Shown here: piece by piece, positions 1 through 64,000 of the stretch
Position numbering within the stretch: position 1 is the first letter of the stretch
Layout of the letters: each line of letters opens with the position of its first letter
DNA from: Rubidibacter lacunae KORDI 51-2
GTDB lineage: Bacteria; Cyanobacteriota; Cyanobacteriia; Cyanobacteriales; Rubidibacteraceae
DNA: 64,000 bases
Direction: 5' to 3'
Assembly: GCF_000473895.1 (NCBI RefSeq)
Contig: NZ_ASSJ01000079.1
Span: 124,001-188,000, forward strand
Program-made: the position numbers and the translations under genes
Notes under the pieces: generated by a model
Databases searched by the model: none
What the model was told of the DNA's origin: nothing
The model's input: the letters and a program-made list of their open reading frames with translations, nothing else

Positions 1-99
1 GGGCTCTCAATTGACGAATTTAATGGAATAACTTCGCGCGTCGAAAATGATCGCGAACTGCGCCAACAAATCCAACGAGCACTACAAGATATGCTTTGA
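1..99 (+). CDS. C-terminal end of a cut-off gene, possibly a DUF4168-type protein
   Basis: An open frame runs from the window edge to a TGA at 97-99 and gives 32 residues, beginning GLSIDEFNGITSRVEND. The pattern of a hydrophobic residue, D/E, FN.I, then a short acidic stretch and a Leu/Arg-rich helix is like the C-terminus of secreted DUF4168 proteins of cyanobacteria. This is from memory of the family and rests on few residues. The rest of the gene lies outside the window, so neither signal peptide nor function can be checked. Confidence 0.4.
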   Translation, partial: GLSIDEFNGITSRVENDRELRQQIQRALQDML

Positions 100-223
100 A
101 CTTAGCTGCATCAAACTGATGGGTTCAGTCGAACGACTTCACTGCTTTCCAGCATATGGTTTCAGGTTGAAAGACTATTGAAACCGTATCATAAGACCGA
201 TTTTTTGCGCTAAAATTGGCAGC

Positions 224-670
224 ATGATTGCGCCAAATACTCTCACGTTCGTGCGCTACCTGCCCCCGAATGAACGTGCATCCGTCGATCTAACCTTACC
301 ACTAGCCGCGGAGGAACGCACCCGCAGCCGCCAACAGCATCAGCTGCCGGACGGACGTTTCCTCCGCTTGCACTTGCCGCGGGGGACTGTGCTCAAAGAT
401 GGCGACCTTCTGCAGGCAGAAACTGGCGAAGTGCTGCGTGCGATCGCTAAGCCCGAGCCCGTTTTAACCGCAACGGCACCCCATGCACTGGACCTTTTGC
501 GCGCAGTTTACCACCTCGGCAACCGGCACGTTCCTTTAGAAATCACAACTGATTACCTGCGTTTATCACCCGATCCCGTTTTACAATCGCTTCTCATCCA
601 ACTCGGACTTGAGGTATGCGAGGAAACCCTGCCGTTCCGTCCCGAACCCGGAGCGTATGCCACCCATTGA
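224..670 (+). CDS. ureE: Urease accessory protein UreE
   Basis: 148 aa, a normal length for UreE. UreE is the nickel metallochaperone that delivers Ni to the urease active site with UreD, UreF and UreG in the cytoplasm. The C-terminal half carries the family signature [12 protein letters not shown] (about residues 96-107), in which the His of GNRH is the conserved metal ligand. The N-terminal half contains the peptide-binding fold with [21 protein letters not shown]. There is no His-rich tail of the Klebsiella type, only a final TH. ureF follows 222 bases downstream on the same strand, so the two probably belong to one urease maturation locus. No urease structural gene is visible in the window. 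Confidence 0.93.
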
Positions 671-892
671 CACTACAGCCAAGTAATCCTCGCCGAACTC
701 CAGTAGCTCTCTTTCAAGACTCTCTTTCTCCACCTGCATTCCAGGGATTTTGCAAACGCTCTGCCGCGATCGTCCGCCGATAATTCCGCCGAAAATAACC
801 TTGTCTGCAATTCAACCGAACTGACCGATCGCGTTTGTTTCGATCGCGCTCCCCCACCCTATTCACTCGGTTCGCAATGGAGGCGATCGCCA

Positions 893-1573
893 ATGGACTT
901 CCCTCCGCCTGCACTTCTCTCGCTACTGCAACTCGCTAGTCCGGCTCTGCCAGTGGGAGCTTTTGGTTATTCCGAGGGATTGGAAGCCTTGGTTGCCAGC
1001 GGCACGATCGACAGTCGCGATCGCCTGACAACATGGTTATCGAACGAGTTAGAAACGGGAGCCGTTCGTGTCGAAGCAGCAGTGATGCTGCGTGCCCGTG
1101 CAGCTGCCGACTGCAGCGATATGGATCGCCTCAATTCGTGGAATGTTTGGCTGGCTGCCACTCGCGAAACCGACGAACTGCACCGCCAGAGTGCTCAAAT
1201 GGGGGGCGCACTGCTGCGGCTGTTGCAAGATCTCGAACCGGATATCGGCACGAACGCGAGCGCACTCGTGGCGCCCTGCCAGTGGGCGATCGCATATGGT
1301 ATTGCCGCTGCTCGATGGGCGATCGCGCCAAATGAAGCTACTCTCGGCTTCCTCCACGGCTGGGCGACGAATCTGATCGGAGCCGGCGTCAAGCTAGTGC
1401 CGCTCGGACAAACTGCTGGGCAGCAAGTCCTGCGATCGCTGCAGCAGCCGTTAGTGGAAACCGCCCAGACAATCGGGCAGTTAGGCGATGACGAGCTTGA
1501 AAGTTGCAGTTGGGGATTGGCTCTAGCCAGCAGCACCCACGAAACTCAATACTCGCGGCTGTTTCGCAGTTAA
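893..1573 (+). CDS. ureF: Urease accessory protein UreF
   Basis: 226 aa, typical for UreF, the GTPase-modulating scaffold of the UreDFG complex that loads nickel into urease. The diagnostic N-terminal block LLQLASPALPVGAFGYSEGLE is at about residues 11-31. A central ELHRQSAQMGGALLRL segment and the late block NLIGAGVKLVPLGQTAGQQVL also fit the family. The ATG at 893 is preceded by a GGAGG-type ribosome site (cAATGGAGGCGATCGCC), which supports the start. It lies downstream of ureE with a spacer that shows nothing recognisable. No ureG follows; the next gene is an unrelated Hsp70-like protein. Confidence 0.95.
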   Translation: MDFPPPALLSLLQLASPALPVGAFGYSEGLEALVASGTIDSRDRLTTWLSNELETGAVRVEAAVMLRARAAADCSDMDRLNSWNVWLAATRETDELHRQSAQMGGALLRLLQDLEPDIGTNASALVAPCQWAIAYGIAAARWAIAPNEATLGFLHGWATNLIGAGVKLVPLGQTAGQQVLRSLQQPLVETAQTIGQLGDDELESCSWGLALASSTHETQYSRLFRS

Positions 1574-2018
1574 AGCGCGATAGGGTGCGCCAGACTCTAT
1601 CCGAAGACATCGCAGTGTGAGGACCGCAATTGCTTCAAGCACGGAGTTCGCGAAACCCAGGTTCGAGCGTGAGGGACGAGATTTGATAGCTAATTGCCAA
1701 CTCATCGTGGCCGAGCGGCATTGCTTTGGGCGCTGCTCTGAGAGGGTGACGCAGAGTCAGAACCTCCGCGGACAGCTCTGGTGACTCAGCATGAGAGCTA
1801 TATTGAGAGCCGAGGCTAGCGGCTGGAAGCCATACGCTGTCAATCTTTGACTCGGTTTATACCCCTCAGCCGTCAATCCCCACATCTGTTGTGTCAGTCC
1901 CGACAGCGTGCCTGCAGGCTTCTCACTTGCACCAGGAGACTGCCAAGCTATGCTCGAAGTGGCGCGAGCGCATATGCTTAGCACCGTTGACGGCAGGAAC
2001 TCAAGGGGAGATAAGCTG
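1574..2018. other. Spacer between ureF and the Hsp70-like gene
   Basis: About 445 bases in which I find no convincing gene, RNA or repeat. Short open frames exist on both strands but none has a recognisable product. The last bases hold the ribosome site AAGGGGAG (2003-2010) of the next gene. Confidence 0.5.
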
Positions 2019-3623
2019 ATGGCGATCGCGATCGATTTCGGGACAAGTAACACGGCAGTCGCCCGGTGGAATTCCAGCACCAATGCACCGGAAGTCCTCG
2101 ACCTCGGTGAAGTTGCAGTCGCACCCGCACCCGATACGCCCGATGCTCCTGTCGTCCCTAGCCTAATTTATGTCGAGAATGCTGCCACCGCCACCGTCAC
2201 TATCGGTCAGCTCGTCCGCGATCGGGGTTTGGATCGCGCCGGCAATCCACGTTTTTTTCAGCGCTTCAAGCGCGCGATCGGATTAGAGGGACTGGGCTTC
2301 ATTCCCGAACTCGACGGTCGAACCGTATCCTTCGAACAGGCAGGCGCATGGTTCTTGCAAACGCTTCTACAGCAAGTGGGCGATCGCGTCGGTACGGTTG
2401 ACTCGCTGGTGCTAACCGTCCCTGTCGATAGCTTTGAAGCCTACCGGCGTTGGTTGGGCAGCATCTGCCAGTCCCTGCCCTTCGAGCAGGTGCGATTAAT
2501 CGACGAACCGACAGCAGCAGCTCTCGGGTACGACGCCGCCGCTGACGACCTACTGCTGGTGATTGATTGTGGGGGAGGAACAATTGACTTTGCTTGCGTG
2601 CAGCTCGCTTCGTGCGCCAGCGATCGAGCGCCGCTCGGATTCCTGCTCAAGTGGGGTGATAAACTCATCGGCGAGCAGTCCGGTCAGAGCGTCCGTACGG
2701 CGCGAGTTCTAGCTAAAGCTGCTGTTAATTGGGGGGGCACCGACATTGACGACTGGCTGCTGGATCTGTTCGCCCGCGAATGCGGATTGCCGGTCTCGTC
2801 GTTGACCGCGCGCCTGGTCGAGCGCCTGAAAGTTGCCCTGTCTAATCGTCCTCACGCGAGTGAAGCATATTTCGACGACGCATCGCTCGAAAGCCATGTT
2901 TTGGAGTTGACGCGAGAGCGCTTCGAAGCGCTGTTGCGCGAGCGGGGCCTTTTTGCGGAACTCGATCGTCTGAGCGCGCAAATCCAACAACAATTGCGAC
3001 GCAGCGGTCGGGACTTCGACGACCTCGCTGCCGTCCTGCTCGTGGGGGGCACCGCGCGCATCCCCGCGCTTCAAACCTGGGCGCGCGAGATCTTTACCCC
3101 CGACCGCGTGCGCGCCGATCGCCCCTTAAGTGCCGTTGCCACTGGCGCGCTTCGTTTGGCGCAGGGCATTGAGCTTCAGGACTTCCTATATCACAGCTAC
3201 GGCATTCGCTATTGGAACCGCCGCGACAATTGCCATAGCTGGCATCCGCTCATTCGCGCCGGCCAACCCTACCCCCTTGCCCAGCCTGTAGAACTCGTCC
3301 TCGGCGCATCCGTAGCCGGTCAACCCAGCATAGAACTCGCCATTGGCGAACTAGGAGCCGCAAGCGATAGTCGCACAGAAGTTTACTTCGCCGACGATCG
3401 CCTCATGACCCGTGCAGTCGGCAGCAGCACGGTAGTTCAACCACTCAACGATCGCGACGGCGCGCGGACCGTGGCCGTCCTCGATCCGCCCGGTCAGCCC
3501 GGGGTCGACCGCGTCCGCGTGCGCTTCCAAGTCGACACCGAACGCTTGCTTCGTATCTCAGTCGAGGACCTTCTAACTCAGCGCCCGCTCCTAGAAAACT
3601 CCCCAGTTGCCGAGTTGCGCTGA
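2019..3623 (+). CDS. Hsp70 (DnaK-like) family ATPase
   Basis: 534 aa from the ATG at 2019. I chose this over an upstream in-frame ATG at 1908 because AAGGGGAG lies 8 bases before it and because family similarity starts at once with IDFGTSNTAVARW, the phosphate-1 loop of actin/Hsp70 ATPases. The phosphate-2 motif LVIDCGGGTIDF is at about residues 180-191 and the adenosine motif LLVGGTARIPAL at about residues 340-351. After the ATPase domain there are only about 170 residues, shorter than the substrate-binding part of canonical DnaK. This makes it one of the divergent Hsp70 proteins common in cyanobacteria rather than housekeeping DnaK. Client and partner are unknown. It stands alone between the urease genes and a mobile element. 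Confidence 0.85.
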   Translation: MAIAIDFGTSNTAVARWNSSTNAPEVLDLGEVAVAPAPDTPDAPVVPSLIYVENAATATVTIGQLVRDRGLDRAGNPRFFQRFKRAIGLEGLGFIPELDGRTVSFEQAGAWFLQTLLQQVGDRVGTVDSLVLTVPVDSFEAYRRWLGSICQSLPFEQVRLIDEPTAAALGYDAAADDLLLVIDCGGGTIDFACVQLASCASDRAPLGFLLKWGDKLIGEQSGQSVRTARVLAKAAVNWGGTDIDDWLLDLFARECGLPVSSLTARLVERLKVALSNRPHASEAYFDDASLESHVLELTRERFEALLRERGLFAELDRLSAQIQQQLRRSGRDFDDLAAVLLVGGTARIPALQTWAREIFTPDRVRADRPLSAVATGALRLAQGIELQDFLYHSYGIRYWNRRDNCHSWHPLIRAGQPYPLAQPVELVLGASVAGQPSIELAIGELGAASDSRTEVYFADDRLMTRAVGSSTVVQPLNDRDGARTVAVLDPPGQPGVDRVRVRFQVDTERLLRISVEDLLTQRPLLENSPVAELR

Positions 3624-3783
3624 AAGAACATGTCGCTCTGCCAATAATTACCTTGCTCTACTAGATCGCATGACAATATTGAGGAAAATATCACCTCCTG
3701 TCGCTACCGCTCCTCGGAGCTCGGGGTTCTCATGCCAACTCAAGGAACTATTGCAACAGATGGCAGACCTGGAATCTTAAGTA

Positions 3784-3993
3784 GGGCTTGCTGAAAAAGG
3801 CTGGAATCCCTGCAATGAAAGGATCTCAGCGTTTTCTATGCCAGAAAAGTGCAAGGTTATAGGCACCAGAGCCTCAAAACCCTTGCACTTGGGCCGAGAA
3901 TCCGAGGCAAAAAGCTGGGGCTAGATGGTAAAAGCCAGATTCCATAAGCTCTCTGCCTCCTAAATTCGTTTTGTGGACTTTTTCAGCAAACCC
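3784..3993 (+). mobile_element. MITE-like element, family 1, copy 1 (210 bp)
   Basis: A 210-bp element bounded by imperfect terminal inverted repeats, GGG(C/T)TTGCTGAAAAAG, 16 bp with one mismatch. Both sides are flanked by TAAGTA (3778-3783 and 3994-3999). A second copy in the opposite orientation at 27590-27799 has the same length and differs at only three positions by my alignment. The middle folds into a stem: AAGTGCAAGG (3847-3856) pairs perfectly with CCTTGCACTT (3881-3890), with AGGC/GCCT nested inside. It encodes no transposase, so a non-autonomous element moved by a transposase elsewhere is the best reading. A 40-residue open tail on the minus strand ending at 3874 lies within it and is probably not a gene. 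Confidence 0.85.
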
Positions 3994-3999
3994 TAAGTA

Positions 4000-4921
4000 C
4001 ATGAAATTGTTCTCTCCAGTAAGTTCCCGCGACCTCTCCGTAGAGTTCTTGGCAGGCATAGGGAGAGCGGCGATCGCCTGCAGGGTTGATGGCATTAGTA
4101 AATTGAATCCCTCATTAGCGACCAACAGCACACCATTGCAACGATCTACACCCCCCTGCGAGCCGGTTAGATCTGACAGGTTGCGAATTTGTGGACAACG
4201 TGGTGGAAATCCTATCGGCAAATGCGCAAGTATGTAATTGACGCCATACCCTAGAGCGAGCGCTTGCGGAAATTCCGAACGACAAGACTTGGCGGGCCGC
4301 GACTGCCACCCCAGCAGCGTCTTGCCTTTCTGCTTCCCTTCAGGGCGCGTATACATGCGGTCTACAAAAATCTACATGTGCTGGCATGTTCGAGCAGTAC
4401 GTATGGAGCACCGGTCTGCGCCGGCGACACAAAAGCTTCGAACTTGAGTCCCTTCAAGAAGGTGGGTACCGACACGGTTCAATCTCCCATAGATAGCTCT
4501 TGCCCGACTCTATCTCTCAAACAGGATGCAGCCCAACGATTGCTATCCCGACCAACCCCATTCGCTCGCGCTGTGCAGGTTTTAGACGGAATTCGCAATT
4601 ATCCGTGACTCCGAGGACAGTTGCTCTGAGTAAAGCAAGGATCTTAAGCTGCCTTTACAGCTGCCCCCCTCAGAGACTCCATTGCTCAGTGGCGAGTGGT
4701 CACAACTTAGCTGACGTAAATGCGACTGCACTGGAAAGCAGCATCGGTATAGGGTGCGAGTGGCATGCACTGCATCTAGCACCTCCTCCCGAAAATGGAC
4801 GTTAGCACCGTTGAAGTTGCTCGCCTACAAATCAGACGGCTTAGGTCCATTTGCTGCTTGCACTGACTCAAACCAATAGTCCCCAGCACGATGACGCCCA
4901 ATGCGACAATTCCAGGCCACA
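4000..4921. other. Long spacer after the MITE, no recognised gene
   Basis: About 920 bases between the MITE and the TPR gene. An open minus-strand frame (3874-4356, 160 codons) runs out of the MITE through this stretch, and overlapping plus-strand frames exist at 4238-4805. None resembles a family I know, none has a good ribosome site, and the composition looks like that of decayed DNA. A worn-out gene cannot be excluded. Confidence 0.4.
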
Positions 4922-5719
4922 ATGATAAGACTTATCTGTACGCTCTGTGCTCTACTCGTGTGGTTGACCGCATCACCGGCACTTGCACAGGGAAATCTCG
5001 CTGACAAGCAGCTCCAGCGCGGCAGCGAACTAGCACAAGATGCCTTCGCGGCGGCCGAAAGCGGCGATTTCACGCGCTCCGAACGCCTTTGGTCGGAGCT
5101 GATCGAGGTGTTCCCGACCAATCCTGCAGTCTGGAGCAACCGCGGTAACGTCCGAGTTAGCCAGAACAAACTCGACGCGGCAATCGCCGACTTCAACGAA
5201 TCGATCCGTCTGGATCCAGACGCTCCCGACCCCTATCTCAATCGCGGCATAGCCTACGAAGGTCAGGGACGTTGGGAGGACGCGATCGCCGATTACAACC
5301 ACGTGCTGGCTCTCACCCCAAACGACCCGATGGCTTATAACAACCGCGGAAATGCTCAAGCCGGTCTGCAACGGTGGGACGATGCGCTAGCCGACTACCA
5401 AAAGGCTGCCGACATTGCACCGAACTTTGCTTTTGCTCGTGCCAACGCTGCATTGATCTACTACCAGGTTGGCGATGAAGAAAAGGCTGAGCGCGAAATG
5501 CGCAATCTCGTTCGCAAATATCCGATGTTTCCGGATATGCGCGCCGCCCTCTCGGCCGTGCTTTGGACCCAAGGCAAACAGGGTGAAGCCGAAAGCAATT
5601 GGGTTGCCGCGATGGGCATCGACAAGCGCTATCGCGACATCGATTGGGTCGAACGCGTCCGGCGCTGGCCGCCGGGCATGGTTGCCGCACTCGACAAATT
5701 CATCAAGATCGACTCCTGA
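4922..5719 (+). CDS. Secreted tetratricopeptide-repeat protein
   Basis: 265 aa from the ATG at 4922; an ATG seven codons upstream (4901) is possible but would put charged and polar residues ahead of the signal peptide. The N-terminus MIRLICTLCALLVWLTASPALAQ is a clear Sec signal peptide with an ALA-Q cleavage region. Three to four TPR units follow, seen as the repeated pattern NRGN/NRGIAYEGQGRWEDAIADY, and a conserved-looking tail (RYRDIDWVERVRRWPPGM) ends the protein. TPR domains mediate protein contacts, so a lumenal or periplasmic assembly role is likely. I believe similar proteins occur in plant chloroplasts, but this is from memory. The gene stands alone. Confidence 0.8.
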   Translation: MIRLICTLCALLVWLTASPALAQGNLADKQLQRGSELAQDAFAAAESGDFTRSERLWSELIEVFPTNPAVWSNRGNVRVSQNKLDAAIADFNESIRLDPDAPDPYLNRGIAYEGQGRWEDAIADYNHVLALTPNDPMAYNNRGNAQAGLQRWDDALADYQKAADIAPNFAFARANAALIYYQVGDEEKAEREMRNLVRKYPMFPDMRAALSAVLWTQGKQGEAESNWVAAMGIDKRYRDIDWVERVRRWPPGMVAALDKFIKIDS

Positions 5720-5909
5720 CGTAATTATCAATCACCCTAATCTCATCTAGCTAGCATCCATGAGGGCCAAAACTCCACTCCGACGCCTTCATTACAAGAT
5801 GCTCGCGGGGCGTCCAGTTTGGCGCTATCACGCTAGCGGTCAGCTCGGGTTCACCGTGAGCTAGAATGAGTGACTGGACACTAAGCTAGATGAGAGTCGG
5901 GTAGTTTAC

Positions 5910-6242
5910 ATGATGGCAGAGGTGCCTCCCGCTACAGAGCCGCAATCGCGATTCATACTCAAGGTATTGTGGCTCGACAAAAATGTCGCGATCGCCGTCG
6001 ATCAAGTGGTCGGCAAAGGCACGAGTCCGCTGACCGCGTATTTTTTCTGGCCGCGCAATGATGCTTGGGAGCAGTTGAAAGCCGAACTCGAAGCCAAGCA
6101 CTGGTTTTCTGAAGCCGAGCGCATCGAACTTCTCAATCGCGCCACTGAAGTCATTAATTTCTGGCAAGAGAACGGCAAACGTACCTCCATGGCACAAGCA
6201 CAGGAAAAGTTCCCCCTCGTCGTGTTTGCAGGTAGTAACTAA
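5910..6242 (+). CDS. 30S ribosomal protein PSRP-3 / Ycf65 (cS23)
   Basis: 110 aa (108 if the second Met at 5916, two codons on, is used). The whole sequence matches the plastid-specific ribosomal protein 3 family shared by cyanobacteria and plastids, with the blocks [38 protein letters not shown] and [10 protein letters not shown]. It binds the small ribosomal subunit. The gene is convergent with atpE, and the strong hairpin at 6299-6329 separates them. The short length is normal for cyanobacterial forms, which lack the plant transit peptide and extension. Confidence 0.93.
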
Positions 6243-6298
6243 CCACAACTAACCACGTTGAGGGCCGTTGAGTTCTCATATGCCAGATAGAATGCACA

Positions 6299-6329
6299 AG
6301 CGGGCAGTTCCTCAACGGAACTGCCCGCT
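6299..6329. terminator. Strong hairpin between convergent PSRP-3 and atpE genes
   Basis: AGCGGGCAGTTCC (6299-6311) and GGAACTGCCCGCT (6317-6329) form a perfect 13-bp stem with a 5-base loop TCAAC. It sits between two genes that face each other, where a two-way terminator is expected. Neither side has a clear T-run, so it may act by Rho-independent pausing or as an RNA end-protecting stem. The stem is certain; its function is inferred. Confidence 0.65.
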
Positions 6330-6406
6330 CAATGTTGCCGGTACTGAAACTTATCGGTGCAAGAAGCCGAGTGGAATAAAGCCACAACTGCTGGAAACGT
6401 TTGGAA

Positions 6407-6814
6407 CTACGGTGTTTTCCCTGTTGCTGCTTGGAAGCGCGCGCGCGCGCGCTTGAGGGATTGAGCCGCTTGGATCTGCTCGGAGCGATTCTCGCCCGCC
6501 GCACTCAGACGCTGCTGCGCGGCTTCGTAGTCCGCGCGGGCAGCTTCTGCGTCAATGCTATCGCCGCGCTCGGCACTGTTAACCAAGACAATCAGCTCGT
6601 CATTTTCGACTTCGGCAAAGCCGCCGCCGATCGCCAGCGTGACCCAGTCTTTGCCGGGACGCACGCGCATAACGCCGACATCCAAAGCCGTTAACAGGGG
6701 AGCATGTCCGCTAAGAATGCCCAGCTGACCGGTAGTACTCGGCAAAATTGCTTCTTCCGCCGTCGAATCCCACGCCGTTTTGGCCGGGGTCAGGACGCGT
6801 ACAGTCAAGCTCAT
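6407..6814 (-). CDS. atpE: F1 ATP synthase subunit epsilon
   Basis: 135 aa, the usual length of cyanobacterial and chloroplast epsilon. It forms part of the rotor stalk of F1 and inhibits wasteful ATP hydrolysis. The N-terminal beta-sandwich shows [15 protein letters not shown], then the signature [24 protein letters not shown] (about residues 25-48) and [21 protein letters not shown]. The C-terminal helical hairpin contains RARARF. It is the second gene of the atpB-atpE operon, as in chloroplasts, about 98 bases downstream of atpB. The codons for RARAR form an uninterrupted (GC)8 run at 6437-6452. Some databases call this subunit gene atpC. Confidence 0.97.
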
Positions 6815-6912
6815 AGGTCGTTCTCAATGAAGTCGCGTGTACGAGGGTGGAGGAGAAGCGGGACGCTGCGCGTCCCGCTAGCACTTTGAGACAGCGCTAG
6901 AGAGTGTTGTTA

Positions 6913-8826
<1,914 letters not shown>

Positions 8827-9171
8827 ATGTTGACAGGTCCGCAGTGGATAAAGTCCGTGCTCCTGACAGTGCTGTTGAGCTTTACGGTTCCGACAACCGC
8901 GATCGCGCTGGCACTAGCAGCAATGGCGGGGGCGCGATACGTGCCGGGGTTTGAGCCCGCAGGTCAAGCAGGCTTTTGGCGCTTGGAGGCGTTTTTGGCA
9001 ATTTTTGGATCGGGCTGTCCTTTTTGGGGGTTGTTGACTATTGGGACGACAGGTGGGTTCGTCGGCGGTCTGTTTGGATTGTTCAACGGCTATCGCGATC
9101 GCCAGTTCGGCCATCCAACCGATTATGCTCGGACTAATCCCGTTGCCGGGCGGCCGGCATCGCTACGGTAG
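8827..9171 (+). CDS. Small two-helix membrane protein, unknown function
   Basis: 114 aa from the ATG at 8827, with GTGGAG just upstream. A longer version from 8728 would add a polar segment of 33 residues and seems less likely. Two hydrophobic stretches are evident: residues about 7-30 (SVLLTVLLSFTVPTTAIALALAA) and a Gly-rich one at about 53-80 (IFGSGCPFWGLLTIGTTGG). A short polar tail follows. This is consistent with a small inner- or thylakoid-membrane protein of the sort conserved among cyanobacteria. I do not recognise a named family. It is divergent from atpB, with no further neighbours in an operon. Confidence 0.6.
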   Translation: MLTGPQWIKSVLLTVLLSFTVPTTAIALALAAMAGARYVPGFEPAGQAGFWRLEAFLAIFGSGCPFWGLLTIGTTGGFVGGLFGLFNGYRDRQFGHPTDYARTNPVAGRPASLR

Positions 9172-9289
9172 CTGCACGCGCCCGGCAGGAGGTCAGATGT
9201 CAGATTCTCCATAGGACCAAAACGCTAATGATGTATTCAGCCACCTACCAGCAGCACGCCACCGTTCTGCTAATAGACTGAACTCTAAT

Positions 9290-10069
9290 TCAACTCGACG
9301 AGACGACCGCTTGCCGACTAAATGCCACTACGGTTGCGATTGCATCTGTTTGCTGTGGGTAGGCCACTGCGGGGCGCGCGATCGTGACAAGCGGAATCTC
9401 TAACGCCGCGGCAGCTTGTCGGGCAATTGCCTCGCCTCCAGCTGTCCCCGACGCCTTAGTTACCAGTAGTGAAATTGCCCAGGCCCGACATAGCTCCAGC
9501 TCCAGCTCGAGCGGCACTGGTGGCCGCAGCGCGATGAGGCGATCGGATGTAAACCCAGAAGCTAACGCAACGTCCAGCGATTCTGGTCGCGGTAGTACTC
9601 GCGCAAACAGGGTCGAACGCGCCTGCCACGGTTGAAAGCTCGGCAGTATTCGGCAGCCTACGGTCAGCAAAACGCGTTGCCCGCTCAGGTAGTTACCCGC
9701 GAGCAGCGAATTGAAGTTTGCCAGGTTGATACCACGCTCACTTCCGTTTAGCGCAACTGCTGGCCGCTCGAAACGCAAATACGGTAAACTCGCCATCCGT
9801 GCTGCGCCAATTGCCATCTCAGACACCCCCGCTGCGAAGGGATGCGATGCATCGACGATTGCAATCGTACCTTCGGCGCGGAGAAATTTCTCACACTGAG
9901 AAAACCGCAACCGCCCGACCCTCACTTGAGTTTCTGGGGGATATAGCCTTGCAGCCTCGGGAGCGGCTACTGTCACAACGAATGGAACTCCGAGCTTTAG
10001 GAATTCCCGGGCGATCGCTGCGCTCTCGCTTGTACCGCCGATCAGCCAGATCCGCCCTGATTCAGACAT
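9290..10069 (-). CDS. cobK: Precorrin-6A reductase
   Basis: 259 aa from the ATG at 10069; an in-frame ATG at 10132 would add 21 residues with no family similarity. CobK/CbiJ reduces precorrin-6A with NADPH in the corrin ring pathway to cobalamin. The N-terminus RIWLIGGTSESAAIAREFLKLG carries the GGTSE nucleotide-binding loop. Family motifs DASHPFA (about residues 90-96), LPYLRFERP and the late LVTKASGTAGGEA block are present. The domain runs the full length of the protein. Upstream on the same strand is a small membrane protein gene; no other cob gene is in the window, which is usual for the scattered cobalamin genes of cyanobacteria. Confidence 0.93.
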   Translation of the reverse strand: MSESGRIWLIGGTSESAAIAREFLKLGVPFVVTVAAPEAARLYPPETQVRVGRLRFSQCEKFLRAEGTIAIVDASHPFAAGVSEMAIGAARMASLPYLRFERPAVALNGSERGINLANFNSLLAGNYLSGQRVLLTVGCRILPSFQPWQARSTLFARVLPRPESLDVALASGFTSDRLIALRPPVPLELELELCRAWAISLLVTKASGTAGGEAIARQAAAALEIPLVTIARPAVAYPQQTDAIATVVAFSRQAVVSSS

Positions 10070-10149
10070 CTCAAGTTGCGCTGCGCGTTGGCGCTCCTCG
10101 CTTGCGCCACAGTCCACATCCCCTGTTGCCAAAGCTTGTCACGCACATC

Positions 10150-10341
10150 CTACCTGCCTTTAAGGGCGCGCTGGAAGTTTGTCCGATACGACTTACTCAG
10201 CAGCAGCAGTAACGGCCAGAGCAAAGCCAGACGCAAGCGATTGCCAGTGCTATTTTCGTACTGCGTGCGCGCGAATCCGCGTGCAAACTTCCAGACGCCA
10301 AATCCATAGCTCGCAATGAACACCAGGACAAAAAAATTCAT
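10150..10341 (-). CDS. Small conserved cyanobacterial membrane protein
   Basis: 63 aa from the ATG at 10341, which matches the start I recall in relatives (MNFFVLVFIASYGFGVWKF). Two hydrophobic segments (about residues 2-15 and 35-48, ALLWPLLLLLS) are separated by a basic loop, and the protein ends SYRTNFQRALKGR. I recall near-identical small proteins across cyanobacteria, with no assigned function. It lies 80 bases upstream of cobK on the same strand and could be cotranscribed, though linkage to cobalamin synthesis is not implied by the sequence. Confidence 0.75.
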   Translation of the reverse strand: MNFFVLVFIASYGFGVWKFARGFARTQYENSTGNRLRLALLWPLLLLLSKSYRTNFQRALKGR

Positions 10342-10790
10342 GGCTATTTCCCTCGGGAACGAACGGGCAGGCGGCACCAAGCTTACCGGTCGCTAGCAAG
10401 CTGCAGGTTAGCAAATTCACCTTGTCAATTGCTTGCGCCTCCGCGCGCTTGCTTCGGTGTCGAATCGCACACTGCAGTCCGATGACCATGTTACTAGTAT
10501 TATGCGCACCAGCCACAAGCTGTTCGGGAACTAGGCGCAACGCTACGATCGCGCGGTCCGGGTTGCTACTATGCCCCTGCCCACTGTTAACTTCCAGCAC
10601 ATGGAAGGATGAACGCCGCCACTCCATCAAGTACCCTTGGGAGGCGGGACGAGGCACCTACGTTTAAGTGCGGGCTGAACTACGGGAGCCGAGTGTTCGC
10701 ACGGTTCGCACCTCGCATTCACGTCCGCTGGAAGCAGCGATGCGTTAACGCTAGCTCCCTTACTTATCGAATTACTGGCAAGGAGGATTT
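10342..10790. other. Divergent spacer upstream of the nucleotidyltransferase fusion
   Basis: About 450 bases between the small membrane gene (minus) and the fused nucleotidyltransferase (plus). Promoters for both should be here. I found no repeat, RNA or convincing small gene. It ends in a strong ribosome site AAGGAGG (10780-10786). Confidence 0.4.
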
Positions 10791-13319
10791 ATGCGCGCAG
10801 TGCTGATGGCTGGAGGTTCAGGAACCAGACTGCGACCCTTGACCTGCGACCTGCCAAAGCCAATGGTACCGTTGCTCAATCGCCCGATCGCCGAGCACAT
10901 TATTAACTTACTCAAGCGTCACGGGATTACAGAGGTCGTTGCCACCCTGCACTACCTGCCTGATGTCATGCGCGATTACTTCGGCGACGGCAGCGACTTC
11001 GGCGTGCAAATGACCTATGCCGTGGAAGAAGAACAACCCCTCGGTACGGCTGGCTGCGTCAAGAATGTCGAAGAACTCCTCACCGAAACCTTCCTCGTCA
11101 TCAGCGGTGACAGCCTCACCGACTTCGACCTGACGGCTGCACTAGCCTTTCACCGCCAAAAGCAGTCCAAGGCAACACTCGTTCTCAAGCACGTACCCGA
11201 CCCTGCTGCCTTCGGCATCGTTATCACCGATGAGGAACAGCGAATCCGGCGTTTTCTAGAAAAACCCTCGGCCAGTGAAACATTCTCCGATACGGTGAAT
11301 ACCGGCACTTACATCCTCGAACCCGAGGTGCTGAAATATTTGCCAGTTAGTGAGGAGAGCGATTTTTCTAAAGATCTCTTTCCACTGTTGCTGAGACACG
11401 GCGACCCCATGTATGGCTTCGTCGCCGTCGGCTATTGGTGCGATGTTGGGCACCTCGACGCTTACCGTGAAGCTCAGTATGATGCCTTGCACGGCAAAGT
11501 CAAAGTTGATTTTGCCTACCCTGAAGTTCAACCCGGTCTCTGGGTTGGCGAAAACACCACGATCGACCCAGAAGCAGCTATTCACAAGCCCGTGCTCATC
11601 GGCAGTAATTGCCGCATCGGCCCTCGTGCCAGCATCGAGCCCGGATCCATCATCGGGGACAATGTGACTATCGGTGCCGAAGCCGACCTCAAGCGCCCGA
11701 TCGTCTGGAACGGCGCGATCGTCGGCGAGCAAGCTCATATTTGGGCGTGTTCGATCGCGCGGGGCACGCGGATCGATCGCCGCGCGCATGTTATGGAAGG
11801 CGCAGTCCTCGGCGCGCTATGCACTGTCGGTGAAGAAGCCCAGATCGGGCAAGGCGTCCGCGTTTGGCCGAGCAAACAAATTGAATCCGGGGCAATCCTG
11901 AATATCAATTTGATCTGGGGCAACATGGCGCAGCGCAACCTTTTCGGCCAGCAAGGGGTTTCCGGTATTGCCAACATCGATATCACGCCGGAGTTCGCTG
12001 TCAAACTGGGCACGGCCTATGGCTCCACGCTCAAACCCGGTGCAACAGTTTGTGCATCCCGCGACCAGCGCAGTGTCTCGCGCATGATCAGCCGCGCGCT
12101 CATTGCCGGATTGATGTCCGCCGGTATCGACGTGCAAAACCTGGAAGCCACTGCCATTCCAATTGCGCGGACGGTTGCACCGGCCATGTCGGCGGCCGGT
12201 GGGATTCACGTGCGCTTGCAGCCCAACCGCAACGACTGCGTATTAATCGAATTCTTTGATGAGAACGGCATCAATATTTCTAAGTCCAAGGAAAAGAAAA
12301 TTGAAGGTGCCTACTTCAAAGAAGATCTCCGCCGAGCACACATCCCTGATATCGGGCGCGTGTTCTATCCTGCTCAGGTAATCGAAGAATACAGTCGCAG
12401 TTTTGAAACCCATCTAAATGTAGAAGCCGTCCGCAACAGTCGCTCGAAGATCGTTATCGATTACGCTTACGCGGTTTCTGGAGCCGTCCTACCGCGCTTG
12501 CTGGCCAAATTCGATTGCGATGCCGTGGTGCTCAATGCCAGCCTCAGCCCAACGCCCCTGGCAGGTGAAGAACGCGAAGGCTTGTTGACGCAGCTCGGGC
12601 ACGTGGTCGAGGCACTACGCGCCAACATGGGCGTGCAAGTTGCTGCCAATGGCGAGCAGCTAGTGCTCGTCGATGAGGCTGGAATTCCGATTCGCGGCGA
12701 GCAGCTGACGGCGCTGATGGTCAACATGATGCTGACCGCTCAGCCCCGCAGTACGGTGATCGTACCCGTACATGCCTCCAGCGCGATTGAGGCGATCGCC
12801 CGCCGACATGACGGTAAGGTTATCCGCACGAAGGCCAATCCTACAGCGCTAATGGAAGCCTCCCAGGACGAGCCAAATGTCGTCCTCGGAGGGAGCGGCG
12901 ATACGGGATTTATTTTCCCGGAACTGCATCCAGGCTATGACGCCATGTTCAGCATTGCCAAGCTGATCGAAATGCTCACGGTACAGGAGCGATCGCTGGC
13001 TGAAATCCGCGACGAGCTGCCGCGCGTGTCCCACAAGTCCTACACCATGCGCTGCCCGTGGTCGGTGAAAGGTGCGCTAATGCGCCACTTGGTGGAAACC
13101 CATTTAGAGGAAAACCTGCAGCTCATCGACGGTGTCAAGATAACCGACCCGCTCACCGATAGCTGGGTACTGGTGCTGCCGGATGCAGGCGAGCCTCAGG
13201 TTCATATCTTTGCCAATAGCGAGGATCGCGACTGGGTAGACGAATCCCTTCGAGAGTACCGGCAGCGCGTGCAGGAGTTTATCGATCGCGAACAAGGGGT
13301 TGAATTCGTCGGTAACTAG
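10791..13319 (+). CDS. Mannose-1-phosphate guanylyltransferase fused to a phosphomannomutase-like domain
   Basis: 842 aa with an AAGGAGG ribosome site right before the ATG. Residues about 1-230 are a nucleotidyltransferase domain with the signature [20 protein letters not shown]; residues about 245-370 form a left-handed beta helix of hexapeptide repeats; residues about 385-840 resemble phosphohexomutases. The mutase part lacks the usual TASHNP phosphoserine loop: the matching place reads [14 protein letters not shown] also see no DGDADR metal loop. The N-terminal half is therefore likely to make an NDP-sugar, while the mutase half may be inactive or regulatory. The product could be GDP-mannose or another sugar nucleotide for cell-surface polysaccharides. 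The gene is monocistronic as far as I can see. Confidence 0.88.
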
Positions 13320-13481
13320 ACGCATTCGGACTCCATGCCTCAAAAAATGGCTGCAGAGAGCATTCCGATCGATGCATGCCAGTAAGGAGATGGCACGACT
13401 GCTTTCTAGAACATTCTGCTAGCGGGTTGTGGGATGAGCCGATACACTTGTTGCCATCAAGCTATTTTTCAAGATGCACCG

Positions 13482-13940
13482 ATGAACAGCTGTGTTTTGC
13501 TGGCGCGTATCGTTCGCAGCCCCGAGTTGCGTTATACCCCCGACAACCAAACCGCGATCGCGGAGATGATGGTGGAGTTTCCGGGACTGCGCGCGGAAGA
13601 CCCACCGGCAACGTTGAAAGTCGTCGGCTGGGGCAATCTTGCGAACGAGATTGCCGATAGCTACACCGAGGGCGATCGGGTGCTGCTTGAAGGTCGCTTG
13701 CGCATGAACGTTCTCGAACTCGATGGATACAAGGAAAAACGCGCCGAACTTACAGTCGCACGCGTCCATCGCTTGGAGGGTGACATTGCCAGTGACTCGG
13801 CAGCTGTAGCCTCTCTGCCTCGTGCGACGCCAGTGCCCGCACCCCAAACCCCAGAACCGAGCTTCGCACCCGAACCCACCCCAACCCCCAGTAGCGCGCC
13901 CGAGTATACGCCCGAAGAACTCGATGACATTCCGTTCTAA
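13482..13940 (+). CDS. ssb: Single-stranded DNA-binding protein (SSB)
   Basis: 152 aa from the ATG at 13482; similarity begins there (MNSCVLLARIVRSPELRYT), so the upstream in-frame ATG at 13434 is rejected. An OB fold occupies residues about 1-105, with the family pattern VVGWGNLANEI and YTEGDRVLLEGRL. A Pro-rich linker (PTPTPSSAPEYTPEE) leads to the acidic tip DDIPF, the site through which SSB contacts repair and replication partners. Cyanobacteria usually carry two SSB paralogues; this one, without the classical aromatic-rich loop, may be the second. It is not next to rpsF or other replication genes. Confidence 0.88.
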   Translation: MNSCVLLARIVRSPELRYTPDNQTAIAEMMVEFPGLRAEDPPATLKVVGWGNLANEIADSYTEGDRVLLEGRLRMNVLELDGYKEKRAELTVARVHRLEGDIASDSAAVASLPRATPVPAPQTPEPSFAPEPTPTPSSAPEYTPEELDDIPF

Positions 13941-14049
13941 GGTGCCTTGGCCGACTTGCCTTGGCAGCGTCCCAAGCCACTAGAGTCACGTGCTCCCCGC
14001 TCGCTGCCGCATGGTCTCCGCACTGCCCGGCTGCTTTTGCCTTACAACT

Positions 14050-14428
14050 ATGCTGCACGTCCGGACACTGCACCTACCGCTTGACAGCAATCTCAAGCCG
14101 ATTAAAAAACCGGTTGCGTTTGCTCCACGTCCGGGTGGGGATTGTCGGGATGGGGGTCGATTGCTTTAAGCGATCCGGATTTGGTCTAACCGGACAAAAG
14201 ACTAAGCTGATGTTTGCCGGAACGTTCGAGATTGTCTCGCTGGCCGGCTCTCTGTCGCCAGATGGAAGCACGTGCACGTCGAGATGTCAGACTCCATGAG
14301 TTGGACTCTCGGCAACCATCTGGTGGCAGGGTGTGTGGTTGTTAAACTGCAGAAATCGTGCAAGGACTGAGCTAGAGCTGGTTTTGCATCGGGAGCCCGA
14401 TCCGCACCTGGGCTTTCAAGAACTCTGA
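14050..14428 (+). pseudogene. Decayed DUF296 (PPC-domain, PD1-like) gene
   Basis: Translation in shifting plus-strand frames recovers an ordered DUF296 protein. LHVRTLHLPLDSNLK comes first (from the ATG at 14050), then FAGTFEIVSLAGSLSPDG (14213-14270), then after a frameshift HVHVEMSDSMSWTLGNHLV and AGCVVV (to about 14344), then in another frame TAEIVQGL, and finally ELELVLHREPDPHLGFQEL to a TGA at 14426-14428. Several frameshifts and internal stops separate these pieces. The intact family has GTFEIVSLxGTLSxDG, HLHISxSDS, GGHLVxGCxVxTTAEIV and a REPDPxTGFxEL end. No single reading frame could make this protein. The DNA-binding domain gene is therefore dead here. Confidence 0.82.
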
Positions 14429-14579
14429 GGAAAGTCGGTCGATAGCAAGGTGCCACTGGAGCACGCTTGAGTACGCTTTGGAATAACTTGTCCTGAGTCA
14501 AGATCGAGGGGAGCGTTTCACCCATCCTCACGTCATACAGAGACAGAAGCTCCGCCTGGCGACCGCGCCTGCATGCCTA

Positions 14580-15167
14580 ATGTCATATCAACCGTTCGCT
14601 CCTCGTTCTTTTTCCTCGGATGCCATGCCGGATGCCGTTCCTTCGCACTCCGCACTCGAAACCAGCAATGCTAATTCGTCCCAAGCACTGCGAGCCGAGC
14701 TACAAACTCTTTACCAGCAACTGCTCGAGCTCGAACGCGAGCGCGATGCAGCCAATGAAAGTGCCGCGCATTGGCGCAACCTTTACTCTACCGAAGCCCA
14801 ACAGCGCCGCAGTGAAGCTCGCTTGGCGGAAGAGCGTATTGCGCGCTTGCAAGCCGAACGCGATCGCACTGCTCAGGTGGGCGAGCCGTCTCTACCCGAT
14901 TCTCCCGCTGCCCGTGCGGCAATCGCGGCCGAATTAGTCGAACTCAATACACTAGAAGCCCTCCGTGTCAAGTTGGTAGCCGTGCTGCAGGAACGCGATC
15001 GCCTTTTCGCCACGCTGCGAACCGAGCAGGTCAACCACGCCAAAACGCGCGACTCATTAACGGCAATTCTCGGAGATGCAATACAGCATTTTGGCCGGCA
15101 AGCGGGCAAATTGGGAATGAATCACTTAACTTCATCCGAACCGCTGGGGATAGACAACGGTCCCTAA
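14580..15167 (+). CDS. Coiled-coil protein, unknown function
   Basis: 195 aa. Residues about 33-115 are strongly helical and charged (LQTLYQQLLELERERDAANESAAHWRN and later repeats of the same kind), predicting a coiled coil; a second helical stretch is at about 130-175. The N-terminus is a low-complexity Ser/Pro/Ala segment, and there is no signal peptide or membrane span. I do not recognise a named domain, but similar small coiled-coil proteins occur in cyanobacterial genomes. It follows the DUF296 pseudogene and precedes ycf19 by about 210 bases, so no operon is obvious. Confidence 0.65.
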   Translation: MSYQPFAPRSFSSDAMPDAVPSHSALETSNANSSQALRAELQTLYQQLLELERERDAANESAAHWRNLYSTEAQQRRSEARLAEERIARLQAERDRTAQVGEPSLPDSPAARAAIAAELVELNTLEALRVKLVAVLQERDRLFATLRTEQVNHAKTRDSLTAILGDAIQHFGRQAGKLGMNHLTSSEPLGIDNGP

Positions 15168-15376
15168 GTGGACTCGAAGCAAGGGACTTGGCCCTACTCT
15201 TTAAATTTGCATCCGGATGAATCGAAGGTGAAGACGAGCGGTGACGAACTCTCACCCGACATTGCTGGAGCTTAGGAGTAAGGCACTCTTGTTGTCAGCC
15301 AACATTCCGTCAAACTCTTACTTGCCGTTAAGATAAAGGGCAAGACAAGTCAATATCCCTGAGGAACGACTGCGCC

Positions 15377-15640
15377 ATGGACGCAACTACATTACTGGTA
15401 ACTAGTCTCGTTAACTTTATTTGGCTTTACACGATTTTGATCTTTGCTCGAATTTTACTGAGCTGGTTGCAAGGAGAAGGCTGGGCACAGCAGGCGATGG
15501 CATTCCTCAGCCCGGTTACCGACCCCTATCTCAACGTTTTCCGCTCATTTATTCCGCCCCTCGGCGGCATTGATTTTTCGCCTATGTTGGCCCTTTTCGT
15601 GCTCAGCACAGTTGCGCGGGTCCTCGGTGGCGCAGTTTAA
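15377..15640 (+). CDS. ycf19: YggT family membrane protein (Ycf19)
   Basis: 87 aa with two hydrophobic helices: about residues 9-29 (SLVNFIWLYTILIFARILLSW) and about 65-85. The central motif FLSPVTDPYLNVFRSFIPPLGGIDFSPMLA is the family hallmark. YggT/Ycf19 proteins act in membrane and division or thylakoid organisation in bacteria and plastids (CCB3-like and related proteins in plants); the exact role here is not evident. The gene stands alone. Length is normal. Confidence 0.93.
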   Translation: MDATTLLVTSLVNFIWLYTILIFARILLSWLQGEGWAQQAMAFLSPVTDPYLNVFRSFIPPLGGIDFSPMLALFVLSTVARVLGGAV

Positions 15641-15841
15641 CTTAGCTCTTATAGCCCTTAAGCTGTGAAACAAAGACGTTACTAGAAATGACGAGCTAGA
15701 GTCATTCACTCCCAGGAGCATTGGCTCAATTTTGCGCGAAGCAACGTAATCTTGCATCCTATGGGTTTAGCGTTTTATCGCGATTGCTGATGGCGCGAAC
15801 CGATGTCGCATTCGCGCCGATGCACCGAGCGCACTTATCAC

Positions 15842-16276
15842 CTAGTTTAGGAATGCTCGACGGACTTTTGCCGAGAATCCTGACGCCTTGAATTGCTTGA
15901 GCTGGAGCGGCAATTCTTGGCTGGCCGGGACGGTGATGCGAAGTGTAAAGTCGCTGACGCCGGGCGGAACTTCTTCGATTGATCCGAGCCGCGTGCGATT
16001 TTGCATGGTCGGATTGCCTTTGGCATCGTAAACACGGCCGTACACGTCGGCATCGTAAACGTATTTGCCCGAGTGATTATCGGCTTTGCCCTCGATCAGG
16101 TAACAGGTTGCAGCACGACTAGAGCCGCCACTGGTTACCATGTTGTCGAACTCTGCAGGACAATCTGTGTAGCTTAGGTCGAACAGCCTGATTTGCGTAA
16201 GGGCAGCCGCAGGGAGCAGACCGGAGAGCCAGAAGCACGCCGCGATCGCGAGGGTTGCCAGAACTCGGTAGCGCAT
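15842..16276 (-). CDS. Conserved secreted protein of cyanobacteria, unknown function
   Basis: 144 aa from the ATG at 16276, chosen because it begins a signal peptide MRYRVLATLAIAACFWLSG with an AAALT cleavage region; an in-frame ATG at 16345 would prefix 23 polar residues. The mature part has the blocks LTQIRLFDLSYTDCPAEF, SRAATCYLIEGKADNHSGK, DADVYGRVYDAKGNPTMQ and GSIEEVPPGVSDFTLRI. The pattern of a beta-rich FxxSVxGxxxxDADVxG fold recalls secreted or lumenal proteins conserved in cyanobacteria and, I believe, chloroplasts. Function unknown. The two Cys residues could form a disulphide. Confidence 0.7.
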   Translation of the reverse strand: MRYRVLATLAIAACFWLSGLLPAAALTQIRLFDLSYTDCPAEFDNMVTSGGSSRAATCYLIEGKADNHSGKYVYDADVYGRVYDAKGNPTMQNRTRLGSIEEVPPGVSDFTLRITVPASQELPLQLKQFKASGFSAKVRRAFLN

Positions 16277-16587
16277 GAGTGGGGGGCGCGGTAAAGAATG
16301 TAAGAATAAGCTTATCGCGAATCGCCGAATCGACCCTGAACGCATACACCGACCGGCTTATCAAGTATCGACGTCCGTAGTCGAGCGGAGCAAACGCTAC
16401 CTCCGGTCCGTCGATATGACCCCAGCTACGGTAGCCACCCGTTAGCGAAACGATCTCTGACGTCAGCGGCTACTTTTGCGCCCGGACAAAGGCAAGACGC
16501 TCATGCCGCGATCGCGTTGGCATCCAGCCACTTATCTAGGGATATATCCAGCCAGCAATCGACGACGGGGGCGTTTTGGATGCGAGC
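16277..16587. other. Spacer with no recognised feature
   Basis: About 310 bases upstream of the secreted-protein gene and downstream of the amidotransferase pseudogene. I see no gene, RNA or repeat. The minus-strand promoter of the secreted-protein gene should lie at its left end. Confidence 0.4.
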
Positions 16588-17199
16588 TTACAAGCGATCG
16601 ACTGGTGCGTGCTCGCTAGGATGGGAGAGATGCTCGGCTCCAGCTTCAAGCCAACGCGGCAGCATCGTGTCGAACATCTCGGGATGAAATGGCAAACCCC
16701 AGACCGACGAGCCTTAGCAAAACGCTCGGTTAGGGAACGTCGTGCCGGTGGCACGTAACGTCGCTCCACTGGGAACGGTAAAGCCCTCTTGATGCCACTG
16801 GTAAACGTATATCGGCGTGGAGAAGACCCCTCGATTGTCCCTCACGGCAGGGTAGATGAGACGATAGCCGACTCTACTTCACCATCGGGGTGCGGAGCCG
16901 CTTCGGCACCGAGAACGCTTATAATCGCTTGTGCTCCCAAGAAACTTCCCAGTAGCGTGTGACCGCCGAGCAACGCGCGCTCGATCCAGTCCAGCTCGGA
17001 GCGAATGCAAGGGAGATGGTCGTCGTTTTCACTCATCGGTCCGCTGAAGATGACCTTGGCAGCATAGCCGTCGGGGGACGGACGTGCATCGCCGGCAAAA
17101 GAAGTACGTTGGTCGAGGGGAAATCCTGGCGCGCAAGTGGTGTCCCACTCATCCCGGCTCGGAGGTGGTTTGATGGAGGATAGTAAGTATTCGTCTCAT
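16588..17199 (-). pseudogene. Decayed class I glutamine amidotransferase gene
   Basis: Read on the minus strand from the ATG at 17199, the pieces of one class I amidotransferase appear in order across frames. They are RRILTILHQTTSEPG (then a TGA), FSGPMSENDDHLPCIRSELDWI, RALLGGHTLLGSFLGAQ and VLGAEAAPHPDGEVE. After a frameshift come VGYRLIYPAV and VYQWHQEGFTVPSGATLRAT; then PNRAFC, a TAA, and VWGLPFHPEMFDTMLPRWLE. The end is a TAA at 16588-16590. The catalytic motif GxCLGAQ reads GSFLGAQ, so the nucleophilic Cys has become Phe. The His of FHPEM is still present. At least two stops and two frameshifts make it non-functional. GMP-synthase-like amidotransferases of this kind are common standalone genes. 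Confidence 0.85.
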
Positions 17200-17351
17200 T
17201 AACTGCAGGAAAACGATTGCGAAATGCTTCCGATTAACAAGACGCGCGGGCATTAACGGTTTGTACCGGACGCAAACGCAGAAATTTTGGGCAATCGGGT
17301 TATGCCGTAGCTCCAATCAAGCAGGGAATTTGAGATTGCGCGGGAAAAAGT

Positions 17352-17732
17352 ATGGTCATGCGCTCGTTTTTACTCGGAAAAATTCATAACTGTACGCTGA
17401 CGGGAACGCATCTGGAATACGACGGCAGCATTAGCATCGATCGCGCACTGCTGGATGCGGCCGGCATCGCACCCTACGAACGAGTGCAGGTGGTCAATAT
17501 TTCGACAGGCGCTCGGTTGGAAACCTACGCGATCGCCGCTCCAGCCAGGTCGGGGCGCGTCGAGTTGAATGGGGCAGCAGCGCGGCTGGGCGCAACCGGC
17601 GATCGCGCGATCGTTATGAGCTATGGTTGGCTCAATGCTGGGGAAGCAGACAACCACGCTGCCCGCGTCGTTTGCGTAGACGAGCAGAACCGACCGGCAT
17701 CCCAGCTACAAGCAACTGTCGACTGCCCGTAG
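17352..17732 (+). CDS. panD: Aspartate 1-decarboxylase
   Basis: 126 aa (or 124 from the second ATG at 17358). PanD converts aspartate to beta-alanine for pantothenate and coenzyme A. The self-cleavage site YDGSISID is at residues 23-30; cleavage at Gly-Ser creates the pyruvoyl cofactor on the Ser. The N-terminal [17 protein letters not shown] and the [12 protein letters not shown] block are typical of the family. Length is normal. It is not next to panBC here; the flanks are the amidotransferase pseudogene and a YaaW-like gene. Confidence 0.96.
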
Positions 17733-17994
17733 CGGATCGAGCGCATTGAATGCCGGGTAATGCGTCGCGACAGGCCGAGAGCACCCAATATTTCTCCATT
17801 ACTGGTTCTTTTGAGCTTTAGGGTAAACGCACGATTGAAGAAGCACGCGCACCGCTACTGGCAATTGCCTCTCAACGGACCTCGCTGCGAGGCCGGGTAA
17901 TGTGGATCGATCGTTAAAATAATCGAAGCTTGTTTTAACGGCTGGTTTGTAGTTTCGATAGCGCCCACATCCAGGTCGTGGAGGACAGACGCCC

Positions 17995-18846
17995 GTGTAC
18001 GAGCTCAGAGCTGCGCTGGAGTTGGCGAATTGCGAGGAGCTGCAGCAGATCACGCAGATCCTGTTTTGCCGAAAATTTAATCCGCTCGACTATTTCGCGA
18101 TGCCGGCCCCCGAGGAACTGCAACAACGCGATCGCAGCGCTTGGCTCGACGCGATCGAGGAACGCTTCCGGTTCTTGGCTGCCGATGGCGTAGCGATCCT
18201 GCGCCGTCAAACCGATGCCCTGACCTACCGCCAAGTATTGATGCGCGTCTGTAAATACCTCAAAATCCCGGTAGCGACCGATCTCGGCACGGTCGATCTA
18301 GAAGCCGAAGTTTTTTTAAATTTGGTCGAGAAAGCCTGGCAGCGCCTGCCTGCCGCTGAACGACGCTCGACGCTGTTTCGCGTCAGGCGATCGCTGGCCC
18401 GCGCCCAAGCTCCAGAGCCGCTGCCGCCACAATTGGAGCACAATCCCTTTGACATTGCTCTTAAAGGCGGAAGTGCGATCGCGGTCAGCTCGCTGTTACG
18501 GTCGTGGTTGTTGCGGGAAACTGCACGGCAGTTTGCCCTGCACTTTGCCACCTACCAGACCGCCCGTGCGGCAATCGCGCACGGGGGAGCGGCAGCAGCA
18601 GCCCACTTGCAAAGTCAGGTGGCGCTGCGGGCAGCACAGCGCGGCATGATCGCCAATGCAGCCCGCTACGGTGCCGTGCGGACGACATTTGCCGTACTCG
18701 GTCCAGCGCTATGGGGCTGGTTCCTTGCCGACTTGGGCTGGCGCGCGATCGCGACGAACTACAGCCGCGTGATACCCACCGTGTTTGCCTTAGCGCAAAT
18801 CCGACTGACGCGCGAAGCATGCTGGCAGCCTGTGCCGGCAAATTAG
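17995..18846 (+). CDS. YaaW / UPF0174-like family protein
   Basis: 283 aa starting at a GTG (17995-17997), supported by a GGAGG site at 17980-17984; no ATG lies near it. The N-terminus YELRAALELANCEELQQITQILFCRKFNPLDYF matches the helical domain seen in YaaW-type proteins. Residues about 170-195 and 235-260 are hydrophobic or Gly/Ala-rich and may insert in membranes. The function of YaaW proteins is not established. The gene is followed 56 bases later by an O-antigen-ligase-like gene, so the two might be cotranscribed. Confidence 0.7.
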   Translation: MYELRAALELANCEELQQITQILFCRKFNPLDYFAMPAPEELQQRDRSAWLDAIEERFRFLAADGVAILRRQTDALTYRQVLMRVCKYLKIPVATDLGTVDLEAEVFLNLVEKAWQRLPAAERRSTLFRVRRSLARAQAPEPLPPQLEHNPFDIALKGGSAIAVSSLLRSWLLRETARQFALHFATYQTARAAIAHGGAAAAAHLQSQVALRAAQRGMIANAARYGAVRTTFAVLGPALWGWFLADLGWRAIATNYSRVIPTVFALAQIRLTREACWQPVPAN

Positions 18847-18902
18847 CAGGTTTGCGCGGGTTAGCGAACTGTCGAATGTAGGACAACCGAGCGGACAGCT
18901 GT

Positions 18903-20192
18903 ATGGACGATCGCCTGCAGACCGACGAGCGCTGGCGCACGCGCGCTTGGCATTGGCAGGTGGGTGCGACCGCGATCTTGCCACTGCTACCGACATGGGG
19001 GGCGCTCTCGCTGGTGGGCGTAGTAGTGGCGGTATGGGCGCGCTACTGGCGGCGGTTGCTGGGGCGGCCGTTGATGTGGGGTTGGGCGCTGCTGGCCGCG
19101 TGGCTGATAGTGACGGCGTGTTGTGCGAGCGATCGCGGAGCAGCTTGGCTGGGCTTGGCAAACGTGTTGCCGTTCGTCGCCATGTATGCCGCAACGAGCG
19201 CCCTCGTGCAGCGACCCGAGCAGTTGCGGGTATTGGCTGTAGCAATTGCAGCCCCGGCAGCGATCGCGGCGGTGCTGGGACTGGGACAGATCTGGGCCGG
19301 CTGGACGACGCCACCAGCATGGGAACCGGTTCTGGGCTGGACGCTAGTGGCGGGTGGCAATCCGCCAGGACGGCTTGCCTCAGCGTTCATGTACGCCAAT
19401 ATTTGTGCGGTGTATCTGCTCGTGGGGCTGGCACTGGGAGTCATGCTAGTGCTGGATGCCTGGCAGCAACTGCAGCGGTGGTTGCTGGTTGCGGCGTTCG
19501 GCGGCACGGTGGCGATCGCAGCGGCACTGGGACTTACAGCGTCGCGAAATGCATGGGCGTTAGGGCTTTTAGTGGGGCTGGCATATGCAGTTTTCCTTGG
19601 ATGGCGCTGGCTGGTGGCGGCAGCAATTGCGATCGCTGCTGTAGTTGCAGGGGCTTCATTTGCACCGCCGTCGCCCTTGCAGCAAGGACTGCGCGCGATC
19701 GTGCCGGACTATGTATGGCTGCGGCTCTCCGATCGCCTGCATCCCGATCGACCGGAAGCGCTGTTACGCTCGACGCAGTGGGAGTTTGCTTGGCAGTTGG
19801 CACGGGCGCGACCGTGGACGGGCTGGGGGTTGCGCAGTTTCACACCGCTCTATCAAGATCGGACGGACGTGTGGCTGGGGCACCCGCACAATTTACCGCT
19901 GATGCTGTTTGCAGAAACGGGAATTCCGGCAACATTGCTTTTGGTGGCAATGGTGGGATCGGTAATGGTACGGACGGTACGCTTGCTGTGGGTTTGGCCG
20001 GCGCTGGCCCCGATGCCGGGCTCAGGACGACCGTGGCATCGAGATCGCTTGGTGCTGTTTGGGTTTGCCGTGGCGTTTAGTAGCTGTACGTTATTTAACT
20101 TACTTGATGTGACGCTATTCGACCTGCGGGCAAACGCGATTGCCTGGTTGCTGCTGGGTGCGATCGACGGCGTCACCCATCGCGATCGTTGA
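18903..20192 (+). CDS. O-antigen ligase / IctB-type polytopic membrane protein
   Basis: 429 aa with about ten hydrophobic segments and a large extracytoplasmic loop in the C-terminal half, typical of the Wzy_C superfamily. The conserved loop has PWTGWGLRSFTPLYQDR followed by GHPHNLPLMLFAETGIPA, the HNxxLxxxxExG motif of O-antigen ligases. Cyanobacterial IctB, first proposed as a bicarbonate transporter component, is in the same superfamily, so annotation to either is possible. A ligase or polymerase joining surface sugars is more consistent with the motif. It is separated by 20 kb from the polysaccharide cluster at 41.7-49.5 kb. Very rich in Trp, Ala and Leu. Confidence 0.8.
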   Translation: MDDRLQTDERWRTRAWHWQVGATAILPLLPTWGALSLVGVVVAVWARYWRRLLGRPLMWGWALLAAWLIVTACCASDRGAAWLGLANVLPFVAMYAATSALVQRPEQLRVLAVAIAAPAAIAAVLGLGQIWAGWTTPPAWEPVLGWTLVAGGNPPGRLASAFMYANICAVYLLVGLALGVMLVLDAWQQLQRWLLVAAFGGTVAIAAALGLTASRNAWALGLLVGLAYAVFLGWRWLVAAAIAIAAVVAGASFAPPSPLQQGLRAIVPDYVWLRLSDRLHPDRPEALLRSTQWEFAWQLARARPWTGWGLRSFTPLYQDRTDVWLGHPHNLPLMLFAETGIPATLLLVAMVGSVMVRTVRLLWVWPALAPMPGSGRPWHRDRLVLFGFAVAFSSCTLFNLLDVTLFDLRANAIAWLLLGAIDGVTHRDR

Positions 20193-20372
20193 TTGCTGTT
20201 TTGGTCCGCGGCAGCGGGCTCGTCCTAGGACAAACCTGCAGTGGTACGGGCACGGCATCGGTCCGAGGCTGGGTAAGTGGCTTGCGGGGCAACGCAACGC
20301 GATCGCGTCGGACCTATGCGTCGGAATTCTCGGCATTCGCGCTATCGTAGTGGGGTGCTTGCGGGCACATTC

Positions 20373-20445
20373 GGGCGCGTAGCTCAGTGGATAGAGCACC
20401 AGATTCCGGTTCTGGGTGTCGCAGGTTCGAATCCTGCCGTGCTCG
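20373..20445 (+). tRNA. tRNA-Arg (anticodon CCG)
   Basis: A full cloverleaf. The acceptor GGGCGCG pairs with CGTGCTC (two G-U pairs), followed by discriminator G. The anticodon stem CCAGA/TCTGG holds the loop TTCCGGT, anticodon CCG. The T arm GCAGG-TTCGAAT-CCTGC is canonical. CCA is not encoded. CCG reads the CGG arginine codon. Confidence 0.96.
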
Positions 20446-20572
20446 TCGATGAATGGTTCCAACGACGACTTCGATTGCAAGCCAGCCGGTACAGGCGATA
20501 ACGAACTTCATTAAACCGGGCGAGCAAGCGTTAGTGCTCGACCCCATCGTCTGGTGTCGGACGAGGGCGTTC

Positions 20573-22078
20573 TCAAACTGGAAAATCTAGCCGCAGCGGT
20601 CGGTCCTGCACGTAGCGATTGCTTTGCCCCGTCCGCGCGGCGGTTTCGGCCTTTTGCAACTCGGTACCGAGATACAGGGCGTGCTCCACGTCCAGTGCTG
20701 GGAAATCTGCTGCCAGTTTCCGGTAGAGCTGCATTGCCGTCCGGCTGCGATAGCTACGCGTCACCTCGCCGCTGCCTGGCGTCAGGTGCTCGACAACGAT
20801 CGCACCATCGCCGTCGAGAGCGATCGCGAAGCTACCGCTCGGGTCGTCGTAGTCTCGGATCGCGTGCAGGCTTGCGTAATGGTTGCTGACCAAGCGCTCG
20901 GCATTGTCCCAGCAGTCGTCGTAAATATGTGCGCTCTGGGAGACGGTCACCAACGGTCCGAGCTGCAGCTCCAGCCCACCGCGCCGCGCTACCTCGGTGC
21001 AGATGTGCTGCTGCAGCGCGCGCAACCCCATTGCATTTGCCGGCCAGGCCGAAAACATATCGTTGCTGCGAAATGTTGCTGTCAGTGACAGTTCGCGATC
21101 GCCGATCCGCACCCAAATGTGGTTGAGACACGGCGGACTGTCGCCGGCATCGTGATCGCGCACGTCCCACAGCGACATTACCGCCCGCGCCGTCCCCGAA
21201 TCGCAGACGAGCTTGGCGATCGCCTGCTCAATTTGGTCGCGACCGAACCAGGAACGCAAGCGCTGCCCGTAGGTATACTTCACGCCGTCGCGGTGCGGCG
21301 CATCGTCCATCACTTGGGCGATGTAACTGTCTAGAAACGCGCGATCGATGGGCAAATAATTCGGCTCGGGGAAATGAAACGCAGGCGGCTCGTCCGTCAC
21401 TACGGCCACCAAGTCCACCAACTCTTGCCAGAACCCGTCGTATGCCGTCGGTCGAACTACACCTGTTGTCTTGATGCGGTGGACGATCTTGACCCACGTA
21501 TCGGCAATAGTTTTGCCCTCGATACGATGCCCGTATCGCGGACCCGGCAGGACGCTCGGCACCCCCTCCGCCATCGGAAATTCCCGCGCCTCGCCCCAAA
21601 CCGGCAGGGGATCTAGTTGCGCGATCGCCTGCACCCGCTCCACCGCTGCCGCGATCGCCTCGGCACGCTCCCAGGCGATCGCGGCGCGGACCTGCTCCAA
21701 GATTGTTGCCGGCAGTTCTGGATCGAGGTAGCCTGCAACCGGCGATCGCACGATCCAACATTCGCGACCCGTGTCGCTCTCGCCGCGCTCGAAACCGGAC
21801 TCGAAAAAGTCCAACAAACATCGCACGGCACCTGCATTGCGATCTTCGCGCGTAGCATCCAGCGCTACCAAATAGCGCACGTGCGGGTTGGCGAGCAAGT
21901 TGCGAATCAGGACGTTAAGCCCTCGCGTCGGCGAATACAGCTGCCCGACGACCGCATACTCGTACGATTGCAAATGCGAGATGACGGCTTGTTTGAGCGT
22001 CCAACCCGTCACCACCGCCGTCTGTCCCGTCCCACAGGCAAGCTGATTGGGTTTGTAAGGTGGCAGATACCGAAACAT
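20573..22078 (-). CDS. Thymidylate synthase-like protein with an N-terminal MtrA-like (DUF4346) domain
   Basis: 501 aa from the ATG at 22078; an ATG at 22147 would add 23 basic residues. Residues about 1-110 (FRYLPPYKPNQLACGTGQTAVVTGW and VGQLYSPTRGLNVLIRNLL) resemble the DUF4346/MtrA-like domain. The C-terminal part, from about residue 190, is a thymidylate-synthase fold: KYTYGQRLRSWF, the catalytic Cys in DSPPCLNHIWVRI, FRSNDMFSAWPANAMGL (the Arg and Asn of the substrate-binding motif) and SAHIYDDCWDN with the conserved His and Tyr. It could methylate dUMP or hydroxymethylate a pyrimidine nucleotide. Free ThyA is about half this length. The gene stands alone between tRNA-Arg and a divergent esterase. 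Confidence 0.82.
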   Translation of the reverse strand: MFRYLPPYKPNQLACGTGQTAVVTGWTLKQAVISHLQSYEYAVVGQLYSPTRGLNVLIRNLLANPHVRYLVALDATREDRNAGAVRCLLDFFESGFERGESDTGRECWIVRSPVAGYLDPELPATILEQVRAAIAWERAEAIAAAVERVQAIAQLDPLPVWGEAREFPMAEGVPSVLPGPRYGHRIEGKTIADTWVKIVHRIKTTGVVRPTAYDGFWQELVDLVAVVTDEPPAFHFPEPNYLPIDRAFLDSYIAQVMDDAPHRDGVKYTYGQRLRSWFGRDQIEQAIAKLVCDSGTARAVMSLWDVRDHDAGDSPPCLNHIWVRIGDRELSLTATFRSNDMFSAWPANAMGLRALQQHICTEVARRGGLELQLGPLVTVSQSAHIYDDCWDNAERLVSNHYASLHAIRDYDDPSGSFAIALDGDGAIVVEHLTPGSGEVTRSYRSRTAMQLYRKLAADFPALDVEHALYLGTELQKAETAARTGQSNRYVQDRPLRLDFPV

Positions 22079-22509
22079 ACTCGATCGACTTGTCACCGTC
22101 TTAGCAGACCTCGCTCGAGGCTTCCTATGGTATCCACTGGCGACCATTACAACCCTTAGAAGTTTCTGAAGGGCACCTGAAAAATTGCCGTTTTATGCGT
22201 TATCAGCGGCTGAAATGCACGTGTTGGCGTGCAGACCTTCTGTCTTGAGAGAATTAATCGCGGTGCCCTGAACCTAGAGCGCGCAAATATTCTCCGTCAG
22301 CAATGATATCAGTCTGCTTGGCTGGAACGCACTCGTATTGAGGAATTGTCGGACCTCAGCGTAATTAGTGGGGAGCGCCGGCGCAAAGCTGCCGAGGCAA
22401 TGGCTCGTGCTGCATCGTGTGCCAGAAGAGATGCGATCGGGGTGTAATTGCTGCCGATTTCACATGTCGAGCCAGTACGATCCAAGGGTTGTGTCGTGCG
22501 ATTGCCGTC
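22079..22509. promoter_or_regulatory. Divergent spacer between the thymidylate-synthase-like and esterase-like genes
   Basis: About 430 bases separating oppositely oriented genes, so both promoters should be here. An in-frame ATG at 22417 could extend the esterase-like gene leftward, but that extension is not signal-peptide-like. No RNA or repeat was seen. Confidence 0.4.
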
Positions 22510-23679
22510 ATGTGCTCGTCCAAGTCCTGGTTGCGATTGCCAATTGCCCCGATCCTCATAATTTTTATTTGCCTGTTCGGGACTATCGCCTGTAGTTCCT
22601 CCGGGCGAGTACTGGCTCAGGACCGGCTATTTCTCAATCGGTCGCTGGAATTCCTCGATGCGGTCACCTTGCCGCGCCAAGCCTTTGCCGAAACGCCCGT
22701 AGGCGGACTCTCCGCGATCGCCTACGACCGCCAGCGCGGCATTTACTACGCCCTCTCCGACGATCGCGGCAATCGCGCGCCTGCGCGCTTCTACACCCTG
22801 CAGATCGATCTCAGTCCCGACCGCACCCAGATTCAAGCGGTGGAGATCGCTGGAGTGAAATACCTACAAACGCCTGAAGGCGAGCTGTTTGCCCCCGGAA
22901 GCCTCGACCCGGAAGGATTGGCGATCGCGCCCGGCAACAGTCTTTATATTTCCAGCGAAGGCAGCCCGCGCGATGGCGTCGAGCCTTTCATCGCGCGCTT
23001 CGATCTTGCCACCGGCCGGCAGCTCGATCAATTGCCTCTACCCGAGCGTTATCTTCCTCGTATCGAAGGCGATCGCGGCATCAAGGAAAACCGCGGCTTC
23101 GAGGCACTAACGCTGGGAACGACGGGACTGTCCGACGTCGACCCCTATCGCGTCTTCGCAGCAACGGAGTCGACACTTGAGCAAGACGAATTGCCCCTAG
23201 ACGCGCCGAGCGATATACCCGCACGCGTGCGGGTCTTGCACTATGCCATCAACTCCGTCAGCGCGCCGACCCTGGTAGCCGAACACGTTTATTTACTCGA
23301 CCTCGCACCGCTAGGAACGGCAGCCAATGGTCTGACAGAGCTGGTTGCTCTTCCCACTGAAGGGTACTTTCTATCTTTGGAGCGCACTTACAGTCCGCTG
23401 CAAGGGAACGGCGCGAAGATTTTCCAGATAGCAGTGGGCAACGCCACCGATACGTCCCAGGTTGGAAGCCTCAGCAGCAGCCTCGGGCAGATTGTGCCAT
23501 TGAAGAAACGCTTGCTGCTCGACCTCAGCACGCTCGATTATCCGCTCGACAACCTCGAAGGCATGACCCTCGGACCCCTGCTACCGGACGGGTCCCAAAG
23601 CCTACTCTTGATTAGCGACGACAATTTCAGCGAGAAACAAACCACGCAACTACTATTGTTGCGTCTAGTAAAGGGATGA
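22510..23679 (+). CDS. Secreted esterase-like protein of the phytase family (lipoprotein)
   Basis: 389 aa from the ATG at 22510, whose N-terminus has a hydrophobic core (LPIAPILIIFICLFG) leading to TIACSSS, which looks like a lipobox with Cys. The mature protein has the blocks VGGLSAIAYDRQRGIYYALSDDRG and DPEGLAIAPGNSLYISSEGS, and KENRGFEALTLG and LDNLEGMTLGPLLPDGSQSLLLISDDNF, the pattern of the phytase-like esterase family, a beta-propeller that hydrolyses ester or phosphoester bonds. Catalytic details are not resolvable. Probably acts in the periplasm or on the outer surface. cpcT follows 97 bases downstream. Confidence 0.83.
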   Translation: MCSSKSWLRLPIAPILIIFICLFGTIACSSSGRVLAQDRLFLNRSLEFLDAVTLPRQAFAETPVGGLSAIAYDRQRGIYYALSDDRGNRAPARFYTLQIDLSPDRTQIQAVEIAGVKYLQTPEGELFAPGSLDPEGLAIAPGNSLYISSEGSPRDGVEPFIARFDLATGRQLDQLPLPERYLPRIEGDRGIKENRGFEALTLGTTGLSDVDPYRVFAATESTLEQDELPLDAPSDIPARVRVLHYAINSVSAPTLVAEHVYLLDLAPLGTAANGLTELVALPTEGYFLSLERTYSPLQGNGAKIFQIAVGNATDTSQVGSLSSSLGQIVPLKKRLLLDLSTLDYPLDNLEGMTLGPLLPDGSQSLLLISDDNFSEKQTTQLLLLRLVKG

Positions 23680-23776
23680 GCGCGCCCACGCTCCTGCGGC
23701 GGTAAGGATAAGAGACCAATAGTTGTTTAGACACATCCAAACACATCTAACCAAGCACAGCTAACAACCAAGACTT

Positions 23777-24367
23777 ATGACGCATGCGACCGACCTCAGA
23801 ACACTAGTGCAGTGGATGGCCGCTGACTTCAGCAATCAGGCCCAAGCACTGGAAAATCCACCGTTCTTCGCACACATTCGAGTGTGCATGCGACCCCTAC
23901 CGTTGGACTTGCTGTCAGGGCCGAGCCTATTGCTCGAGCAGGCCTACGACTACATGGTGAGCCAACCCTATCGTATTCGCGCCCTTAAGTTTGTCGTCAC
24001 TGACGATCGCATCGAAATCGAAAACTATACACTTCGCGAGCCCGAGAAGTTCCACGGTGCTACGCGCGATCGCGACCGGTTGGGTCAGCTACGCGCGGAC
24101 CAACTGGACAAACTTACTGGCTGTAACTCGATTGTGTCTTGGACCGGGGACAGTTTCAAGGGTGAGGTGGAGCCCGGCAAAGCTTGTATTGTGGTTCGAA
24201 ACGGAAAGAAAACTTATCTCGATAGCACATTCGAGATCGATGCCGATAAGCTCGTCAACCTCGATCGCGGCCGCGACCTGGAGACCGACGAGCGCGTCTG
24301 GGGCACAATTGCCGGGCCGTTTCACTTCGTCCGACGTACCAGCTTTGCCAGGGAAGTCCAAATTTAG
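23777..24367 (+). CDS. cpcT: Phycocyanobilin lyase CpcT family protein
   Basis: 196 aa, the length of CpcT/CpeT lyases. CpcT attaches phycocyanobilin to Cys-153 of beta-phycocyanin (CpeT-type members handle phycoerythrin). Blocks supporting the family: LVQWMAADFSNQAQALENPPFFAHIRVCMRP at the start, EQAYDYMVSQPYRIRALKFV, LDKLTGCNSIVSWTGDSF, and DERVWGTIAGPFHFVRRT at the end. No cpc or cpe structural genes are near, which is usual for T-type lyases. Which biliprotein it serves cannot be told from sequence alone. Confidence 0.92.
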   Translation: MTHATDLRTLVQWMAADFSNQAQALENPPFFAHIRVCMRPLPLDLLSGPSLLLEQAYDYMVSQPYRIRALKFVVTDDRIEIENYTLREPEKFHGATRDRDRLGQLRADQLDKLTGCNSIVSWTGDSFKGEVEPGKACIVVRNGKKTYLDSTFEIDADKLVNLDRGRDLETDERVWGTIAGPFHFVRRTSFAREVQI

Positions 24368-24497
24368 CGGGCGGAACGGGTCGCTGCAAGTTCCTTCGAC
24401 GCGTCCGAACTGACAGTTCCAAAGAAAGTTTTTAAGATTTGCTTCACGTTCGGCCGTCTTTCCCGCCGCGATCGCTCAATTAGGATAGGAAGAACTT

Positions 24498-24659
24498 ATG
24501 GCTGACATGGGGAGCGCAAGCAGTCGCGCACTGCAGTCGTGCGGCGAGCATTGCAGTTGGGTTTACTTCGCCCCGCTTGCCGAGATTGCAGCCAGCCCAT
24601 TTGCCCAGCCCATTTGCGTTTGCATAGGAGAAGGCCTTGACTACAACAGCTGCGTTTAA
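24498..24659 (+). CDS. Possible short upstream ORF overlapping the hemL start
   Basis: A 53-codon frame starts at the ATG at 24498, preceded by AGGAAG, and ends in a TAA at 24657-24659, 23 bases inside hemL in another frame. It encodes a Cys-rich peptide (six Cys) ending DYNSCV. The overlap with a TTG-initiated gene could couple translation. A tandem 13-bp duplication (CAGCCCATTTGC, units at 24593 and 24606) lies within it. Nothing in the sequence proves it is translated. Confidence 0.3.
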
Positions 24660-25938
24660 AACCACTCAATCAGAAGCCATTTTTAGCGCTGCCCAAAAAC
24701 TTATGCCCGGCGGCGTTAGCTCGCCAGTGCGCGCCTTCAAATCCGTCGGCGGCCAACCGATCGTTTTCGATCGCGTGTCGGGTAGCCGCATATGGGATGT
24801 CGATGGAAACGAGTACATCGATTACGTGGGTACCTGGGGCCCAGCAATTTGCGGTCATGCCCACCCAGAAGTGATTGCCGCCCTCCACAACGTCCTCGAC
24901 AAAGGTACTAGCTTCGGCGCGCCGTGCGCGTTAGAAAACGTGCTAGCCGAGATGGTTATTGCCGCCGTGCCCAGCGTCGAGATGGTGCGATTCGTCAACT
25001 CGGGCACCGAAGCGTGCATGGCGGTACTGCGCCTTATGCGTGCGTATACCGGTCGAGACAAGGTTATTAAGTTTCAAGGTTGCTACCACGGCAGTGGCGA
25101 CATGTTTTTAGTGCAAGCCGGCTCAGGTGTCGCAACATTGGGGCTGCCCGATTCACCTGGCGTTCCAAAAGCCGCAACGAGCAACACGCTGGCGGCGCCC
25201 TATAACGACCTCGAAGCGGTGAAAGCTCTGTTTGCGGAGAACCCCGACGAGATTTCCGGCGTAATTCTGGAGCCAGTGGTAGGCAACTCCGGGTTCATCG
25301 TCCCCGATGCAGGCTTCTTGGAAGGACTGCGCGAGATTACCCAGGAGAATGGAGCGCTATTGGTTTTCGACGAGGTCATGACTGGATTTCGCATTGCCTA
25401 CGGCGGAGCGCAGGAGAAATTCGGCATTACGCCCGACCTGACGACGCTAGGCAAGATCATCGGTGGCGGCCTGCCGGTGGGTGCCTACGGCGGTCCCAAA
25501 AAAATTATGGAAATGGTGGCACCGGCCGGGCCGATGTACCAAGCCGGGACGCTTTCGGGCAACCCGCTAGCCATGACAGCAGGCATCAAGACGTTGGAGC
25601 TTCTCCAACGTCCGGGCGTATACGAGCATCTGGATCGAGTGACGTCGAAGCTAATTGCCGGACTAAAGGAAATTTCCCAGGAAACGGGTCAGGCAACAAC
25701 TTGCGGTAGCATCAGCGGCATGTTTGGAATGTTCTTTACCGATCGGCCGATTCACAACTTCGAAGATGCAAAAACTTCGGATTTGGCAAAGTTTGGTCGC
25801 TTTCATCGCGGCATGTTAGAGCGCGGGATCTACCTAGCACCATCCCAATTCGAAGCCGGCTTCATGTCGCTAGCGCACACAGATGCGGATATCGATCTCA
25901 CGCTGACAGCAGCCCGCGAAGTAATGGCAGCACTCTAG
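24637..25938 (+). CDS. hemL: Glutamate-1-semialdehyde 2,1-aminomutase
   Basis: 433 aa, starting at TTG (24637-24639) with AGGAGAAGG at 24626-24634. Relatives start at the same place ([32 protein letters not shown]). HemL makes 5-aminolevulinate, the precursor of chlorophyll, haem and bilins. The PLP-binding lysine is in [18 protein letters not shown], and the substrate/PLP motifs [41 protein letters not shown] and FDEVMTGFR are present. Full length. Being next to cpcT, it may belong with pigment synthesis genes, but the 269-base gap argues against a simple operon. Confidence 0.97.
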
Positions 25939-26181
25939 ATTGATTGCTCAGCGGTCACGCTTTTGGCGTGGTTGCCGCCCCCTGGACAGGAGTGACTCAT
26001 TTTCTGGAACTGAAGGGGCGGTTTGCGTCAGAAACGCCGATACATCCACGCTGGTTCTGTGAGTATAGTCCCTACAGATTCAGCGTGGTCCCTCTGGAGT
26101 CCAGCTCCGCCAGTCCAGACTGTGTTTAGACGGTCGAAGGTTCCTCCAAGCGGGCAACCAACACATCAAGTTATTTAATTT

Positions 26182-27405
26182 TTACTGCACGGCGATCGCC
26201 TCTGTTTCGAAAGAACCGTCGGCTCCAACCCATACAATATTCTTGATGCCGCAAATTCGTGCGCGATCGCGTGCCTCTGCTTGCGTGCTTGCGTCCAGCT
26301 CCAGTTCCACCTTCGAGGTAGGCGTCGTTTGCCGCAGGGCGCGCGCGCGTTTGAACGCAGCTACCTCGGCTGCAGATTCCAGCGGGACTACCAACCAATC
26401 GCTCGTTGCTGCCATCTGCGGCAACTGTTGGGTTGGCAACAATGCGGCATGTAATTCTTCCAAGCCAAAAGCGAACCCCATCCCCGCTCGCCGCTCGCCG
26501 CGCGGATGATACAGCTCCAGCAGGCGATCGTAGCGCCCGCCCGAACCCAGCACGCGCGCGCCAGTTGCTGTCTGAACTGCCACTTCAAACGTCGCCCCGG
26601 TGTAATAGTCAATCGTTTGCACGAGGCTTAAATCGAGCAAGAGCGTTACTTCCGTTGTCGTCTGTGCCAAGATTTCGATCAAGGATTTGAGGCGTTCGGT
26701 TGCCGCTCGTGCCTCTACATCGAGTTCTAGACCGGCTACGCGCTGCAGCACCTCAGCCGGTCGGCCGCGCAAGTCGAACAACCGCAGTGCACGATCGAGC
26801 AAGCTCGGATCTAACGGTAACTGGGCCAGCGTGACGCGATCTAGGTGTGCCAAACAATAGCGTACGCGCGATCTCAGCTGCTCCGGAAACGGCTGCAGCA
26901 ATGCCCGCGTTAAGCTGGCTTCACCGAGCACGATTTGCCAGTTCGGCAGGCCTACTGCCTGCACGCAAGCAATTGCTAATAGCAACACTTCAGCATCTGC
27001 TAAAACGCTGCCAGCACCCAGCAGCTCGACGCCAAGTTGGTAAAACTCCACCTGCCGTCCGTGGTGGCTGACCGACCGCCGAAACACATTCGAAGCATAG
27101 TACAGTCGCAGTGGCGAGGACTTGTTTGCCATGCGCGCCATACAAGCTCTGGCCAGCGAGGCTGTCAGCTCCGGCCGCAACCCCAGAATGCCTTCCGATA
27201 TATCCTGAACCTGAATTACGGTCTGTGGCTGGATCGCGCCGCCTGCCTCTAGGGTCTCTAAGCGTTCTAGGGTTGAGGTCACCACGCGTTGATAGCCCCA
27301 TTGCCGAAATACCTGCTGCAAGCGATCGCCGATCCAAAGTTTTTGTTCGACTTCAAGGGGCAGCCAGTCGCGAGCGCTGGCCGGGGGCTGAGGAGTAGCA
27401 GTCAT
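26182..27405 (-). CDS. hisZ: ATP phosphoribosyltransferase regulatory subunit HisZ
   Basis: 407 aa from the ATG at 27405 (the frame is open three codons farther to a GTG). HisZ is a catalytically dead histidyl-tRNA-synthetase paralogue that pairs with short-form HisG to start histidine synthesis and to sense histidine. Class II synthetase-like blocks are LRPELTASLARACMARMANKSSPLRLYYASNVFRRS (motif 2 region) and the late GSGGRYDRLLELYHPRGERRAGMGFAFGLEELH (motif 3). Length is consistent with HisZ, shorter than HisS, and without an anticodon-binding domain of the usual kind. No hisG is adjacent, as expected for scattered cyanobacterial histidine genes. Confidence 0.93.
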   Translation of the reverse strand: MTATPQPPASARDWLPLEVEQKLWIGDRLQQVFRQWGYQRVVTSTLERLETLEAGGAIQPQTVIQVQDISEGILGLRPELTASLARACMARMANKSSPLRLYYASNVFRRSVSHHGRQVEFYQLGVELLGAGSVLADAEVLLLAIACVQAVGLPNWQIVLGEASLTRALLQPFPEQLRSRVRYCLAHLDRVTLAQLPLDPSLLDRALRLFDLRGRPAEVLQRVAGLELDVEARAATERLKSLIEILAQTTTEVTLLLDLSLVQTIDYYTGATFEVAVQTATGARVLGSGGRYDRLLELYHPRGERRAGMGFAFGLEELHAALLPTQQLPQMAATSDWLVVPLESAAEVAAFKRARALRQTTPTSKVELELDASTQAEARDRARICGIKNIVWVGADGSFETEAIAVQ

Positions 27406-27589
27406 AAAACCCACGTTGTCAATGGCAACGCGTCAAAGGCAACTCAATGTCGCACCGTTTTATTCGGTTGCGGCAGAACAGCGAAATTTACTGCTACTCA
27501 GTTAATCACAAGAGCCGATCGTGATGCTATCCCGGGACAGCGAGTTCGAAAGCAGTAAGTTCCCTTTATACCTCTGCCCTACCTACTTA

Positions 27590-27799
27590 GGGTTTGCTGA
27601 AAAAGTACACAAAACGAATTTAGGAGGCAGAGAGCTTATGGAATCTGGCATTTACCATCTATCCCCAGCTTTTTGCCTCGGATTCTCGGCCCAAGTGCAA
27701 GGGTTTTGAGGCTCTGGTGCCTATAACCTTGCACTTTTCTGGCATAGAAAACGCTGAGATCCTTTCATTGCAGGGATTCCAGCCTTTTTCAGCAAGCCC
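27590..27799 (-). mobile_element. MITE-like element, family 1, copy 2 (210 bp)
   Basis: The opposite-orientation copy of the element at 3784-3993, again 210 bp and again flanked on each side by the same hexamer (TACTTA at 27584-27589 and 27800-27805; TAAGTA on the minus strand). By hand alignment it differs from copy 1 at three positions. It carries the same hairpin. Its right-hand base 27799 supplies the G of the TAG stop of the neighbouring J-domain gene. The open frame at 27521-27709 within and beside it corresponds to the frame seen in copy 1 and is unlikely to be a real protein. Confidence 0.88.
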
Positions 27800-28776
27800 T
27801 ACTTACCGTTGCCAAATAAACCCCCTAGGAAGCTGCGCTTGCTGCCCTTACTATCCGTGTCAACGTTAGTCGATGACGGCGGTAGCGGTTGCTGAATCGT
27901 TTGTTTCTGGCGATCCACGAGCTGGTCGATCATTTGTTGGGCCACTTTTGCCTGGGGATTATTGGGATCGCTCGCAATTGCTTTGCGGATATGAACGCGC
28001 GCCATGCCAAACGACTTCTGACCCAGATATGCGATGCCGAGCAAGGCATGGCAGCTGCTATCGTGCTTGTCCACTTCTAGGGCCTCGCGCAATTCCCGAA
28101 TTGCTAGGACGTAGTTTTTTGTTTCGAGATACCCTTGCGCGCGACGACGGCAGGGCTCCATCGGAGAACTTGCGCGACGCTTATTCGCCTGACTCTCCGT
28201 CGCCACTGCAGCTTGCTTGTTGCCGTTAATGCCGATACCACTATCTAAGTTCTGCGGTGTTCGACTGCTCGCCGCATTTAAATGCGCGGGCTTGCGCGTC
28301 ATATAAACTAAATTCAGTTCGCTGATCGTTGCAATCCGATCCGGCACTTGGTGCATCCGTTCGTAAAGCTCTGCTGTAATCGGCCGCATGAGCTTGAAGT
28401 AGGCCTGCTCTAATGGGCCGCGAGCAACCATCAGCTCTTTTGCCGCATCGCTTTCCACTGCCAGGCTGCCGCCCTCTGCTGCTAAACGCGCCCTCATTTG
28501 ATTCAGAATCAGGATGTGCTCCTGGCGACGCTCCTTGCCTTTGCACAAATTTTCGTAGGCTGGATTGACTAGCTTAGACAAAAGAGCGTCGGCCAGCCGC
28601 TGCTCTTCTGGATCCGCAATCTTGCGGATATCGGGGTATAAAATGCGCGTGATTCTCAGAAACTGTTTGCGGGCAACGTCCACTTTCGCCCCAATGGGCA
28701 GCCCGAGGATAGCATGGTAATCGATGATGTCGTACTTGAATAAACCACGCTCAACTCTAATAGCAGTAATAGGCAT
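27799..28776 (-). CDS. J-domain-like / tetratricopeptide protein
   Basis: 325 aa. Residues about 17-80 resemble a J domain (DYHAILGLPIGAKVDVARKQFLRITRILYPD), but the HPD motif that stimulates Hsp70 ATPase reads YPD, so the His is missing. A long linker and a TPR-like region (about residues 215-285: AQGYLETKNYVLAIRELREALEVD and LGIAYLGQKSFGMARVHIRKAIASDPNNPQA) follow, ending in KRSFLGGLFGNGK. The stop TAG takes T and A from the MITE target hexamer and G from the element itself. The empty-site sequence inferred by removing the MITE also gives TAG, so the protein length is unaltered. Probably a chaperone-like adaptor rather than a classical DnaJ. Confidence 0.72.
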   Translation of the reverse strand: MPITAIRVERGLFKYDIIDYHAILGLPIGAKVDVARKQFLRITRILYPDIRKIADPEEQRLADALLSKLVNPAYENLCKGKERRQEHILILNQMRARLAAEGGSLAVESDAAKELMVARGPLEQAYFKLMRPITAELYERMHQVPDRIATISELNLVYMTRKPAHLNAASSRTPQNLDSGIGINGNKQAAVATESQANKRRASSPMEPCRRRAQGYLETKNYVLAIRELREALEVDKHDSSCHALLGIAYLGQKSFGMARVHIRKAIASDPNNPQAKVAQQMIDQLVDRQKQTIQQPLPPSSTNVDTDSKGSKRSFLGGLFGNGK

Positions 28777-28924
28777 GAGAGATAAATTCCGTGCAAGCTG
28801 CCTTCAAGCGTCCGAGCTTCTGACTAGTATGTGCTATCCGCAAAAACACATTTCGATCGCCGTGGAAACGACGCGAGCCGCCCTCATAACCATTTGAGGC
28901 TGACTTGGTTCCAAGACGTCGGTA

Positions 28925-29062
28925 ATGCTATATCCCGAGCAATCGGCGTTTCGCGAAAATCCACAGTTGCGGGATGCTTACCCGCAAATCTTCCGCTTTG
29001 ACTGCGACCTCGATCGCTTTGAAGGTAAGTGTTCCCACTTAGCCAGATTAAACTATCTATGA
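28925..29062 (+). other. Possible remnant or tiny ORF between the J-domain and inositol monophosphatase genes
   Basis: A 45-codon plus-strand frame (MLYPEQSAFRENPQL...) starts at 28925 and ends at 29060-29062, a few bases inside the stop region of the neighbouring monophosphatase gene. The segment reads like the beginning of a protein (YPQIFRFDCDLDRF) but I cannot place it. It may be the amino end of a decayed gene. The rest of 28777-29056 shows nothing. Confidence 0.2.
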
Positions 29063-29893
29063 CCGGTAAACTAAGCGACTTGCTTCCTGAGGAGCGCGTG
29101 CCAAGGCATTACCGAGTTCGACGTGAAGCACTCCGTTGGTTGCCATCAAGCGCCCGCTTGCCAAATCGACTGGGCTACCATCGTAGGCCGTAACGCAACC
29201 ACCAGCTTCGCGCACTAGGACGACACCAGCGGCAATATCCCACAACGACAGTCCTCGCTCCCAATAACCGTCAAGGCGACCGCAGGCAACATCGGCCAGG
29301 TCGAGTGCCGCCGATCCGAGGCGCCGGACTCCGCGAGTTAAATGCGTCAGATAGCAAAACTCCGCATAGTTGTTATCGGAGGTCTCACGGCGGTCGTAGG
29401 CAAATCCCGTCACTAACAGACTCCGATCTAATGAAGCCGTTGTCGTGACTGACATCGGCTGGCGATTGCGCGTTGCCCCCAGCCCCGTTGCCGCACGGAA
29501 TAATTCGTTACGAAAGGGATTGTAAACAACGCCGACGCAGGGAACATCATCGACAAGCAAAGCAATCGACACGCTAGCAATCGGCAGTTGATGGGCATAG
29601 TTAGTCGTGCCATCGAGGGGATCGATTGCCCAGCAATAGTTGCTATCGAGATTGCCCAATCGACCTGATTCCTCGGCGAGGATGGCGTGGTCGGGCAAGT
29701 GGCGCTGCAGAACTTCGAGAATAGCCGCTTCAGAGGCCTTATCGGCATCTGTAACGAGATCGCCCGGACGTTTGTCTTCGATGGAGGCTAGCTTGCCGAA
29801 GTGTTCGCGCAGGATTGCGCCAGCAGTTGAAGCGGCCTCGGTGGCAATGTCGAGATGGACTTGGCGGCGTTCCAGAGTCATTAGGTTCGTCAT
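29057..29893 (-). CDS. Inositol monophosphatase family protein
   Basis: 278 aa from the ATG at 29893 (another ATG at 29881; a longer frame to 30004 has a hydrophobic non-family prefix). The metal-binding motifs are clear: ILAEESG (about residue 85), DPLDGTTNYAHQLP (about residues 104-117) and LWDIAAGVVL (about residues 214-223). These bind two or three Mg ions at the phosphatase active site. Substrate could be inositol phosphate, or histidinol phosphate as in some relatives; sequence alone does not tell. It stands between the J-domain gene and the sigma factor, on the minus strand. Confidence 0.92.
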   Translation of the reverse strand: MTNLMTLERRQVHLDIATEAASTAGAILREHFGKLASIEDKRPGDLVTDADKASEAAILEVLQRHLPDHAILAEESGRLGNLDSNYCWAIDPLDGTTNYAHQLPIASVSIALLVDDVPCVGVVYNPFRNELFRAATGLGATRNRQPMSVTTTASLDRSLLVTGFAYDRRETSDNNYAEFCYLTHLTRGVRRLGSAALDLADVACGRLDGYWERGLSLWDIAAGVVLVREAGGCVTAYDGSPVDLASGRLMATNGVLHVELGNALARAPQEASRLVYRS

Positions 29894-30479
29894 CGGTATC
29901 AAAGCCCAAAAAAGCTCGAGCATTAGACAACAGAAGAAGTTCAAGGCAGCTGCTCGCAAGCCAATGCCTTTGGCACCACCGACTAACACCGGTGGCTCCC
30001 CCACGAGAGTAATAAGGTCTGCGAGCTAACAATTCTGATACCCTGGCGGCAGATTTCGGCGTGATTCCGCTCGCACTGGGCGCGAACTCATTGCAAATCA
30101 GGCTAGGGCTTACCTACTGGCTCGAGAAAATTCCCTCCTGGTACCCAGGGCACGCTAAATGTAACGCATCTTAAGATTTACGAGCCACATCTAGCGTACA
30201 ATGAAACCAGCTGTGCGGGGTTCTACCCAATGCTATCGCTCTCTGCCACGGAGTCCCTCGGTATTGACATCGACAAGCTTGTTCTCTGGGAACAAGGAAG
30301 TTGTCGCTCACTCGCTCGAGTTCTAAATCACTGACGTGCATTTATTGCGGATGCTGAGGATGTCCCCCTAACCTTGGCAAAGTTCGCAAATGGGTGGAAA
30401 TGGAAACCTTATGCGGATGTCCGCGGTCCTTTAGGCTTTAGGGGTAACGCCCACCAAACCCGGACGTAAGTAAAGATCC
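29894..30479. promoter_or_regulatory. Divergent spacer upstream of the sigma factor
   Basis: About 590 bases between the monophosphatase gene and the sigma factor gene. It contains short direct and inverted motifs (such as GCGGATGTCCGC around 30414-30425) but no repeat or RNA I can name. A long leader for the sigma operon is likely here. Confidence 0.4.
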
Positions 30480-31139
30480 ATGAGCCATTCCCTTGCAGTC
30501 TGCTGGCCGGCGGCCGATCTCGGCCTGCCTTTGGAATCCGTGTCTCCAGATAAACTCTCCAACACCGAGCTGATCGCCCGTTGTCAGGAAGGGGCAAAAC
30601 CGGAACGCGATGCTTTTTCCGAGTTGTTGCGGAGGTTCCAGCCTCACGTCGAGAAAATCCTGTATCACCTTGCCCCCGATTGGGGGGATCGTGCCGACTT
30701 GGCTCAGGAAGTGTGGATTCGGGTATATCGCAACATTAAGCGTTTGAACGAACCGGTTAAGTTCCGCGGCTGGCTCAGTCGGATTGCAACTAACTTGTTC
30801 TACGACGAGCTGCGCAAGCGCAAGCGCGTTCGTAACCCTTTATCTCTGGATGCTCCACGCCAGATGGAGGACGGCTTTCTCGATTGGGAGGTGCCGTCCG
30901 ACGCACCAAGCCCGGATGAAGATCTCTCGACTCAGGAGTTCTACGAACAACTTCAGCAGGCGATTGCCGATCTTCCGGAAGTCTTCCGGACGACGATCAT
31001 CCTGCGCGAGATCGAAGGTCTGGCTTACGAAGAAATTGCCGAAGTTACCAGGGTTTCACTCGGGACTGTCAAGTCGCGGATCGCTCGTGCCCGAGCCCGC
31101 TTGCAAGTAAAACTGCAAAGTTATCTCGCGATCGACTAA
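30480..31139 (+). CDS. sigG: ECF (group 3) sigma factor, SigG-like
   Basis: 219 aa. Sigma region 2 is at about residues 50-115 (DRADLAQEVWIRVYRNIKR, FRGWLSRIATNLFYDELRKRKR), and region 4 at about residues 160-215 (LPEVFRTTIILREIEGLAYEEIAEVTRVSLGTVKSRIARARARLQ), the helix-turn-helix that reads the -35 box. There are no regions 1 or 3, so it belongs to the extracytoplasmic-function group. The arrangement with an anti-sigma-like gene 141 bases downstream matches the SigG pair I recall from Synechocystis (slr1545 with its neighbour). SigG responds to envelope or other stress. Starts with ATG; ATCCATGAGCC context has no strong Shine-Dalgarno. Confidence 0.85.
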   Translation: MSHSLAVCWPAADLGLPLESVSPDKLSNTELIARCQEGAKPERDAFSELLRRFQPHVEKILYHLAPDWGDRADLAQEVWIRVYRNIKRLNEPVKFRGWLSRIATNLFYDELRKRKRVRNPLSLDAPRQMEDGFLDWEVPSDAPSPDEDLSTQEFYEQLQQAIADLPEVFRTTIILREIEGLAYEEIAEVTRVSLGTVKSRIARARARLQVKLQSYLAID

Positions 31140-31280
31140 GTTGGTTATAGAGGGACGCGCTCGTTTCAGCGGACGTGCTTAGACGAGTGTGGGTTAGTCA
31201 TCCGACTTGGCTAGGCTCTAGTAGCAAATACGGTCGGAGGCGCTCACTAAAGACACTTTAGTAGGGGTCCGAGGATTTCG

Positions 31281-31751
31281 ATGGCTACGAACGTGCAGCA
31301 CGAAGACGAATTCGGTGGATGCAGTCAGCTCGTATTAGAACTTCTTAGTGCGTACCTCGATGGCGAGGTCACTCAAGAGGAAGAAGCCCGCGCGCAAGCC
31401 CTGATTGCTTCTTCTCCAGCAGCCGAGCGATTCTATCGTCAGCAACTGAAGTTGCGAGCCGCCCTTCGCCAGGTAGCGGTGCCTCGCGAGCAGTCGGTCG
31501 CCGCCTTGGAAGGGCGCGTTTGGACTGTGTGTCGTCGTCGGCGTCGGTGGCTCTGGGGCGGAAGTGCAGCAGCCGCGTTACTGGTAGGCACTTTTGCTTG
31601 GCTCGTGGGCGGCGAGTCATCGGTCTTACGTCTGGCGCGATCGCCCCAACCGGCTCTGTCCTCTGGAGCGTTGGCAATCTCTTTGGATCGGCCGGTCTTG
31701 GCTCTACCCGAACTGGAAGCAGGTTCCTTAGTTGCCCCCAATCCGCGTTAG
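31281..31751 (+). CDS. Anti-sigma factor-like membrane protein
   Basis: 156 aa with one transmembrane segment at about residues 92-112 (WLWGGSAAAALLVGTFAWLVGG). The cytoplasmic N-terminal domain begins GCSQLVLELLSAYLDGEVTQEE, the pattern of anti-sigma domains of the zf-HC2 type, but the zinc ligands HxxxCxxC are not evident; only one Cys is seen. It is downstream of the ECF sigma gene on the same strand, so it should hold that sigma factor at the membrane until a signal arrives. The C-terminal part is Pro/Ala/Leu-rich and extracytoplasmic. I recall the Synechocystis counterpart as SapG. Confidence 0.75.
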   Translation: MATNVQHEDEFGGCSQLVLELLSAYLDGEVTQEEEARAQALIASSPAAERFYRQQLKLRAALRQVAVPREQSVAALEGRVWTVCRRRRRWLWGGSAAAALLVGTFAWLVGGESSVLRLARSPQPALSSGALAISLDRPVLALPELEAGSLVAPNPR

Positions 31752-31762
31752 GTCAGCTGAGG

Positions 31763-32182
31763 GTGGCATTTATTTACCGGCGGGTCGTGCGTTTAGCCGA
31801 CACGGACGCTGCAGGGGTCGTTTACTTCTCTCGCATCCTAGAAATGTGCCACGAAGCTTACGAGGCAGCTCTGGCAGATGCTGGCATTGATATTGGAGAA
31901 ATGCTCCGCAATGGGGCGGTTTTGCTGCCGATAGTTCGTGCAGAAGCAGATTATCTTCAGCCACTGACTTACGGCCAAGACTTGATCATTTCCTTACGGC
32001 CCCAATCGATTGACGAGACAGAATTTGCCCTCAGTTATGAAGTTACTTTCCTGCCCGCACGATTGGCGGTGCGAGCACAGACACGTCACGTTTGCGTGCA
32101 TTCGCGGCAGAAGTGGCGCATGTCGTTGCCAGAATCGTTAGCGCGGTGGTTACTCCGAGCAGCGGCAGAGTCATCTTTGTGA
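31763..32182 (+). CDS. 1,4-dihydroxy-2-naphthoyl-CoA thioesterase-like protein
   Basis: 139 aa starting at GTG (31763-31765), 11 bases after the anti-sigma stop; the start fits relatives that begin xFxYRRxVRLxDTDAAGVVYF. The hot-dog thioesterase motif DTDAAGVVYFSRILEMCHEAYEAAL holds the catalytic Asp. A VLLPIVRAEADYLQPLTYGQDL block follows. Cyanobacterial members hydrolyse DHNA-CoA in phylloquinone (vitamin K1) synthesis, making an electron carrier of photosystem I; other thioester substrates are possible. The tight linkage to the sigma pair could be chance or could couple it to the stress operon. Confidence 0.82.
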   Translation: MAFIYRRVVRLADTDAAGVVYFSRILEMCHEAYEAALADAGIDIGEMLRNGAVLLPIVRAEADYLQPLTYGQDLIISLRPQSIDETEFALSYEVTFLPARLAVRAQTRHVCVHSRQKWRMSLPESLARWLLRAAAESSL

Positions 32183-32240
32183 TCGCGATTCGCACGAGTA
32201 CGAGATAAGCTCGATTCGGTAAGTGCTCGATCGCTCAATT

Positions 32241-32945
32241 ATGGAGCTGCCCCCATACACAGTTCGCGTAAGCGCACGCGCTCGCCACGCCCGCATTCGG
32301 GTTTCGGCTCGCGACGGACTCGAAGTTGTGGTACCTCAGGGATTCGACATCGAGCGTTTGCCGGAGTTACTCGCACGCCGCCATCGCTGGATCGAACGCG
32401 CACTGGCAAATGCAGCCGCACAGGAGCAGGTGTATGCCACACAGCCCGATCTACCCGAGGTGATTGCGCTCCTCGCGATCGGACAGCAACGGTCAGTGCG
32501 CTATTTTACAGCAGCAACGCCGCGCATCCGCCTCGACGAGTCCGATAGCGAGTTGATCGTTCGGGGCGCGACAAACGATCTTAGGGCCTGTCGGGAACTG
32601 CTGCAGTATTGGTTAAGCCGGCAGGCACGATCGTATCTAGTGCCGTGGTTAGAACGAGTCGGACAGGAGTGCGAATTAAGCTGTCGCAATGCGGCAATTC
32701 GCAATCAGAAAACACGATGGGGTAGTTGTTCGGCTCGCGGGACGATCAGTCTCAACCAGCAACTTTTGTTCCTACCTGCCCCATTAGTACATTACGTACT
32801 TGTTCACGAACTGTGTCATACCGTCCACTTGGATCATTCACATCGCTTCTGGCAGCTTGTGGAGGCAAAGCTCCCCGACTGTGCTCGGCGGCGGGCAGAG
32901 TTACGCGCAGCCTGGCAATACGTTCCGCTTTGGGCGCAGCCATAG
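32241..32945 (+). CDS. YgjP-type metalloprotease-like protein (DUF45)
   Basis: 234 aa from the ATG at 32241; a GTG at 32223 would add six residues. It has the zinc motif HELCHTVHLDHSHRFW (about residues 190-205), with HExxH and a downstream His or Glu as third ligand. Preceding blocks TRWGSCSARGTISLNQQL and RNQKTRWGS match the UPF0758/YgjP family. Predicted soluble. The biological substrate of these proteins is not known. It lies 58 bases after the thioesterase gene, on the same strand. Confidence 0.87.
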   Translation: MELPPYTVRVSARARHARIRVSARDGLEVVVPQGFDIERLPELLARRHRWIERALANAAAQEQVYATQPDLPEVIALLAIGQQRSVRYFTAATPRIRLDESDSELIVRGATNDLRACRELLQYWLSRQARSYLVPWLERVGQECELSCRNAAIRNQKTRWGSCSARGTISLNQQLLFLPAPLVHYVLVHELCHTVHLDHSHRFWQLVEAKLPDCARRRAELRAAWQYVPLWAQP

Positions 32946-33412
32946 CGAACAACCGGCAATGGCTGCAAAGTTGAGGCAGGCAGATTCTCCCAAGCGTCGA
33001 GAAGATATGGGTATGGCAGTTAAAGACTGGTTCGGGCATCGCTAGCTTGATACCAATTTGCACAATACCTAAGACAGAATAGGCAAACATTCCCGAAAGA
33101 AGAGGATCTCAATCTGTCATCTGTCGCAGCTCTTCCTAGAGTTGGCACGAGCTCTGTTTTTTTTCTGCTACGGAAAGAGAATAGCTGCATCGACAGATCT
33201 TCGTTTGAGTCGTTTCGGACATCTTTATGAAGACGGAGGGAGAACGGAGTAACTTTTTAGGCCGACCCTTGAATTAATCAATGAACTGAAGAGGGACGAG
33301 AATAAAGACTACTTTTCGCAACCAATGGCAACTCTTGAGCAGAATCAATTCCATTGGGCGACCCCAACAAGGCAATTCAAGTATGGACTTGCCATCTCTC
33401 ACGCAGTCGAAT
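32946..33412. other. Convergent spacer
   Basis: About 470 bases between the YgjP gene (plus) and the permease gene (minus). A run of eight T at 33157-33164 follows a weak AGAG..CTCT stem, which may be a terminator for the upstream genes. No gene was found, though short open frames occur. Confidence 0.4.
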
Positions 33413-34519
33413 TCACGTCCTGGAGGCAAGGTGTTGCCCCTGATGGGGGTGTGCTGATGGTTGGACACCTTCGGCACCTTCACTGCCACCACGCTTTCCA
33501 CCCCAGCGATCGAGCACGTCGCCAAGCAAGGCTTCTTCAATCCAAATCTTCGAGACAACAGCAAGTGGCAGCGCCAAGATCAACCCTGCTAAACCGAAGA
33601 AGCTTGCAAATAGAATCTGTGCGCCCAAGGTCACCGCTGGCAGCAGCGACACCCTTGCTGCCATGACCGTTGGTGTCAGCCAATAGCTTTCGATGTTCTG
33701 AATAATGAGGTAAAGGACGATCACGCCAAATGCTTTCCAGGGGGCGTCTAGTAAAGCGATCGAAAACGGAAACACTACGCTCAGCGTCGGACCGATATTC
33801 GGGATGAAGTTAAGCAAGCCAGCCAGCAGTGCGTGGACGAGTACGAGATCGACTTGCAAAATCAACAACCCGATGCCGCTCAGCGTTCCAATAAACGCGC
33901 AGTTAATCGTAATGCCGGCGAACCAACTCGACAACCCTCGAGCGCACTTCGTCAAGATGTCATCGGCACGTCGCCGATAAAACGACGGGAACAGGCGCAA
34001 GGCTCCGCGTCGATAGGGTTGTGGATCGGCCAGTAGCATAAGCGTGAACACCAGTACCAGTATAGGCTGCAGCACATAGGCTAAGGAATTGGAGAAAAAG
34101 CTAAGCAGCTGCGATATTGATTGCTGCAAAAGGGCTGGAATATCGTTTAATAGTGTATTCGGGTCAAGCAAGCTTGGTGGCGAGCCAAAAAAGTCTGAGA
34201 CCAGCAAGTTTTCCAGCCAACCCGCAAGACGTTGAAAAGCAACCGGCAGTAACTTGAGCAGCTCTTGAAACTGCTCGACTAACGGTGGAACGAGCGCCAC
34301 CCCGAGCACGCCTGCGAGCACTATCATTCCGACGACGATTGCACCAACAGCCCAGCCGCGCGGGACTTTTAACCAACGTTGCAGGCGCAGCACAAGCGTA
34401 TTGAGCACAGTCGCCAGCACCGCTGCTGTAAACATCAACAGCAAGAGTCCGCGGATCTGCCACAGCACGAACAGGGACACAGTCAGACCCATCAGTCCCA
34501 ACCACTGGCCGAGCTTCAT
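33413..34519 (-). CDS. AI-2E family transporter (permease)
   Basis: 368 aa from the ATG at 34519; six codons farther upstream another ATG exists. About eight hydrophobic segments are visible, for example LMGLTVSLFVLWQIRGLLLLMFTAAVLATVL and IVVGMIVLAGVLGVALVPPL near the N-terminus and LNFIPNIGPTLSVVFPF and LTPTVMAARVSLLPAVTLGAQILFASFFGLAGLILALPLAVV near the C-terminus, the block typical of the AI-2E/PerM family. The natural substrate in cyanobacteria is unknown. The short polar C-terminus (GKRGGSEG...) is variable. Predicted inner membrane. Confidence 0.9.
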   Translation of the reverse strand: MKLGQWLGLMGLTVSLFVLWQIRGLLLLMFTAAVLATVLNTLVLRLQRWLKVPRGWAVGAIVVGMIVLAGVLGVALVPPLVEQFQELLKLLPVAFQRLAGWLENLLVSDFFGSPPSLLDPNTLLNDIPALLQQSISQLLSFFSNSLAYVLQPILVLVFTLMLLADPQPYRRGALRLFPSFYRRRADDILTKCARGLSSWFAGITINCAFIGTLSGIGLLILQVDLVLVHALLAGLLNFIPNIGPTLSVVFPFSIALLDAPWKAFGVIVLYLIIQNIESYWLTPTVMAARVSLLPAVTLGAQILFASFFGLAGLILALPLAVVSKIWIEEALLGDVLDRWGGKRGGSEGAEGVQPSAHPHQGQHLASRT

Positions 34520-34620
34520 AGCACTCCTCAAAAGCAATTCTGAACGCGCGATCGCGGGTCAAGTTGCCTCAGTTATACCCCACGAACTCCAATGTCAGGA
34601 GTTCGCGATGCCGAATGCTT

Positions 34621-35490
34621 TTACTGAGATCGCTGGCGTTTCGTATCCCCTTCGCACGCATGCAACCGTGCAGCTGTCCGCAAGATTTTCCCTGCCAGCA
34701 TTGCTGCACCGAAACCATTGTCGACGTTCATCACGCCGATACCCGTTGCACAAGAATTGAGCATGGTCAGCAAAGGAGCAATGCCGCCGAAGCTTGTGCC
34801 GTAGCCAACGCTAGTGGGGACGGCAATCACCGGACAAGCTGCCATCCCCGCAACAACGCTTGGTAACGCGCCTTCCATACCCGCCACAACAATCGCCACA
34901 TCAACGCGGTCGAGCAGGGTGCGATGGCTGAGCAGACGATGGATGCCAGCAACACCCACATCCCAGAGGCGCTGGACCTCAAAGCCGCTGAGTTCGGCCG
35001 TGACGGCGGCTTCTTCGGCAACGGGAATATCGACGGTACCGGCTGTTAGGATGCCAATCGCGCCAGGATATTGTGGCGGGTCGGCAGTTTGGAGAACACA
35101 GATGCGAGCTGTCGGATGGTAGTGCAGTTCGGGCAACCGCACTTGAAGCTGTTGGAAAACCTCGGGCTCGATGCGCGTCGCTAGCGCCACTGGGACGCGC
35201 TCGCTCATGGTGCGGAAAATTGCAACAATTTGCTCGGGGGTTTTACCAGGTCCCCAGATTGCTTCGGGAAACCCCGTCCGCAGACTGCGATGGTGATCGA
35301 CTTTGGCAAAGTCATCGACCGGTTCGAAGTCAAAGTGACGCAGGCGATCGCGCGCATCGTCGGGCGCGATCTTGCCAGCAGCAACAGCACTCAGCAGCGC
35401 TTGTAGGGACGCATCTGGGTCGTTGTTAGAGCCGGCCAGATCGTCATACCGATCGTCTAGAAACTCGCTGCCGCTCTTAATTGCGTTCAT
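34621..35490 (-). CDS. larB: Nickel-pincer cofactor biosynthesis protein LarB
   Basis: 289 aa from the ATG at 35490; the longer open frame to 36066 is not homologous before this point. LarB carboxylates nicotinate adenine dinucleotide to start the nickel-pincer cofactor of lactate racemase; it is a relative of PurE carboxylase. The PurE-like half contains VAIVVAGMEGALPSVVAGMAACPVIAVPTSVGYGTSFGGIAPLLTML (about residues 195-240), the conserved GIxNVDNGFGAAMLA-type block (VMNVDNGFGAAMLAGKI) and the C-terminus. N-terminal residues about 30-70 contain DFAKVDHHRSLRTGFPEAIWGPGKT, typical of LarB. The ATG overlaps the stop of the MAPEG gene (ATGA, 35487-35490). No larC or larE is next to it. Confidence 0.93.
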   Translation of the reverse strand: MNAIKSGSEFLDDRYDDLAGSNNDPDASLQALLSAVAAGKIAPDDARDRLRHFDFEPVDDFAKVDHHRSLRTGFPEAIWGPGKTPEQIVAIFRTMSERVPVALATRIEPEVFQQLQVRLPELHYHPTARICVLQTADPPQYPGAIGILTAGTVDIPVAEEAAVTAELSGFEVQRLWDVGVAGIHRLLSHRTLLDRVDVAIVVAGMEGALPSVVAGMAACPVIAVPTSVGYGTSFGGIAPLLTMLNSCATGIGVMNVDNGFGAAMLAGKILRTAARLHACEGDTKRQRSQ

Positions 35491-35927
35491 ATCGCTGCTG
35501 CCCGTTGCAAACTCAAAGCGAAGAGCACGACGATGCCCGTCACACCGATCGCGTAGGCCAGCGAACGCAAGATCGGCAGATTGGCAACATAGCCCAACGG
35601 ATAAAGCAGGCGCGCGCCCAAATATCCGATCGCCGCGATCGCCGCCAACGACGAGTCGACATGCGTGACGTAGGCCATCAGCGCCGCCGGTACGTAAATC
35701 GTGAGAGATTCGAAGCCATTCTGGTGCGCCCACGTTGCTCGCTGAGCATACGCAGGTAGCTTGTCGAACATCGTGCGGGGCGCTCTGGCATCGTAGCCAA
35801 CTTGGAAACGACCGAATGCAACCAGTCCGTATGGTAAGTAAACTAGCAGGACCGCACCGACAATCGAATACAGTAGCAGTGCGGGTAGGGGAATTGGTAG
35901 GTTGTGGACGACTGCGTCTGGGTTCAT
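35487..35927 (-). CDS. MAPEG-family membrane protein
   Basis: 146 aa with four hydrophobic stretches (about residues 13-35, 55-68, 78-100, 118-142). The stretch YDARAPRTMFDKLPAYAQRATWAHQNGFESLTIYVPAALMAYVTH contains the RxxxAHxNxFE-type block of MAPEG proteins, which in eukaryotes act in eicosanoid and glutathione metabolism. Bacterial members are of unclear function. The gene overlaps larB by four bases (ATGA), so the two are translationally coupled and probably cotranscribed. There is no obvious functional link between them. Confidence 0.85.
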   Translation of the reverse strand: MNPDAVVHNLPIPLPALLLYSIVGAVLLVYLPYGLVAFGRFQVGYDARAPRTMFDKLPAYAQRATWAHQNGFESLTIYVPAALMAYVTHVDSSLAAIAAIGYLGARLLYPLGYVANLPILRSLAYAIGVTGIVVLFALSLQRAAAI

Positions 35928-36091
35928 GGCCGTGTTGAGTGAGAACGGTCGAGTTACGGTCGCGCCCGGTGAGGATGCGCAAAATGCAATCTTCTAATCG
36001 TTGCTGGACTCGATCGCGATCGCCATACCAAATGGCTTGGTGGCAACTATCTAGCCACCTGTCCAATCGCGAACAGCGGTGACGACGACTC

Positions 36092-36592
36092 TTAGTCGAA
36101 GTAAAACAGAGTTACGAGTTTGCGCTGCTCTTCTGCTTCCTGACAGGTTTGTAATAACGTCCGACTGTCGTGGAATGCAAAGCAAACAAGCTGTTGGCAG
36201 CGCGAAACGATCTCGCGGTTGCACAGGGCGCTGGCTTCTCCCAAGGACAGTGAATCGTTGTCGGGATTTTCGACGAGATGGACGACTTGCTCTAGCTGCT
36301 CGCGGGATTCGCGTGGCTGCCGCTTCAGACTCTGAGGCAAAATTACCGTTAACAAGTTCGGGTCGGCACGCATAGCTCCCTTGATTACGGCAGAGTTGGT
36401 GCCGATGGCACCAGAGGTGACGACGCGGTTACCGCCGAGAACGAGGGCATAGCTCATGATCTCGATCAGTTGTTGGTGCGTGATCGGGACGTGGCGGGAC
36501 CCGAGTAATGCCAGTCGCTTCGACCCGGTTTGCTGGATAGCTGCCAGTTCCTGGGTCAGCGTGTCGAGTTGGATTTCTGCGGATTGACTCAA
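36092..36592 (-). CDS. DprA-like/SLOG-family protein
   Basis: 166 aa starting at TTG (36590-36592), with no strong Shine-Dalgarno; the start is uncertain. The core LALLGSRHVPITHQQLIEIMSYALVLGGNRVVTSGAIGTNSAVIKGAMRADPNLLTVILPQSL has the Rossmann-like pattern of DprA/LOG proteins (GSR, TSGAxGxxxAxxxG). Cyanobacterial annotations call this a DNA recombination-mediator protein A. Whether it loads RecA onto DNA or has a nucleotide-hydrolase role is unknown; the small size fits the Rossmann core only. It stands apart from larB by about 160 bases and may be separately transcribed. Confidence 0.72.
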   Translation of the reverse strand: MSQSAEIQLDTLTQELAAIQQTGSKRLALLGSRHVPITHQQLIEIMSYALVLGGNRVVTSGAIGTNSAVIKGAMRADPNLLTVILPQSLKRQPRESREQLEQVVHLVENPDNDSLSLGEASALCNREIVSRCQQLVCFAFHDSRTLLQTCQEAEEQRKLVTLFYFD

Positions 36593-36800
36593 GGGGTTGC
36601 AGAGTTCGCGCGTGCATTGAACCCCGATATTTTAACAAACAGCGTACCCGTCAGAAGCTGTCTCCCTCGAAGTGGCACACAACCTCGAGACTCGCTGACC
36701 CTTCGGAAATGCCAAATCGCAAAGTCAGCCGCTTAATCCCGTCTGCCCCCAAAACGATCGTTACGGTTCGTCGTCGGGTAGGGGTTGCTTTATTGCTATG
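36593..36800. other. Spacer left of the structured element
   Basis: About 210 bases with no gene and no named feature. The GC-rich stretch with many short repeats (GGGTAGGGG) near 36777 leads into the structured element at 36801-36920. Confidence 0.35.
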
Positions 36801-36920
36801 AAGCCACCCTTATTCCGCTTATGGGCTAAGCAAGCACATCGACTCCCATTCACAAGGAAAAAACATGGGAGCAACCACAATCGGTTACTCCCAGGCGATG
36901 TAGCAGGAACAAGGTGGCTT
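36801..36920 (-). ncRNA. Structured element with competing hairpins, downstream of the peroxiredoxin gene
   Basis: AAGCCACCCTTATTCC (36801-36816) pairs with GGAACAAGGTGGCTT (36906-36920) in a long stem with one bulge and one mismatch. Inside, ACATCG (36836-36841) pairs with CGATGT (36896-36901). Within that, CTCCCAT (36843-36849) pairs with ATGGGAG (36865-36871), but the same GGGAG can instead pair with ACTCCC: GGGAGCAACC (36867-36876) with GGTTACTCCC (36883-36892). On the minus strand this second stem is followed by ATGTTTTTTCC (36857-36866 in plus coordinates), the layout of a terminator after the peroxiredoxin gene (37028-37666). Two states of a transcript could thus exist. It may be a terminator, an attenuator or an ncRNA; the pairing is seen, the role is inferred. 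I recognise no known RNA family. Confidence 0.55.
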
Positions 36921-37027
36921 TGCCCCAATTTCTAGATTGTGAGGTCGCCAACCGCCGCTCGCGGACGTGCTATAGCTGACATGCAACCTTGCAGACGCAC
37001 TGCAATAGCAACCTGAAATCAGATGGC

Positions 37028-37666
37028 TTACTTGTTTGGCTGAGGCGTCATCCGCAGGTAAGGCTTAACCACGGTATAGCCTTTGGGGAAACGCTCTTTT
37101 AGCTCTGCCTCGTCCTTGATTGAGGGGACAATGACGCAGTCTCCACCATCTTGCCAGTTGACCGGCGTTGCTACCTTATAGTTGTCGGTCAGCTGCAGCG
37201 AGTCGATAACGCGCAGGATCTCGGGGAAGTTGCGTCCGGTGCTGGCCGGATAAGTCAGTGTCAGGCGCAGTTTCTTCTGCGGGTCGATGATGAACACCGA
37301 GCGCACCGTCAGCGTATTGCTGGCGTTGGGGTGGATCATGCCGTAAAGGTCGGATACCTTGCGATCGCCGTCGGCCAGAATCGGATAGTTGAGCGACACG
37401 CTTTGAGTTTCTTCAATGTCCTTCGTCCAGCCCGCGTGGGACTCGACATCATCCACGCTCAACGCTACTGTTTTGACGCCGCGCTTGTCGAATTCAGGCT
37501 TCAGTCGAGCGACTTCGCCAAGTTCCGTCGTGCAAACCGGCGTGAAGTCCGCCGGGTGCGAGAACAACACTACCCAGCTATCGCCCGCCCAGTCGTAGAA
37601 GGAGATTTCCCCTTTCGTCGATGCTTGGGTAAAGTCGGGAACGGTATCGCCAAGTTGCAGAACCAT
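37028..37666 (-). CDS. 1-Cys type peroxiredoxin (Prx6-like)
   Basis: 212 aa from the ATG at 37666; an upstream in-frame start at 37702 exists but would add an unrelated prefix. The peroxidatic Cys is residue 45 in the motif PADFTPVCTTELG. No second catalytic Cys is seen at the usual place of 2-Cys enzymes. GRNFPEILRVIDSLQLTDNYKVATPVNW in the C-terminal half matches the Prx6/AhpE-type family. It reduces hydrogen and alkyl peroxides in the cytoplasm. It lies alone, and downstream is the structured element at 36801-36920. Confidence 0.93.
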   Translation of the reverse strand: MVLQLGDTVPDFTQASTKGEISFYDWAGDSWVVLFSHPADFTPVCTTELGEVARLKPEFDKRGVKTVALSVDDVESHAGWTKDIEETQSVSLNYPILADGDRKVSDLYGMIHPNASNTLTVRSVFIIDPQKKLRLTLTYPASTGRNFPEILRVIDSLQLTDNYKVATPVNWQDGGDCVIVPSIKDEAELKERFPKGYTVVKPYLRMTPQPNK

Positions 37667-37957
37667 GATTTTCTCCGTGAGCAGTAAGCAGTTCGTTTGC
37701 AAGCCGATCTGCGGAACGCCATCGGGTAGGCGGTCCGCTAATCCCCGGCTTTCCGGTCGGGTTTTCGGTCTTTCTCATTATACGTCTCGGGTCTGGAGGC
37801 GATTGACAGTCCAATCCAGCGTGCGATCGCCTGGATTAGCGCTCCAACGCTCTTGCTGGCTCCACCGTTATGATGAGAAAATATGAAGCCATTGTTAAGC
37901 TTCACGCGAGCTCGGCTTTAACGGAGCAAGCAGCAACTGCAGGAGGAGACCGACATC

Positions 37958-38380
37958 ATGAAGACTTTAGTTCGCACAGTTGTTGCTGTCGTGTTTGCCG
38001 TCGCGATTGCGATTGGCAGCACCCAGGCAGCAACAGCTCTCAACCTTGGAGATTTTAACAGCACATCTTTTCCCATCTTGGCTCAAGCGGGGGGACAGAA
38101 TGCAGCCGATGCCAAGCGCGAGGCGATCGGCAATAAAATCGACCTCAATAACACCAACTTGCGTCAGTTCCGAAAGCTGCGCGGCTTCTATCCGACGCTG
38201 GCGCGCAAAGTGATTCTCAACGCACCCTACGAGAACGTCGAGGACGTGCTCGAGATCGAAGACCTATCCGATAGCCAGCGCCAGCGCCTGGAAGCAAGTA
38301 TCGGCGAATTTGTCGTGACGCCTCCGGCCGATGTCTACATTGAAGGCGGCGATCGCCTTAACAACGGAATCTACAACTAG
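37958..38380 (+). CDS. psbU: Photosystem II 12 kDa extrinsic protein PsbU
   Basis: 140 aa with an AGGAGGAG site at 37940-37947 in front of the ATG. The first about 30 residues (MKTLVRTVVAVVFAVAIAIGSTQAATAL) are a signal peptide for the thylakoid lumen. The mature domain has INLNNTN-like residues NKIDLNNTNLRQFRKLRGFYPTLARKVILNAPYENVEDVLEI and RLEASIGEFVVTPPADVYI, the PsbU fold with helix-hairpin-helix repeats. PsbU protects the oxygen-evolving Mn cluster in cyanobacteria and red algae. Followed directly by strong hairpins, so it is monocistronic. Confidence 0.97.
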   Translation: MKTLVRTVVAVVFAVAIAIGSTQAATALNLGDFNSTSFPILAQAGGQNAADAKREAIGNKIDLNNTNLRQFRKLRGFYPTLARKVILNAPYENVEDVLEIEDLSDSQRQRLEASIGEFVVTPPADVYIEGGDRLNNGIYN

Positions 38381-38398
38381 CCCATTTACTAAAACCGG

Positions 38399-38424
38399 GC
38401 GCCGAACGAGCATTCGTTCGGCGC
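38399..38424 (+). terminator. First hairpin downstream of psbU
   Basis: GCGCCGAACGA (38399-38409) and TCGTTCGGCGC (38414-38424) form a perfect 11-bp stem with a GCAT loop, 19 bases after the psbU stop. It is not followed by a T-run. A second hairpin with a T-run follows at once. Confidence 0.7.
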
Positions 38425-38438
38425 GAGCGGAACCTAAA

Positions 38439-38468
38439 AGGGGTTGCTTTAGCAACTCCTTATTTTTT
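38439..38468 (+). terminator. Rho-independent terminator of psbU
   Basis: AGGGGTTGC (38439-38447) pairs with GCAACTCCT (38452-38460), with one G-U pair and a TTTA loop, followed by TATTTTTT. This is a classical terminator for the psbU transcript. Confidence 0.85.
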
Positions 38469-38586
38469 GCACTTCGGAGCATCCCCATCCTGCAACGGCG
38501 CGGCACTAGAAAACGCACTAGTTAGAATCAAGAGAATTGCTGCGCGTCTTGCCCTATGGCATCCGACGACAATGGACTGGATGTGA

Positions 38587-40341
38587 ATGCTGCTGGCAAT
38601 TTGCAGCATGTACCCCCATTGCAATGCGTTGCGCGTTTCACTTCCGGAAGGGATATCGCCGTTGCTTGCCACTCAGCTTTCCGATTTGCCGGCTGATATC
38701 GATGCGATCGTTGTTGGGGCAGGCGCGGCCGGGCTTTACGCTGCCCTTTGTTTGCCGCCCGAACTGCAGGTGGTGATCATTTCCAAGGAAGCTTTACAGG
38801 TCGGGGCCAGCGATTGGGCACAAGGCGGTATTGCGGCAGCCGTCGGTTCTGACGATTCGCCGCAGTTGCACTGGGATGACACCCTGCAGGCGGGAGCAGG
38901 GTTGTGCGATCCCGAGGCAGTCCGGTTTCTGGTCGACCATGCCTCGGACAGTATTGAGCATCTGATACGGCTCGGCGTGGAGTTTGACCGCCACCACGGA
39001 CAGCTGGCCATGACGCTGGAAGCCGCCCATTCGCGACCGCGCGTCCTGCACGCAGCCGATACGACCGGCCGCGCGATCGTGGCAACGCTGACAGAACGGG
39101 TGCTAGCACGCCCGAATATTCTGGCTATTCCCCAGGCACTGGTGCTGGAATTGTGGCAGGAGCCTCACCTAGGACAGGTCCCAACGCGCTGTCGAGGCGT
39201 CAGTTTGCTGTGGCAAGAGCAGATGCTGTGGCTGGAGGCACGCGCGATCGTTTTGGCGACCGGTGGAGGCGGTCAGGTGTTCGCGCACACCACAAACCCG
39301 GCAGTGAGCACGGGCGATGGCGTAGCTTTAGCGTGGCGGGCGGGAGCACTGCTGCAAGATCTGGAGTTCGTGCAATTTCATCCAACGGCATTGAGCGTTT
39401 CGGGCGCACCGCGTTTTTTGATCAGTGAAGCCGTCCGCGGCGAGGGAGCGCATCTGATTGACGCGCGGGGAGATCGCTTTGCGTTTGCCTACCATTCTGA
39501 CGGCGAGCTCGCGCCGCGCGATGTGGTCAGTCGCGCCATCTATACTCATTTGCAGAAGACGGCTCCCGATCCAGCCGAAGCACGGGCGTTCCTCGACCTG
39601 CGAGTCATCGCTCCCGAGCGCTTGCGTCGGCGATTTCCGAATATCATCCGCAACTGTTTGCGATGGGGTGTCGATCCTCAGTCCGAACCCATTCCAGTAG
39701 CGCCAGCAGCCCACTACTGGATGGGCGGCGTAGCGGTGGATTTAGAGTGTCAGACATCAGTGCCGGGGCTTTATGCTGTCGGGGAAGTAGCCTGTACGGG
39801 CGTCCACGGTGCAAACCGCCTGGCAAGCAACTCGCTGCTGGAGTGCTTGGTGTTCGGTGCGCAGTTGCAACATATTGAGTTCGGGCGCGAGGCAACGGGA
39901 CGTTCGATCGCGATCGCTCCGTCTGCCGACCCGATCGCACCTTGGCCGGAACGCGACAGCGATCGCGCGGCGGCAATCCGACAGCAGTTACCCGTGTTGG
40001 TCTGGGACAGTGCCGGGATCTGCCGCAATGGCCGGGATCTGGCGCGCGCGCTCGCCAACGTGGCGGCGTGGCAGAATGAGTGTACGGAGATGGCTATCGG
40101 TCGGTTCTTCGACGAGTTGGCTCCCCAGTTAGCGCGGCGATTGGTACCGACGGCAGCCTGTCAGCTGCGCGCCTATACCGAAACGCGCAACTTGCTCGAT
40201 GCAGCTTACTTGATCCTAAAGAGTGCGGTTTTTCGAACGGAAAGTCGCGGCGGACACTTCCGCACCGACTACGCACGCGTCGACCCGACCTGGGCAGCGC
40301 GCGTGTTTGTTCGGGGCAAGGAATGGCATCGCGAGCGGTAA
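38587..40341 (+). CDS. nadB: L-aspartate oxidase
   Basis: 584 aa from the ATG at 38587, but the start is uncertain: a later ATG at 38608 and a TTG at 38662 after GGAAGGG would give shorter proteins nearer the family's usual 540-560 residues. NadB oxidises aspartate to iminoaspartate, the first step of de novo NAD synthesis. The FAD-binding Rossmann motif VVGAGAAGLYAALCLP, the family block SDWAQGGIAAAVG, LATGGGGQVFAHTTNPAVSTGDG, EGAHLIDARGDRFAF, ELAPRDVVSRAI (holding the active-site Arg) and the late ANRLASNSLLECLVFG are all present. nadA and nadC are not near. Confidence 0.95.
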   Translation: MLLAICSMYPHCNALRVSLPEGISPLLATQLSDLPADIDAIVVGAGAAGLYAALCLPPELQVVIISKEALQVGASDWAQGGIAAAVGSDDSPQLHWDDTLQAGAGLCDPEAVRFLVDHASDSIEHLIRLGVEFDRHHGQLAMTLEAAHSRPRVLHAADTTGRAIVATLTERVLARPNILAIPQALVLELWQEPHLGQVPTRCRGVSLLWQEQMLWLEARAIVLATGGGGQVFAHTTNPAVSTGDGVALAWRAGALLQDLEFVQFHPTALSVSGAPRFLISEAVRGEGAHLIDARGDRFAFAYHSDGELAPRDVVSRAIYTHLQKTAPDPAEARAFLDLRVIAPERLRRRFPNIIRNCLRWGVDPQSEPIPVAPAAHYWMGGVAVDLECQTSVPGLYAVGEVACTGVHGANRLASNSLLECLVFGAQLQHIEFGREATGRSIAIAPSADPIAPWPERDSDRAAAIRQQLPVLVWDSAGICRNGRDLARALANVAAWQNECTEMAIGRFFDELAPQLARRLVPTAACQLRAYTETRNLLDAAYLILKSAVFRTESRGGHFRTDYARVDPTWAARVFVRGKEWHRER

Positions 40342-40522
40342 GGCGGTATCTAAATCCCATCCCAGTCGCTCGGACCGGCAGCGCAACCTTTTGCAACGCC
40401 GGACGGTCGTGAGGCGCAGTTGCCAGCACGAACCCCGCTTGCTACAGTGCCGGCAAGCTAGGGTATTATCACCGTTTTTGACCGAGCTGCCACGAGTCGA
40501 ACTCCTCGCATCGCCACAGCTT

Positions 40523-41010
40523 ATGCTGATTGGGGCTGGGGGCAATCGTCGGTGCGATCGCGGCAGCGAGCCCTGCGTCGCTCAAGACCCGCCCGACTGT
40601 TTCACGGATATGCTCGATGGCAACCGGATCGTCCTTGACGTTTGCAAAGCTGCTCCGCCGTCTGTGCCACCGACGATATCCGAGCCTAACCCCAATCCCT
40701 CCCCTGATTCGCCGACAACTCCAGAACGGCAGCAAACGCGCCGCCAGATGCCGGTCGTGCCGTCGACTGCAACGAGAGCCTGTGGCGTCCTCAGCAAGCA
40801 CACTTGGGCGGCACTCTACCAACACAGCTTATAGCCCGAACCCCTCAGCGAACAGGAAGTGACGCGTATCCTCGGGTTCCCCGGCGTCGTGCAAGCAGAG
40901 GAAACGCCGCCGAAACGTAGTCGTGTTTGAGCTGGTGCGATGCCAACAACGCTTTCATCTTCATCGAGGCTGAGTTCGATCGAGGCGACCTCACGCGCCT
41001 AACTCCTTAG
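40523..41010 (+). pseudogene. Probable decayed gene for a secreted protein
   Basis: Shifting plus-strand frames give a signal-like stretch (LGAIVGAIAAASPA near 40530-40575). A Pro-rich linker follows (PPTISEPNPNPSPDSPTTPE) in the frame 40523-40834, which ends in an in-frame TAG. The same frame continues as EPLSEQEVTRILGFPGVV to another TGA, and after a frameshift WCDANNAFIFIEAEFDRGDLTRL runs to a TAG at 41008-41010. The ILGFPG...WCDANNAF.FIEA pattern recalls small secreted cyanobacterial lipoproteins with an LG-PG repeat, but I cannot name it. The broken frames argue for decay, not for a functional gene. Confidence 0.5.
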
Positions 41011-41681
41011 GGTATCGGTGAAAACCCAGCCCTCAGCATCCCCCCATTGTCTTCTGCTGCCGGCGGTCGCTAAATCGCCACCTGTTCGACGATCTCCGAA
41101 TCAACAGCCTGCTCTCGACACATCTAACTTTTCCCGCCAAGTCTGCAACTATTGTACAGCAAGGGTTTCAAGCCTTGTGGCGATTCCCAGCAAGCTGAGT
41201 CAATTGAGATCGCACAACGGGAAAATAAGGCTTTCGAGCGCCCCGAAGACCTGCCGATTTTACTCGCCAAAAGATAACTGGAAAAGTCAGCGACACATCG
41301 GTTCTGAAGCTCTGAAAAGCAGGGATTGTATTCCCTGGTTTGGTCTCAAGGGCTCGAGGATTGCTCCTCTTTCAAAGGCAATACCGAAATCCCACCCATT
41401 GCTTCCAGGTCTTCAAACAACTCTTCAACCCAGATTCGAGGTTGCTTTGTCATACCGCTGCTGACAAGTGGCGAGCGAGTGGACCGCATTCCCAATGCAG
41501 CTTAGCGGCAAACTTAAGCACCTATAATAGCTCCCAGCCAACTTCTGATGGGGCGATCGCCAGAAGCCGACGGCACCGGGAACTGGCAGTAACCGTAAAT
41601 GGTCCGGCCCGCCAACTCGCCCGTTTGGGCAGCGGCAGAGTGCGATTGCCCTCCAGCAACTCAAGGGAGACACCGGGTACG
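41011..41681. promoter_or_regulatory. Upstream region of the polysaccharide cluster
   Basis: About 670 bases between the decayed gene and the sulfotransferase. A TATAAT at 41523-41528, 154 bases before the sulfotransferase ATG, could be a -10 box; I see no clear TTGACA at the right distance. The frame of the sulfotransferase is open farther upstream to 41340, but that extension is not homologous. Confidence 0.35.
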
Positions 41682-42671
41682 ATGACCTCAACCTCAAGCT
41701 CGACGCCCACTACCCTGCCGGTCATTCACATCGGCTTCCCGCGCACCGCTACTTCAACACTGCAAAAGTGTTGGTTTGCCTGCCACTCCCAGATCGCCTA
41801 CTTCGGACCGCCCGTGACTGAAAACGATCCCGTATATCAGCTCGTCTGCGAGCTATTACACAAAGAAAGTTTGTTCTATTGTCCGCAGGTCAGCCGTGAC
41901 CTATTCGAACGCACGCTTGCTCCCGCGATCGCGTCCGGCAAAACAACTGTTCTGTCAGTTGAAGGCATTGGCGTGGGCAACACTATCGGCGATCGCGGTC
42001 TGGCAGCCCAACGCTTGCGCGACCTCTTCGGCCCGGCGAAAGTGCTCGTCGCGATTCGCAATCAACTCGATATCGTTGTTTCGATGTATTTCAAAAATGG
42101 CTGTCGCGCACGCACCAACTACACCAACGGTTACCGGATCCCTCCTGTCAGTGGGATCGCCGGTCGCTTCGTGGACTTTGAGTCCTGGCTCCAATTTTTG
42201 TGGGACACGCGCGACCTAGGTGGCTTGCTAAGTCGCTACCAGTACGGTCCGGCGATCGCGGCCTTTGAAGCGCAGTTCGGTGCAGAGAACGTTTGCGTCT
42301 GGCTGTTCGAGGACTTCAAGTACCGTCGCACGGCAACGGTGCAAATGTTGTGCGATTTCATCGGCGTCGATGTCGAAGAAACCCAAGCATTGCTTGCCGA
42401 TGCTTGGGAAAATAAAGGCCCCGAAGCAATTACCCGCTGCCGCCTCATCCGAATAGACGGCAGCCCCCTCGCCCGCATTGTATTCCGCTTGCAAACGGCG
42501 CTCGATCGCCTCAATCCGTTTTCAGCGGCTCTCGCCAGCGAAGCCGACCCGCAGGTGTCGCCCATCTGGCAAAAGCGCCTCGCAGCCTACTATGATGCGG
42601 ACAATCGGGCGCTCGCGCGCTCGCGCGAGTTAAACCTGGCCGAGTATAATTACCCCCAACTGCCCGCCTAA
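41682..42671 (+). CDS. Sulfotransferase
   Basis: 329 aa from the ATG at 41682. The 5'-phosphosulfate loop IHIGFPRTATSTLQKCWF starts near residue 13, and the 3'-phosphate motif KVLVAIRNQLDIVVSMYF (Arg and Ser) near residue 118, with a late DFIGVDVEETQALL segment. It should transfer sulfate from PAPS to a hydroxyl, most likely of a sugar given its neighbours. First gene of a same-strand run with small gaps (18 bases to the next gene). Sulfated exopolysaccharides are known in marine cyanobacteria. Substrate is unknown. Confidence 0.88.
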   Translation: MTSTSSSTPTTLPVIHIGFPRTATSTLQKCWFACHSQIAYFGPPVTENDPVYQLVCELLHKESLFYCPQVSRDLFERTLAPAIASGKTTVLSVEGIGVGNTIGDRGLAAQRLRDLFGPAKVLVAIRNQLDIVVSMYFKNGCRARTNYTNGYRIPPVSGIAGRFVDFESWLQFLWDTRDLGGLLSRYQYGPAIAAFEAQFGAENVCVWLFEDFKYRRTATVQMLCDFIGVDVEETQALLADAWENKGPEAITRCRLIRIDGSPLARIVFRLQTALDRLNPFSAALASEADPQVSPIWQKRLAAYYDADNRALARSRELNLAEYNYPQLPA

Positions 42672-42689
42672 CGTGCGAAGGAGTGCTCC

Positions 42690-43442
42690 ATGTGGCAAGG
42701 ATTCTCGAAGTTGGTGCCGGCATCGTTGAAGCAGCAGTTTGTGTCGCGTGTCAAACAGATCGCGCGCCGCGTCGTGATCGATGAAGTACTGAAAAATCGC
42801 ACGAACCAGGAGCTGCTGAGCGCGCGCTTGGAATCGTTAAGCCTCGAAACCGAGCTATTTGGCAGCAGCGCTACCCGCTGCCGCGATCGCTTTGAGTTGC
42901 TCGAACTGGCAGTCGATTACGCGCGCGACAAACTCGGCGACGGTTTGTATGCGGAGTTTGGCGTTAGCAAGGGCGCATCGATCAACTTGCTGGCCAAGCG
43001 CATTCCCGGCAAGACGATCTTCGGCTTCGACTCGTTTGAAGGCTTGCCCGAGTTCTGGAAGCGCGGCTCCTATAGCGGCATCGAGGCTCAGAGCGAGATC
43101 TTCGGCAAGGACGTGAATATGGATGTCGAGGACAACGTCAAACTCGTTAAAGGCTGGTTTAACGAAACGGTACCGGGGTTCTTAGAATTGCATCCGGAAC
43201 CGGTCGTGTTCTGCCATATGGACAGCGACCTATACTCGTCGGCAAAATATCTGTTCGATACGCTGCTGTTTGCCCAGACAGCCATTATCGTTTTCGACGA
43301 GTACTTCAACTACCCGGACTGGCGCGAGCACGAGTACAAGGCTTTCCAGGAATACCTCGCCACACATCCTAATGTGTCGGCTTGGTGCCTGGGTTACTGT
43401 CCGGCATTCGAGCAAGCGGCGTTCGTTCTCACGGCCGCTTAG
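42690..43442 (+). CDS. TylF/MycF-like SAM-dependent O-methyltransferase
   Basis: 250 aa, about 18 bases after the sulfotransferase, with AAGGAG in front of the ATG. The class I SAM loop is YAEFGVSKGASINLLAKRI. FGFDSFEGLPE and VVFCHMDSDLYSSAKYLFDTLL and FDEYFNYPDWREHEYKAFQEYL are hallmarks of the TylF/MycF family, which methylate sugar hydroxyls in macrolides and related glycans and need a metal. In this cluster, O-methylation of a sugar in a polysaccharide is the likely reaction. Gap to the next gene is only four bases. Confidence 0.88.
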   Translation: MWQGFSKLVPASLKQQFVSRVKQIARRVVIDEVLKNRTNQELLSARLESLSLETELFGSSATRCRDRFELLELAVDYARDKLGDGLYAEFGVSKGASINLLAKRIPGKTIFGFDSFEGLPEFWKRGSYSGIEAQSEIFGKDVNMDVEDNVKLVKGWFNETVPGFLELHPEPVVFCHMDSDLYSSAKYLFDTLLFAQTAIIVFDEYFNYPDWREHEYKAFQEYLATHPNVSAWCLGYCPAFEQAAFVLTAA

Positions 43443-43446
43443 CGCC

Positions 43447-44574
43447 ATGCGGGTTCTAACAATATCATGGCTGGCGCGCCTGTTCTTTGGTGGCGTCGAG
43501 CGCCGCGCCCACGAGTTCTCCAATACTCTTAGCGCGTGCGGAGAATCCGTGGACCTGCTCTGCGCGCGATCGCCTCTGGCCGGACCTTACCCACACCCAA
43601 AGAAGTTCCGCGAGCTCAATCTCTGGTTACCAGTGCATCCATATTCCCTGGGATGGCGCTGGAAAGCGCGATCGGAAGTGGCATTCACCGAACTCTGCCG
43701 ATTGTGGCTGCAGCGCCATCGACAAGACTACGACGTGGTCCACGCCCACGGTCCGAGTGGTTGGGCGGGGTTGAAAGTCAAGATTCCCACGATCGTTGAC
43801 TTGCAGACCCAGGACTGCAGCCGTTACTTTCAGTACCGGGATCGACTGAATCGCTATTGGGCCCAGACGCTCGCTGGCGCGCAGCGTATCCTGGCGATCT
43901 CGGCGCGCACGCGCAATAGCCTGATCGACAACGGTATCGACGGCGACCGGATCGCGATTGTCCCCAATGGCGTGGACGTCCGGCGTTTCCGGGAAGGCGA
44001 CCCAGAGGTGGCACGGCAGACGTTGGGCTTGTCGCCCGATAAGAATTACCTGCTGTCGGTCCATCAGTTGGTGGATAAAAAGCGAACGTTTGCCCTAATG
44101 GAGATGTTTGTCGAGTTTGCCCGCGAGTTCTCCGACTACGAGTTGCTGGTGTGCGGCGACGGTCCGAACCGCGATCTCGCGGCCGCCTGGATTCGCGATC
44201 GCCAATTGACCAACATCCGTCTCCTCGGATATCAATCTGAAATTCTGCCCCACTTGTATCGCTTGGCGGACGCGTTCGTGCTTTGCAGCGATCGCGAAGG
44301 GATGCCGTTGGTTTATCTCGAAGCATTGGCAGCCGGATTGCCAATTGTCGCCACCGCTTCGGGCGGAACGGACGAGTACCTCCATCACGAACGCAACGCC
44401 TTGGTCTATCCCGAGCGCGATGATGCCAGCTTTTTAGATGGGATGCAACGCCTCGCGCGCGAACCCCAGCTGCGGCATGACTTAGCAGGACAGGCTGCTG
44501 AAGATGCCTGGTATTATGACTGGCAGGCCCTCGCCAGTCAGTGCCAGCAGCTCTACGCCGAAGTTGCCTCGTAG
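43447..44574 (+). CDS. Glycosyltransferase family 4
   Basis: 375 aa from the ATG at 43447, four bases after the methyltransferase stop. The GT-B fold is shown by VVHAHGPSGWAGLKVKIPTIVDLQTQD in the acceptor half, the inter-domain VPNGVDVRRFREGDPE, and the donor-site motif EGMPLVYLEALAAGLPIVATASGGTDE (EX7E). It transfers a sugar from an NDP-sugar with retention of configuration. Part of the polysaccharide cluster. Cytoplasmic, perhaps membrane-associated. It overlaps the next frame's upstream region, but that gene starts at 44600. Confidence 0.9.
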   Translation: MRVLTISWLARLFFGGVERRAHEFSNTLSACGESVDLLCARSPLAGPYPHPKKFRELNLWLPVHPYSLGWRWKARSEVAFTELCRLWLQRHRQDYDVVHAHGPSGWAGLKVKIPTIVDLQTQDCSRYFQYRDRLNRYWAQTLAGAQRILAISARTRNSLIDNGIDGDRIAIVPNGVDVRRFREGDPEVARQTLGLSPDKNYLLSVHQLVDKKRTFALMEMFVEFAREFSDYELLVCGDGPNRDLAAAWIRDRQLTNIRLLGYQSEILPHLYRLADAFVLCSDREGMPLVYLEALAAGLPIVATASGGTDEYLHHERNALVYPERDDASFLDGMQRLAREPQLRHDLAGQAAEDAWYYDWQALASQCQQLYAEVAS

Positions 44575-44599
44575 ATTGCTCCGTAGGAGATCGCGACCA

Positions 44600-45688
44600 T
44601 TGACTGTATTCCTCTCAATCGTCATCCCCACCTTCAACCGCGCCACCGATCTGGAACTGACGTTTGCCTCTCTACTGGAGCAGGATTACTCGCACTACGA
44701 AATTGTCGTCGTCGATAACGGACCGTCCACGGACGGAACGCGCACGCTGGTGGAGCGCGTGTGCGGACGCCATCCGCAGGAGGTGCGATACTACCGCACG
44801 ACTCTCGCTGGCGTGACCTACGCGCGCAGCCTAGGCAATCTACTGGCCCGCGGGAACGTTATCGTCCAAGTCGATGACGATATCTCGCTGCTCGATACCA
44901 GCGCGCTGTCGCGCACGGCTGCGATCTTCGATCGCTTCCCGGACGTGGATATGCTGGGCGGGCTGGAGTTACGGGGGCAATCCCTGGACGACGTGCGAGC
45001 GCAGGTAGCGTGTTTTGGTGCCTGCGCGACAGCAGACCTCCACAAGCAGGACGAGTATCAGAAAGGCATCGGGCGCGTGGACGGGTTTTACGGACTGACA
45101 CGCGGCTGGCCGGTCATTGCCAGCCAGCCGGAAGGGCTGTATCGCATCGACGCCTGCCGCAGCTGCTACTTGGCCTATCGCCGCGTCGTCCTAGAACGAA
45201 CTGGAAACTGGGATGGAAACTACACGCGCGTGGGAACGAAAGGATCGCTGCGCGAGGAGACGGACTTTTTAGTCCGCGCCCGAGCTTGTGGCTTCCGACT
45301 CTATTACACCAACCATGTCAGTTTCTGGCACCGCATCGCCCAACGCGACAGCTCTCTGCCCCCGCGCGCGACTAAGCGCAATCGTAAGGTGCAGCGCGAC
45401 TACGCTGCCGCGCATAGCTACATGGCCGTCAAAGCCATGTTGGAGGCGCGGGAGTGGTTGAAGCTTCCCGTTTGGGCATTCGTCCAGCTGTTCTTCGGCC
45501 GCTCGGCCAGTCCGGGAGCGGCAATCTTGATCCGGGATGGTAAGGTAAGCGCCCTGCCGTTCCAGATCATCGGATTTATGGGGGGGGTTTGGGTAGCGAT
45601 GACCCGCGATCGCGAGTTGTTACAGTCAGCCGAAGAGTGGCTGCTGACCGATTCAGGGGCAGATACTGAAGCAGAAGGGTCAGCATAG
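44600..45688 (+). CDS. Glycosyltransferase family 2
   Basis: 362 aa starting at TTG (44600-44602), 25 bases after the previous gene and preceded by TAGGAGA (44584-44590). Homology begins at once with VFLSIVIPTFNRATDLELTFASLLEQDYSHYEIVVVDNGPS, the GT-A Rossmann start. The metal-binding VQVDDDISLL is at about residue 92-101, and a later ETDFLVRARACGFRLYYTN is typical of GT2. It has a hydrophobic patch near the C-terminus (GFMGGVWVAM), possibly a membrane contact. Acts in the polysaccharide pathway with the other transferases in the cluster. Confidence 0.88.
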   Translation: MTVFLSIVIPTFNRATDLELTFASLLEQDYSHYEIVVVDNGPSTDGTRTLVERVCGRHPQEVRYYRTTLAGVTYARSLGNLLARGNVIVQVDDDISLLDTSALSRTAAIFDRFPDVDMLGGLELRGQSLDDVRAQVACFGACATADLHKQDEYQKGIGRVDGFYGLTRGWPVIASQPEGLYRIDACRSCYLAYRRVVLERTGNWDGNYTRVGTKGSLREETDFLVRARACGFRLYYTNHVSFWHRIAQRDSSLPPRATKRNRKVQRDYAAAHSYMAVKAMLEAREWLKLPVWAFVQLFFGRSASPGAAILIRDGKVSALPFQIIGFMGGVWVAMTRDRELLQSAEEWLLTDSGADTEAEGSA

Positions 45689-45705
45689 CTAACGTGAAAG
45701 CAACT

Positions 45706-47043
45706 ATGAAAATCCTGTTATTTAGCGACCAGTGGTATCCCATTGGCGGCGGCATAGAGCAATATCTCAAGGGGCTGGCCGCCGAACTGCAACGGCGCGG
45801 TGCAGACGTCGCGATGCTGACGGCCGGTCATGATGGTTGCCCCGAGCGCGAAATTTGGCAGGGAATCGAGGTCGTGCGGACGAGGTTGCTTAACGGAGCT
45901 ATCCGCGACCCAGCTCCGGTGCTGGCACGCTGGCCGCACATGGTGCCACTGGTCGAGGCGATCGCGCCGGATATCATTTTTGCCAACCACCACACGTCGG
46001 TTGCGGCGATCGAAATCGCTCGCCATCTAGATTTACCGGTTGTTTACGGCTACCACGGTACGGGATTGCTTTGCCCGCAGCGCATCCGCTTCCTTAAACC
46101 CGACAAGTCCTTGTGTTACAACGAGCGCAGCGTCGACAACTGCCTGGCATGCCGCCGGGAAATGACGAACTTGGATCGCGTGACCGGCGTGCGGTCGGCA
46201 TTGAATGCACTCCATCGCCTCATTCGTCCCGACTCTATCCGCCAGCAAGTGAGTGAGCGCGTCGCGCGCTACGACCGCTATCAAGCACTGCTCGAAAGTG
46301 CGGACGCGTTGGTGGTGCAAGCACCGGCTTGGATGCAGTTTTTCCGGGGCGATCGCCCGATCTACGCGCCGCGCTATGGCATCGATACCGAGACGTTTCG
46401 TCCTGTTGATGCCAGCTCATTCCGCCAGAAATACGGAGTCGGCGAGCGTTACGTGCTCGTCACCAGCCGCATCCACGAATCCAAAGGGCAAGACTGGGCA
46501 ATCGCGGCGCTGGCTGGGTTGCCGGACGATATTCAGCTCGTGCTGGCCGGCAATTCGAGCTTATTCACGGGACCGAAGCACGAAGACAACATCCACACGC
46601 AGCGCGCGCGCGCGACCATCGAGCGCCTGAAGCTGCGCGAACGCGTCGTCTTTACGGGCTTTCTCAAGACCGAGGAGCTGGTCAGCGCTTACAGCGGTGC
46701 GATTGCAACGATCGTGCCGTCAATTTGGTTCGACCCCTACCCCAACGTGCTGCTCGAGGCACTGGCTTGTGCTTGCCCGGTAGTGGCTACGGAAACAGTC
46801 GGTTCGGCAGAAGTCCTGACCGAGGGCAGCAACGGTTATATAGTTCCGCGCATGGACCCTCAGTCCATTGCCACTGCAGTTAAAGCCATCGTGCCGCGCC
46901 GCCCGGACATGGGTCGTGCCGCTCGCCAGACAGCCGAGCGCGACCTCAATTGGGAAAAAGTCGGCGGTGACGTCCTGCAGATTCTCGAACGCGCGATCGC
47001 CGATCGCCGCGCGCGTCGCCCGCAACCCGCGCCGCCATCATGA
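45706..47043 (+). CDS. Glycosyltransferase family 4
   Basis: 445 aa from the ATG at 45706 (a GTG four codons upstream is possible). MKILLFSDQWYPIGGGIEQYLKGLA with the GG(I/V)EQ start and the EX7E motif DPYPNVLLEALACACPVVATETVGSAE are clear GT4 signs; the linker VYGYHGTGLLCPQRIRFLKPDKSLC is Cys-containing (CxxC...C pattern, VDNCLACRREM), unusual and possibly a small metal site. Gap to the previous gene is 17 bases; the end overlaps the next start by 4 bases (ATGA, 47040-47043). Confidence 0.9.
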   Translation: MKILLFSDQWYPIGGGIEQYLKGLAAELQRRGADVAMLTAGHDGCPEREIWQGIEVVRTRLLNGAIRDPAPVLARWPHMVPLVEAIAPDIIFANHHTSVAAIEIARHLDLPVVYGYHGTGLLCPQRIRFLKPDKSLCYNERSVDNCLACRREMTNLDRVTGVRSALNALHRLIRPDSIRQQVSERVARYDRYQALLESADALVVQAPAWMQFFRGDRPIYAPRYGIDTETFRPVDASSFRQKYGVGERYVLVTSRIHESKGQDWAIAALAGLPDDIQLVLAGNSSLFTGPKHEDNIHTQRARATIERLKLRERVVFTGFLKTEELVSAYSGAIATIVPSIWFDPYPNVLLEALACACPVVATETVGSAEVLTEGSNGYIVPRMDPQSIATAVKAIVPRRPDMGRAARQTAERDLNWEKVGGDVLQILERAIADRRARRPQPAPPS

Positions 47044-48275
47044 CACTGACGCTGCTGTTCGTTACGCCTTATTTCCCATATCCGCCAGATAACGGAACAC
47101 GGGTGGATTTGTGGGGCCGCTTGCAGTTTTTCCAGCGCTGCGGCTGGCGGATCGTGCTGGCAATTTGCCAGACTGCAAACCTGGCCGAGTCACAGGCGGA
47201 CCTAAACCAGCCCCTACCGCTCCCACTTGGGCCGGTAAACTGTTTTTTCATCGAGCGGGCACCGCGCTGGTCGCCGCGCGAGCTTCCCGAGGCGATCGCT
47301 CGGCTGCAGGCACTGATCGATCGCGAGCGCCCCCAGGCAATCTGGTGCGAGTATGCCGATCTAGCCCGGCTGGCAGCTGGCCTGGACCGCCGCGGCGCGC
47401 ATTTATGGTTCCGCCCACACAACTTTGAAGCCGCTCACAAGCTCGACAAAAGCATCGCAACGCTGCGTCTTTCGCGGCGAAAAGGCGATCTCGATGCTGT
47501 TGGGTGGCCGGTGGCGATTGGGCGCGCACTCGTCAATGGGATCCAGACTATCCGGCTGGTGTATCCAGGCGAACGGTTGATGCATCGTATTGCCGATCGC
47601 TTGTTTTTTATCTCCGAGGGCGATCGCCGTGCCATGACGCAACTGTACGGGAATCGCGTACCAAACGATTGGGTGATTCCTTTTCTGGAACGCGCGCCGG
47701 TCCCCGTGAAGCCGGAAAAAGATGTTCTTGAGGTTGCATATCTCGGAGGTGTCTACACTAACAATGTCAACCGGGCTGGGGCACTGGACCTCATCGAGCG
47801 CGTCGCACCGGCTGTAGAGGCTGCTATGCCGGGGCGTTTCCGATTCAACTTGTTGGGGCGGTGCGCGCGCGAGCAACTGCCCGTTCCAAGCGCTCCCAAT
47901 GTGAACATTCACGACTTCGTTGAAGACTTGTCTGGCTTTCTCACCGGGGTCGACATCATGTGCGTTCCCGTAAGCTACGGATGGGGTTGCAAGCTGAAGG
48001 TGGTTGAGGCAATTGCCTCGGGGCTCCCGGTTGTGGCCGCACCGGAAGCGCTGCGAGGGTTCCCGCCCCATCCCGGCGTATTCTGGAGCTGTCGCACGCT
48101 AGCCGATTACGTTGCTGCGTTTCGGGCCCTGCTCGCCCCAGCCGAGCGCGAGCGCACCGCCCGACAAGGACGCGCCACTTACTTACAATGGCGCGAGCAA
48201 GGCGAAGCCGTGCTGTTGGCTGCCCTAGAAGAAGCGGCCGGCAATCGCAGTGCTGTTAAGGCTCAAGCACCTTAG
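47040..48275 (+). CDS. Glycosyltransferase, GT4-like
   Basis: 411 aa, start codon overlapping the preceding stop (ATGA). The N-terminus MTLTLLFVTPYFPYPPDNGTRV (the GxR-type pattern of N-acetylglucosaminyl/other transferases), the PHNFEAAHKLDK acceptor block, ISEGDRRAM and VDIMCVPVSYGWGCKLKVVEAIASGLPVVAAPEALRGF (an EX7E-like motif with KVVEA) support the family. Translationally coupled to the upstream GT4. The donor sugar is unknown. Confidence 0.85.
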   Translation: MTLTLLFVTPYFPYPPDNGTRVDLWGRLQFFQRCGWRIVLAICQTANLAESQADLNQPLPLPLGPVNCFFIERAPRWSPRELPEAIARLQALIDRERPQAIWCEYADLARLAAGLDRRGAHLWFRPHNFEAAHKLDKSIATLRLSRRKGDLDAVGWPVAIGRALVNGIQTIRLVYPGERLMHRIADRLFFISEGDRRAMTQLYGNRVPNDWVIPFLERAPVPVKPEKDVLEVAYLGGVYTNNVNRAGALDLIERVAPAVEAAMPGRFRFNLLGRCAREQLPVPSAPNVNIHDFVEDLSGFLTGVDIMCVPVSYGWGCKLKVVEAIASGLPVVAAPEALRGFPPHPGVFWSCRTLADYVAAFRALLAPAERERTARQGRATYLQWREQGEAVLLAALEEAAGNRSAVKAQAP

Positions 48276-48413
48276 TTTGAATGCACCGAACAGTCGAACT
48301 CGTGGTGGGCATCGAGAGCGATCTTCAGTAACCGAGTTTTTTTTTGCCCTGTTGGACCGATACAGACGGTCTCAGGTCGATTTGTTGCACGATTGCTGCA
48401 ATGGAAAGGGAAT
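48276..48413. other. Gap in the polysaccharide cluster
   Basis: 138 bases between the sixth and seventh genes of the cluster. A run of nine T (48339-48347) lies within it, so an internal terminator or an attenuation point is possible; no strong stem was seen just before the T-run. Confidence 0.35.
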
Positions 48414-49517
48414 ATGAAAATTAGCCTCGGGGTTAAGTTGCGACGCGGGCCGTGGGGAGGCGGCAATCAGTTTGCCCAGTCTCTAGCAAACTACCTAGAG
48501 CAGCGCGGCAATCAGGTAAGTTTCGACCTTAGTGCGCCCGACCTAGACTTGATCTTGCTAATGGATCCGCGCGATCGCGGGAACAGCGCGGCCTACCGGG
48601 ATGGCGACGTCGTTCGCTATCTGCGGCGCAATCCCGGCGCGCTCGTCATCCATCGCATCAACGAATGCGACGAGCGAAAAGGCACCAAAGGTGTCAATCA
48701 GCGCCTCGAACACGCCAATCTCAGTGCGGATTACACGGTGTTCGTTGCCAGCTGGTTGCGAGAGTTATATGCCAACCAAAATCGCATCAACCGCGAGAGC
48801 ATCGTTATTCTAAACGGCTCGGATCGGCAGATTTTCAACCCTGGCGGCTATCGTCGCTGGACCCATCGAGAACCCCTAGCGATCGTCACTCACCACTGGG
48901 GGGGGAACTGGATGAAAGGCTTCGATATCTACTCGCGCTTAGACGATTACGTCGGCAGTCAGCCCTTCAGCCACCCGATCGCCTTTACCTACATCGGCAA
49001 TCTACCCGACGGGTTCACCTTTCGTAACGCCAACTATCTCCCCCCGCGATCGGGTAGTGAACTGGCCGACAGCTTGCGCCAACATCACGTTTACGTCACT
49101 GGCTCGCAATTTGAGCCGGGCAGCAACCACCAAAATGAAGGTGCGAATTGTGGGTTGCCACTGCTGTATCGAAACAGCGGTTGCCTGCCGGAATATTGTG
49201 CGGGCTTCGGCATAGAATTTCAGACTACAGACTTCCCCGACCGCCTCCAAGAATTCATCGACACATACGACATCTGGGTCGAGCGCATGCCCGCTTATCC
49301 TCACACCTCAGCAGCTTGCTGTGCGCGGTATGTCGAATTGTTCGAAACCTTACTCGACCGCCGTGCGGAGCTCGTTCGCGATCGGAGCGCACGCCTGAGT
49401 GACTGGGAGCGGTTGGAATGGAAAACTCAACCGGTTCGTCAAGCTAACCGTGTCGCTCGAAAAGTGCGTCGGCTAAGCAGCCAGCTAGCCCGTCGGCTGC
49501 CGCGCCTGACGGACTAA
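48414..49517 (+). CDS. Glycosyltransferase-like protein
   Basis: 367 aa from the ATG at 48414. The start MKISLGVKLRRGPWGGGNQFAQSLANYLEQRGNQV has the Gly-rich first loop of a GT-B fold, then ALVIHRINECDERKGTKGVNQRL, DYTVFVASWLRELYA and IVTHHWGGNWMKGFDIYSRLD, and NEGANCGLPLLYRNSGCLPEYCAGFGIEF as the donor-site region. Classical EX7E is not evident. I think it is a divergent glycosyltransferase; the reaction is unknown. It lies 138 bases after the previous gene and may be cotranscribed or have its own promoter. The C-terminus is basic (RVARKVRRLSSQLARRLPR). Confidence 0.7.
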   Translation: MKISLGVKLRRGPWGGGNQFAQSLANYLEQRGNQVSFDLSAPDLDLILLMDPRDRGNSAAYRDGDVVRYLRRNPGALVIHRINECDERKGTKGVNQRLEHANLSADYTVFVASWLRELYANQNRINRESIVILNGSDRQIFNPGGYRRWTHREPLAIVTHHWGGNWMKGFDIYSRLDDYVGSQPFSHPIAFTYIGNLPDGFTFRNANYLPPRSGSELADSLRQHHVYVTGSQFEPGSNHQNEGANCGLPLLYRNSGCLPEYCAGFGIEFQTTDFPDRLQEFIDTYDIWVERMPAYPHTSAACCARYVELFETLLDRRAELVRDRSARLSDWERLEWKTQPVRQANRVARKVRRLSSQLARRLPRLTD

Positions 49518-49661
49518 GACGAAATAGAGAGACGGATAATCAACCCGGAAACAGCTTCAGCGACAGAGCTAAGACTCAGTCCCATTCGGGGTGATTTTAG
49601 TCAGATTAGGTCCTCGCAGCAGCTTTCGGACCGAATGCATGCCCGAAAGGCAATCAAGAAA

Positions 49662-49733
49662 TGGGTCGCCTGGGATTCGAACCCAGAACAAATCGGTTAA
49701 AAGCCGAGTACTCTGCCGTTGAGTTAGCGACCC
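49662..49733 (-). tRNA. tRNA-Lys (anticodon TTT)
   Basis: A 72-base cloverleaf on the minus strand. Acceptor GGGTCGC pairs with GCGACCC, discriminator A. The D arm is ACTC...GAGT, the anticodon stem CTCGG/CCGA(T) holds CTTTTAA with TTT anticodon, and the T arm is CTGGG-TTCGAAT-CCCAG. CCA is not encoded. It reads both lysine codons. Confidence 0.96.
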
Positions 49734-49878
49734 ACGTATGGTTAAGACTAACGCACACGGCTACTGAGTTTAGCATGCACTAATTGCCACCGACAACATT
49801 ACACTCGCTGGGTCCTGGGTAGAATCGCACAACTGTTACACTGCTTCACGAGAGCCCGCCTGTCCTGCCGGATCCGCC

Positions 49879-51840
49879 ATGAACCGTATTTCCATCCGCC
49901 TGCACCGCCGCTTGTTGTCCGGCTTGGCCCTTACTCTGGCTGCCTTCTGCTTCGCAATCGCGCCCACTCAAGCACAGAATTTTGCCAACAACGAACGCGC
50001 GCCCGTCGTCCTCGACGGGCGCGTCCTTTTTCGCGTCGGTGATGCCGGTCGCTTCAGTGCGGAGGAACGTGCGTACTTGATCGGTCGGGCTCTCCGCCAG
50101 GAGCTCCGCGACGACCTCGATAATCTCGAGGTCGATCTCGACGTGAGAACCAACGACCAGCTCGTTGTCATCCGCTCTGTGGATAGCGGCCTCAATCTCG
50201 TCACGGTCGCCGACGAAGACGTGCTTCCGGGCAACAGTCCCTTGCATCAGGCCAACACCTGGAAGAATACTATCGAGCAAGCAATTGCGAAAGCACGTAT
50301 GGAGCGATCGCCCTCCTACCGCCTGCGTGCCCTCCTCATGAGCGTCGGCGCGGTGGGGCTCGCACTGCTGCTGCACCTTGCATTCGGTTTCCTGCGGCAG
50401 CTCGTCCCGCGTGCCTTCGCCGGATGGTGCGAGCAACCCGAAACATTTCTTTATGAATGGGGGCAGCCAATTCAAGGTGCTCTGCGTGCTTTATTGACCG
50501 CGCTTCAGTTTTCAGCGTGGCTGACGGTTGTCTGGTGGGTCTGCGCTCGCCTGCCTAAACTCCGATCGGGACGCTACCGCTTGCTGCAGTGGATGACAGA
50601 CGACCTTATTCCGCTCGGAAGCAAACAGTATTCATTAGTGCAACTCTCGCTGCTGGTTCTGATGACCGTAGGGCTCTGGTTTGCCGTGGCGGCAGGAACG
50701 CGCGCACTCAGAACCTATGTCTTCAACCGCACGGGAACACCTCACGGCACTCAGGAAGTTCTGGCGCTGTTCCTGCGTTACGTATTGATGTTTCTGGGCG
50801 TTCTGCTTCTGCTTCAAGCCTGGGGTGTCGATATCGGCTCGCTAGCACTGCTGGCTAGCTTCTTCAGCGTTGGTGTCGGCTTCGGTCTGCAGAACATCAC
50901 CAACAATTTCATCAGCGGTTTAATCGTTACCCTCGAAAAACCCATTGAAGTCGGCAACTTCATACGCGTCGGCGAATGGGAAGGCATTGTTCAGCGCATT
51001 GCCGCGCGCCACACGGAAATCTGCACCCTCGATCGGGTTACGATTATTATTCCGAACTCGCGCTTCCTAGAGAGCGAGGTCATCAACTGGAGCCACGGAA
51101 GCCCGGTATCGCGCTTGCACATTTCTGTTGGAGTTGCCTACGGTTCCAATGTGAAGCGTGTCAAAGCTGCACTTCTCGATGCGGCCAAAAACCACCCTGA
51201 GGTACTGTTGCGCCCGCGCCCGCAGGTTTGGTTCCAAGAATTCGGCGACAGCTCGCTCAATTTCGAGCTGCTAGCCTGGACAGCCGATCCGAAAGAGCAG
51301 CCGCGCGTTAAAAGCGAACTCAACTATCGCATCGAAGCCAGCTTTCGGCGATACGGTGTCGAAGTGCCTTTTCCGCAACGCGACGTCCACGTCAAGTCCC
51401 CTCAAGTGGAGCGCCTGCTAGCAGCTTGGCTGCAACGCGGTCATGTCGACCTGCCGGAAGGAAACGGCGAGCTAAGCCTGTCATCCGATACCGATCGCGC
51501 CGGCGAACCCGATCCGTATCATTCAGCCCTGTCATCGGTGACGTCCGTGGTCCGGCAAGCCCCAGATATCGATCTCGAAAAGCTCGTGGATCGGATGCGG
51601 GCTCACGGTGGCGTGAAGATCGGCGATCGCCGCTATCGCCTAAATGTCTATCCTCGGTGCTTTGTCGGCTCGGAAGTGGTTGATTGGCTGGTACAAAACT
51701 GCAGTGTCACTCGCGTCGAGGCCGTTGAAATCGGTCAGATGTTACTCGACCGCGGGATCGTCCACCACGTTATGGACGAACACGGTTTCCGCGACGAATA
51801 TTTATTTTACCGATTCTACAGTGACGAGCAGCTGATGTAG
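49879..51840 (+). CDS. MscS-family mechanosensitive channel with a C-terminal DEP domain
   Basis: 653 aa. A signal-like N-terminus (SGLALTLAAFCFAIAPTQAQ, about residues 14-33) and a periplasmic domain precede several transmembrane helices (about 150-172, 208-222, 252-273, 296-345). The last one runs into the MscS pore-helix block LALLASFFSVGVGFGLQNITNNFISGLIVTLEKPIEVGNFIRVGEWEG (about residues 322-370) and the conserved beta domain RHTEICTLDRVTIIIPNSRFLESEVINWS. Residues about 560-650 (LEKLVDRMRAHGGVKIGDR, CFVGSEVVDWLVQNCSVTRVEAVEIGQMLLDRGIVHHV, FRDEYLFYRFYSDE) are a DEP domain, usually a membrane or protein-binding module of eukaryotic signalling. It would open under osmotic downshock; the DEP part may regulate or localise it. 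Confidence 0.93.
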   Translation: MNRISIRLHRRLLSGLALTLAAFCFAIAPTQAQNFANNERAPVVLDGRVLFRVGDAGRFSAEERAYLIGRALRQELRDDLDNLEVDLDVRTNDQLVVIRSVDSGLNLVTVADEDVLPGNSPLHQANTWKNTIEQAIAKARMERSPSYRLRALLMSVGAVGLALLLHLAFGFLRQLVPRAFAGWCEQPETFLYEWGQPIQGALRALLTALQFSAWLTVVWWVCARLPKLRSGRYRLLQWMTDDLIPLGSKQYSLVQLSLLVLMTVGLWFAVAAGTRALRTYVFNRTGTPHGTQEVLALFLRYVLMFLGVLLLLQAWGVDIGSLALLASFFSVGVGFGLQNITNNFISGLIVTLEKPIEVGNFIRVGEWEGIVQRIAARHTEICTLDRVTIIIPNSRFLESEVINWSHGSPVSRLHISVGVAYGSNVKRVKAALLDAAKNHPEVLLRPRPQVWFQEFGDSSLNFELLAWTADPKEQPRVKSELNYRIEASFRRYGVEVPFPQRDVHVKSPQVERLLAAWLQRGHVDLPEGNGELSLSSDTDRAGEPDPYHSALSSVTSVVRQAPDIDLEKLVDRMRAHGGVKIGDRRYRLNVYPRCFVGSEVVDWLVQNCSVTRVEAVEIGQMLLDRGIVHHVMDEHGFRDEYLFYRFYSDEQLM

Positions 51841-51930
51841 GTATCGCAACAACTTGCTCTGACTGGATCGCCCCCCGATCGATCTCGCGACGAGGTCTGA
51901 TGGGTGCAGTTGCAATATGGTAGGCGGTGC

Positions 51931-53205
51931 TCAAGCTCGCCGAGCATTTCCTTGTACGACCTGCTTGAAGGTGGTTAGACTATCAAGTCCGATAAAGCCG
52001 CGCCGATAACCCTTCTGGTTTGACATGCCTAAGAATACTGACTCGCCTTGAGGGGAGTGACGGTAGAAGCGCGGCGAAGAATTGATGTAAACGAGCGCGC
52101 TATCAACCCCGAGGGCGAATTGACGGCTCTCGCGATAGGACTCGGTAACGATGCAGTCAGCATGACCGCTACTATCCCTAGCAATCTGCTCGATCGCCGT
52201 CTCTATACTGTTTGCTACCCCGAATGCCACGATCTTGTTGAGGTAAGCAACTCCCCACTCGCTGTCGGTTGCCAACTGCAGGTGTTCGGGATACTCGGCA
52301 CAAAGTCGTGCATCACCGCGCAACTCAAAACCTCGGGTATCGAGAAAGTGAAAGATATTCTGCAGCGCAGTCGGTTTCACGTCAGTATGAACCAGTACCT
52401 TCTCGATCGCGTTGACGGGATCGGGTTCGCTTTCGTGGCTGTCTGCAATCGCGTAGCCAGCTAGCTCGCAGTCACCGCTGTAGGACAAATACAAGTAGCA
52501 ATTGCCCATTGCCGAACGCAAAATCGGGACCGAAGCGGACTGAGCAGTCTGCTGCACTAATGCCGGCCGGCCATAGGGAATGGCTAGATTTACATACTCG
52601 TGCTGTACTAAAAGCTCTTGGATCGATGACTCTTCGCACGGCAGCAGCTGTAAAGTGCGGGTAGGTAGCTTGGCTGCTGCCAGCGCCTGCTGCAACACCG
52701 ATGCGATCGCCGCGTTCGAATGGGTTGCTTCCGGACCGCCGCGGAATAAGAGCGCGTTGCCTGTTTTCAAGCAGAGTCCCGCTGCAATTGCAGCCAGTTC
52801 GGGAAACGCTTCGTACACGAGCGCGACCGTTCCCAGGGGGATTTGCTGGGCGTAGGTCTGCGATGGATCGAGCTGATAGGGCGCGTTAGTGACCTGTTGG
52901 AGCGGATCCGATAGCTTCTCCAAACGACGCAGAATTGTCACTGTCGTCTGCAAGCGCTCGGGCGTCAATTTCAACCATTCCTGAACGAGATCGGGCACTG
53001 CCATCTCGCGGCTCATTTCCAAGTCAAGCGTGTTGGCTTCGAGGATATCGTCGCGATTGTCCTCTAGAAAGAGGGCGATCGCACCGACGCCTCGGTTCCG
53101 GTCGCTTCCCTCGGCCGTTGCTAGAACCCGAGCTGCATCTCGTGCCTGCCGGACAGCTACGGACACAAAGCTGGGGGGTTGCCGAACTGCATCAGTTCCC
53201 ACCAT
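51931..53205 (-). CDS. proA: Glutamate-5-semialdehyde dehydrogenase
   Basis: 424 aa. ProA reduces gamma-glutamyl phosphate to the semialdehyde in proline synthesis. Blocks: QIPLGTVALVYEAFPELAAIAAGLCLKTGNALLFRGG, LPCEESSIQELL, the catalytic Cys region ILRSAMGNCYLYLSYSG (GNC), KPTALQNIFHFLDTRGFELRGDARLCAEYPE and the end FRRGFIGLDSLTTFK-like RRGFIGLDSLTTFK. Length is normal. A small divergent-side minus-strand ORF lies directly upstream (53215-53316). Proline is an osmolyte, which may fit with the betaine gene at the far right, but no operon is shown. Confidence 0.95.
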   Translation of the reverse strand: MVGTDAVRQPPSFVSVAVRQARDAARVLATAEGSDRNRGVGAIALFLEDNRDDILEANTLDLEMSREMAVPDLVQEWLKLTPERLQTTVTILRRLEKLSDPLQQVTNAPYQLDPSQTYAQQIPLGTVALVYEAFPELAAIAAGLCLKTGNALLFRGGPEATHSNAAIASVLQQALAAAKLPTRTLQLLPCEESSIQELLVQHEYVNLAIPYGRPALVQQTAQSASVPILRSAMGNCYLYLSYSGDCELAGYAIADSHESEPDPVNAIEKVLVHTDVKPTALQNIFHFLDTRGFELRGDARLCAEYPEHLQLATDSEWGVAYLNKIVAFGVANSIETAIEQIARDSSGHADCIVTESYRESRQFALGVDSALVYINSSPRFYRHSPQGESVFLGMSNQKGYRRGFIGLDSLTTFKQVVQGNARRA

Positions 53206-53214
53206 GCTCTACCG

Positions 53215-53316
53215 CTACCGACCTCGCCCCCAGTAACGTTCTAGCCCAGCAACTAGCAACGCCGCAGCCAGGCACGATACCCAGCCCAACAAGCGAACTT
53301 GGTTCAAGGAAATCAT
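53215..53316 (-). CDS. Possible 33-aa membrane peptide upstream of proA
   Basis: A frame of 33 codons, starting at the ATG at 53316 and ending TAG at 53215-53217, ten bases before the proA ATG on the same strand. It is mostly hydrophobic in the middle (LLGWVSCLAAALLVAGLE), ends in YWGRGR, and is basic at the end, like a single-helix membrane peptide. I see no strong Shine-Dalgarno. It could be translated and coupled to proA, or could be chance. Confidence 0.3.
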   Translation of the reverse strand: MISLNQVRLLGWVSCLAAALLVAGLERYWGRGR

Positions 53317-54047
53317 TAACTGCTGAGAATATCCAATTGATGCAGTCCATAGATTGCCGGAAATATCAAAAACTTCGGCCCGAAAGACTGTGCGGCCGCA
53401 ACTGGGACCGGCGAGCCATCATCCCGGCATCCTGGGTGCGTGACAGGTGCCAACCCTTACCAGACCATTATATAGAAGAGATATAGAGCGATTTGCGAGT
53501 AACTGAACTGCTCGATTACACAACCGCCGGCCTCAACCACAAAAATCTGTTTGCAACAACTGTAGCTAAACGCTTCTGTCAGCACGATTGGCTGGAGGCG
53601 AGCGTGACGGTCGCAGGGGCAAGGATACATTTAGAGTCAAGCACAAAGAATGGAGCCTTTGGTGGTTGCCCGAACGACTGCCTAGAACTTTTTGTCGCGA
53701 ATCTCTAGAGTGCAGAGACTTTGCCCTAGGAACATAAGTCTATAGCAACGATCGCGCTGCCGGATCCCTTTCAGCGAATTCTAGCATCCCTCACTGCGTG
53801 AAGTTCTATACGGTTCCAGCTCGGTCAAACCTCACGCCAGAGCGCTCCCGTTTCGGGATTGAGATTCTAGTGTCTGCCTGTTGCGCACTGAGGCTGTTCT
53901 GGTATTGCTTCGGACCTGCCACCCTGGCAATAAGAGAAATACCTGAAGACTTGCTCGTTGCTCGCAGCAAAATTTCGAGGGGATCCAAAAAAATGCGAAG
54001 CATTAGATGCTTTGAACTACCCCAAGGCATTAAAAATTAGTTTTAAA
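53317..54047. other. Gene-poor stretch between proA and tRNA-Gly
   Basis: About 730 bases. A 71-codon TTG-initiated frame (53493-53708) reads LDYTTAGLNHKNLFATTVAKRFC and similar but has no known family. No repeat or RNA is seen. It may hold a decayed gene. Confidence 0.4.
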
Positions 54048-54119
54048 AGCGGGTAACGCGATTCGAACGCGCGACATTCACCTTGGCAAGGTGACGCTCT
54101 ACCGCTGAGCTATACCCGC
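54048..54119 (-). tRNA. tRNA-Gly (anticodon GCC)
   Basis: A 72-base cloverleaf on the minus strand. Acceptor GCGGGTA pairs with TACCCGC; discriminator T. The D arm is GCTC...GAGC, the anticodon stem CACCT/AGGTG with loop TGCCA holding GCC, and the T arm is GCGCG-TTCGAAT-CGCGT (one G-U pair). CCA is not encoded. Confidence 0.95.
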
Positions 54120-54194
54120 ATCACGCTGTTTAACGCGTTTACTATCATGACAGAAGATCTATTATCCGTCAACTCACCTGCCAGCAGAGTAACT

Positions 54195-54344
54195 AGGGCA
54201 AACGCATACAGATTTCTTTGGCTGGACCGAATTAGGTTGCGGGGTTCTGGAGTGCTTGAACTGAGATCTCTGTTCTCAACAAGTCCAGCTCGAGGTTCGC
54301 ATATTGTGAAAATTGAGCTGAAATTCCAAGCATGCGTTTGCCCT
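54195..54344. mobile_element. MITE-like element, family 2, copy A (about 150 bp)
   Basis: Starts AGGGCAAACGCAT (54195-54207) and ends ATGCGTTTGCCCT (54332-54344), perfect 13-bp inverted repeats. Two diverged copies occur at 55861-56007 and 58896-59045, aligned over their whole length, sharing TGGAGTGCTTGAAxT..., CTGTTCTCAxxxAGTCxAGxTCGAG and GAxxTGAGxTTCCxAG segments. No open frame of a transposase is inside. Best read as an old non-autonomous element. No clear target duplication at its ends. The rest of 54120-54810 (between tRNA-Gly and the NHL gene) has no recognised gene. Confidence 0.7.
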
Positions 54345-54810
54345 GCAAGAATAGTCCGCGGAGCCTATCACGCTCGTCGAGGCAGAGACCCTGGGAGATA
54401 GTCTGTCGCCAGACCGACTGGGCTTGAAGTGTAAAAATTTGATGTAGCCTCTTGTTGTATTTCTTCCAGCTTGGCAGTACTACGGGTCTTACTTTTTGAT
54501 CGGTGCAGGTCATGCTGCAGGAAAGGAACGCCAACTCGAATGTCCCAATGTACTGGAATCTCAAACCGCAGTTTGACACTGAGTATCGGCTTCACGCTCG
54601 AAACCGACGTAACTAGTACTATGTGTCTGCACTCGTCCGGCGTTCTCTATTGCTCGCGATTTGTAACGAGTTGAGTAGGTCGGACCCCAAAACTCCAGAT
54701 AGCAACGTTTTATCTAGAAGACGCTAAACCATGGTCGCGTGTCAGTTGCCTCGGGAAAATTGAACGAGTGTGAGGGGGGTGCTCTCCTGCGCGAGAACAT
54801 TCCAAGAAGG

Positions 54811-55755
54811 TTACTGTGAGAACACGTAAACGGCAGGCTGTTTGATGGTATCAGTCACGTACACTCGGCCGTTGTCACTGACAGCAACACTGCTGGGGAA
54901 CCGGAGTCTTCTACCGCGAGGACCGAAGTCACCAAAACCGAACTTAAATTTACCGCGACTGTCAAACACCTGTACGTCCTTCCGCTGATTATCAAGCACG
55001 TACAGATTGTTGTCGCGGTCGATTGCGATGCTGGCTGGGAACCGAAACTGCCCGTCTTCAAAGCCAGAAGATCCAAAACCAAACTGAAATGTGCCGTTGC
55101 TGTCGAATCGCTGGACGTTTCTCCTGGTACTGTCGAGCACATACACATTATCGTTGCTGTCGACAACTACACCTACAGGGAACTGAAACTGACCGTTACC
55201 CGAACCGCGCGAGCCGAATTCGAACAGATACTCCCCCTGCCTGTCGAATACCAACACGTAGTCCCTGCCTGCATCTGAGATATACAGCTTGCCCAGGCTG
55301 TTAATGGCAATTCCTACTGGAGCGATGAACTGCCCGGGCTTCAGACCGCGGGATCCAAAACTAAATCGAAACGTGCCGGAACTATCGAATACCTGGACGT
55401 TGCGTCTAAAAACGTCGAGTACGTAAAGATTGCCATCACCGTCAATTGCGATCGCGGACGGGGATATAAACTGAGCGTCACCGCTGCCGCGCGAGCCAAA
55501 GCCAAACAAAAATGTGCCACTGCTATCGAATACCTGTACGTCATCCCTACCGCCGTCCACTACGTATAAGTTGCCGCTACTATCTGCAGCAATTGCACGC
55601 GGTTCGGTGAACTGACCGTCACCCGAGCCGCGCGAGCCAAAGGAGAAAGAAACTGCAAGTTCGGCGGCAAATAACGAGGAAAGGCCCAGGAATAATGCAG
55701 CAAAGCCCCCAGCCGAACTCAAAATCCAGCGACTGAAACGAGGAGGAATTTTCAT
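54811..55755 (-). CDS. Secreted NHL-repeat beta-propeller protein
   Basis: 314 aa. The N-terminus (SRWILSSAGGFAALFLGLSSLFAAEL) is a signal peptide. Six repeats of about 47 residues follow, each of the pattern F.FGSRGSGDGQF..P..IA.D..GNLYV.D..R..VQVFDS.GTF. This suggests a six-bladed NHL propeller filling the mature protein. NHL proteins bind other proteins, glycans or RNA and can be enzymes; here only a binding role in the cell envelope is inferred. The last blade is shortened (FGDFGPRGRRLRFPSSVAV). Flanked by family-2 MITE copies on both sides, and the repeat period could aid recombination. Confidence 0.88.
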   Translation of the reverse strand: MKIPPRFSRWILSSAGGFAALFLGLSSLFAAELAVSFSFGSRGSGDGQFTEPRAIAADSSGNLYVVDGGRDDVQVFDSSGTFLFGFGSRGSGDAQFISPSAIAIDGDGNLYVLDVFRRNVQVFDSSGTFRFSFGSRGLKPGQFIAPVGIAINSLGKLYISDAGRDYVLVFDRQGEYLFEFGSRGSGNGQFQFPVGVVVDSNDNVYVLDSTRRNVQRFDSNGTFQFGFGSSGFEDGQFRFPASIAIDRDNNLYVLDNQRKDVQVFDSRGKFKFGFGDFGPRGRRLRFPSSVAVSDNGRVYVTDTIKQPAVYVFSQ

Positions 55756-56207
55756 CGAATGAGTTACCGCAACAGCTGAAACAAGCGGTTATAAAGCCAA
55801 CACCCAAGATATTATTCTACGATTTACAGCATTTTTGCAAGCTTTGCGGCGATACGGGTAGGCAAGCGCATACAGATGTATGGACTATGTCCGATTTGGG
55901 GTTTCAGCGAACAGGGGTGCTTGAAGTTAGCTCTTTGTTCTCATCCAGTCCAGATCGAGCCCAGCTCATTGTGAAAATCGAGCTGAGTTTCCAAGTATGC
56001 GTCTGCCCCAGGCGATATGGGGATTTACCTAAAAGAGGCATAACGTTTCCTAAAAGAACGCCCGAGACGTTGCCACCGATTGCGTCAAGCCGGAGCACCA
56101 CCTTTATTCACCGACTGCCTTGCGCTGGCAGGGCTAATACTGCTAAAAGTTTGAGTCATTGGGGTCGTGCGATTGCCGATACCCTTTCGCCAGCAGCCCG
56201 AATCACG
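55756..56207. other. Spacer holding MITE family 2 copy B
   Basis: About 450 bases between the NHL gene and nrdR. It contains the diverged family-2 repeat at 55861-56007. Outside the repeat I see no gene; the open plus-strand frame at 55887-56270 is not credible. Confidence 0.5.
55861..56007. mobile_element. MITE-like element, family 2, copy B
   Basis: About 147 bp, starting GGCAAGCGCATACAG and ending GTATGCGTCTGCC, imperfect inverted ends. It aligns with copies A and C over its length, though many bases differ. No coding capacity. Degenerate, so older than the family-1 copies. Confidence 0.65.
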
Positions 56208-56708
56208 CTAGGAAGACACGGCCAGCGACGCATCGCCCTCACGCGGCGGATGAACGCGCAAGGCATTTAACGCCGCAATCAACTCCTCTACTTCCTGCAA
56301 ACTTTGATAGCGGTGGTATGCGATCGCGAACCGCAAGTAGGCTATCTCGCTATGGCGGCGGAGGGCACTCAAGGCAAGGTCGGCGAGATCACTTTGGGAT
56401 ATTTCGCCATCGGCGCGACGCTGTAGTTGCCGCTCGATCTCGTCGACTATACCCTTCGTCCGTCCCTGCATTGCATCGATTCCTTCGCAGGCACGGTTGA
56501 TGTCAGTAAGCAGCCGCTCTCGATCGAAGGGCTCGTGAGTCCCGTCGCGCTTGACCACGAGCAGCGGCGTCTCTTCGACCTTCTCGTAAGTCGTAAAACG
56601 AAACGAACATCGAATGCACTCCCGACGCCGACGGACGCTTTTACCATCTTTCGGAACGCGCGACTCCAAAACGCGAGTGGACGTATGCTGACATCTTGGA
56701 CATTGCAT
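56208..56708 (-). CDS. nrdR: Transcriptional repressor NrdR
   Basis: 166 aa. NrdR senses nucleotides and represses ribonucleotide reductase genes. The zinc ribbon is at residues 1-34 (MQCPRCQHTSTRVLESR...CIRCSFRFTTYE), with two CxxC pairs. An ATP-cone follows (VVKRDGTHEPFDRERLLTDINRACEG, about residues 52-77) and the C-terminal RHSEIAYLRFAIAYHRYQSLQEV is typical. It is flanked by family-2 repeat B on its 3' side. Ribonucleotide reductase genes are not in the window. Confidence 0.95.
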   Translation of the reverse strand: MQCPRCQHTSTRVLESRVPKDGKSVRRRRECIRCSFRFTTYEKVEETPLLVVKRDGTHEPFDRERLLTDINRACEGIDAMQGRTKGIVDEIERQLQRRADGEISQSDLADLALSALRRHSEIAYLRFAIAYHRYQSLQEVEELIAALNALRVHPPREGDASLAVSS

Positions 56709-56903
56709 TGGCGATTCTTTAAATCAACGCGATCGGCACGAATACTGTTCGCTACATGCGCGTGGGAAACTGCTCGGATATCAGATATCTGAGCCAAAAA
56801 CCCACTCCCAAACTTTTGACAGTTTCAGAGGGGATGATTCGGCTCAGATACTGAGTGTTCCTGCCGGCGATCGCCAACAGTAAAAATTTACGGGTCTGGA
56901 CGG
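56709..56903. other. Spacer between nrdR and psbT
   Basis: About 195 bases separating nrdR and psbT, both on the minus strand. It should hold the promoter of nrdR and the end of the psbB-psbT transcript. No named feature is seen. Confidence 0.35.
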
Positions 56904-56999
56904 TTACTTATTGAGACGCGGCGGGTCTCGGAAGGCAATTGCAAAGAACAAAACACCAATTGCAAGGGACAAGATGAGGATGTAAGCGACGCTCTCCAT
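56904..56999 (-). CDS. psbT: Photosystem II reaction centre protein T
   Basis: 31 aa, a gene too small for usual ORF searches. It reads [19 protein letters not shown] then [12 protein letters not shown]. Residues 4-22 are the single transmembrane helix. PsbT lies at the photosystem II dimer interface and stabilises the acceptor side. It follows psbB by about 150 bases on the same strand, the classical psbB-psbT order of cyanobacteria and chloroplasts; the hairpin at 57077-57107 sits between them. Confidence 0.95.
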
Positions 57000-57076
57000 A
57001 GGTGGTTAAAGCCAGTTCTGCTAGCTACAGTCTATCAACGATCTGTTCCTGCAACAGAGGGCTGCCCAGGAATGCC

Positions 57077-57107
57077 ACAGCCTTCCTCTAGTTCGGAGGA
57101 AGGCTGT
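57077..57107 (-). promoter_or_regulatory. Hairpin between psbB and psbT
   Basis: ACAGCCTTCCTC (57077-57088) and GAGGAAGGCTGT (57096-57107) form a perfect 12-bp stem with a 7-base loop. On the transcript it lies after psbB and before psbT. No T-run follows, so it is more likely an RNA processing or stability element, or a partial terminator, than a full terminator. In chloroplasts the psbB-psbT region also carries such structures. Confidence 0.65.
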
Positions 57108-57148
57108 AAGTAAGTCGCTGTTAGACGTCGGGATTTTAGATCTTCGGT

Positions 57149-58684
57149 CTAAATGGCCGACTCCTCCTCTTTACGGGTAGATAGGTCGCCCACTTTCGCG
57201 AAGAGGCCGAACTCTACCTGCTCTTCGAGGTCGGGGTCGACACCGGCAAACACGTCGCGGAACAGCGTGCGCGAACCGTGCCAGATGTGCCCAAAGAAGA
57301 ACAGCAGCGCGAAGACCGCATGGCCGAAAGTGAACCAACCGCGCGGGCTCGTACGGAAGACGCCATCGGAATCGAGGGTCTCGCGATCGAACTCAAACGG
57401 CTCGCCCAATTGCGCCTTGCGAGCAAATTTCTTCACGTCCACCGGATCCTCAAAAGTCTGACCGCCGTACTGACCGCCGTAAACGCTGACCGTGACGCCC
57501 GTCTGCTCGATGCTGTATTGCGACTCAGCGCGACGGAACGGAATGTCCGCACGCACGATCCCGTCCTTGTCTTGCAGAACGAGCGGGAATGTCTCGAAGA
57601 AGTTAGGCATGCGACGAACGGTCAGCTCGCGACCTTCAGCGTCCACAAAGACCGGATGGCCGAGCCAACCACGGGCAATGCCGTCACCTTCATCCATCGG
57701 ACCGACGCGGAACAAACCGCCCTTCGCAGGGTTGTTGCCGATGTAATCGTAAAATGCTAGCTTGTCTGGAATCTGGAGCCAAGCTTCCTCTAGGGTTGCT
57801 CCTGCTGCTACTGCAGTGTTGACGCGACGGTCAATTTCCTGCTGGTAGTACCCCTGGTCCCACTGGTACCGCGTCGGACCGAACAGCTCGACTGGCGTCG
57901 TGGCGTTGCCATACCACATGGTTCCGGCGACGACGAAAGCCGCGAAGAAGACGGCCGCAATGCTGCTAGAAAGAACGGTCTCGACGTTACCCATCCGCAA
58001 GGCGCGGTAGAGGCGCTCGGGCGGGCGGACCGTTAAATGGAACAACCCGGCAATAATGCCAACAACGCCAGCAGCAATGTGGTGGGCAACAACTCCACCG
58101 GGATTAAACGGGTTAAAGCCTGCCGGCCCCCACTCGGGAACAACGGGTTGGACGTGCCCGGTCAGACCGTAGGCATCCGAAACCCACATACCCGGACCGA
58201 ACAAGCCGGTCAGGTGAAATGCGCCGAATCCGAAGCAAAGTAAGCCAGACAATGTCAGGTGAATGCCAAACATTTTCGGCAGGTCGAGAGCAGGCTCGCC
58301 CGTACGGGGATCGAAGAAGAGATCCAAGTCCCAGAATACCCAGTGCCAGCAGGCCGCTAGAAACAGCAGTCCTGACAAAATAATGTGCGCGATCGCAACC
58401 CCTTCAAAAGACCAAAAACCAGGGTCGAGTGCGGTCTCGCCCGTAATGCTCCACCCGCCCCAAGACTCAGTGACGCCCAGTCGCGCCATGAAGGGCAAAA
58501 CGAACATGCCCTGACGCCACATGGGGTTGAGGACGGGATCGCTGGGATCGAACACGGCCAGCTCGTACAGCGCCATCGAACCTGCCCACCCGGCAACGAG
58601 CGCCGTGTGCATCAGGTGGACGGCAATCAGGCGTCCCGGATCGTTCAGGACGACTGTATGAACGCGATACCAGGGGAGTCCCAT
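57149..58684 (-). CDS. psbB: Photosystem II CP47 chlorophyll-binding protein
   Basis: 511 aa, full length. CP47 is the inner antenna of photosystem II: six transmembrane helices and a large lumenal loop. The start [50 protein letters not shown], the loop RNxxE-like residues and HH pairs ([42 protein letters not shown]), and the late [36 protein letters not shown] block are all as in known CP47. Cotranscribed with psbT. The upstream spacer (58685 onward) should contain its promoter. Confidence 0.98.
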
Positions 58685-59163
58685 TGGTTACGCTCCTCCT
58701 CCTTCTTGTTGAAATTTCGTGACTGCGGTGAACGCTTCTTCCCAATTTAGCGAGCTTATACGCTTCACCCCGGGCACTGGAGGCGACCGAAGATGAAAGC
58801 TGAAAACCCTACAAAATCAGCATCCTAAACTGAAGTTTGTTAACGAAGTGTAACTTTACCTGGGGACGGTTTGCAAGGCAAATGCTTGCTACTTCAGGGC
58901 AAACGTATTAGGACTTCTTTGCCAGGACCGAAGCAGAGTTTCAGCGATCTGGAGTGCTTGAACTTAGCTCTCCGCTCTCAACAAGTCTAAATCGAGTCCT
59001 GCTCATTTCGATAATAGAGCTGAGATTCCGAGTAAGCGTTGCCTATCTGGCTGCCATAAGATTGCTTCCAAGCAATTGCCGCAAGCAGTTAGCGAGTCCG
59101 GATGGTGTGAATCGCGCAGCAACAGGTACCGCTGCTGGCTGCGAGAGCGAGTCAGGTCGCCGG
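58685..59163. promoter_or_regulatory. Spacer upstream of psbB
   Basis: About 480 bases between psbB and the VOC gene, both on the minus strand. It contains family-2 repeat C (58896-59045) and must include the psbB promoter in the first 200 bases, but no boxes are certain. The repeat sits about 210 bases upstream of the psbB start. Confidence 0.45.
58896..59045. mobile_element. MITE-like element, family 2, copy C
   Basis: About 150 bp. Starts AGGGCAAACGTATTAGG and ends GTAAGCGTTGCCTAT, so the inverted ends are decayed. It aligns with copies A and B (ATCTGGAGTGCTTGAACTTAG, CGCTCTCAACAAGTC). The three copies lie within about 5 kb, on the chromosome between tRNA-Gly and the VOC gene, which is a striking local cluster. 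Confidence 0.65.
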
Positions 59164-59598
59164 TCAAGAAGGGAGCGAACGCGACGTATGAAGGTGTAAG
59201 AATTCCAGCGGCAGTCCGTCGGCATCGGCGACAAAGGCAACCTCGTAGATGCGATCTCCGATCGACTGTTGAGTTGGTTCCAGCAAAACCTGGAGGGGCT
59301 TTAGAGTCGCAGCACTCAGGCGCGATCGCAGTTGCTCGAGCCATGCTTGCATGTTCTCGGCGAGGTGCGTCACGTCGAATGACAGGTGGTAGTAGCCTAC
59401 GTAGTGTTCGTCGTGAAAGGCGTCAGGAGCGGGGTGAGGCAGAGGGATCTCGATCAGTTCGATGCGCCCGCCCAGCCCTTCCATCCAGCACGCGAGCGTC
59501 AGACTGGTCGTAAAACGCTCGCAGACGCGGAAACCAAGCTGCTCGTAGAAAGCAATCGCGCAGTGGATGTCGGCCGTACGGATGGAAGCGTGATGCAT
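59164..59598 (-). CDS. VOC-family (glyoxalase/dioxygenase-like) protein
   Basis: 144 aa. The VOC fold is seen in the start MHHASIRTADIHCAIAFYEQLGFRVCERF (the first beta-alpha-beta unit, with His in position 2/3 as possible metal ligand), the central HLSFDVTHLAENMQAWLEQL and the terminal VAFVADADGLPLEFLH with a likely Glu ligand. It resembles lactoylglutathione lyases but is shorter in the middle, and cyanobacterial proteins of this family vary in reaction. Predicted cytosolic. It lies downstream of the TIGR02652 gene by about 50 bases, same strand, so possibly an operon. Confidence 0.8.
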   Translation of the reverse strand: MHHASIRTADIHCAIAFYEQLGFRVCERFTTSLTLACWMEGLGGRIELIEIPLPHPAPDAFHDEHYVGYYHLSFDVTHLAENMQAWLEQLRSRLSAATLKPLQVLLEPTQQSIGDRIYEVAFVADADGLPLEFLHLHTSRSLPS

Positions 59599-59648
59599 TA
59601 GGACGAAACGGAGGGGTAAAACAGACGAACCATCGTCGCCAGGAGCGG

Positions 59649-60155
59649 CTATTCGAATAGGCGGAAATAAGGATAGCGAACGGGGACGCCCGGTTCTTTC
59701 TCGAGGTCGAAGTTAATCACGTCCCAGCAGGGATCGCCATCGCTATCGGAGCTGAATTCGATGGGCAATCCGTACAGACGGGGAGGGTCGCTGCTGGCAT
59801 CGCTGCGCCAAGAAGTGTTGCGCTCTAGGTAGCCGCTGACGAGTTCGAGGTAGCGACGGGCAACAATAACGCGTGTAGCACGGTAGCCCTGGGTGTAGAG
59901 GCGATCGAGGGCTTCGTGGATTTCGAAGCGAATCCCGTCGGGATGGGTGTGTTGGCGGTACCATTCACTTTTCCAGCGCCGCCAACGCCGACCGGACTGA
60001 AGATGCACGAGTTCACCAGTTTTGGGTTCTGCTTCAAATGCTCCATGGCGGGGACAGAGATAAGTGTCGGTGAGCGTTAGCGCGGGAATAGTTTGGCGAC
60101 AGTGCGGACAGTGGATTTCGGCCCCGAAGATCGGGTATTGTAAAATAGGATTCAT
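59649..60155 (-). CDS. TIGR02652-type cyanobacterial protein
   Basis: 168 aa from the ATG at 60155; the longer frame to 60305 adds a prefix without homology. A zinc-finger-like block IHCPHCRQTIPAL...YLCPRHGAFEAEPKTGELVHLQSGRRWRRWKSEWYRQHTHPDGIRFEIHEALDRLY is the family's hallmark, with CPHC and CPRH. The C-terminal DPCWDVINFDLEKEPGVPVRYPYFRLFE completes it. The family is confined to cyanobacteria as far as I recall; the function is unknown. Start at ATG 60155 agrees with MNPILQYPIFG. Probably cotranscribed with the downstream VOC gene. Confidence 0.85.
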   Translation of the reverse strand: MNPILQYPIFGAEIHCPHCRQTIPALTLTDTYLCPRHGAFEAEPKTGELVHLQSGRRWRRWKSEWYRQHTHPDGIRFEIHEALDRLYTQGYRATRVIVARRYLELVSGYLERNTSWRSDASSDPPRLYGLPIEFSSDSDGDPCWDVINFDLEKEPGVPVRYPYFRLFE

Positions 60156-61961
60156 TTTAAATCTGCGTGCCGTTTGGCTCCAGTACTGCTGGGAGTCGTC
60201 TCGCCAACTGCGCGAATGCCTCGCTGTTAGCCACGCGCATCCTTGATTATATCTATCGAGTATCAGTAGAAGTGGTCTTCGTACAGAGACTATTTTGGCG
60301 TGCAAGCGCGCAATCGCGACAATCGCAGAGTAGCTAGACAGTCAGTTACTAGGGTTTTGCAGAAAGCTTCAATCCGATTGGGAGACTTAGCCTAAATCGT
60401 ATATAACATTCTCGGTTAGATCCCAAGGGCACATGTCACCTATCTGGTAGAAAACTAGAAACTGCTCGATCCTTTAAACAGTCTAGGTTCACTGCGCGAG
60501 CTAGTTTCTAGCGCATTGCAATGCCTCTTTGCATGCCGATGTGAATTATCTTTCTAGAAGGTGAGAGGCACCTGTGCTCGAGCTTTGGATATACGAAAAT
60601 AGGCAATAATGGTAAGCCGCTAACTCCATTTTACTGAGGAGTTTCCTTGGCAAGACCAAGTGCTGTACTGCTAATTTTACAACAATACACCCTAACTTAC
60701 TATGCAAACTTAAACTTTTCCTGCAGGTACCAGTAGCATCGAGGCAAACATACTGTAATAAATTTCGTTTTGGCCACAACAACAATTTCCTAAAATTATT
60801 TTTAGAGGCCACATTTTGATTGAAGCCACGCAGTAATGATAAATTTGCCAGAGTGTCTCATTGAGGCTGTCCACGAGGCGGTTGTATCTGGCTGGATCTC
60901 TATCAGTTCGTTATGGCTTTTATCTGAATCTATTTTGATTCATGCCATAGATCGCGGCGATCGCGCTGCTTCTTTTGCAATAACGCTATGCTCAGAGCGC
61001 CCTGAGGAGAAATGATGCCAATGACTCTGCTTCCAGTTCGCGGAAAAAGTCAGTTGTGGAAATATCGAATCGCGCGTTTGCTGCGGGAAAGCTTCGGTCT
61101 TTTGCTTTGAGAAAGCCGCATGTCATCACATCTATGCTGAATTGTATAAAGATCGCGGCTAGTTCGCGAGCATCTTTAGATCGCCGAGTTGCTTCAATCA
61201 GTGCATGTACGATTCCTAGGTGAGTGAGGACTCCCTGATTAGGAACACGACGACTCAGCACCCTGCTCGGCAACATTGCCCTTGGCTTTGTCTGACAAGT
61301 GGTGTTCGTTCTCCTCAGCTAGTGCTGCTAGCCGCCACAAGCTTGTAAGAACAACAGTTGCGCGGAAAAATTACAAAACGGCTCCGCTGCGCTTGCAGTC
61401 TTAGCCTTCGATCGGCTCCCGCTCCCCGAACACGCTCATACCATCTGGGCCGAATTCGTCGAACTTCTGCAATATAAGGAAGGGTTAGTTGCTCGCAACC
61501 TTCCACTGCTTTTCGAGGTAGGGATAAAGCCGTTCATACTTGAACTGTGCGAATATTGACCGTTTAGTCGAAGTTTTGCAAAAAGGTTGCGCCATCATTC
61601 AGGTCTCCTGCGAAGGCAAGTGGATTTCAATTTCCTGCGAAGGCAAGTGGATTTCAATTTCAGGCCATTCACTGCCCGACGCTTAAGCCCGCGGTCGCCG
61701 TGCGGCTCAGGGCATATGGATAAGTAGGATCTCGAATCAAGTCTCCAAACAAGCGCGGCTCGATCTGAGTTTGTTGAGCACCGGAGAGCTGAGTTCCAAC
61801 GCTCTCATCCGCTGAAACCCCTATCCTCTCGTAAACTCAAAATTGGTATACGTCTGCCCTGCAGCAGGGCTGCGTCCCGATTGGCGAGTGCTCCTGCTCG
61901 TGCTAGAGTTTCATGCTGATATTCTTTCTGGTGAGTTCCCGAGCAAAGGAGCACAGCGATC
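60156..61961. other. 1.8-kb gene-poor stretch left of speE
   Basis: No confident gene in this stretch, which is more AT-rich than its neighbours around 60300-60850. Open frames exist, such as a minus-strand 94-codon frame (60992-61276) and a plus-strand 59-codon frame (60836-61015, MINLPECLIEAVHEAVVSGW...), but none has a known family. A perfect 27-bp tandem duplication (TCCTGCGAAGGCAAGTGGAT...) is at 61606-61659. A minus-strand frame near 61490-61605 reads KTSTKRSIFAQFKYERLY. This looks like remains of decayed or transferred DNA. Confidence 0.45.
61606..61659. repeat. 27-bp tandem duplication
   Basis: Two exact head-to-tail copies of a 27-bp unit beginning TCCTGCGAAGGCAAG, at 61606-61632 and 61633-61659. 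A recent slippage or recombination event, in noncoding DNA. Confidence 0.85.
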
Positions 61962-62930
61962 GTGGCTGGCAGCACCGTTAACGCCGATGTTTGGATTAGC
62001 GAATACATTACGCCTTGGGACATTTACCTGCACGGCGCTACCCGCGTGCTTGCCCACAAGCAGACGGCTTTCCAGGAAATGTACGTCGTTGAGACCGGTG
62101 CATACGGGAAGGGTCTGTTACTCGACGGCAAATGGCAGTCTTGCACGGGTGACGAATTCCTCTACCATGAAGCGCTCGTGCATCCGGCAATTCTGGCCTG
62201 TGGTGCGCCCAAGCGCGTGTTGATCCTCGGCGGAGGTGAAGGAGCTACCGCCCGGGAAGTTCTGCGCTGGCACGAGGTCGAGCGGGTCTTAATGGTCGAT
62301 ATCGACGGCGATGTGGTGGCCGCATGCCGCGAACACCTGCCGGAAATGCACGCTGGCGCCTTCGACGACCCGCGCACCGAAGTCGCGATCGCCGATGCGT
62401 TGGAAGTCCTCGATACCACAATTGAACGCTGGGATGTCATTATCTCCGACCTTTCGGATCCGGTTGAAGACGGACCTTCATTTCAACTCTTTACCCGCGA
62501 GTATTTTCAGAAAATTCATGAGGTTCTCGCCCCTGGCGGCAGTTTCGTTTTACAAGCCGGACCTGTTGCGCCGGCAGGGCTAACGCTCCACGCGCGGATC
62601 GTCAATACAGTTGCTGCCGTATTCCCGCACGTGTGCTCATACTCGTCCTTTACTCCTACTTACGGAGCGCCGTGGGGCTTCGCGCTTGCTTCCGAACGCC
62701 TACTCGACACGCGTCCCGACCCCGCGGCAATCGACCGAATCCTCGCCGCGCGAACGGCCGGAGGGCTGCGTTTTTTCGATGGCACGACACTCCTCGGATT
62801 GTTGCAAACTCCTGCCCACATCCGTCGCGCGATCGCAACCGAGACCGAGGTTTACACACTACAAGCACCGCCGAAGTTCTTCGGGAAAGGAATTGCAACC
62901 GAATCACACCGGCAAATCTCTACAGATTGA
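61962..62930 (+). CDS. speE: Spermidine synthase-like polyamine aminopropyltransferase
   Basis: 322 aa starting at GTG (61962-61964), with AAGGAG about 12 bases upstream. Family blocks: WISEYITPWDIYLHGATRVLAHKQTAFQEMYVVETGAYGKGLLLDGKWQSCTGDEFLYHEALVHPA, then the decarboxylated-SAM loop RVLILGGGEGATAREVLRW, LMVDIDGDVVAACREHLPEMH, VIISDLSDPVEDGPS (active-site Asp) and the SSFTPTYGAPWGFALAS block. It transfers an aminopropyl group to putrescine or a longer diamine, as in cyanobacterial SpeE or thermospermine-type enzymes; product specificity is not decidable here. Not next to an arginine decarboxylase gene. Confidence 0.92.
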   Translation: MAGSTVNADVWISEYITPWDIYLHGATRVLAHKQTAFQEMYVVETGAYGKGLLLDGKWQSCTGDEFLYHEALVHPAILACGAPKRVLILGGGEGATAREVLRWHEVERVLMVDIDGDVVAACREHLPEMHAGAFDDPRTEVAIADALEVLDTTIERWDVIISDLSDPVEDGPSFQLFTREYFQKIHEVLAPGGSFVLQAGPVAPAGLTLHARIVNTVAAVFPHVCSYSSFTPTYGAPWGFALASERLLDTRPDPAAIDRILAARTAGGLRFFDGTTLLGLLQTPAHIRRAIATETEVYTLQAPPKFFGKGIATESHRQISTD

Positions 62931-63626
62931 GACTTTTATTAAGTTTGGTGACGATTAGTGCATGGAGCGAGTTGCGATTTCGGCAATCGGTTCTAACAAT
63001 CAATAAGAAATTTCTATCGGTAGCAAGTCCTTCATTGGCAAGGGTTCGAGGCATCCGCCCAATAATTTTGCTGGTCCAAACCCAGGAAAAAACGTGCTCC
63101 CATGCCAAATAACCTCTAGACAGAACCCGATATCCGAGTTTCAATGAGGGGGGCTTTGAGAAGCGCGACTTATTTATCGCGTTGGGTTTATAAGCTGCCC
63201 GAAAGTCTGCGGGTAATAGGCATCTCCAGGTCCATTGGGAATGCCTCTGCGCGCAGCTCGCGACCGACCAGTTCGCACCTGGTCGCTGTTAGGGAGGGCT
63301 GCCACGTTGCAGTCGCTCGGAGGTCGAGGCAGGGTCGGCGAGTATGCAATGTTGCGAATATGCAATAATGCCTTCCTTTCGAAAGATTGTCTCAGAAGTT
63401 GGCTGCTCGTCATGTTATCCGCTATACAAAACCGATCGCAGTTCGAGCGATCCATATGCGGGCTGCCGGACAGGGAGCGAGGTCGCGTTTGCTTGCGGTC
63501 TTGGTTTTTCAAGCTGTTCATTCACCTCTGGAGCGCGCCGCGGCTCCTTTCTCTGCGGATGGCGATCCACCTGGCTTGTAGGGGTGGAGATTGCACCGCA
63601 CGCGCACAGCAAAACCAGAGGGAATT
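62931..63626. promoter_or_regulatory. Upstream region of the glycine methyltransferase gene
   Basis: About 700 bases between speE and the betaine gene, with no credible gene. It must contain the promoter and leader of the salt-inducible betaine operon. Several open frames here (63144-63368, 63235-63630) are chance frames. No operator could be named. Confidence 0.4.
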
Positions 63627-64000
63627 ATGAGCGCAGTTCAGGACAGCCGAATTAAAGAACAAAACTACGGCAGCAATCCGCTTGCCATCCGCGATAGCGA
63701 TCATTACCAGGCGGAGTACGTACAGAACTTCGTCGAAAAGTGGGATGAGCTAATCGACTGGAGTGCGCGCGCTACCAGCGAGGGCGATTTCTTCATCCGC
63801 ACGTTGCGCGAGCACGGGGTTCAGCGAGTTCTCGATGTTGCAACGGGAACGGGTTTCCACTCGGTTCGCTTGCTCGAGGCTGGATTTAATGTAGCGAGCG
63901 CCGACGGTAGCATGGAAATGCTCGTCAAGGCATTTGATAACGCCACGCGCCGAGGTCAGATTCTGCGGACGCTTCATGCAGATTGGCGCTATCTGACGCG
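63627..64000 (+). CDS. Glycine/sarcosine N-methyltransferase, 5' part
   Basis: 124 codons visible before the window ends; the ATG at 63627 follows AGAGGGAATT. The protein begins MSAVQDSRIKEQNYGSNPLAIRDSDHY, then NFVEKWDELIDWSARA, and the SAM loop VLDVATGTGFHSVRLLEAGF with VASADGSMEMLVKAFDNA. These match GSMT of halotolerant cyanobacteria (Aphanothece type), which methylates glycine to sarcosine and dimethylglycine; a second enzyme then gives betaine. The dimethylglycine methyltransferase gene is expected just outside the window. This gene is the main hint at life in salt water. Confidence 0.93.
   Translation, partial: MSAVQDSRIKEQNYGSNPLAIRDSDHYQAEYVQNFVEKWDELIDWSARATSEGDFFIRTLREHGVQRVLDVATGTGFHSVRLLEAGFNVASADGSMEMLVKAFDNATRRGQILRTLHADWRYLT

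Follow-up and report, generated by a model that had tools for sequence, protein, structure and literature searches.

A predicted Rho-independent terminator in the spacer downstream of a peroxiredoxin gene of Rubidibacter lacunae KORDI 51-2

The peroxiredoxin locus and its downstream spacer

The genome of Rubidibacter lacunae KORDI 51-2 comprises 4,153,658 bases in 99 contigs (PMC3910548). Within the window, that is, the whole 64,000-nt stretch of DNA that was analyzed, the hairpin element under study lies inside a 435-nt spacer separating two minus-strand genes, which encode a peroxiredoxin and a DprA-like Rossmann protein (Table 1). The preliminary description had placed the element after the peroxiredoxin gene and had drawn in it an outer stem, an inner stem, a terminator-like hairpin and a CTCCCAT/ATGGGAG helix; all of these pairings were recovered where it had put them, and the terminator hairpin was found 134 nt past the peroxiredoxin stop codon on the minus strand.

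The gene psbU (PsbU) is also present in the window near the peroxiredoxin gene, as fits a cyanobacterium, and this peroxiredoxin/psbU neighborhood recurs in many relatives. The DprA-like neighbor was found beside peroxiredoxin in this genome alone among the relatives' loci compared. Separately, psbU is itself followed by a terminator-like hairpin, AAGGGGTTGCTTTAGCAACTCCTT-ATTTTTT, at window positions 38438-38461 on the plus strand.

Table 1. Features of the peroxiredoxin locus and its downstream spacer (window positions).
Feature	Position	Strand	Remarks
DprA-like Rossmann protein, short (166 aa)	36092-36592	-	Below Pfam cut-off; adjoins peroxiredoxin gene
Outer stem, left arm	36801-36816		Past terminator on minus strand; transcribed on read-through only
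Inner stem, left arm, ACATCG	36836-36841		Pairs with 36896-36901
ATGGGAG, proposed blocking arm	36843-36849	-	Downstream of T-run; helix probability at most 0.0006
U-tract TGTTTTTT, 7/8 T, straight after hairpin	36858-36865	-	Predicted transcript 3' end
Intrinsic terminator hairpin (predicted), TGGGAGTAACC-GATTGT-GGTTGCTCCCA	36866-36893	-	11 bp, -18.7 kcal/mol
Inner stem, right arm, CGATGT	36896-36901		Pairs with 36836-36841
Outer stem, right arm	36906-36920		Pairs with 36801-36816
Peroxiredoxin gene	37028-37669	-	AhpC/TSA (AhpC-TSA) and 1-cysPrx_C domains; stop codon 37028-37030

A hairpin and T-run on the minus strand

To our knowledge, cyanobacteria are without Rho. On the minus strand the TGGGAGTAACC/GGTTGCTCCCA hairpin, taken alone, is predicted to fold with a stability that was matched by 0 of 1000 shuffles, and its pairing probability was near 1 at all transcript lengths tested. 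The same site headed the list in a terminator scan of the region, having the most pairs. It has three features of an intrinsic terminator, namely a stable hairpin, at least 4 U in the 8 nt after it, and a position behind a gene, on that gene's coding strand, and the hairpin with a T-run that had been described earlier is thereby confirmed on the right strand. No T-run stands behind either hairpin on the plus strand, so the terminator signal is one-way, and its direction fits the peroxiredoxin gene.

Intrinsic transcript ends in Synechococcus elongatus have been defined by four or more U within 8 nt and a minimum free energy below -10 in 30 nt (PMC13289151), and the TGTTTTTT hairpin site exceeds both of these thresholds. 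Canonical intrinsic terminators end only 22% of transcription units in S. elongatus, and it follows that a particular hairpin is not necessarily where most transcripts stop.

The element resembles a cyanobacterial intrinsic terminator in its stable hairpin and immediate T-run, located past a stop codon on the coding strand, and differs in lying somewhat far from the stop, where many relatives have 10-60 nt, and in the incidental weaker stems around it. A gap of two nucleotides (TG) between the stem and the T6 run also speaks somewhat against a terminator. The hairpin, the T-tract, their strand and the gene order are all computed directly, and an end signal would be expected in such a position, which follows a gene and is no leader. 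It is very probable that the element is the ordinary Rho-independent terminator closing the peroxiredoxin transcription unit, and it presumably acts as such in the cell. As RNA polymerase on the minus strand passes the peroxiredoxin gene, the 11-bp hairpin would form, the polymerase would pause in the TGTTTTTT tract, and the transcript would be freed with its end near 36858; termination at this point would set peroxiredoxin apart from the next minus-strand gene (36092-36592).

Conservation, and the small RNA and transposon readings

DNA searches of the element's own genome and of plasmids found a single copy, the element itself, and otherwise short, chance-level matches, and a DNA search of 59 relatives gave no credible match (short ones, with E of 0.01 or worse). 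A single-sequence covariance model run against 100 genomes (99 relatives) recovered the element itself and one match of E 0.96, which was taken as chance. No second Rubidibacter species was among the genomes searched, and a homologue was found neither in the 59 relatives (DNA) nor in the 99 (covariance model).

Peroxiredoxin orthologues (72-86% identity) were found in nearly all relatives. A terminator-like hairpin with a T-rich tail at most 350 nt past the peroxiredoxin stop was present at 50 of 100 loci, none resembling the one described here, in a simple terminator search from which minus-strand loci, including the window's own gene, were left out. Same-family spacers read by eye contained differing hairpins shortly past the peroxiredoxin stop, some with T-runs. 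What recurs is thus the position and not the sequence, the pattern expected of terminators, which stay in place as their sequence changes.

An alternative is that the terminal part of the peroxiredoxin mRNA, terminator included, is a small RNA derived from the 3' UTR, as ApcZ is from its parent mRNA in Synechocystis. Cyanobacteria are known to make sRNAs from mRNA 3' ends (PMC8136909), and the long 134-nt 3' UTR closed by a strong terminator is a point of likeness to ApcZ; unlike ApcZ, the element is without conservation in any relative searched and without sign of a separate RNA. In agreement with the earlier statement that no known RNA family matches, Rfam returned nothing, whether at the gathering threshold or with E relaxed to 5, and no promoter-like site was found on the minus strand of the spacer, which counts against an sRNA. 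The preliminary description had also thought of a regulatory RNA, and the absence of the element from all relatives searched gives a conserved one no support. An sRNA from this 3' UTR is possible but unsupported, and we regard it as quite improbable; that the 3' UTR and terminator are released as a lineage-specific sRNA tied to the peroxide response of Rubidibacter is, if anything, slightly less likely.

The element could also be read as a decayed miniature transposable element (MITE), in which the outer stem would be a pair of terminal inverted repeats enclosing a palindrome. The two outer arms, AGCCACC(C)TTRTTCC, nearly match each other in inverted orientation, and the same genome carries a multi-copy MITE-like repeat, but the element is single-copy, its inverted-repeat motif is confined to this one place in the genome, its flanks contain no clear target duplication, and chance would be expected to give stems of this quality. 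A transposon origin is accordingly very improbable, below either form of the sRNA reading.

Two repeat families were observed elsewhere in the window. A 222-nt MITE-like repeat occurs at 3778-3999 and, inverted, at 27584-27805, the two copies being 99% alike; the genome has at least 41 copies (82-100% identity), the ends TAGGGTTTGCTGAAAAAG and CTTTTTCAGCAAGCCCTA resemble terminal inverted repeats, and two same-family genomes also contain 22-26 nt of these ends, one of them with 23 matches. Additionally, a 103-nt sequence is present in three direct copies, 76% alike, at 54236-54338, 55901-56003 and 58938-59040.

The surrounding stems and the proposed switch

On the minus strand the 127 nt at 36798-36924 are predicted to fold at -55.1 kcal/mol, compared with -35.8 +/- 3.8 for shuffles (z -5.1), and on the plus strand at -45.7 kcal/mol compared with -29.6 (z -4.4); once GC content was corrected for, the element on the minus strand came second in a folding scan of the 64-kb window. 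As an observation apart, no 127-nt stretch of the window folds better than that at 56776-56902 on the minus strand, a long hairpin in which CTCAGTATCTGAGCC pairs with GGCTCAGATATCTGA. When the terminator hairpin was swapped for AAAA, the z score of the element fell to -2.6, with 8 of 1000 shuffles as good, a score that 1.8% of 103-nt segments drawn at random from the window also reach. The folding significance is almost wholly due to the terminator hairpin. Stems that equal the outer one in strength and whose arms are separated by 60-135 nt numbered about 194 in the real sequence and 212 in local dinucleotide shuffles (64 kb, both strands), so that the outer stem is at chance level, and in the lower-GC bins the same count gave 9 real and 7 shuffled stems. 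The stems around the terminator are complementary by chance, and half of this complementarity lies in DNA that polymerase reaches only by reading through; the outer stem probably caught attention through framing a real hairpin.

Two hairpins had been proposed to be mutually exclusive, with the CTCCCAT/ATGGGAG helix holding the T-run in its loop and blocking termination. In the best fold the outer and inner stems stand alongside the terminator hairpin, so these stems do not exclude it. The rival helix pairs, in plus-strand letters, CTCCCAT at 36843-36849 with ATGGGAG at 36865-36871, and the order of elements on the minus strand is the 5' arm of the terminator, its 3' arm, the T-run and then ATGGGAG. 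This last arm is transcribed after the T-run, and the rival helix would therefore form too late to prevent termination. It is also weaker by close to 9 kcal/mol, as computed (-8.9 kcal/mol against -17.1 for the terminator): forcing it in a 271-nt read-through RNA costs 8.7 kcal/mol, and its ensemble probability on the minus strand is at most 0.0006. Folding of the minus-strand transcript revealed no upstream arm competing with the terminator, and forbidding the 3' arm of the terminator at the T-run costs 12.7 kcal/mol. Of 94 terminator-like hairpins in the cyanobacterial DNA examined, 4, this element included, had a rival helix of at least 7 bp nearby, and having one is mildly unusual at most. 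A plus-strand terminator or switch was considered as a separate candidate and rejected, since neither hairpin is followed by a T-run and the rival helix has a probability of 0.0003 there.

Terminator/antiterminator attenuators and transcriptional riboswitches share with the element that an overlapping alternative helix can be drawn, but here the alternative arm lies past the T-run, is much weaker and was found in none of the relatives searched, and the site, more than 200 nt ahead of the next start codon, comes after a gene and not in a leader. Neither an antiterminator formable before the terminator nor two states of comparable stability were found. Despite the 7-bp rival helix and the CTCCC that it has in common with the terminator, an attenuator or riboswitch-like element, as the preliminary description had it, is the least probable of the readings considered and is not supported. 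As points of method, a rival helix can be an antiterminator only when its arm is transcribed ahead of the T-run, and in GC-rich DNA chance often places nested stems round a terminator. The element is one more predicted cyanobacterial terminator, and its significance is accordingly small.
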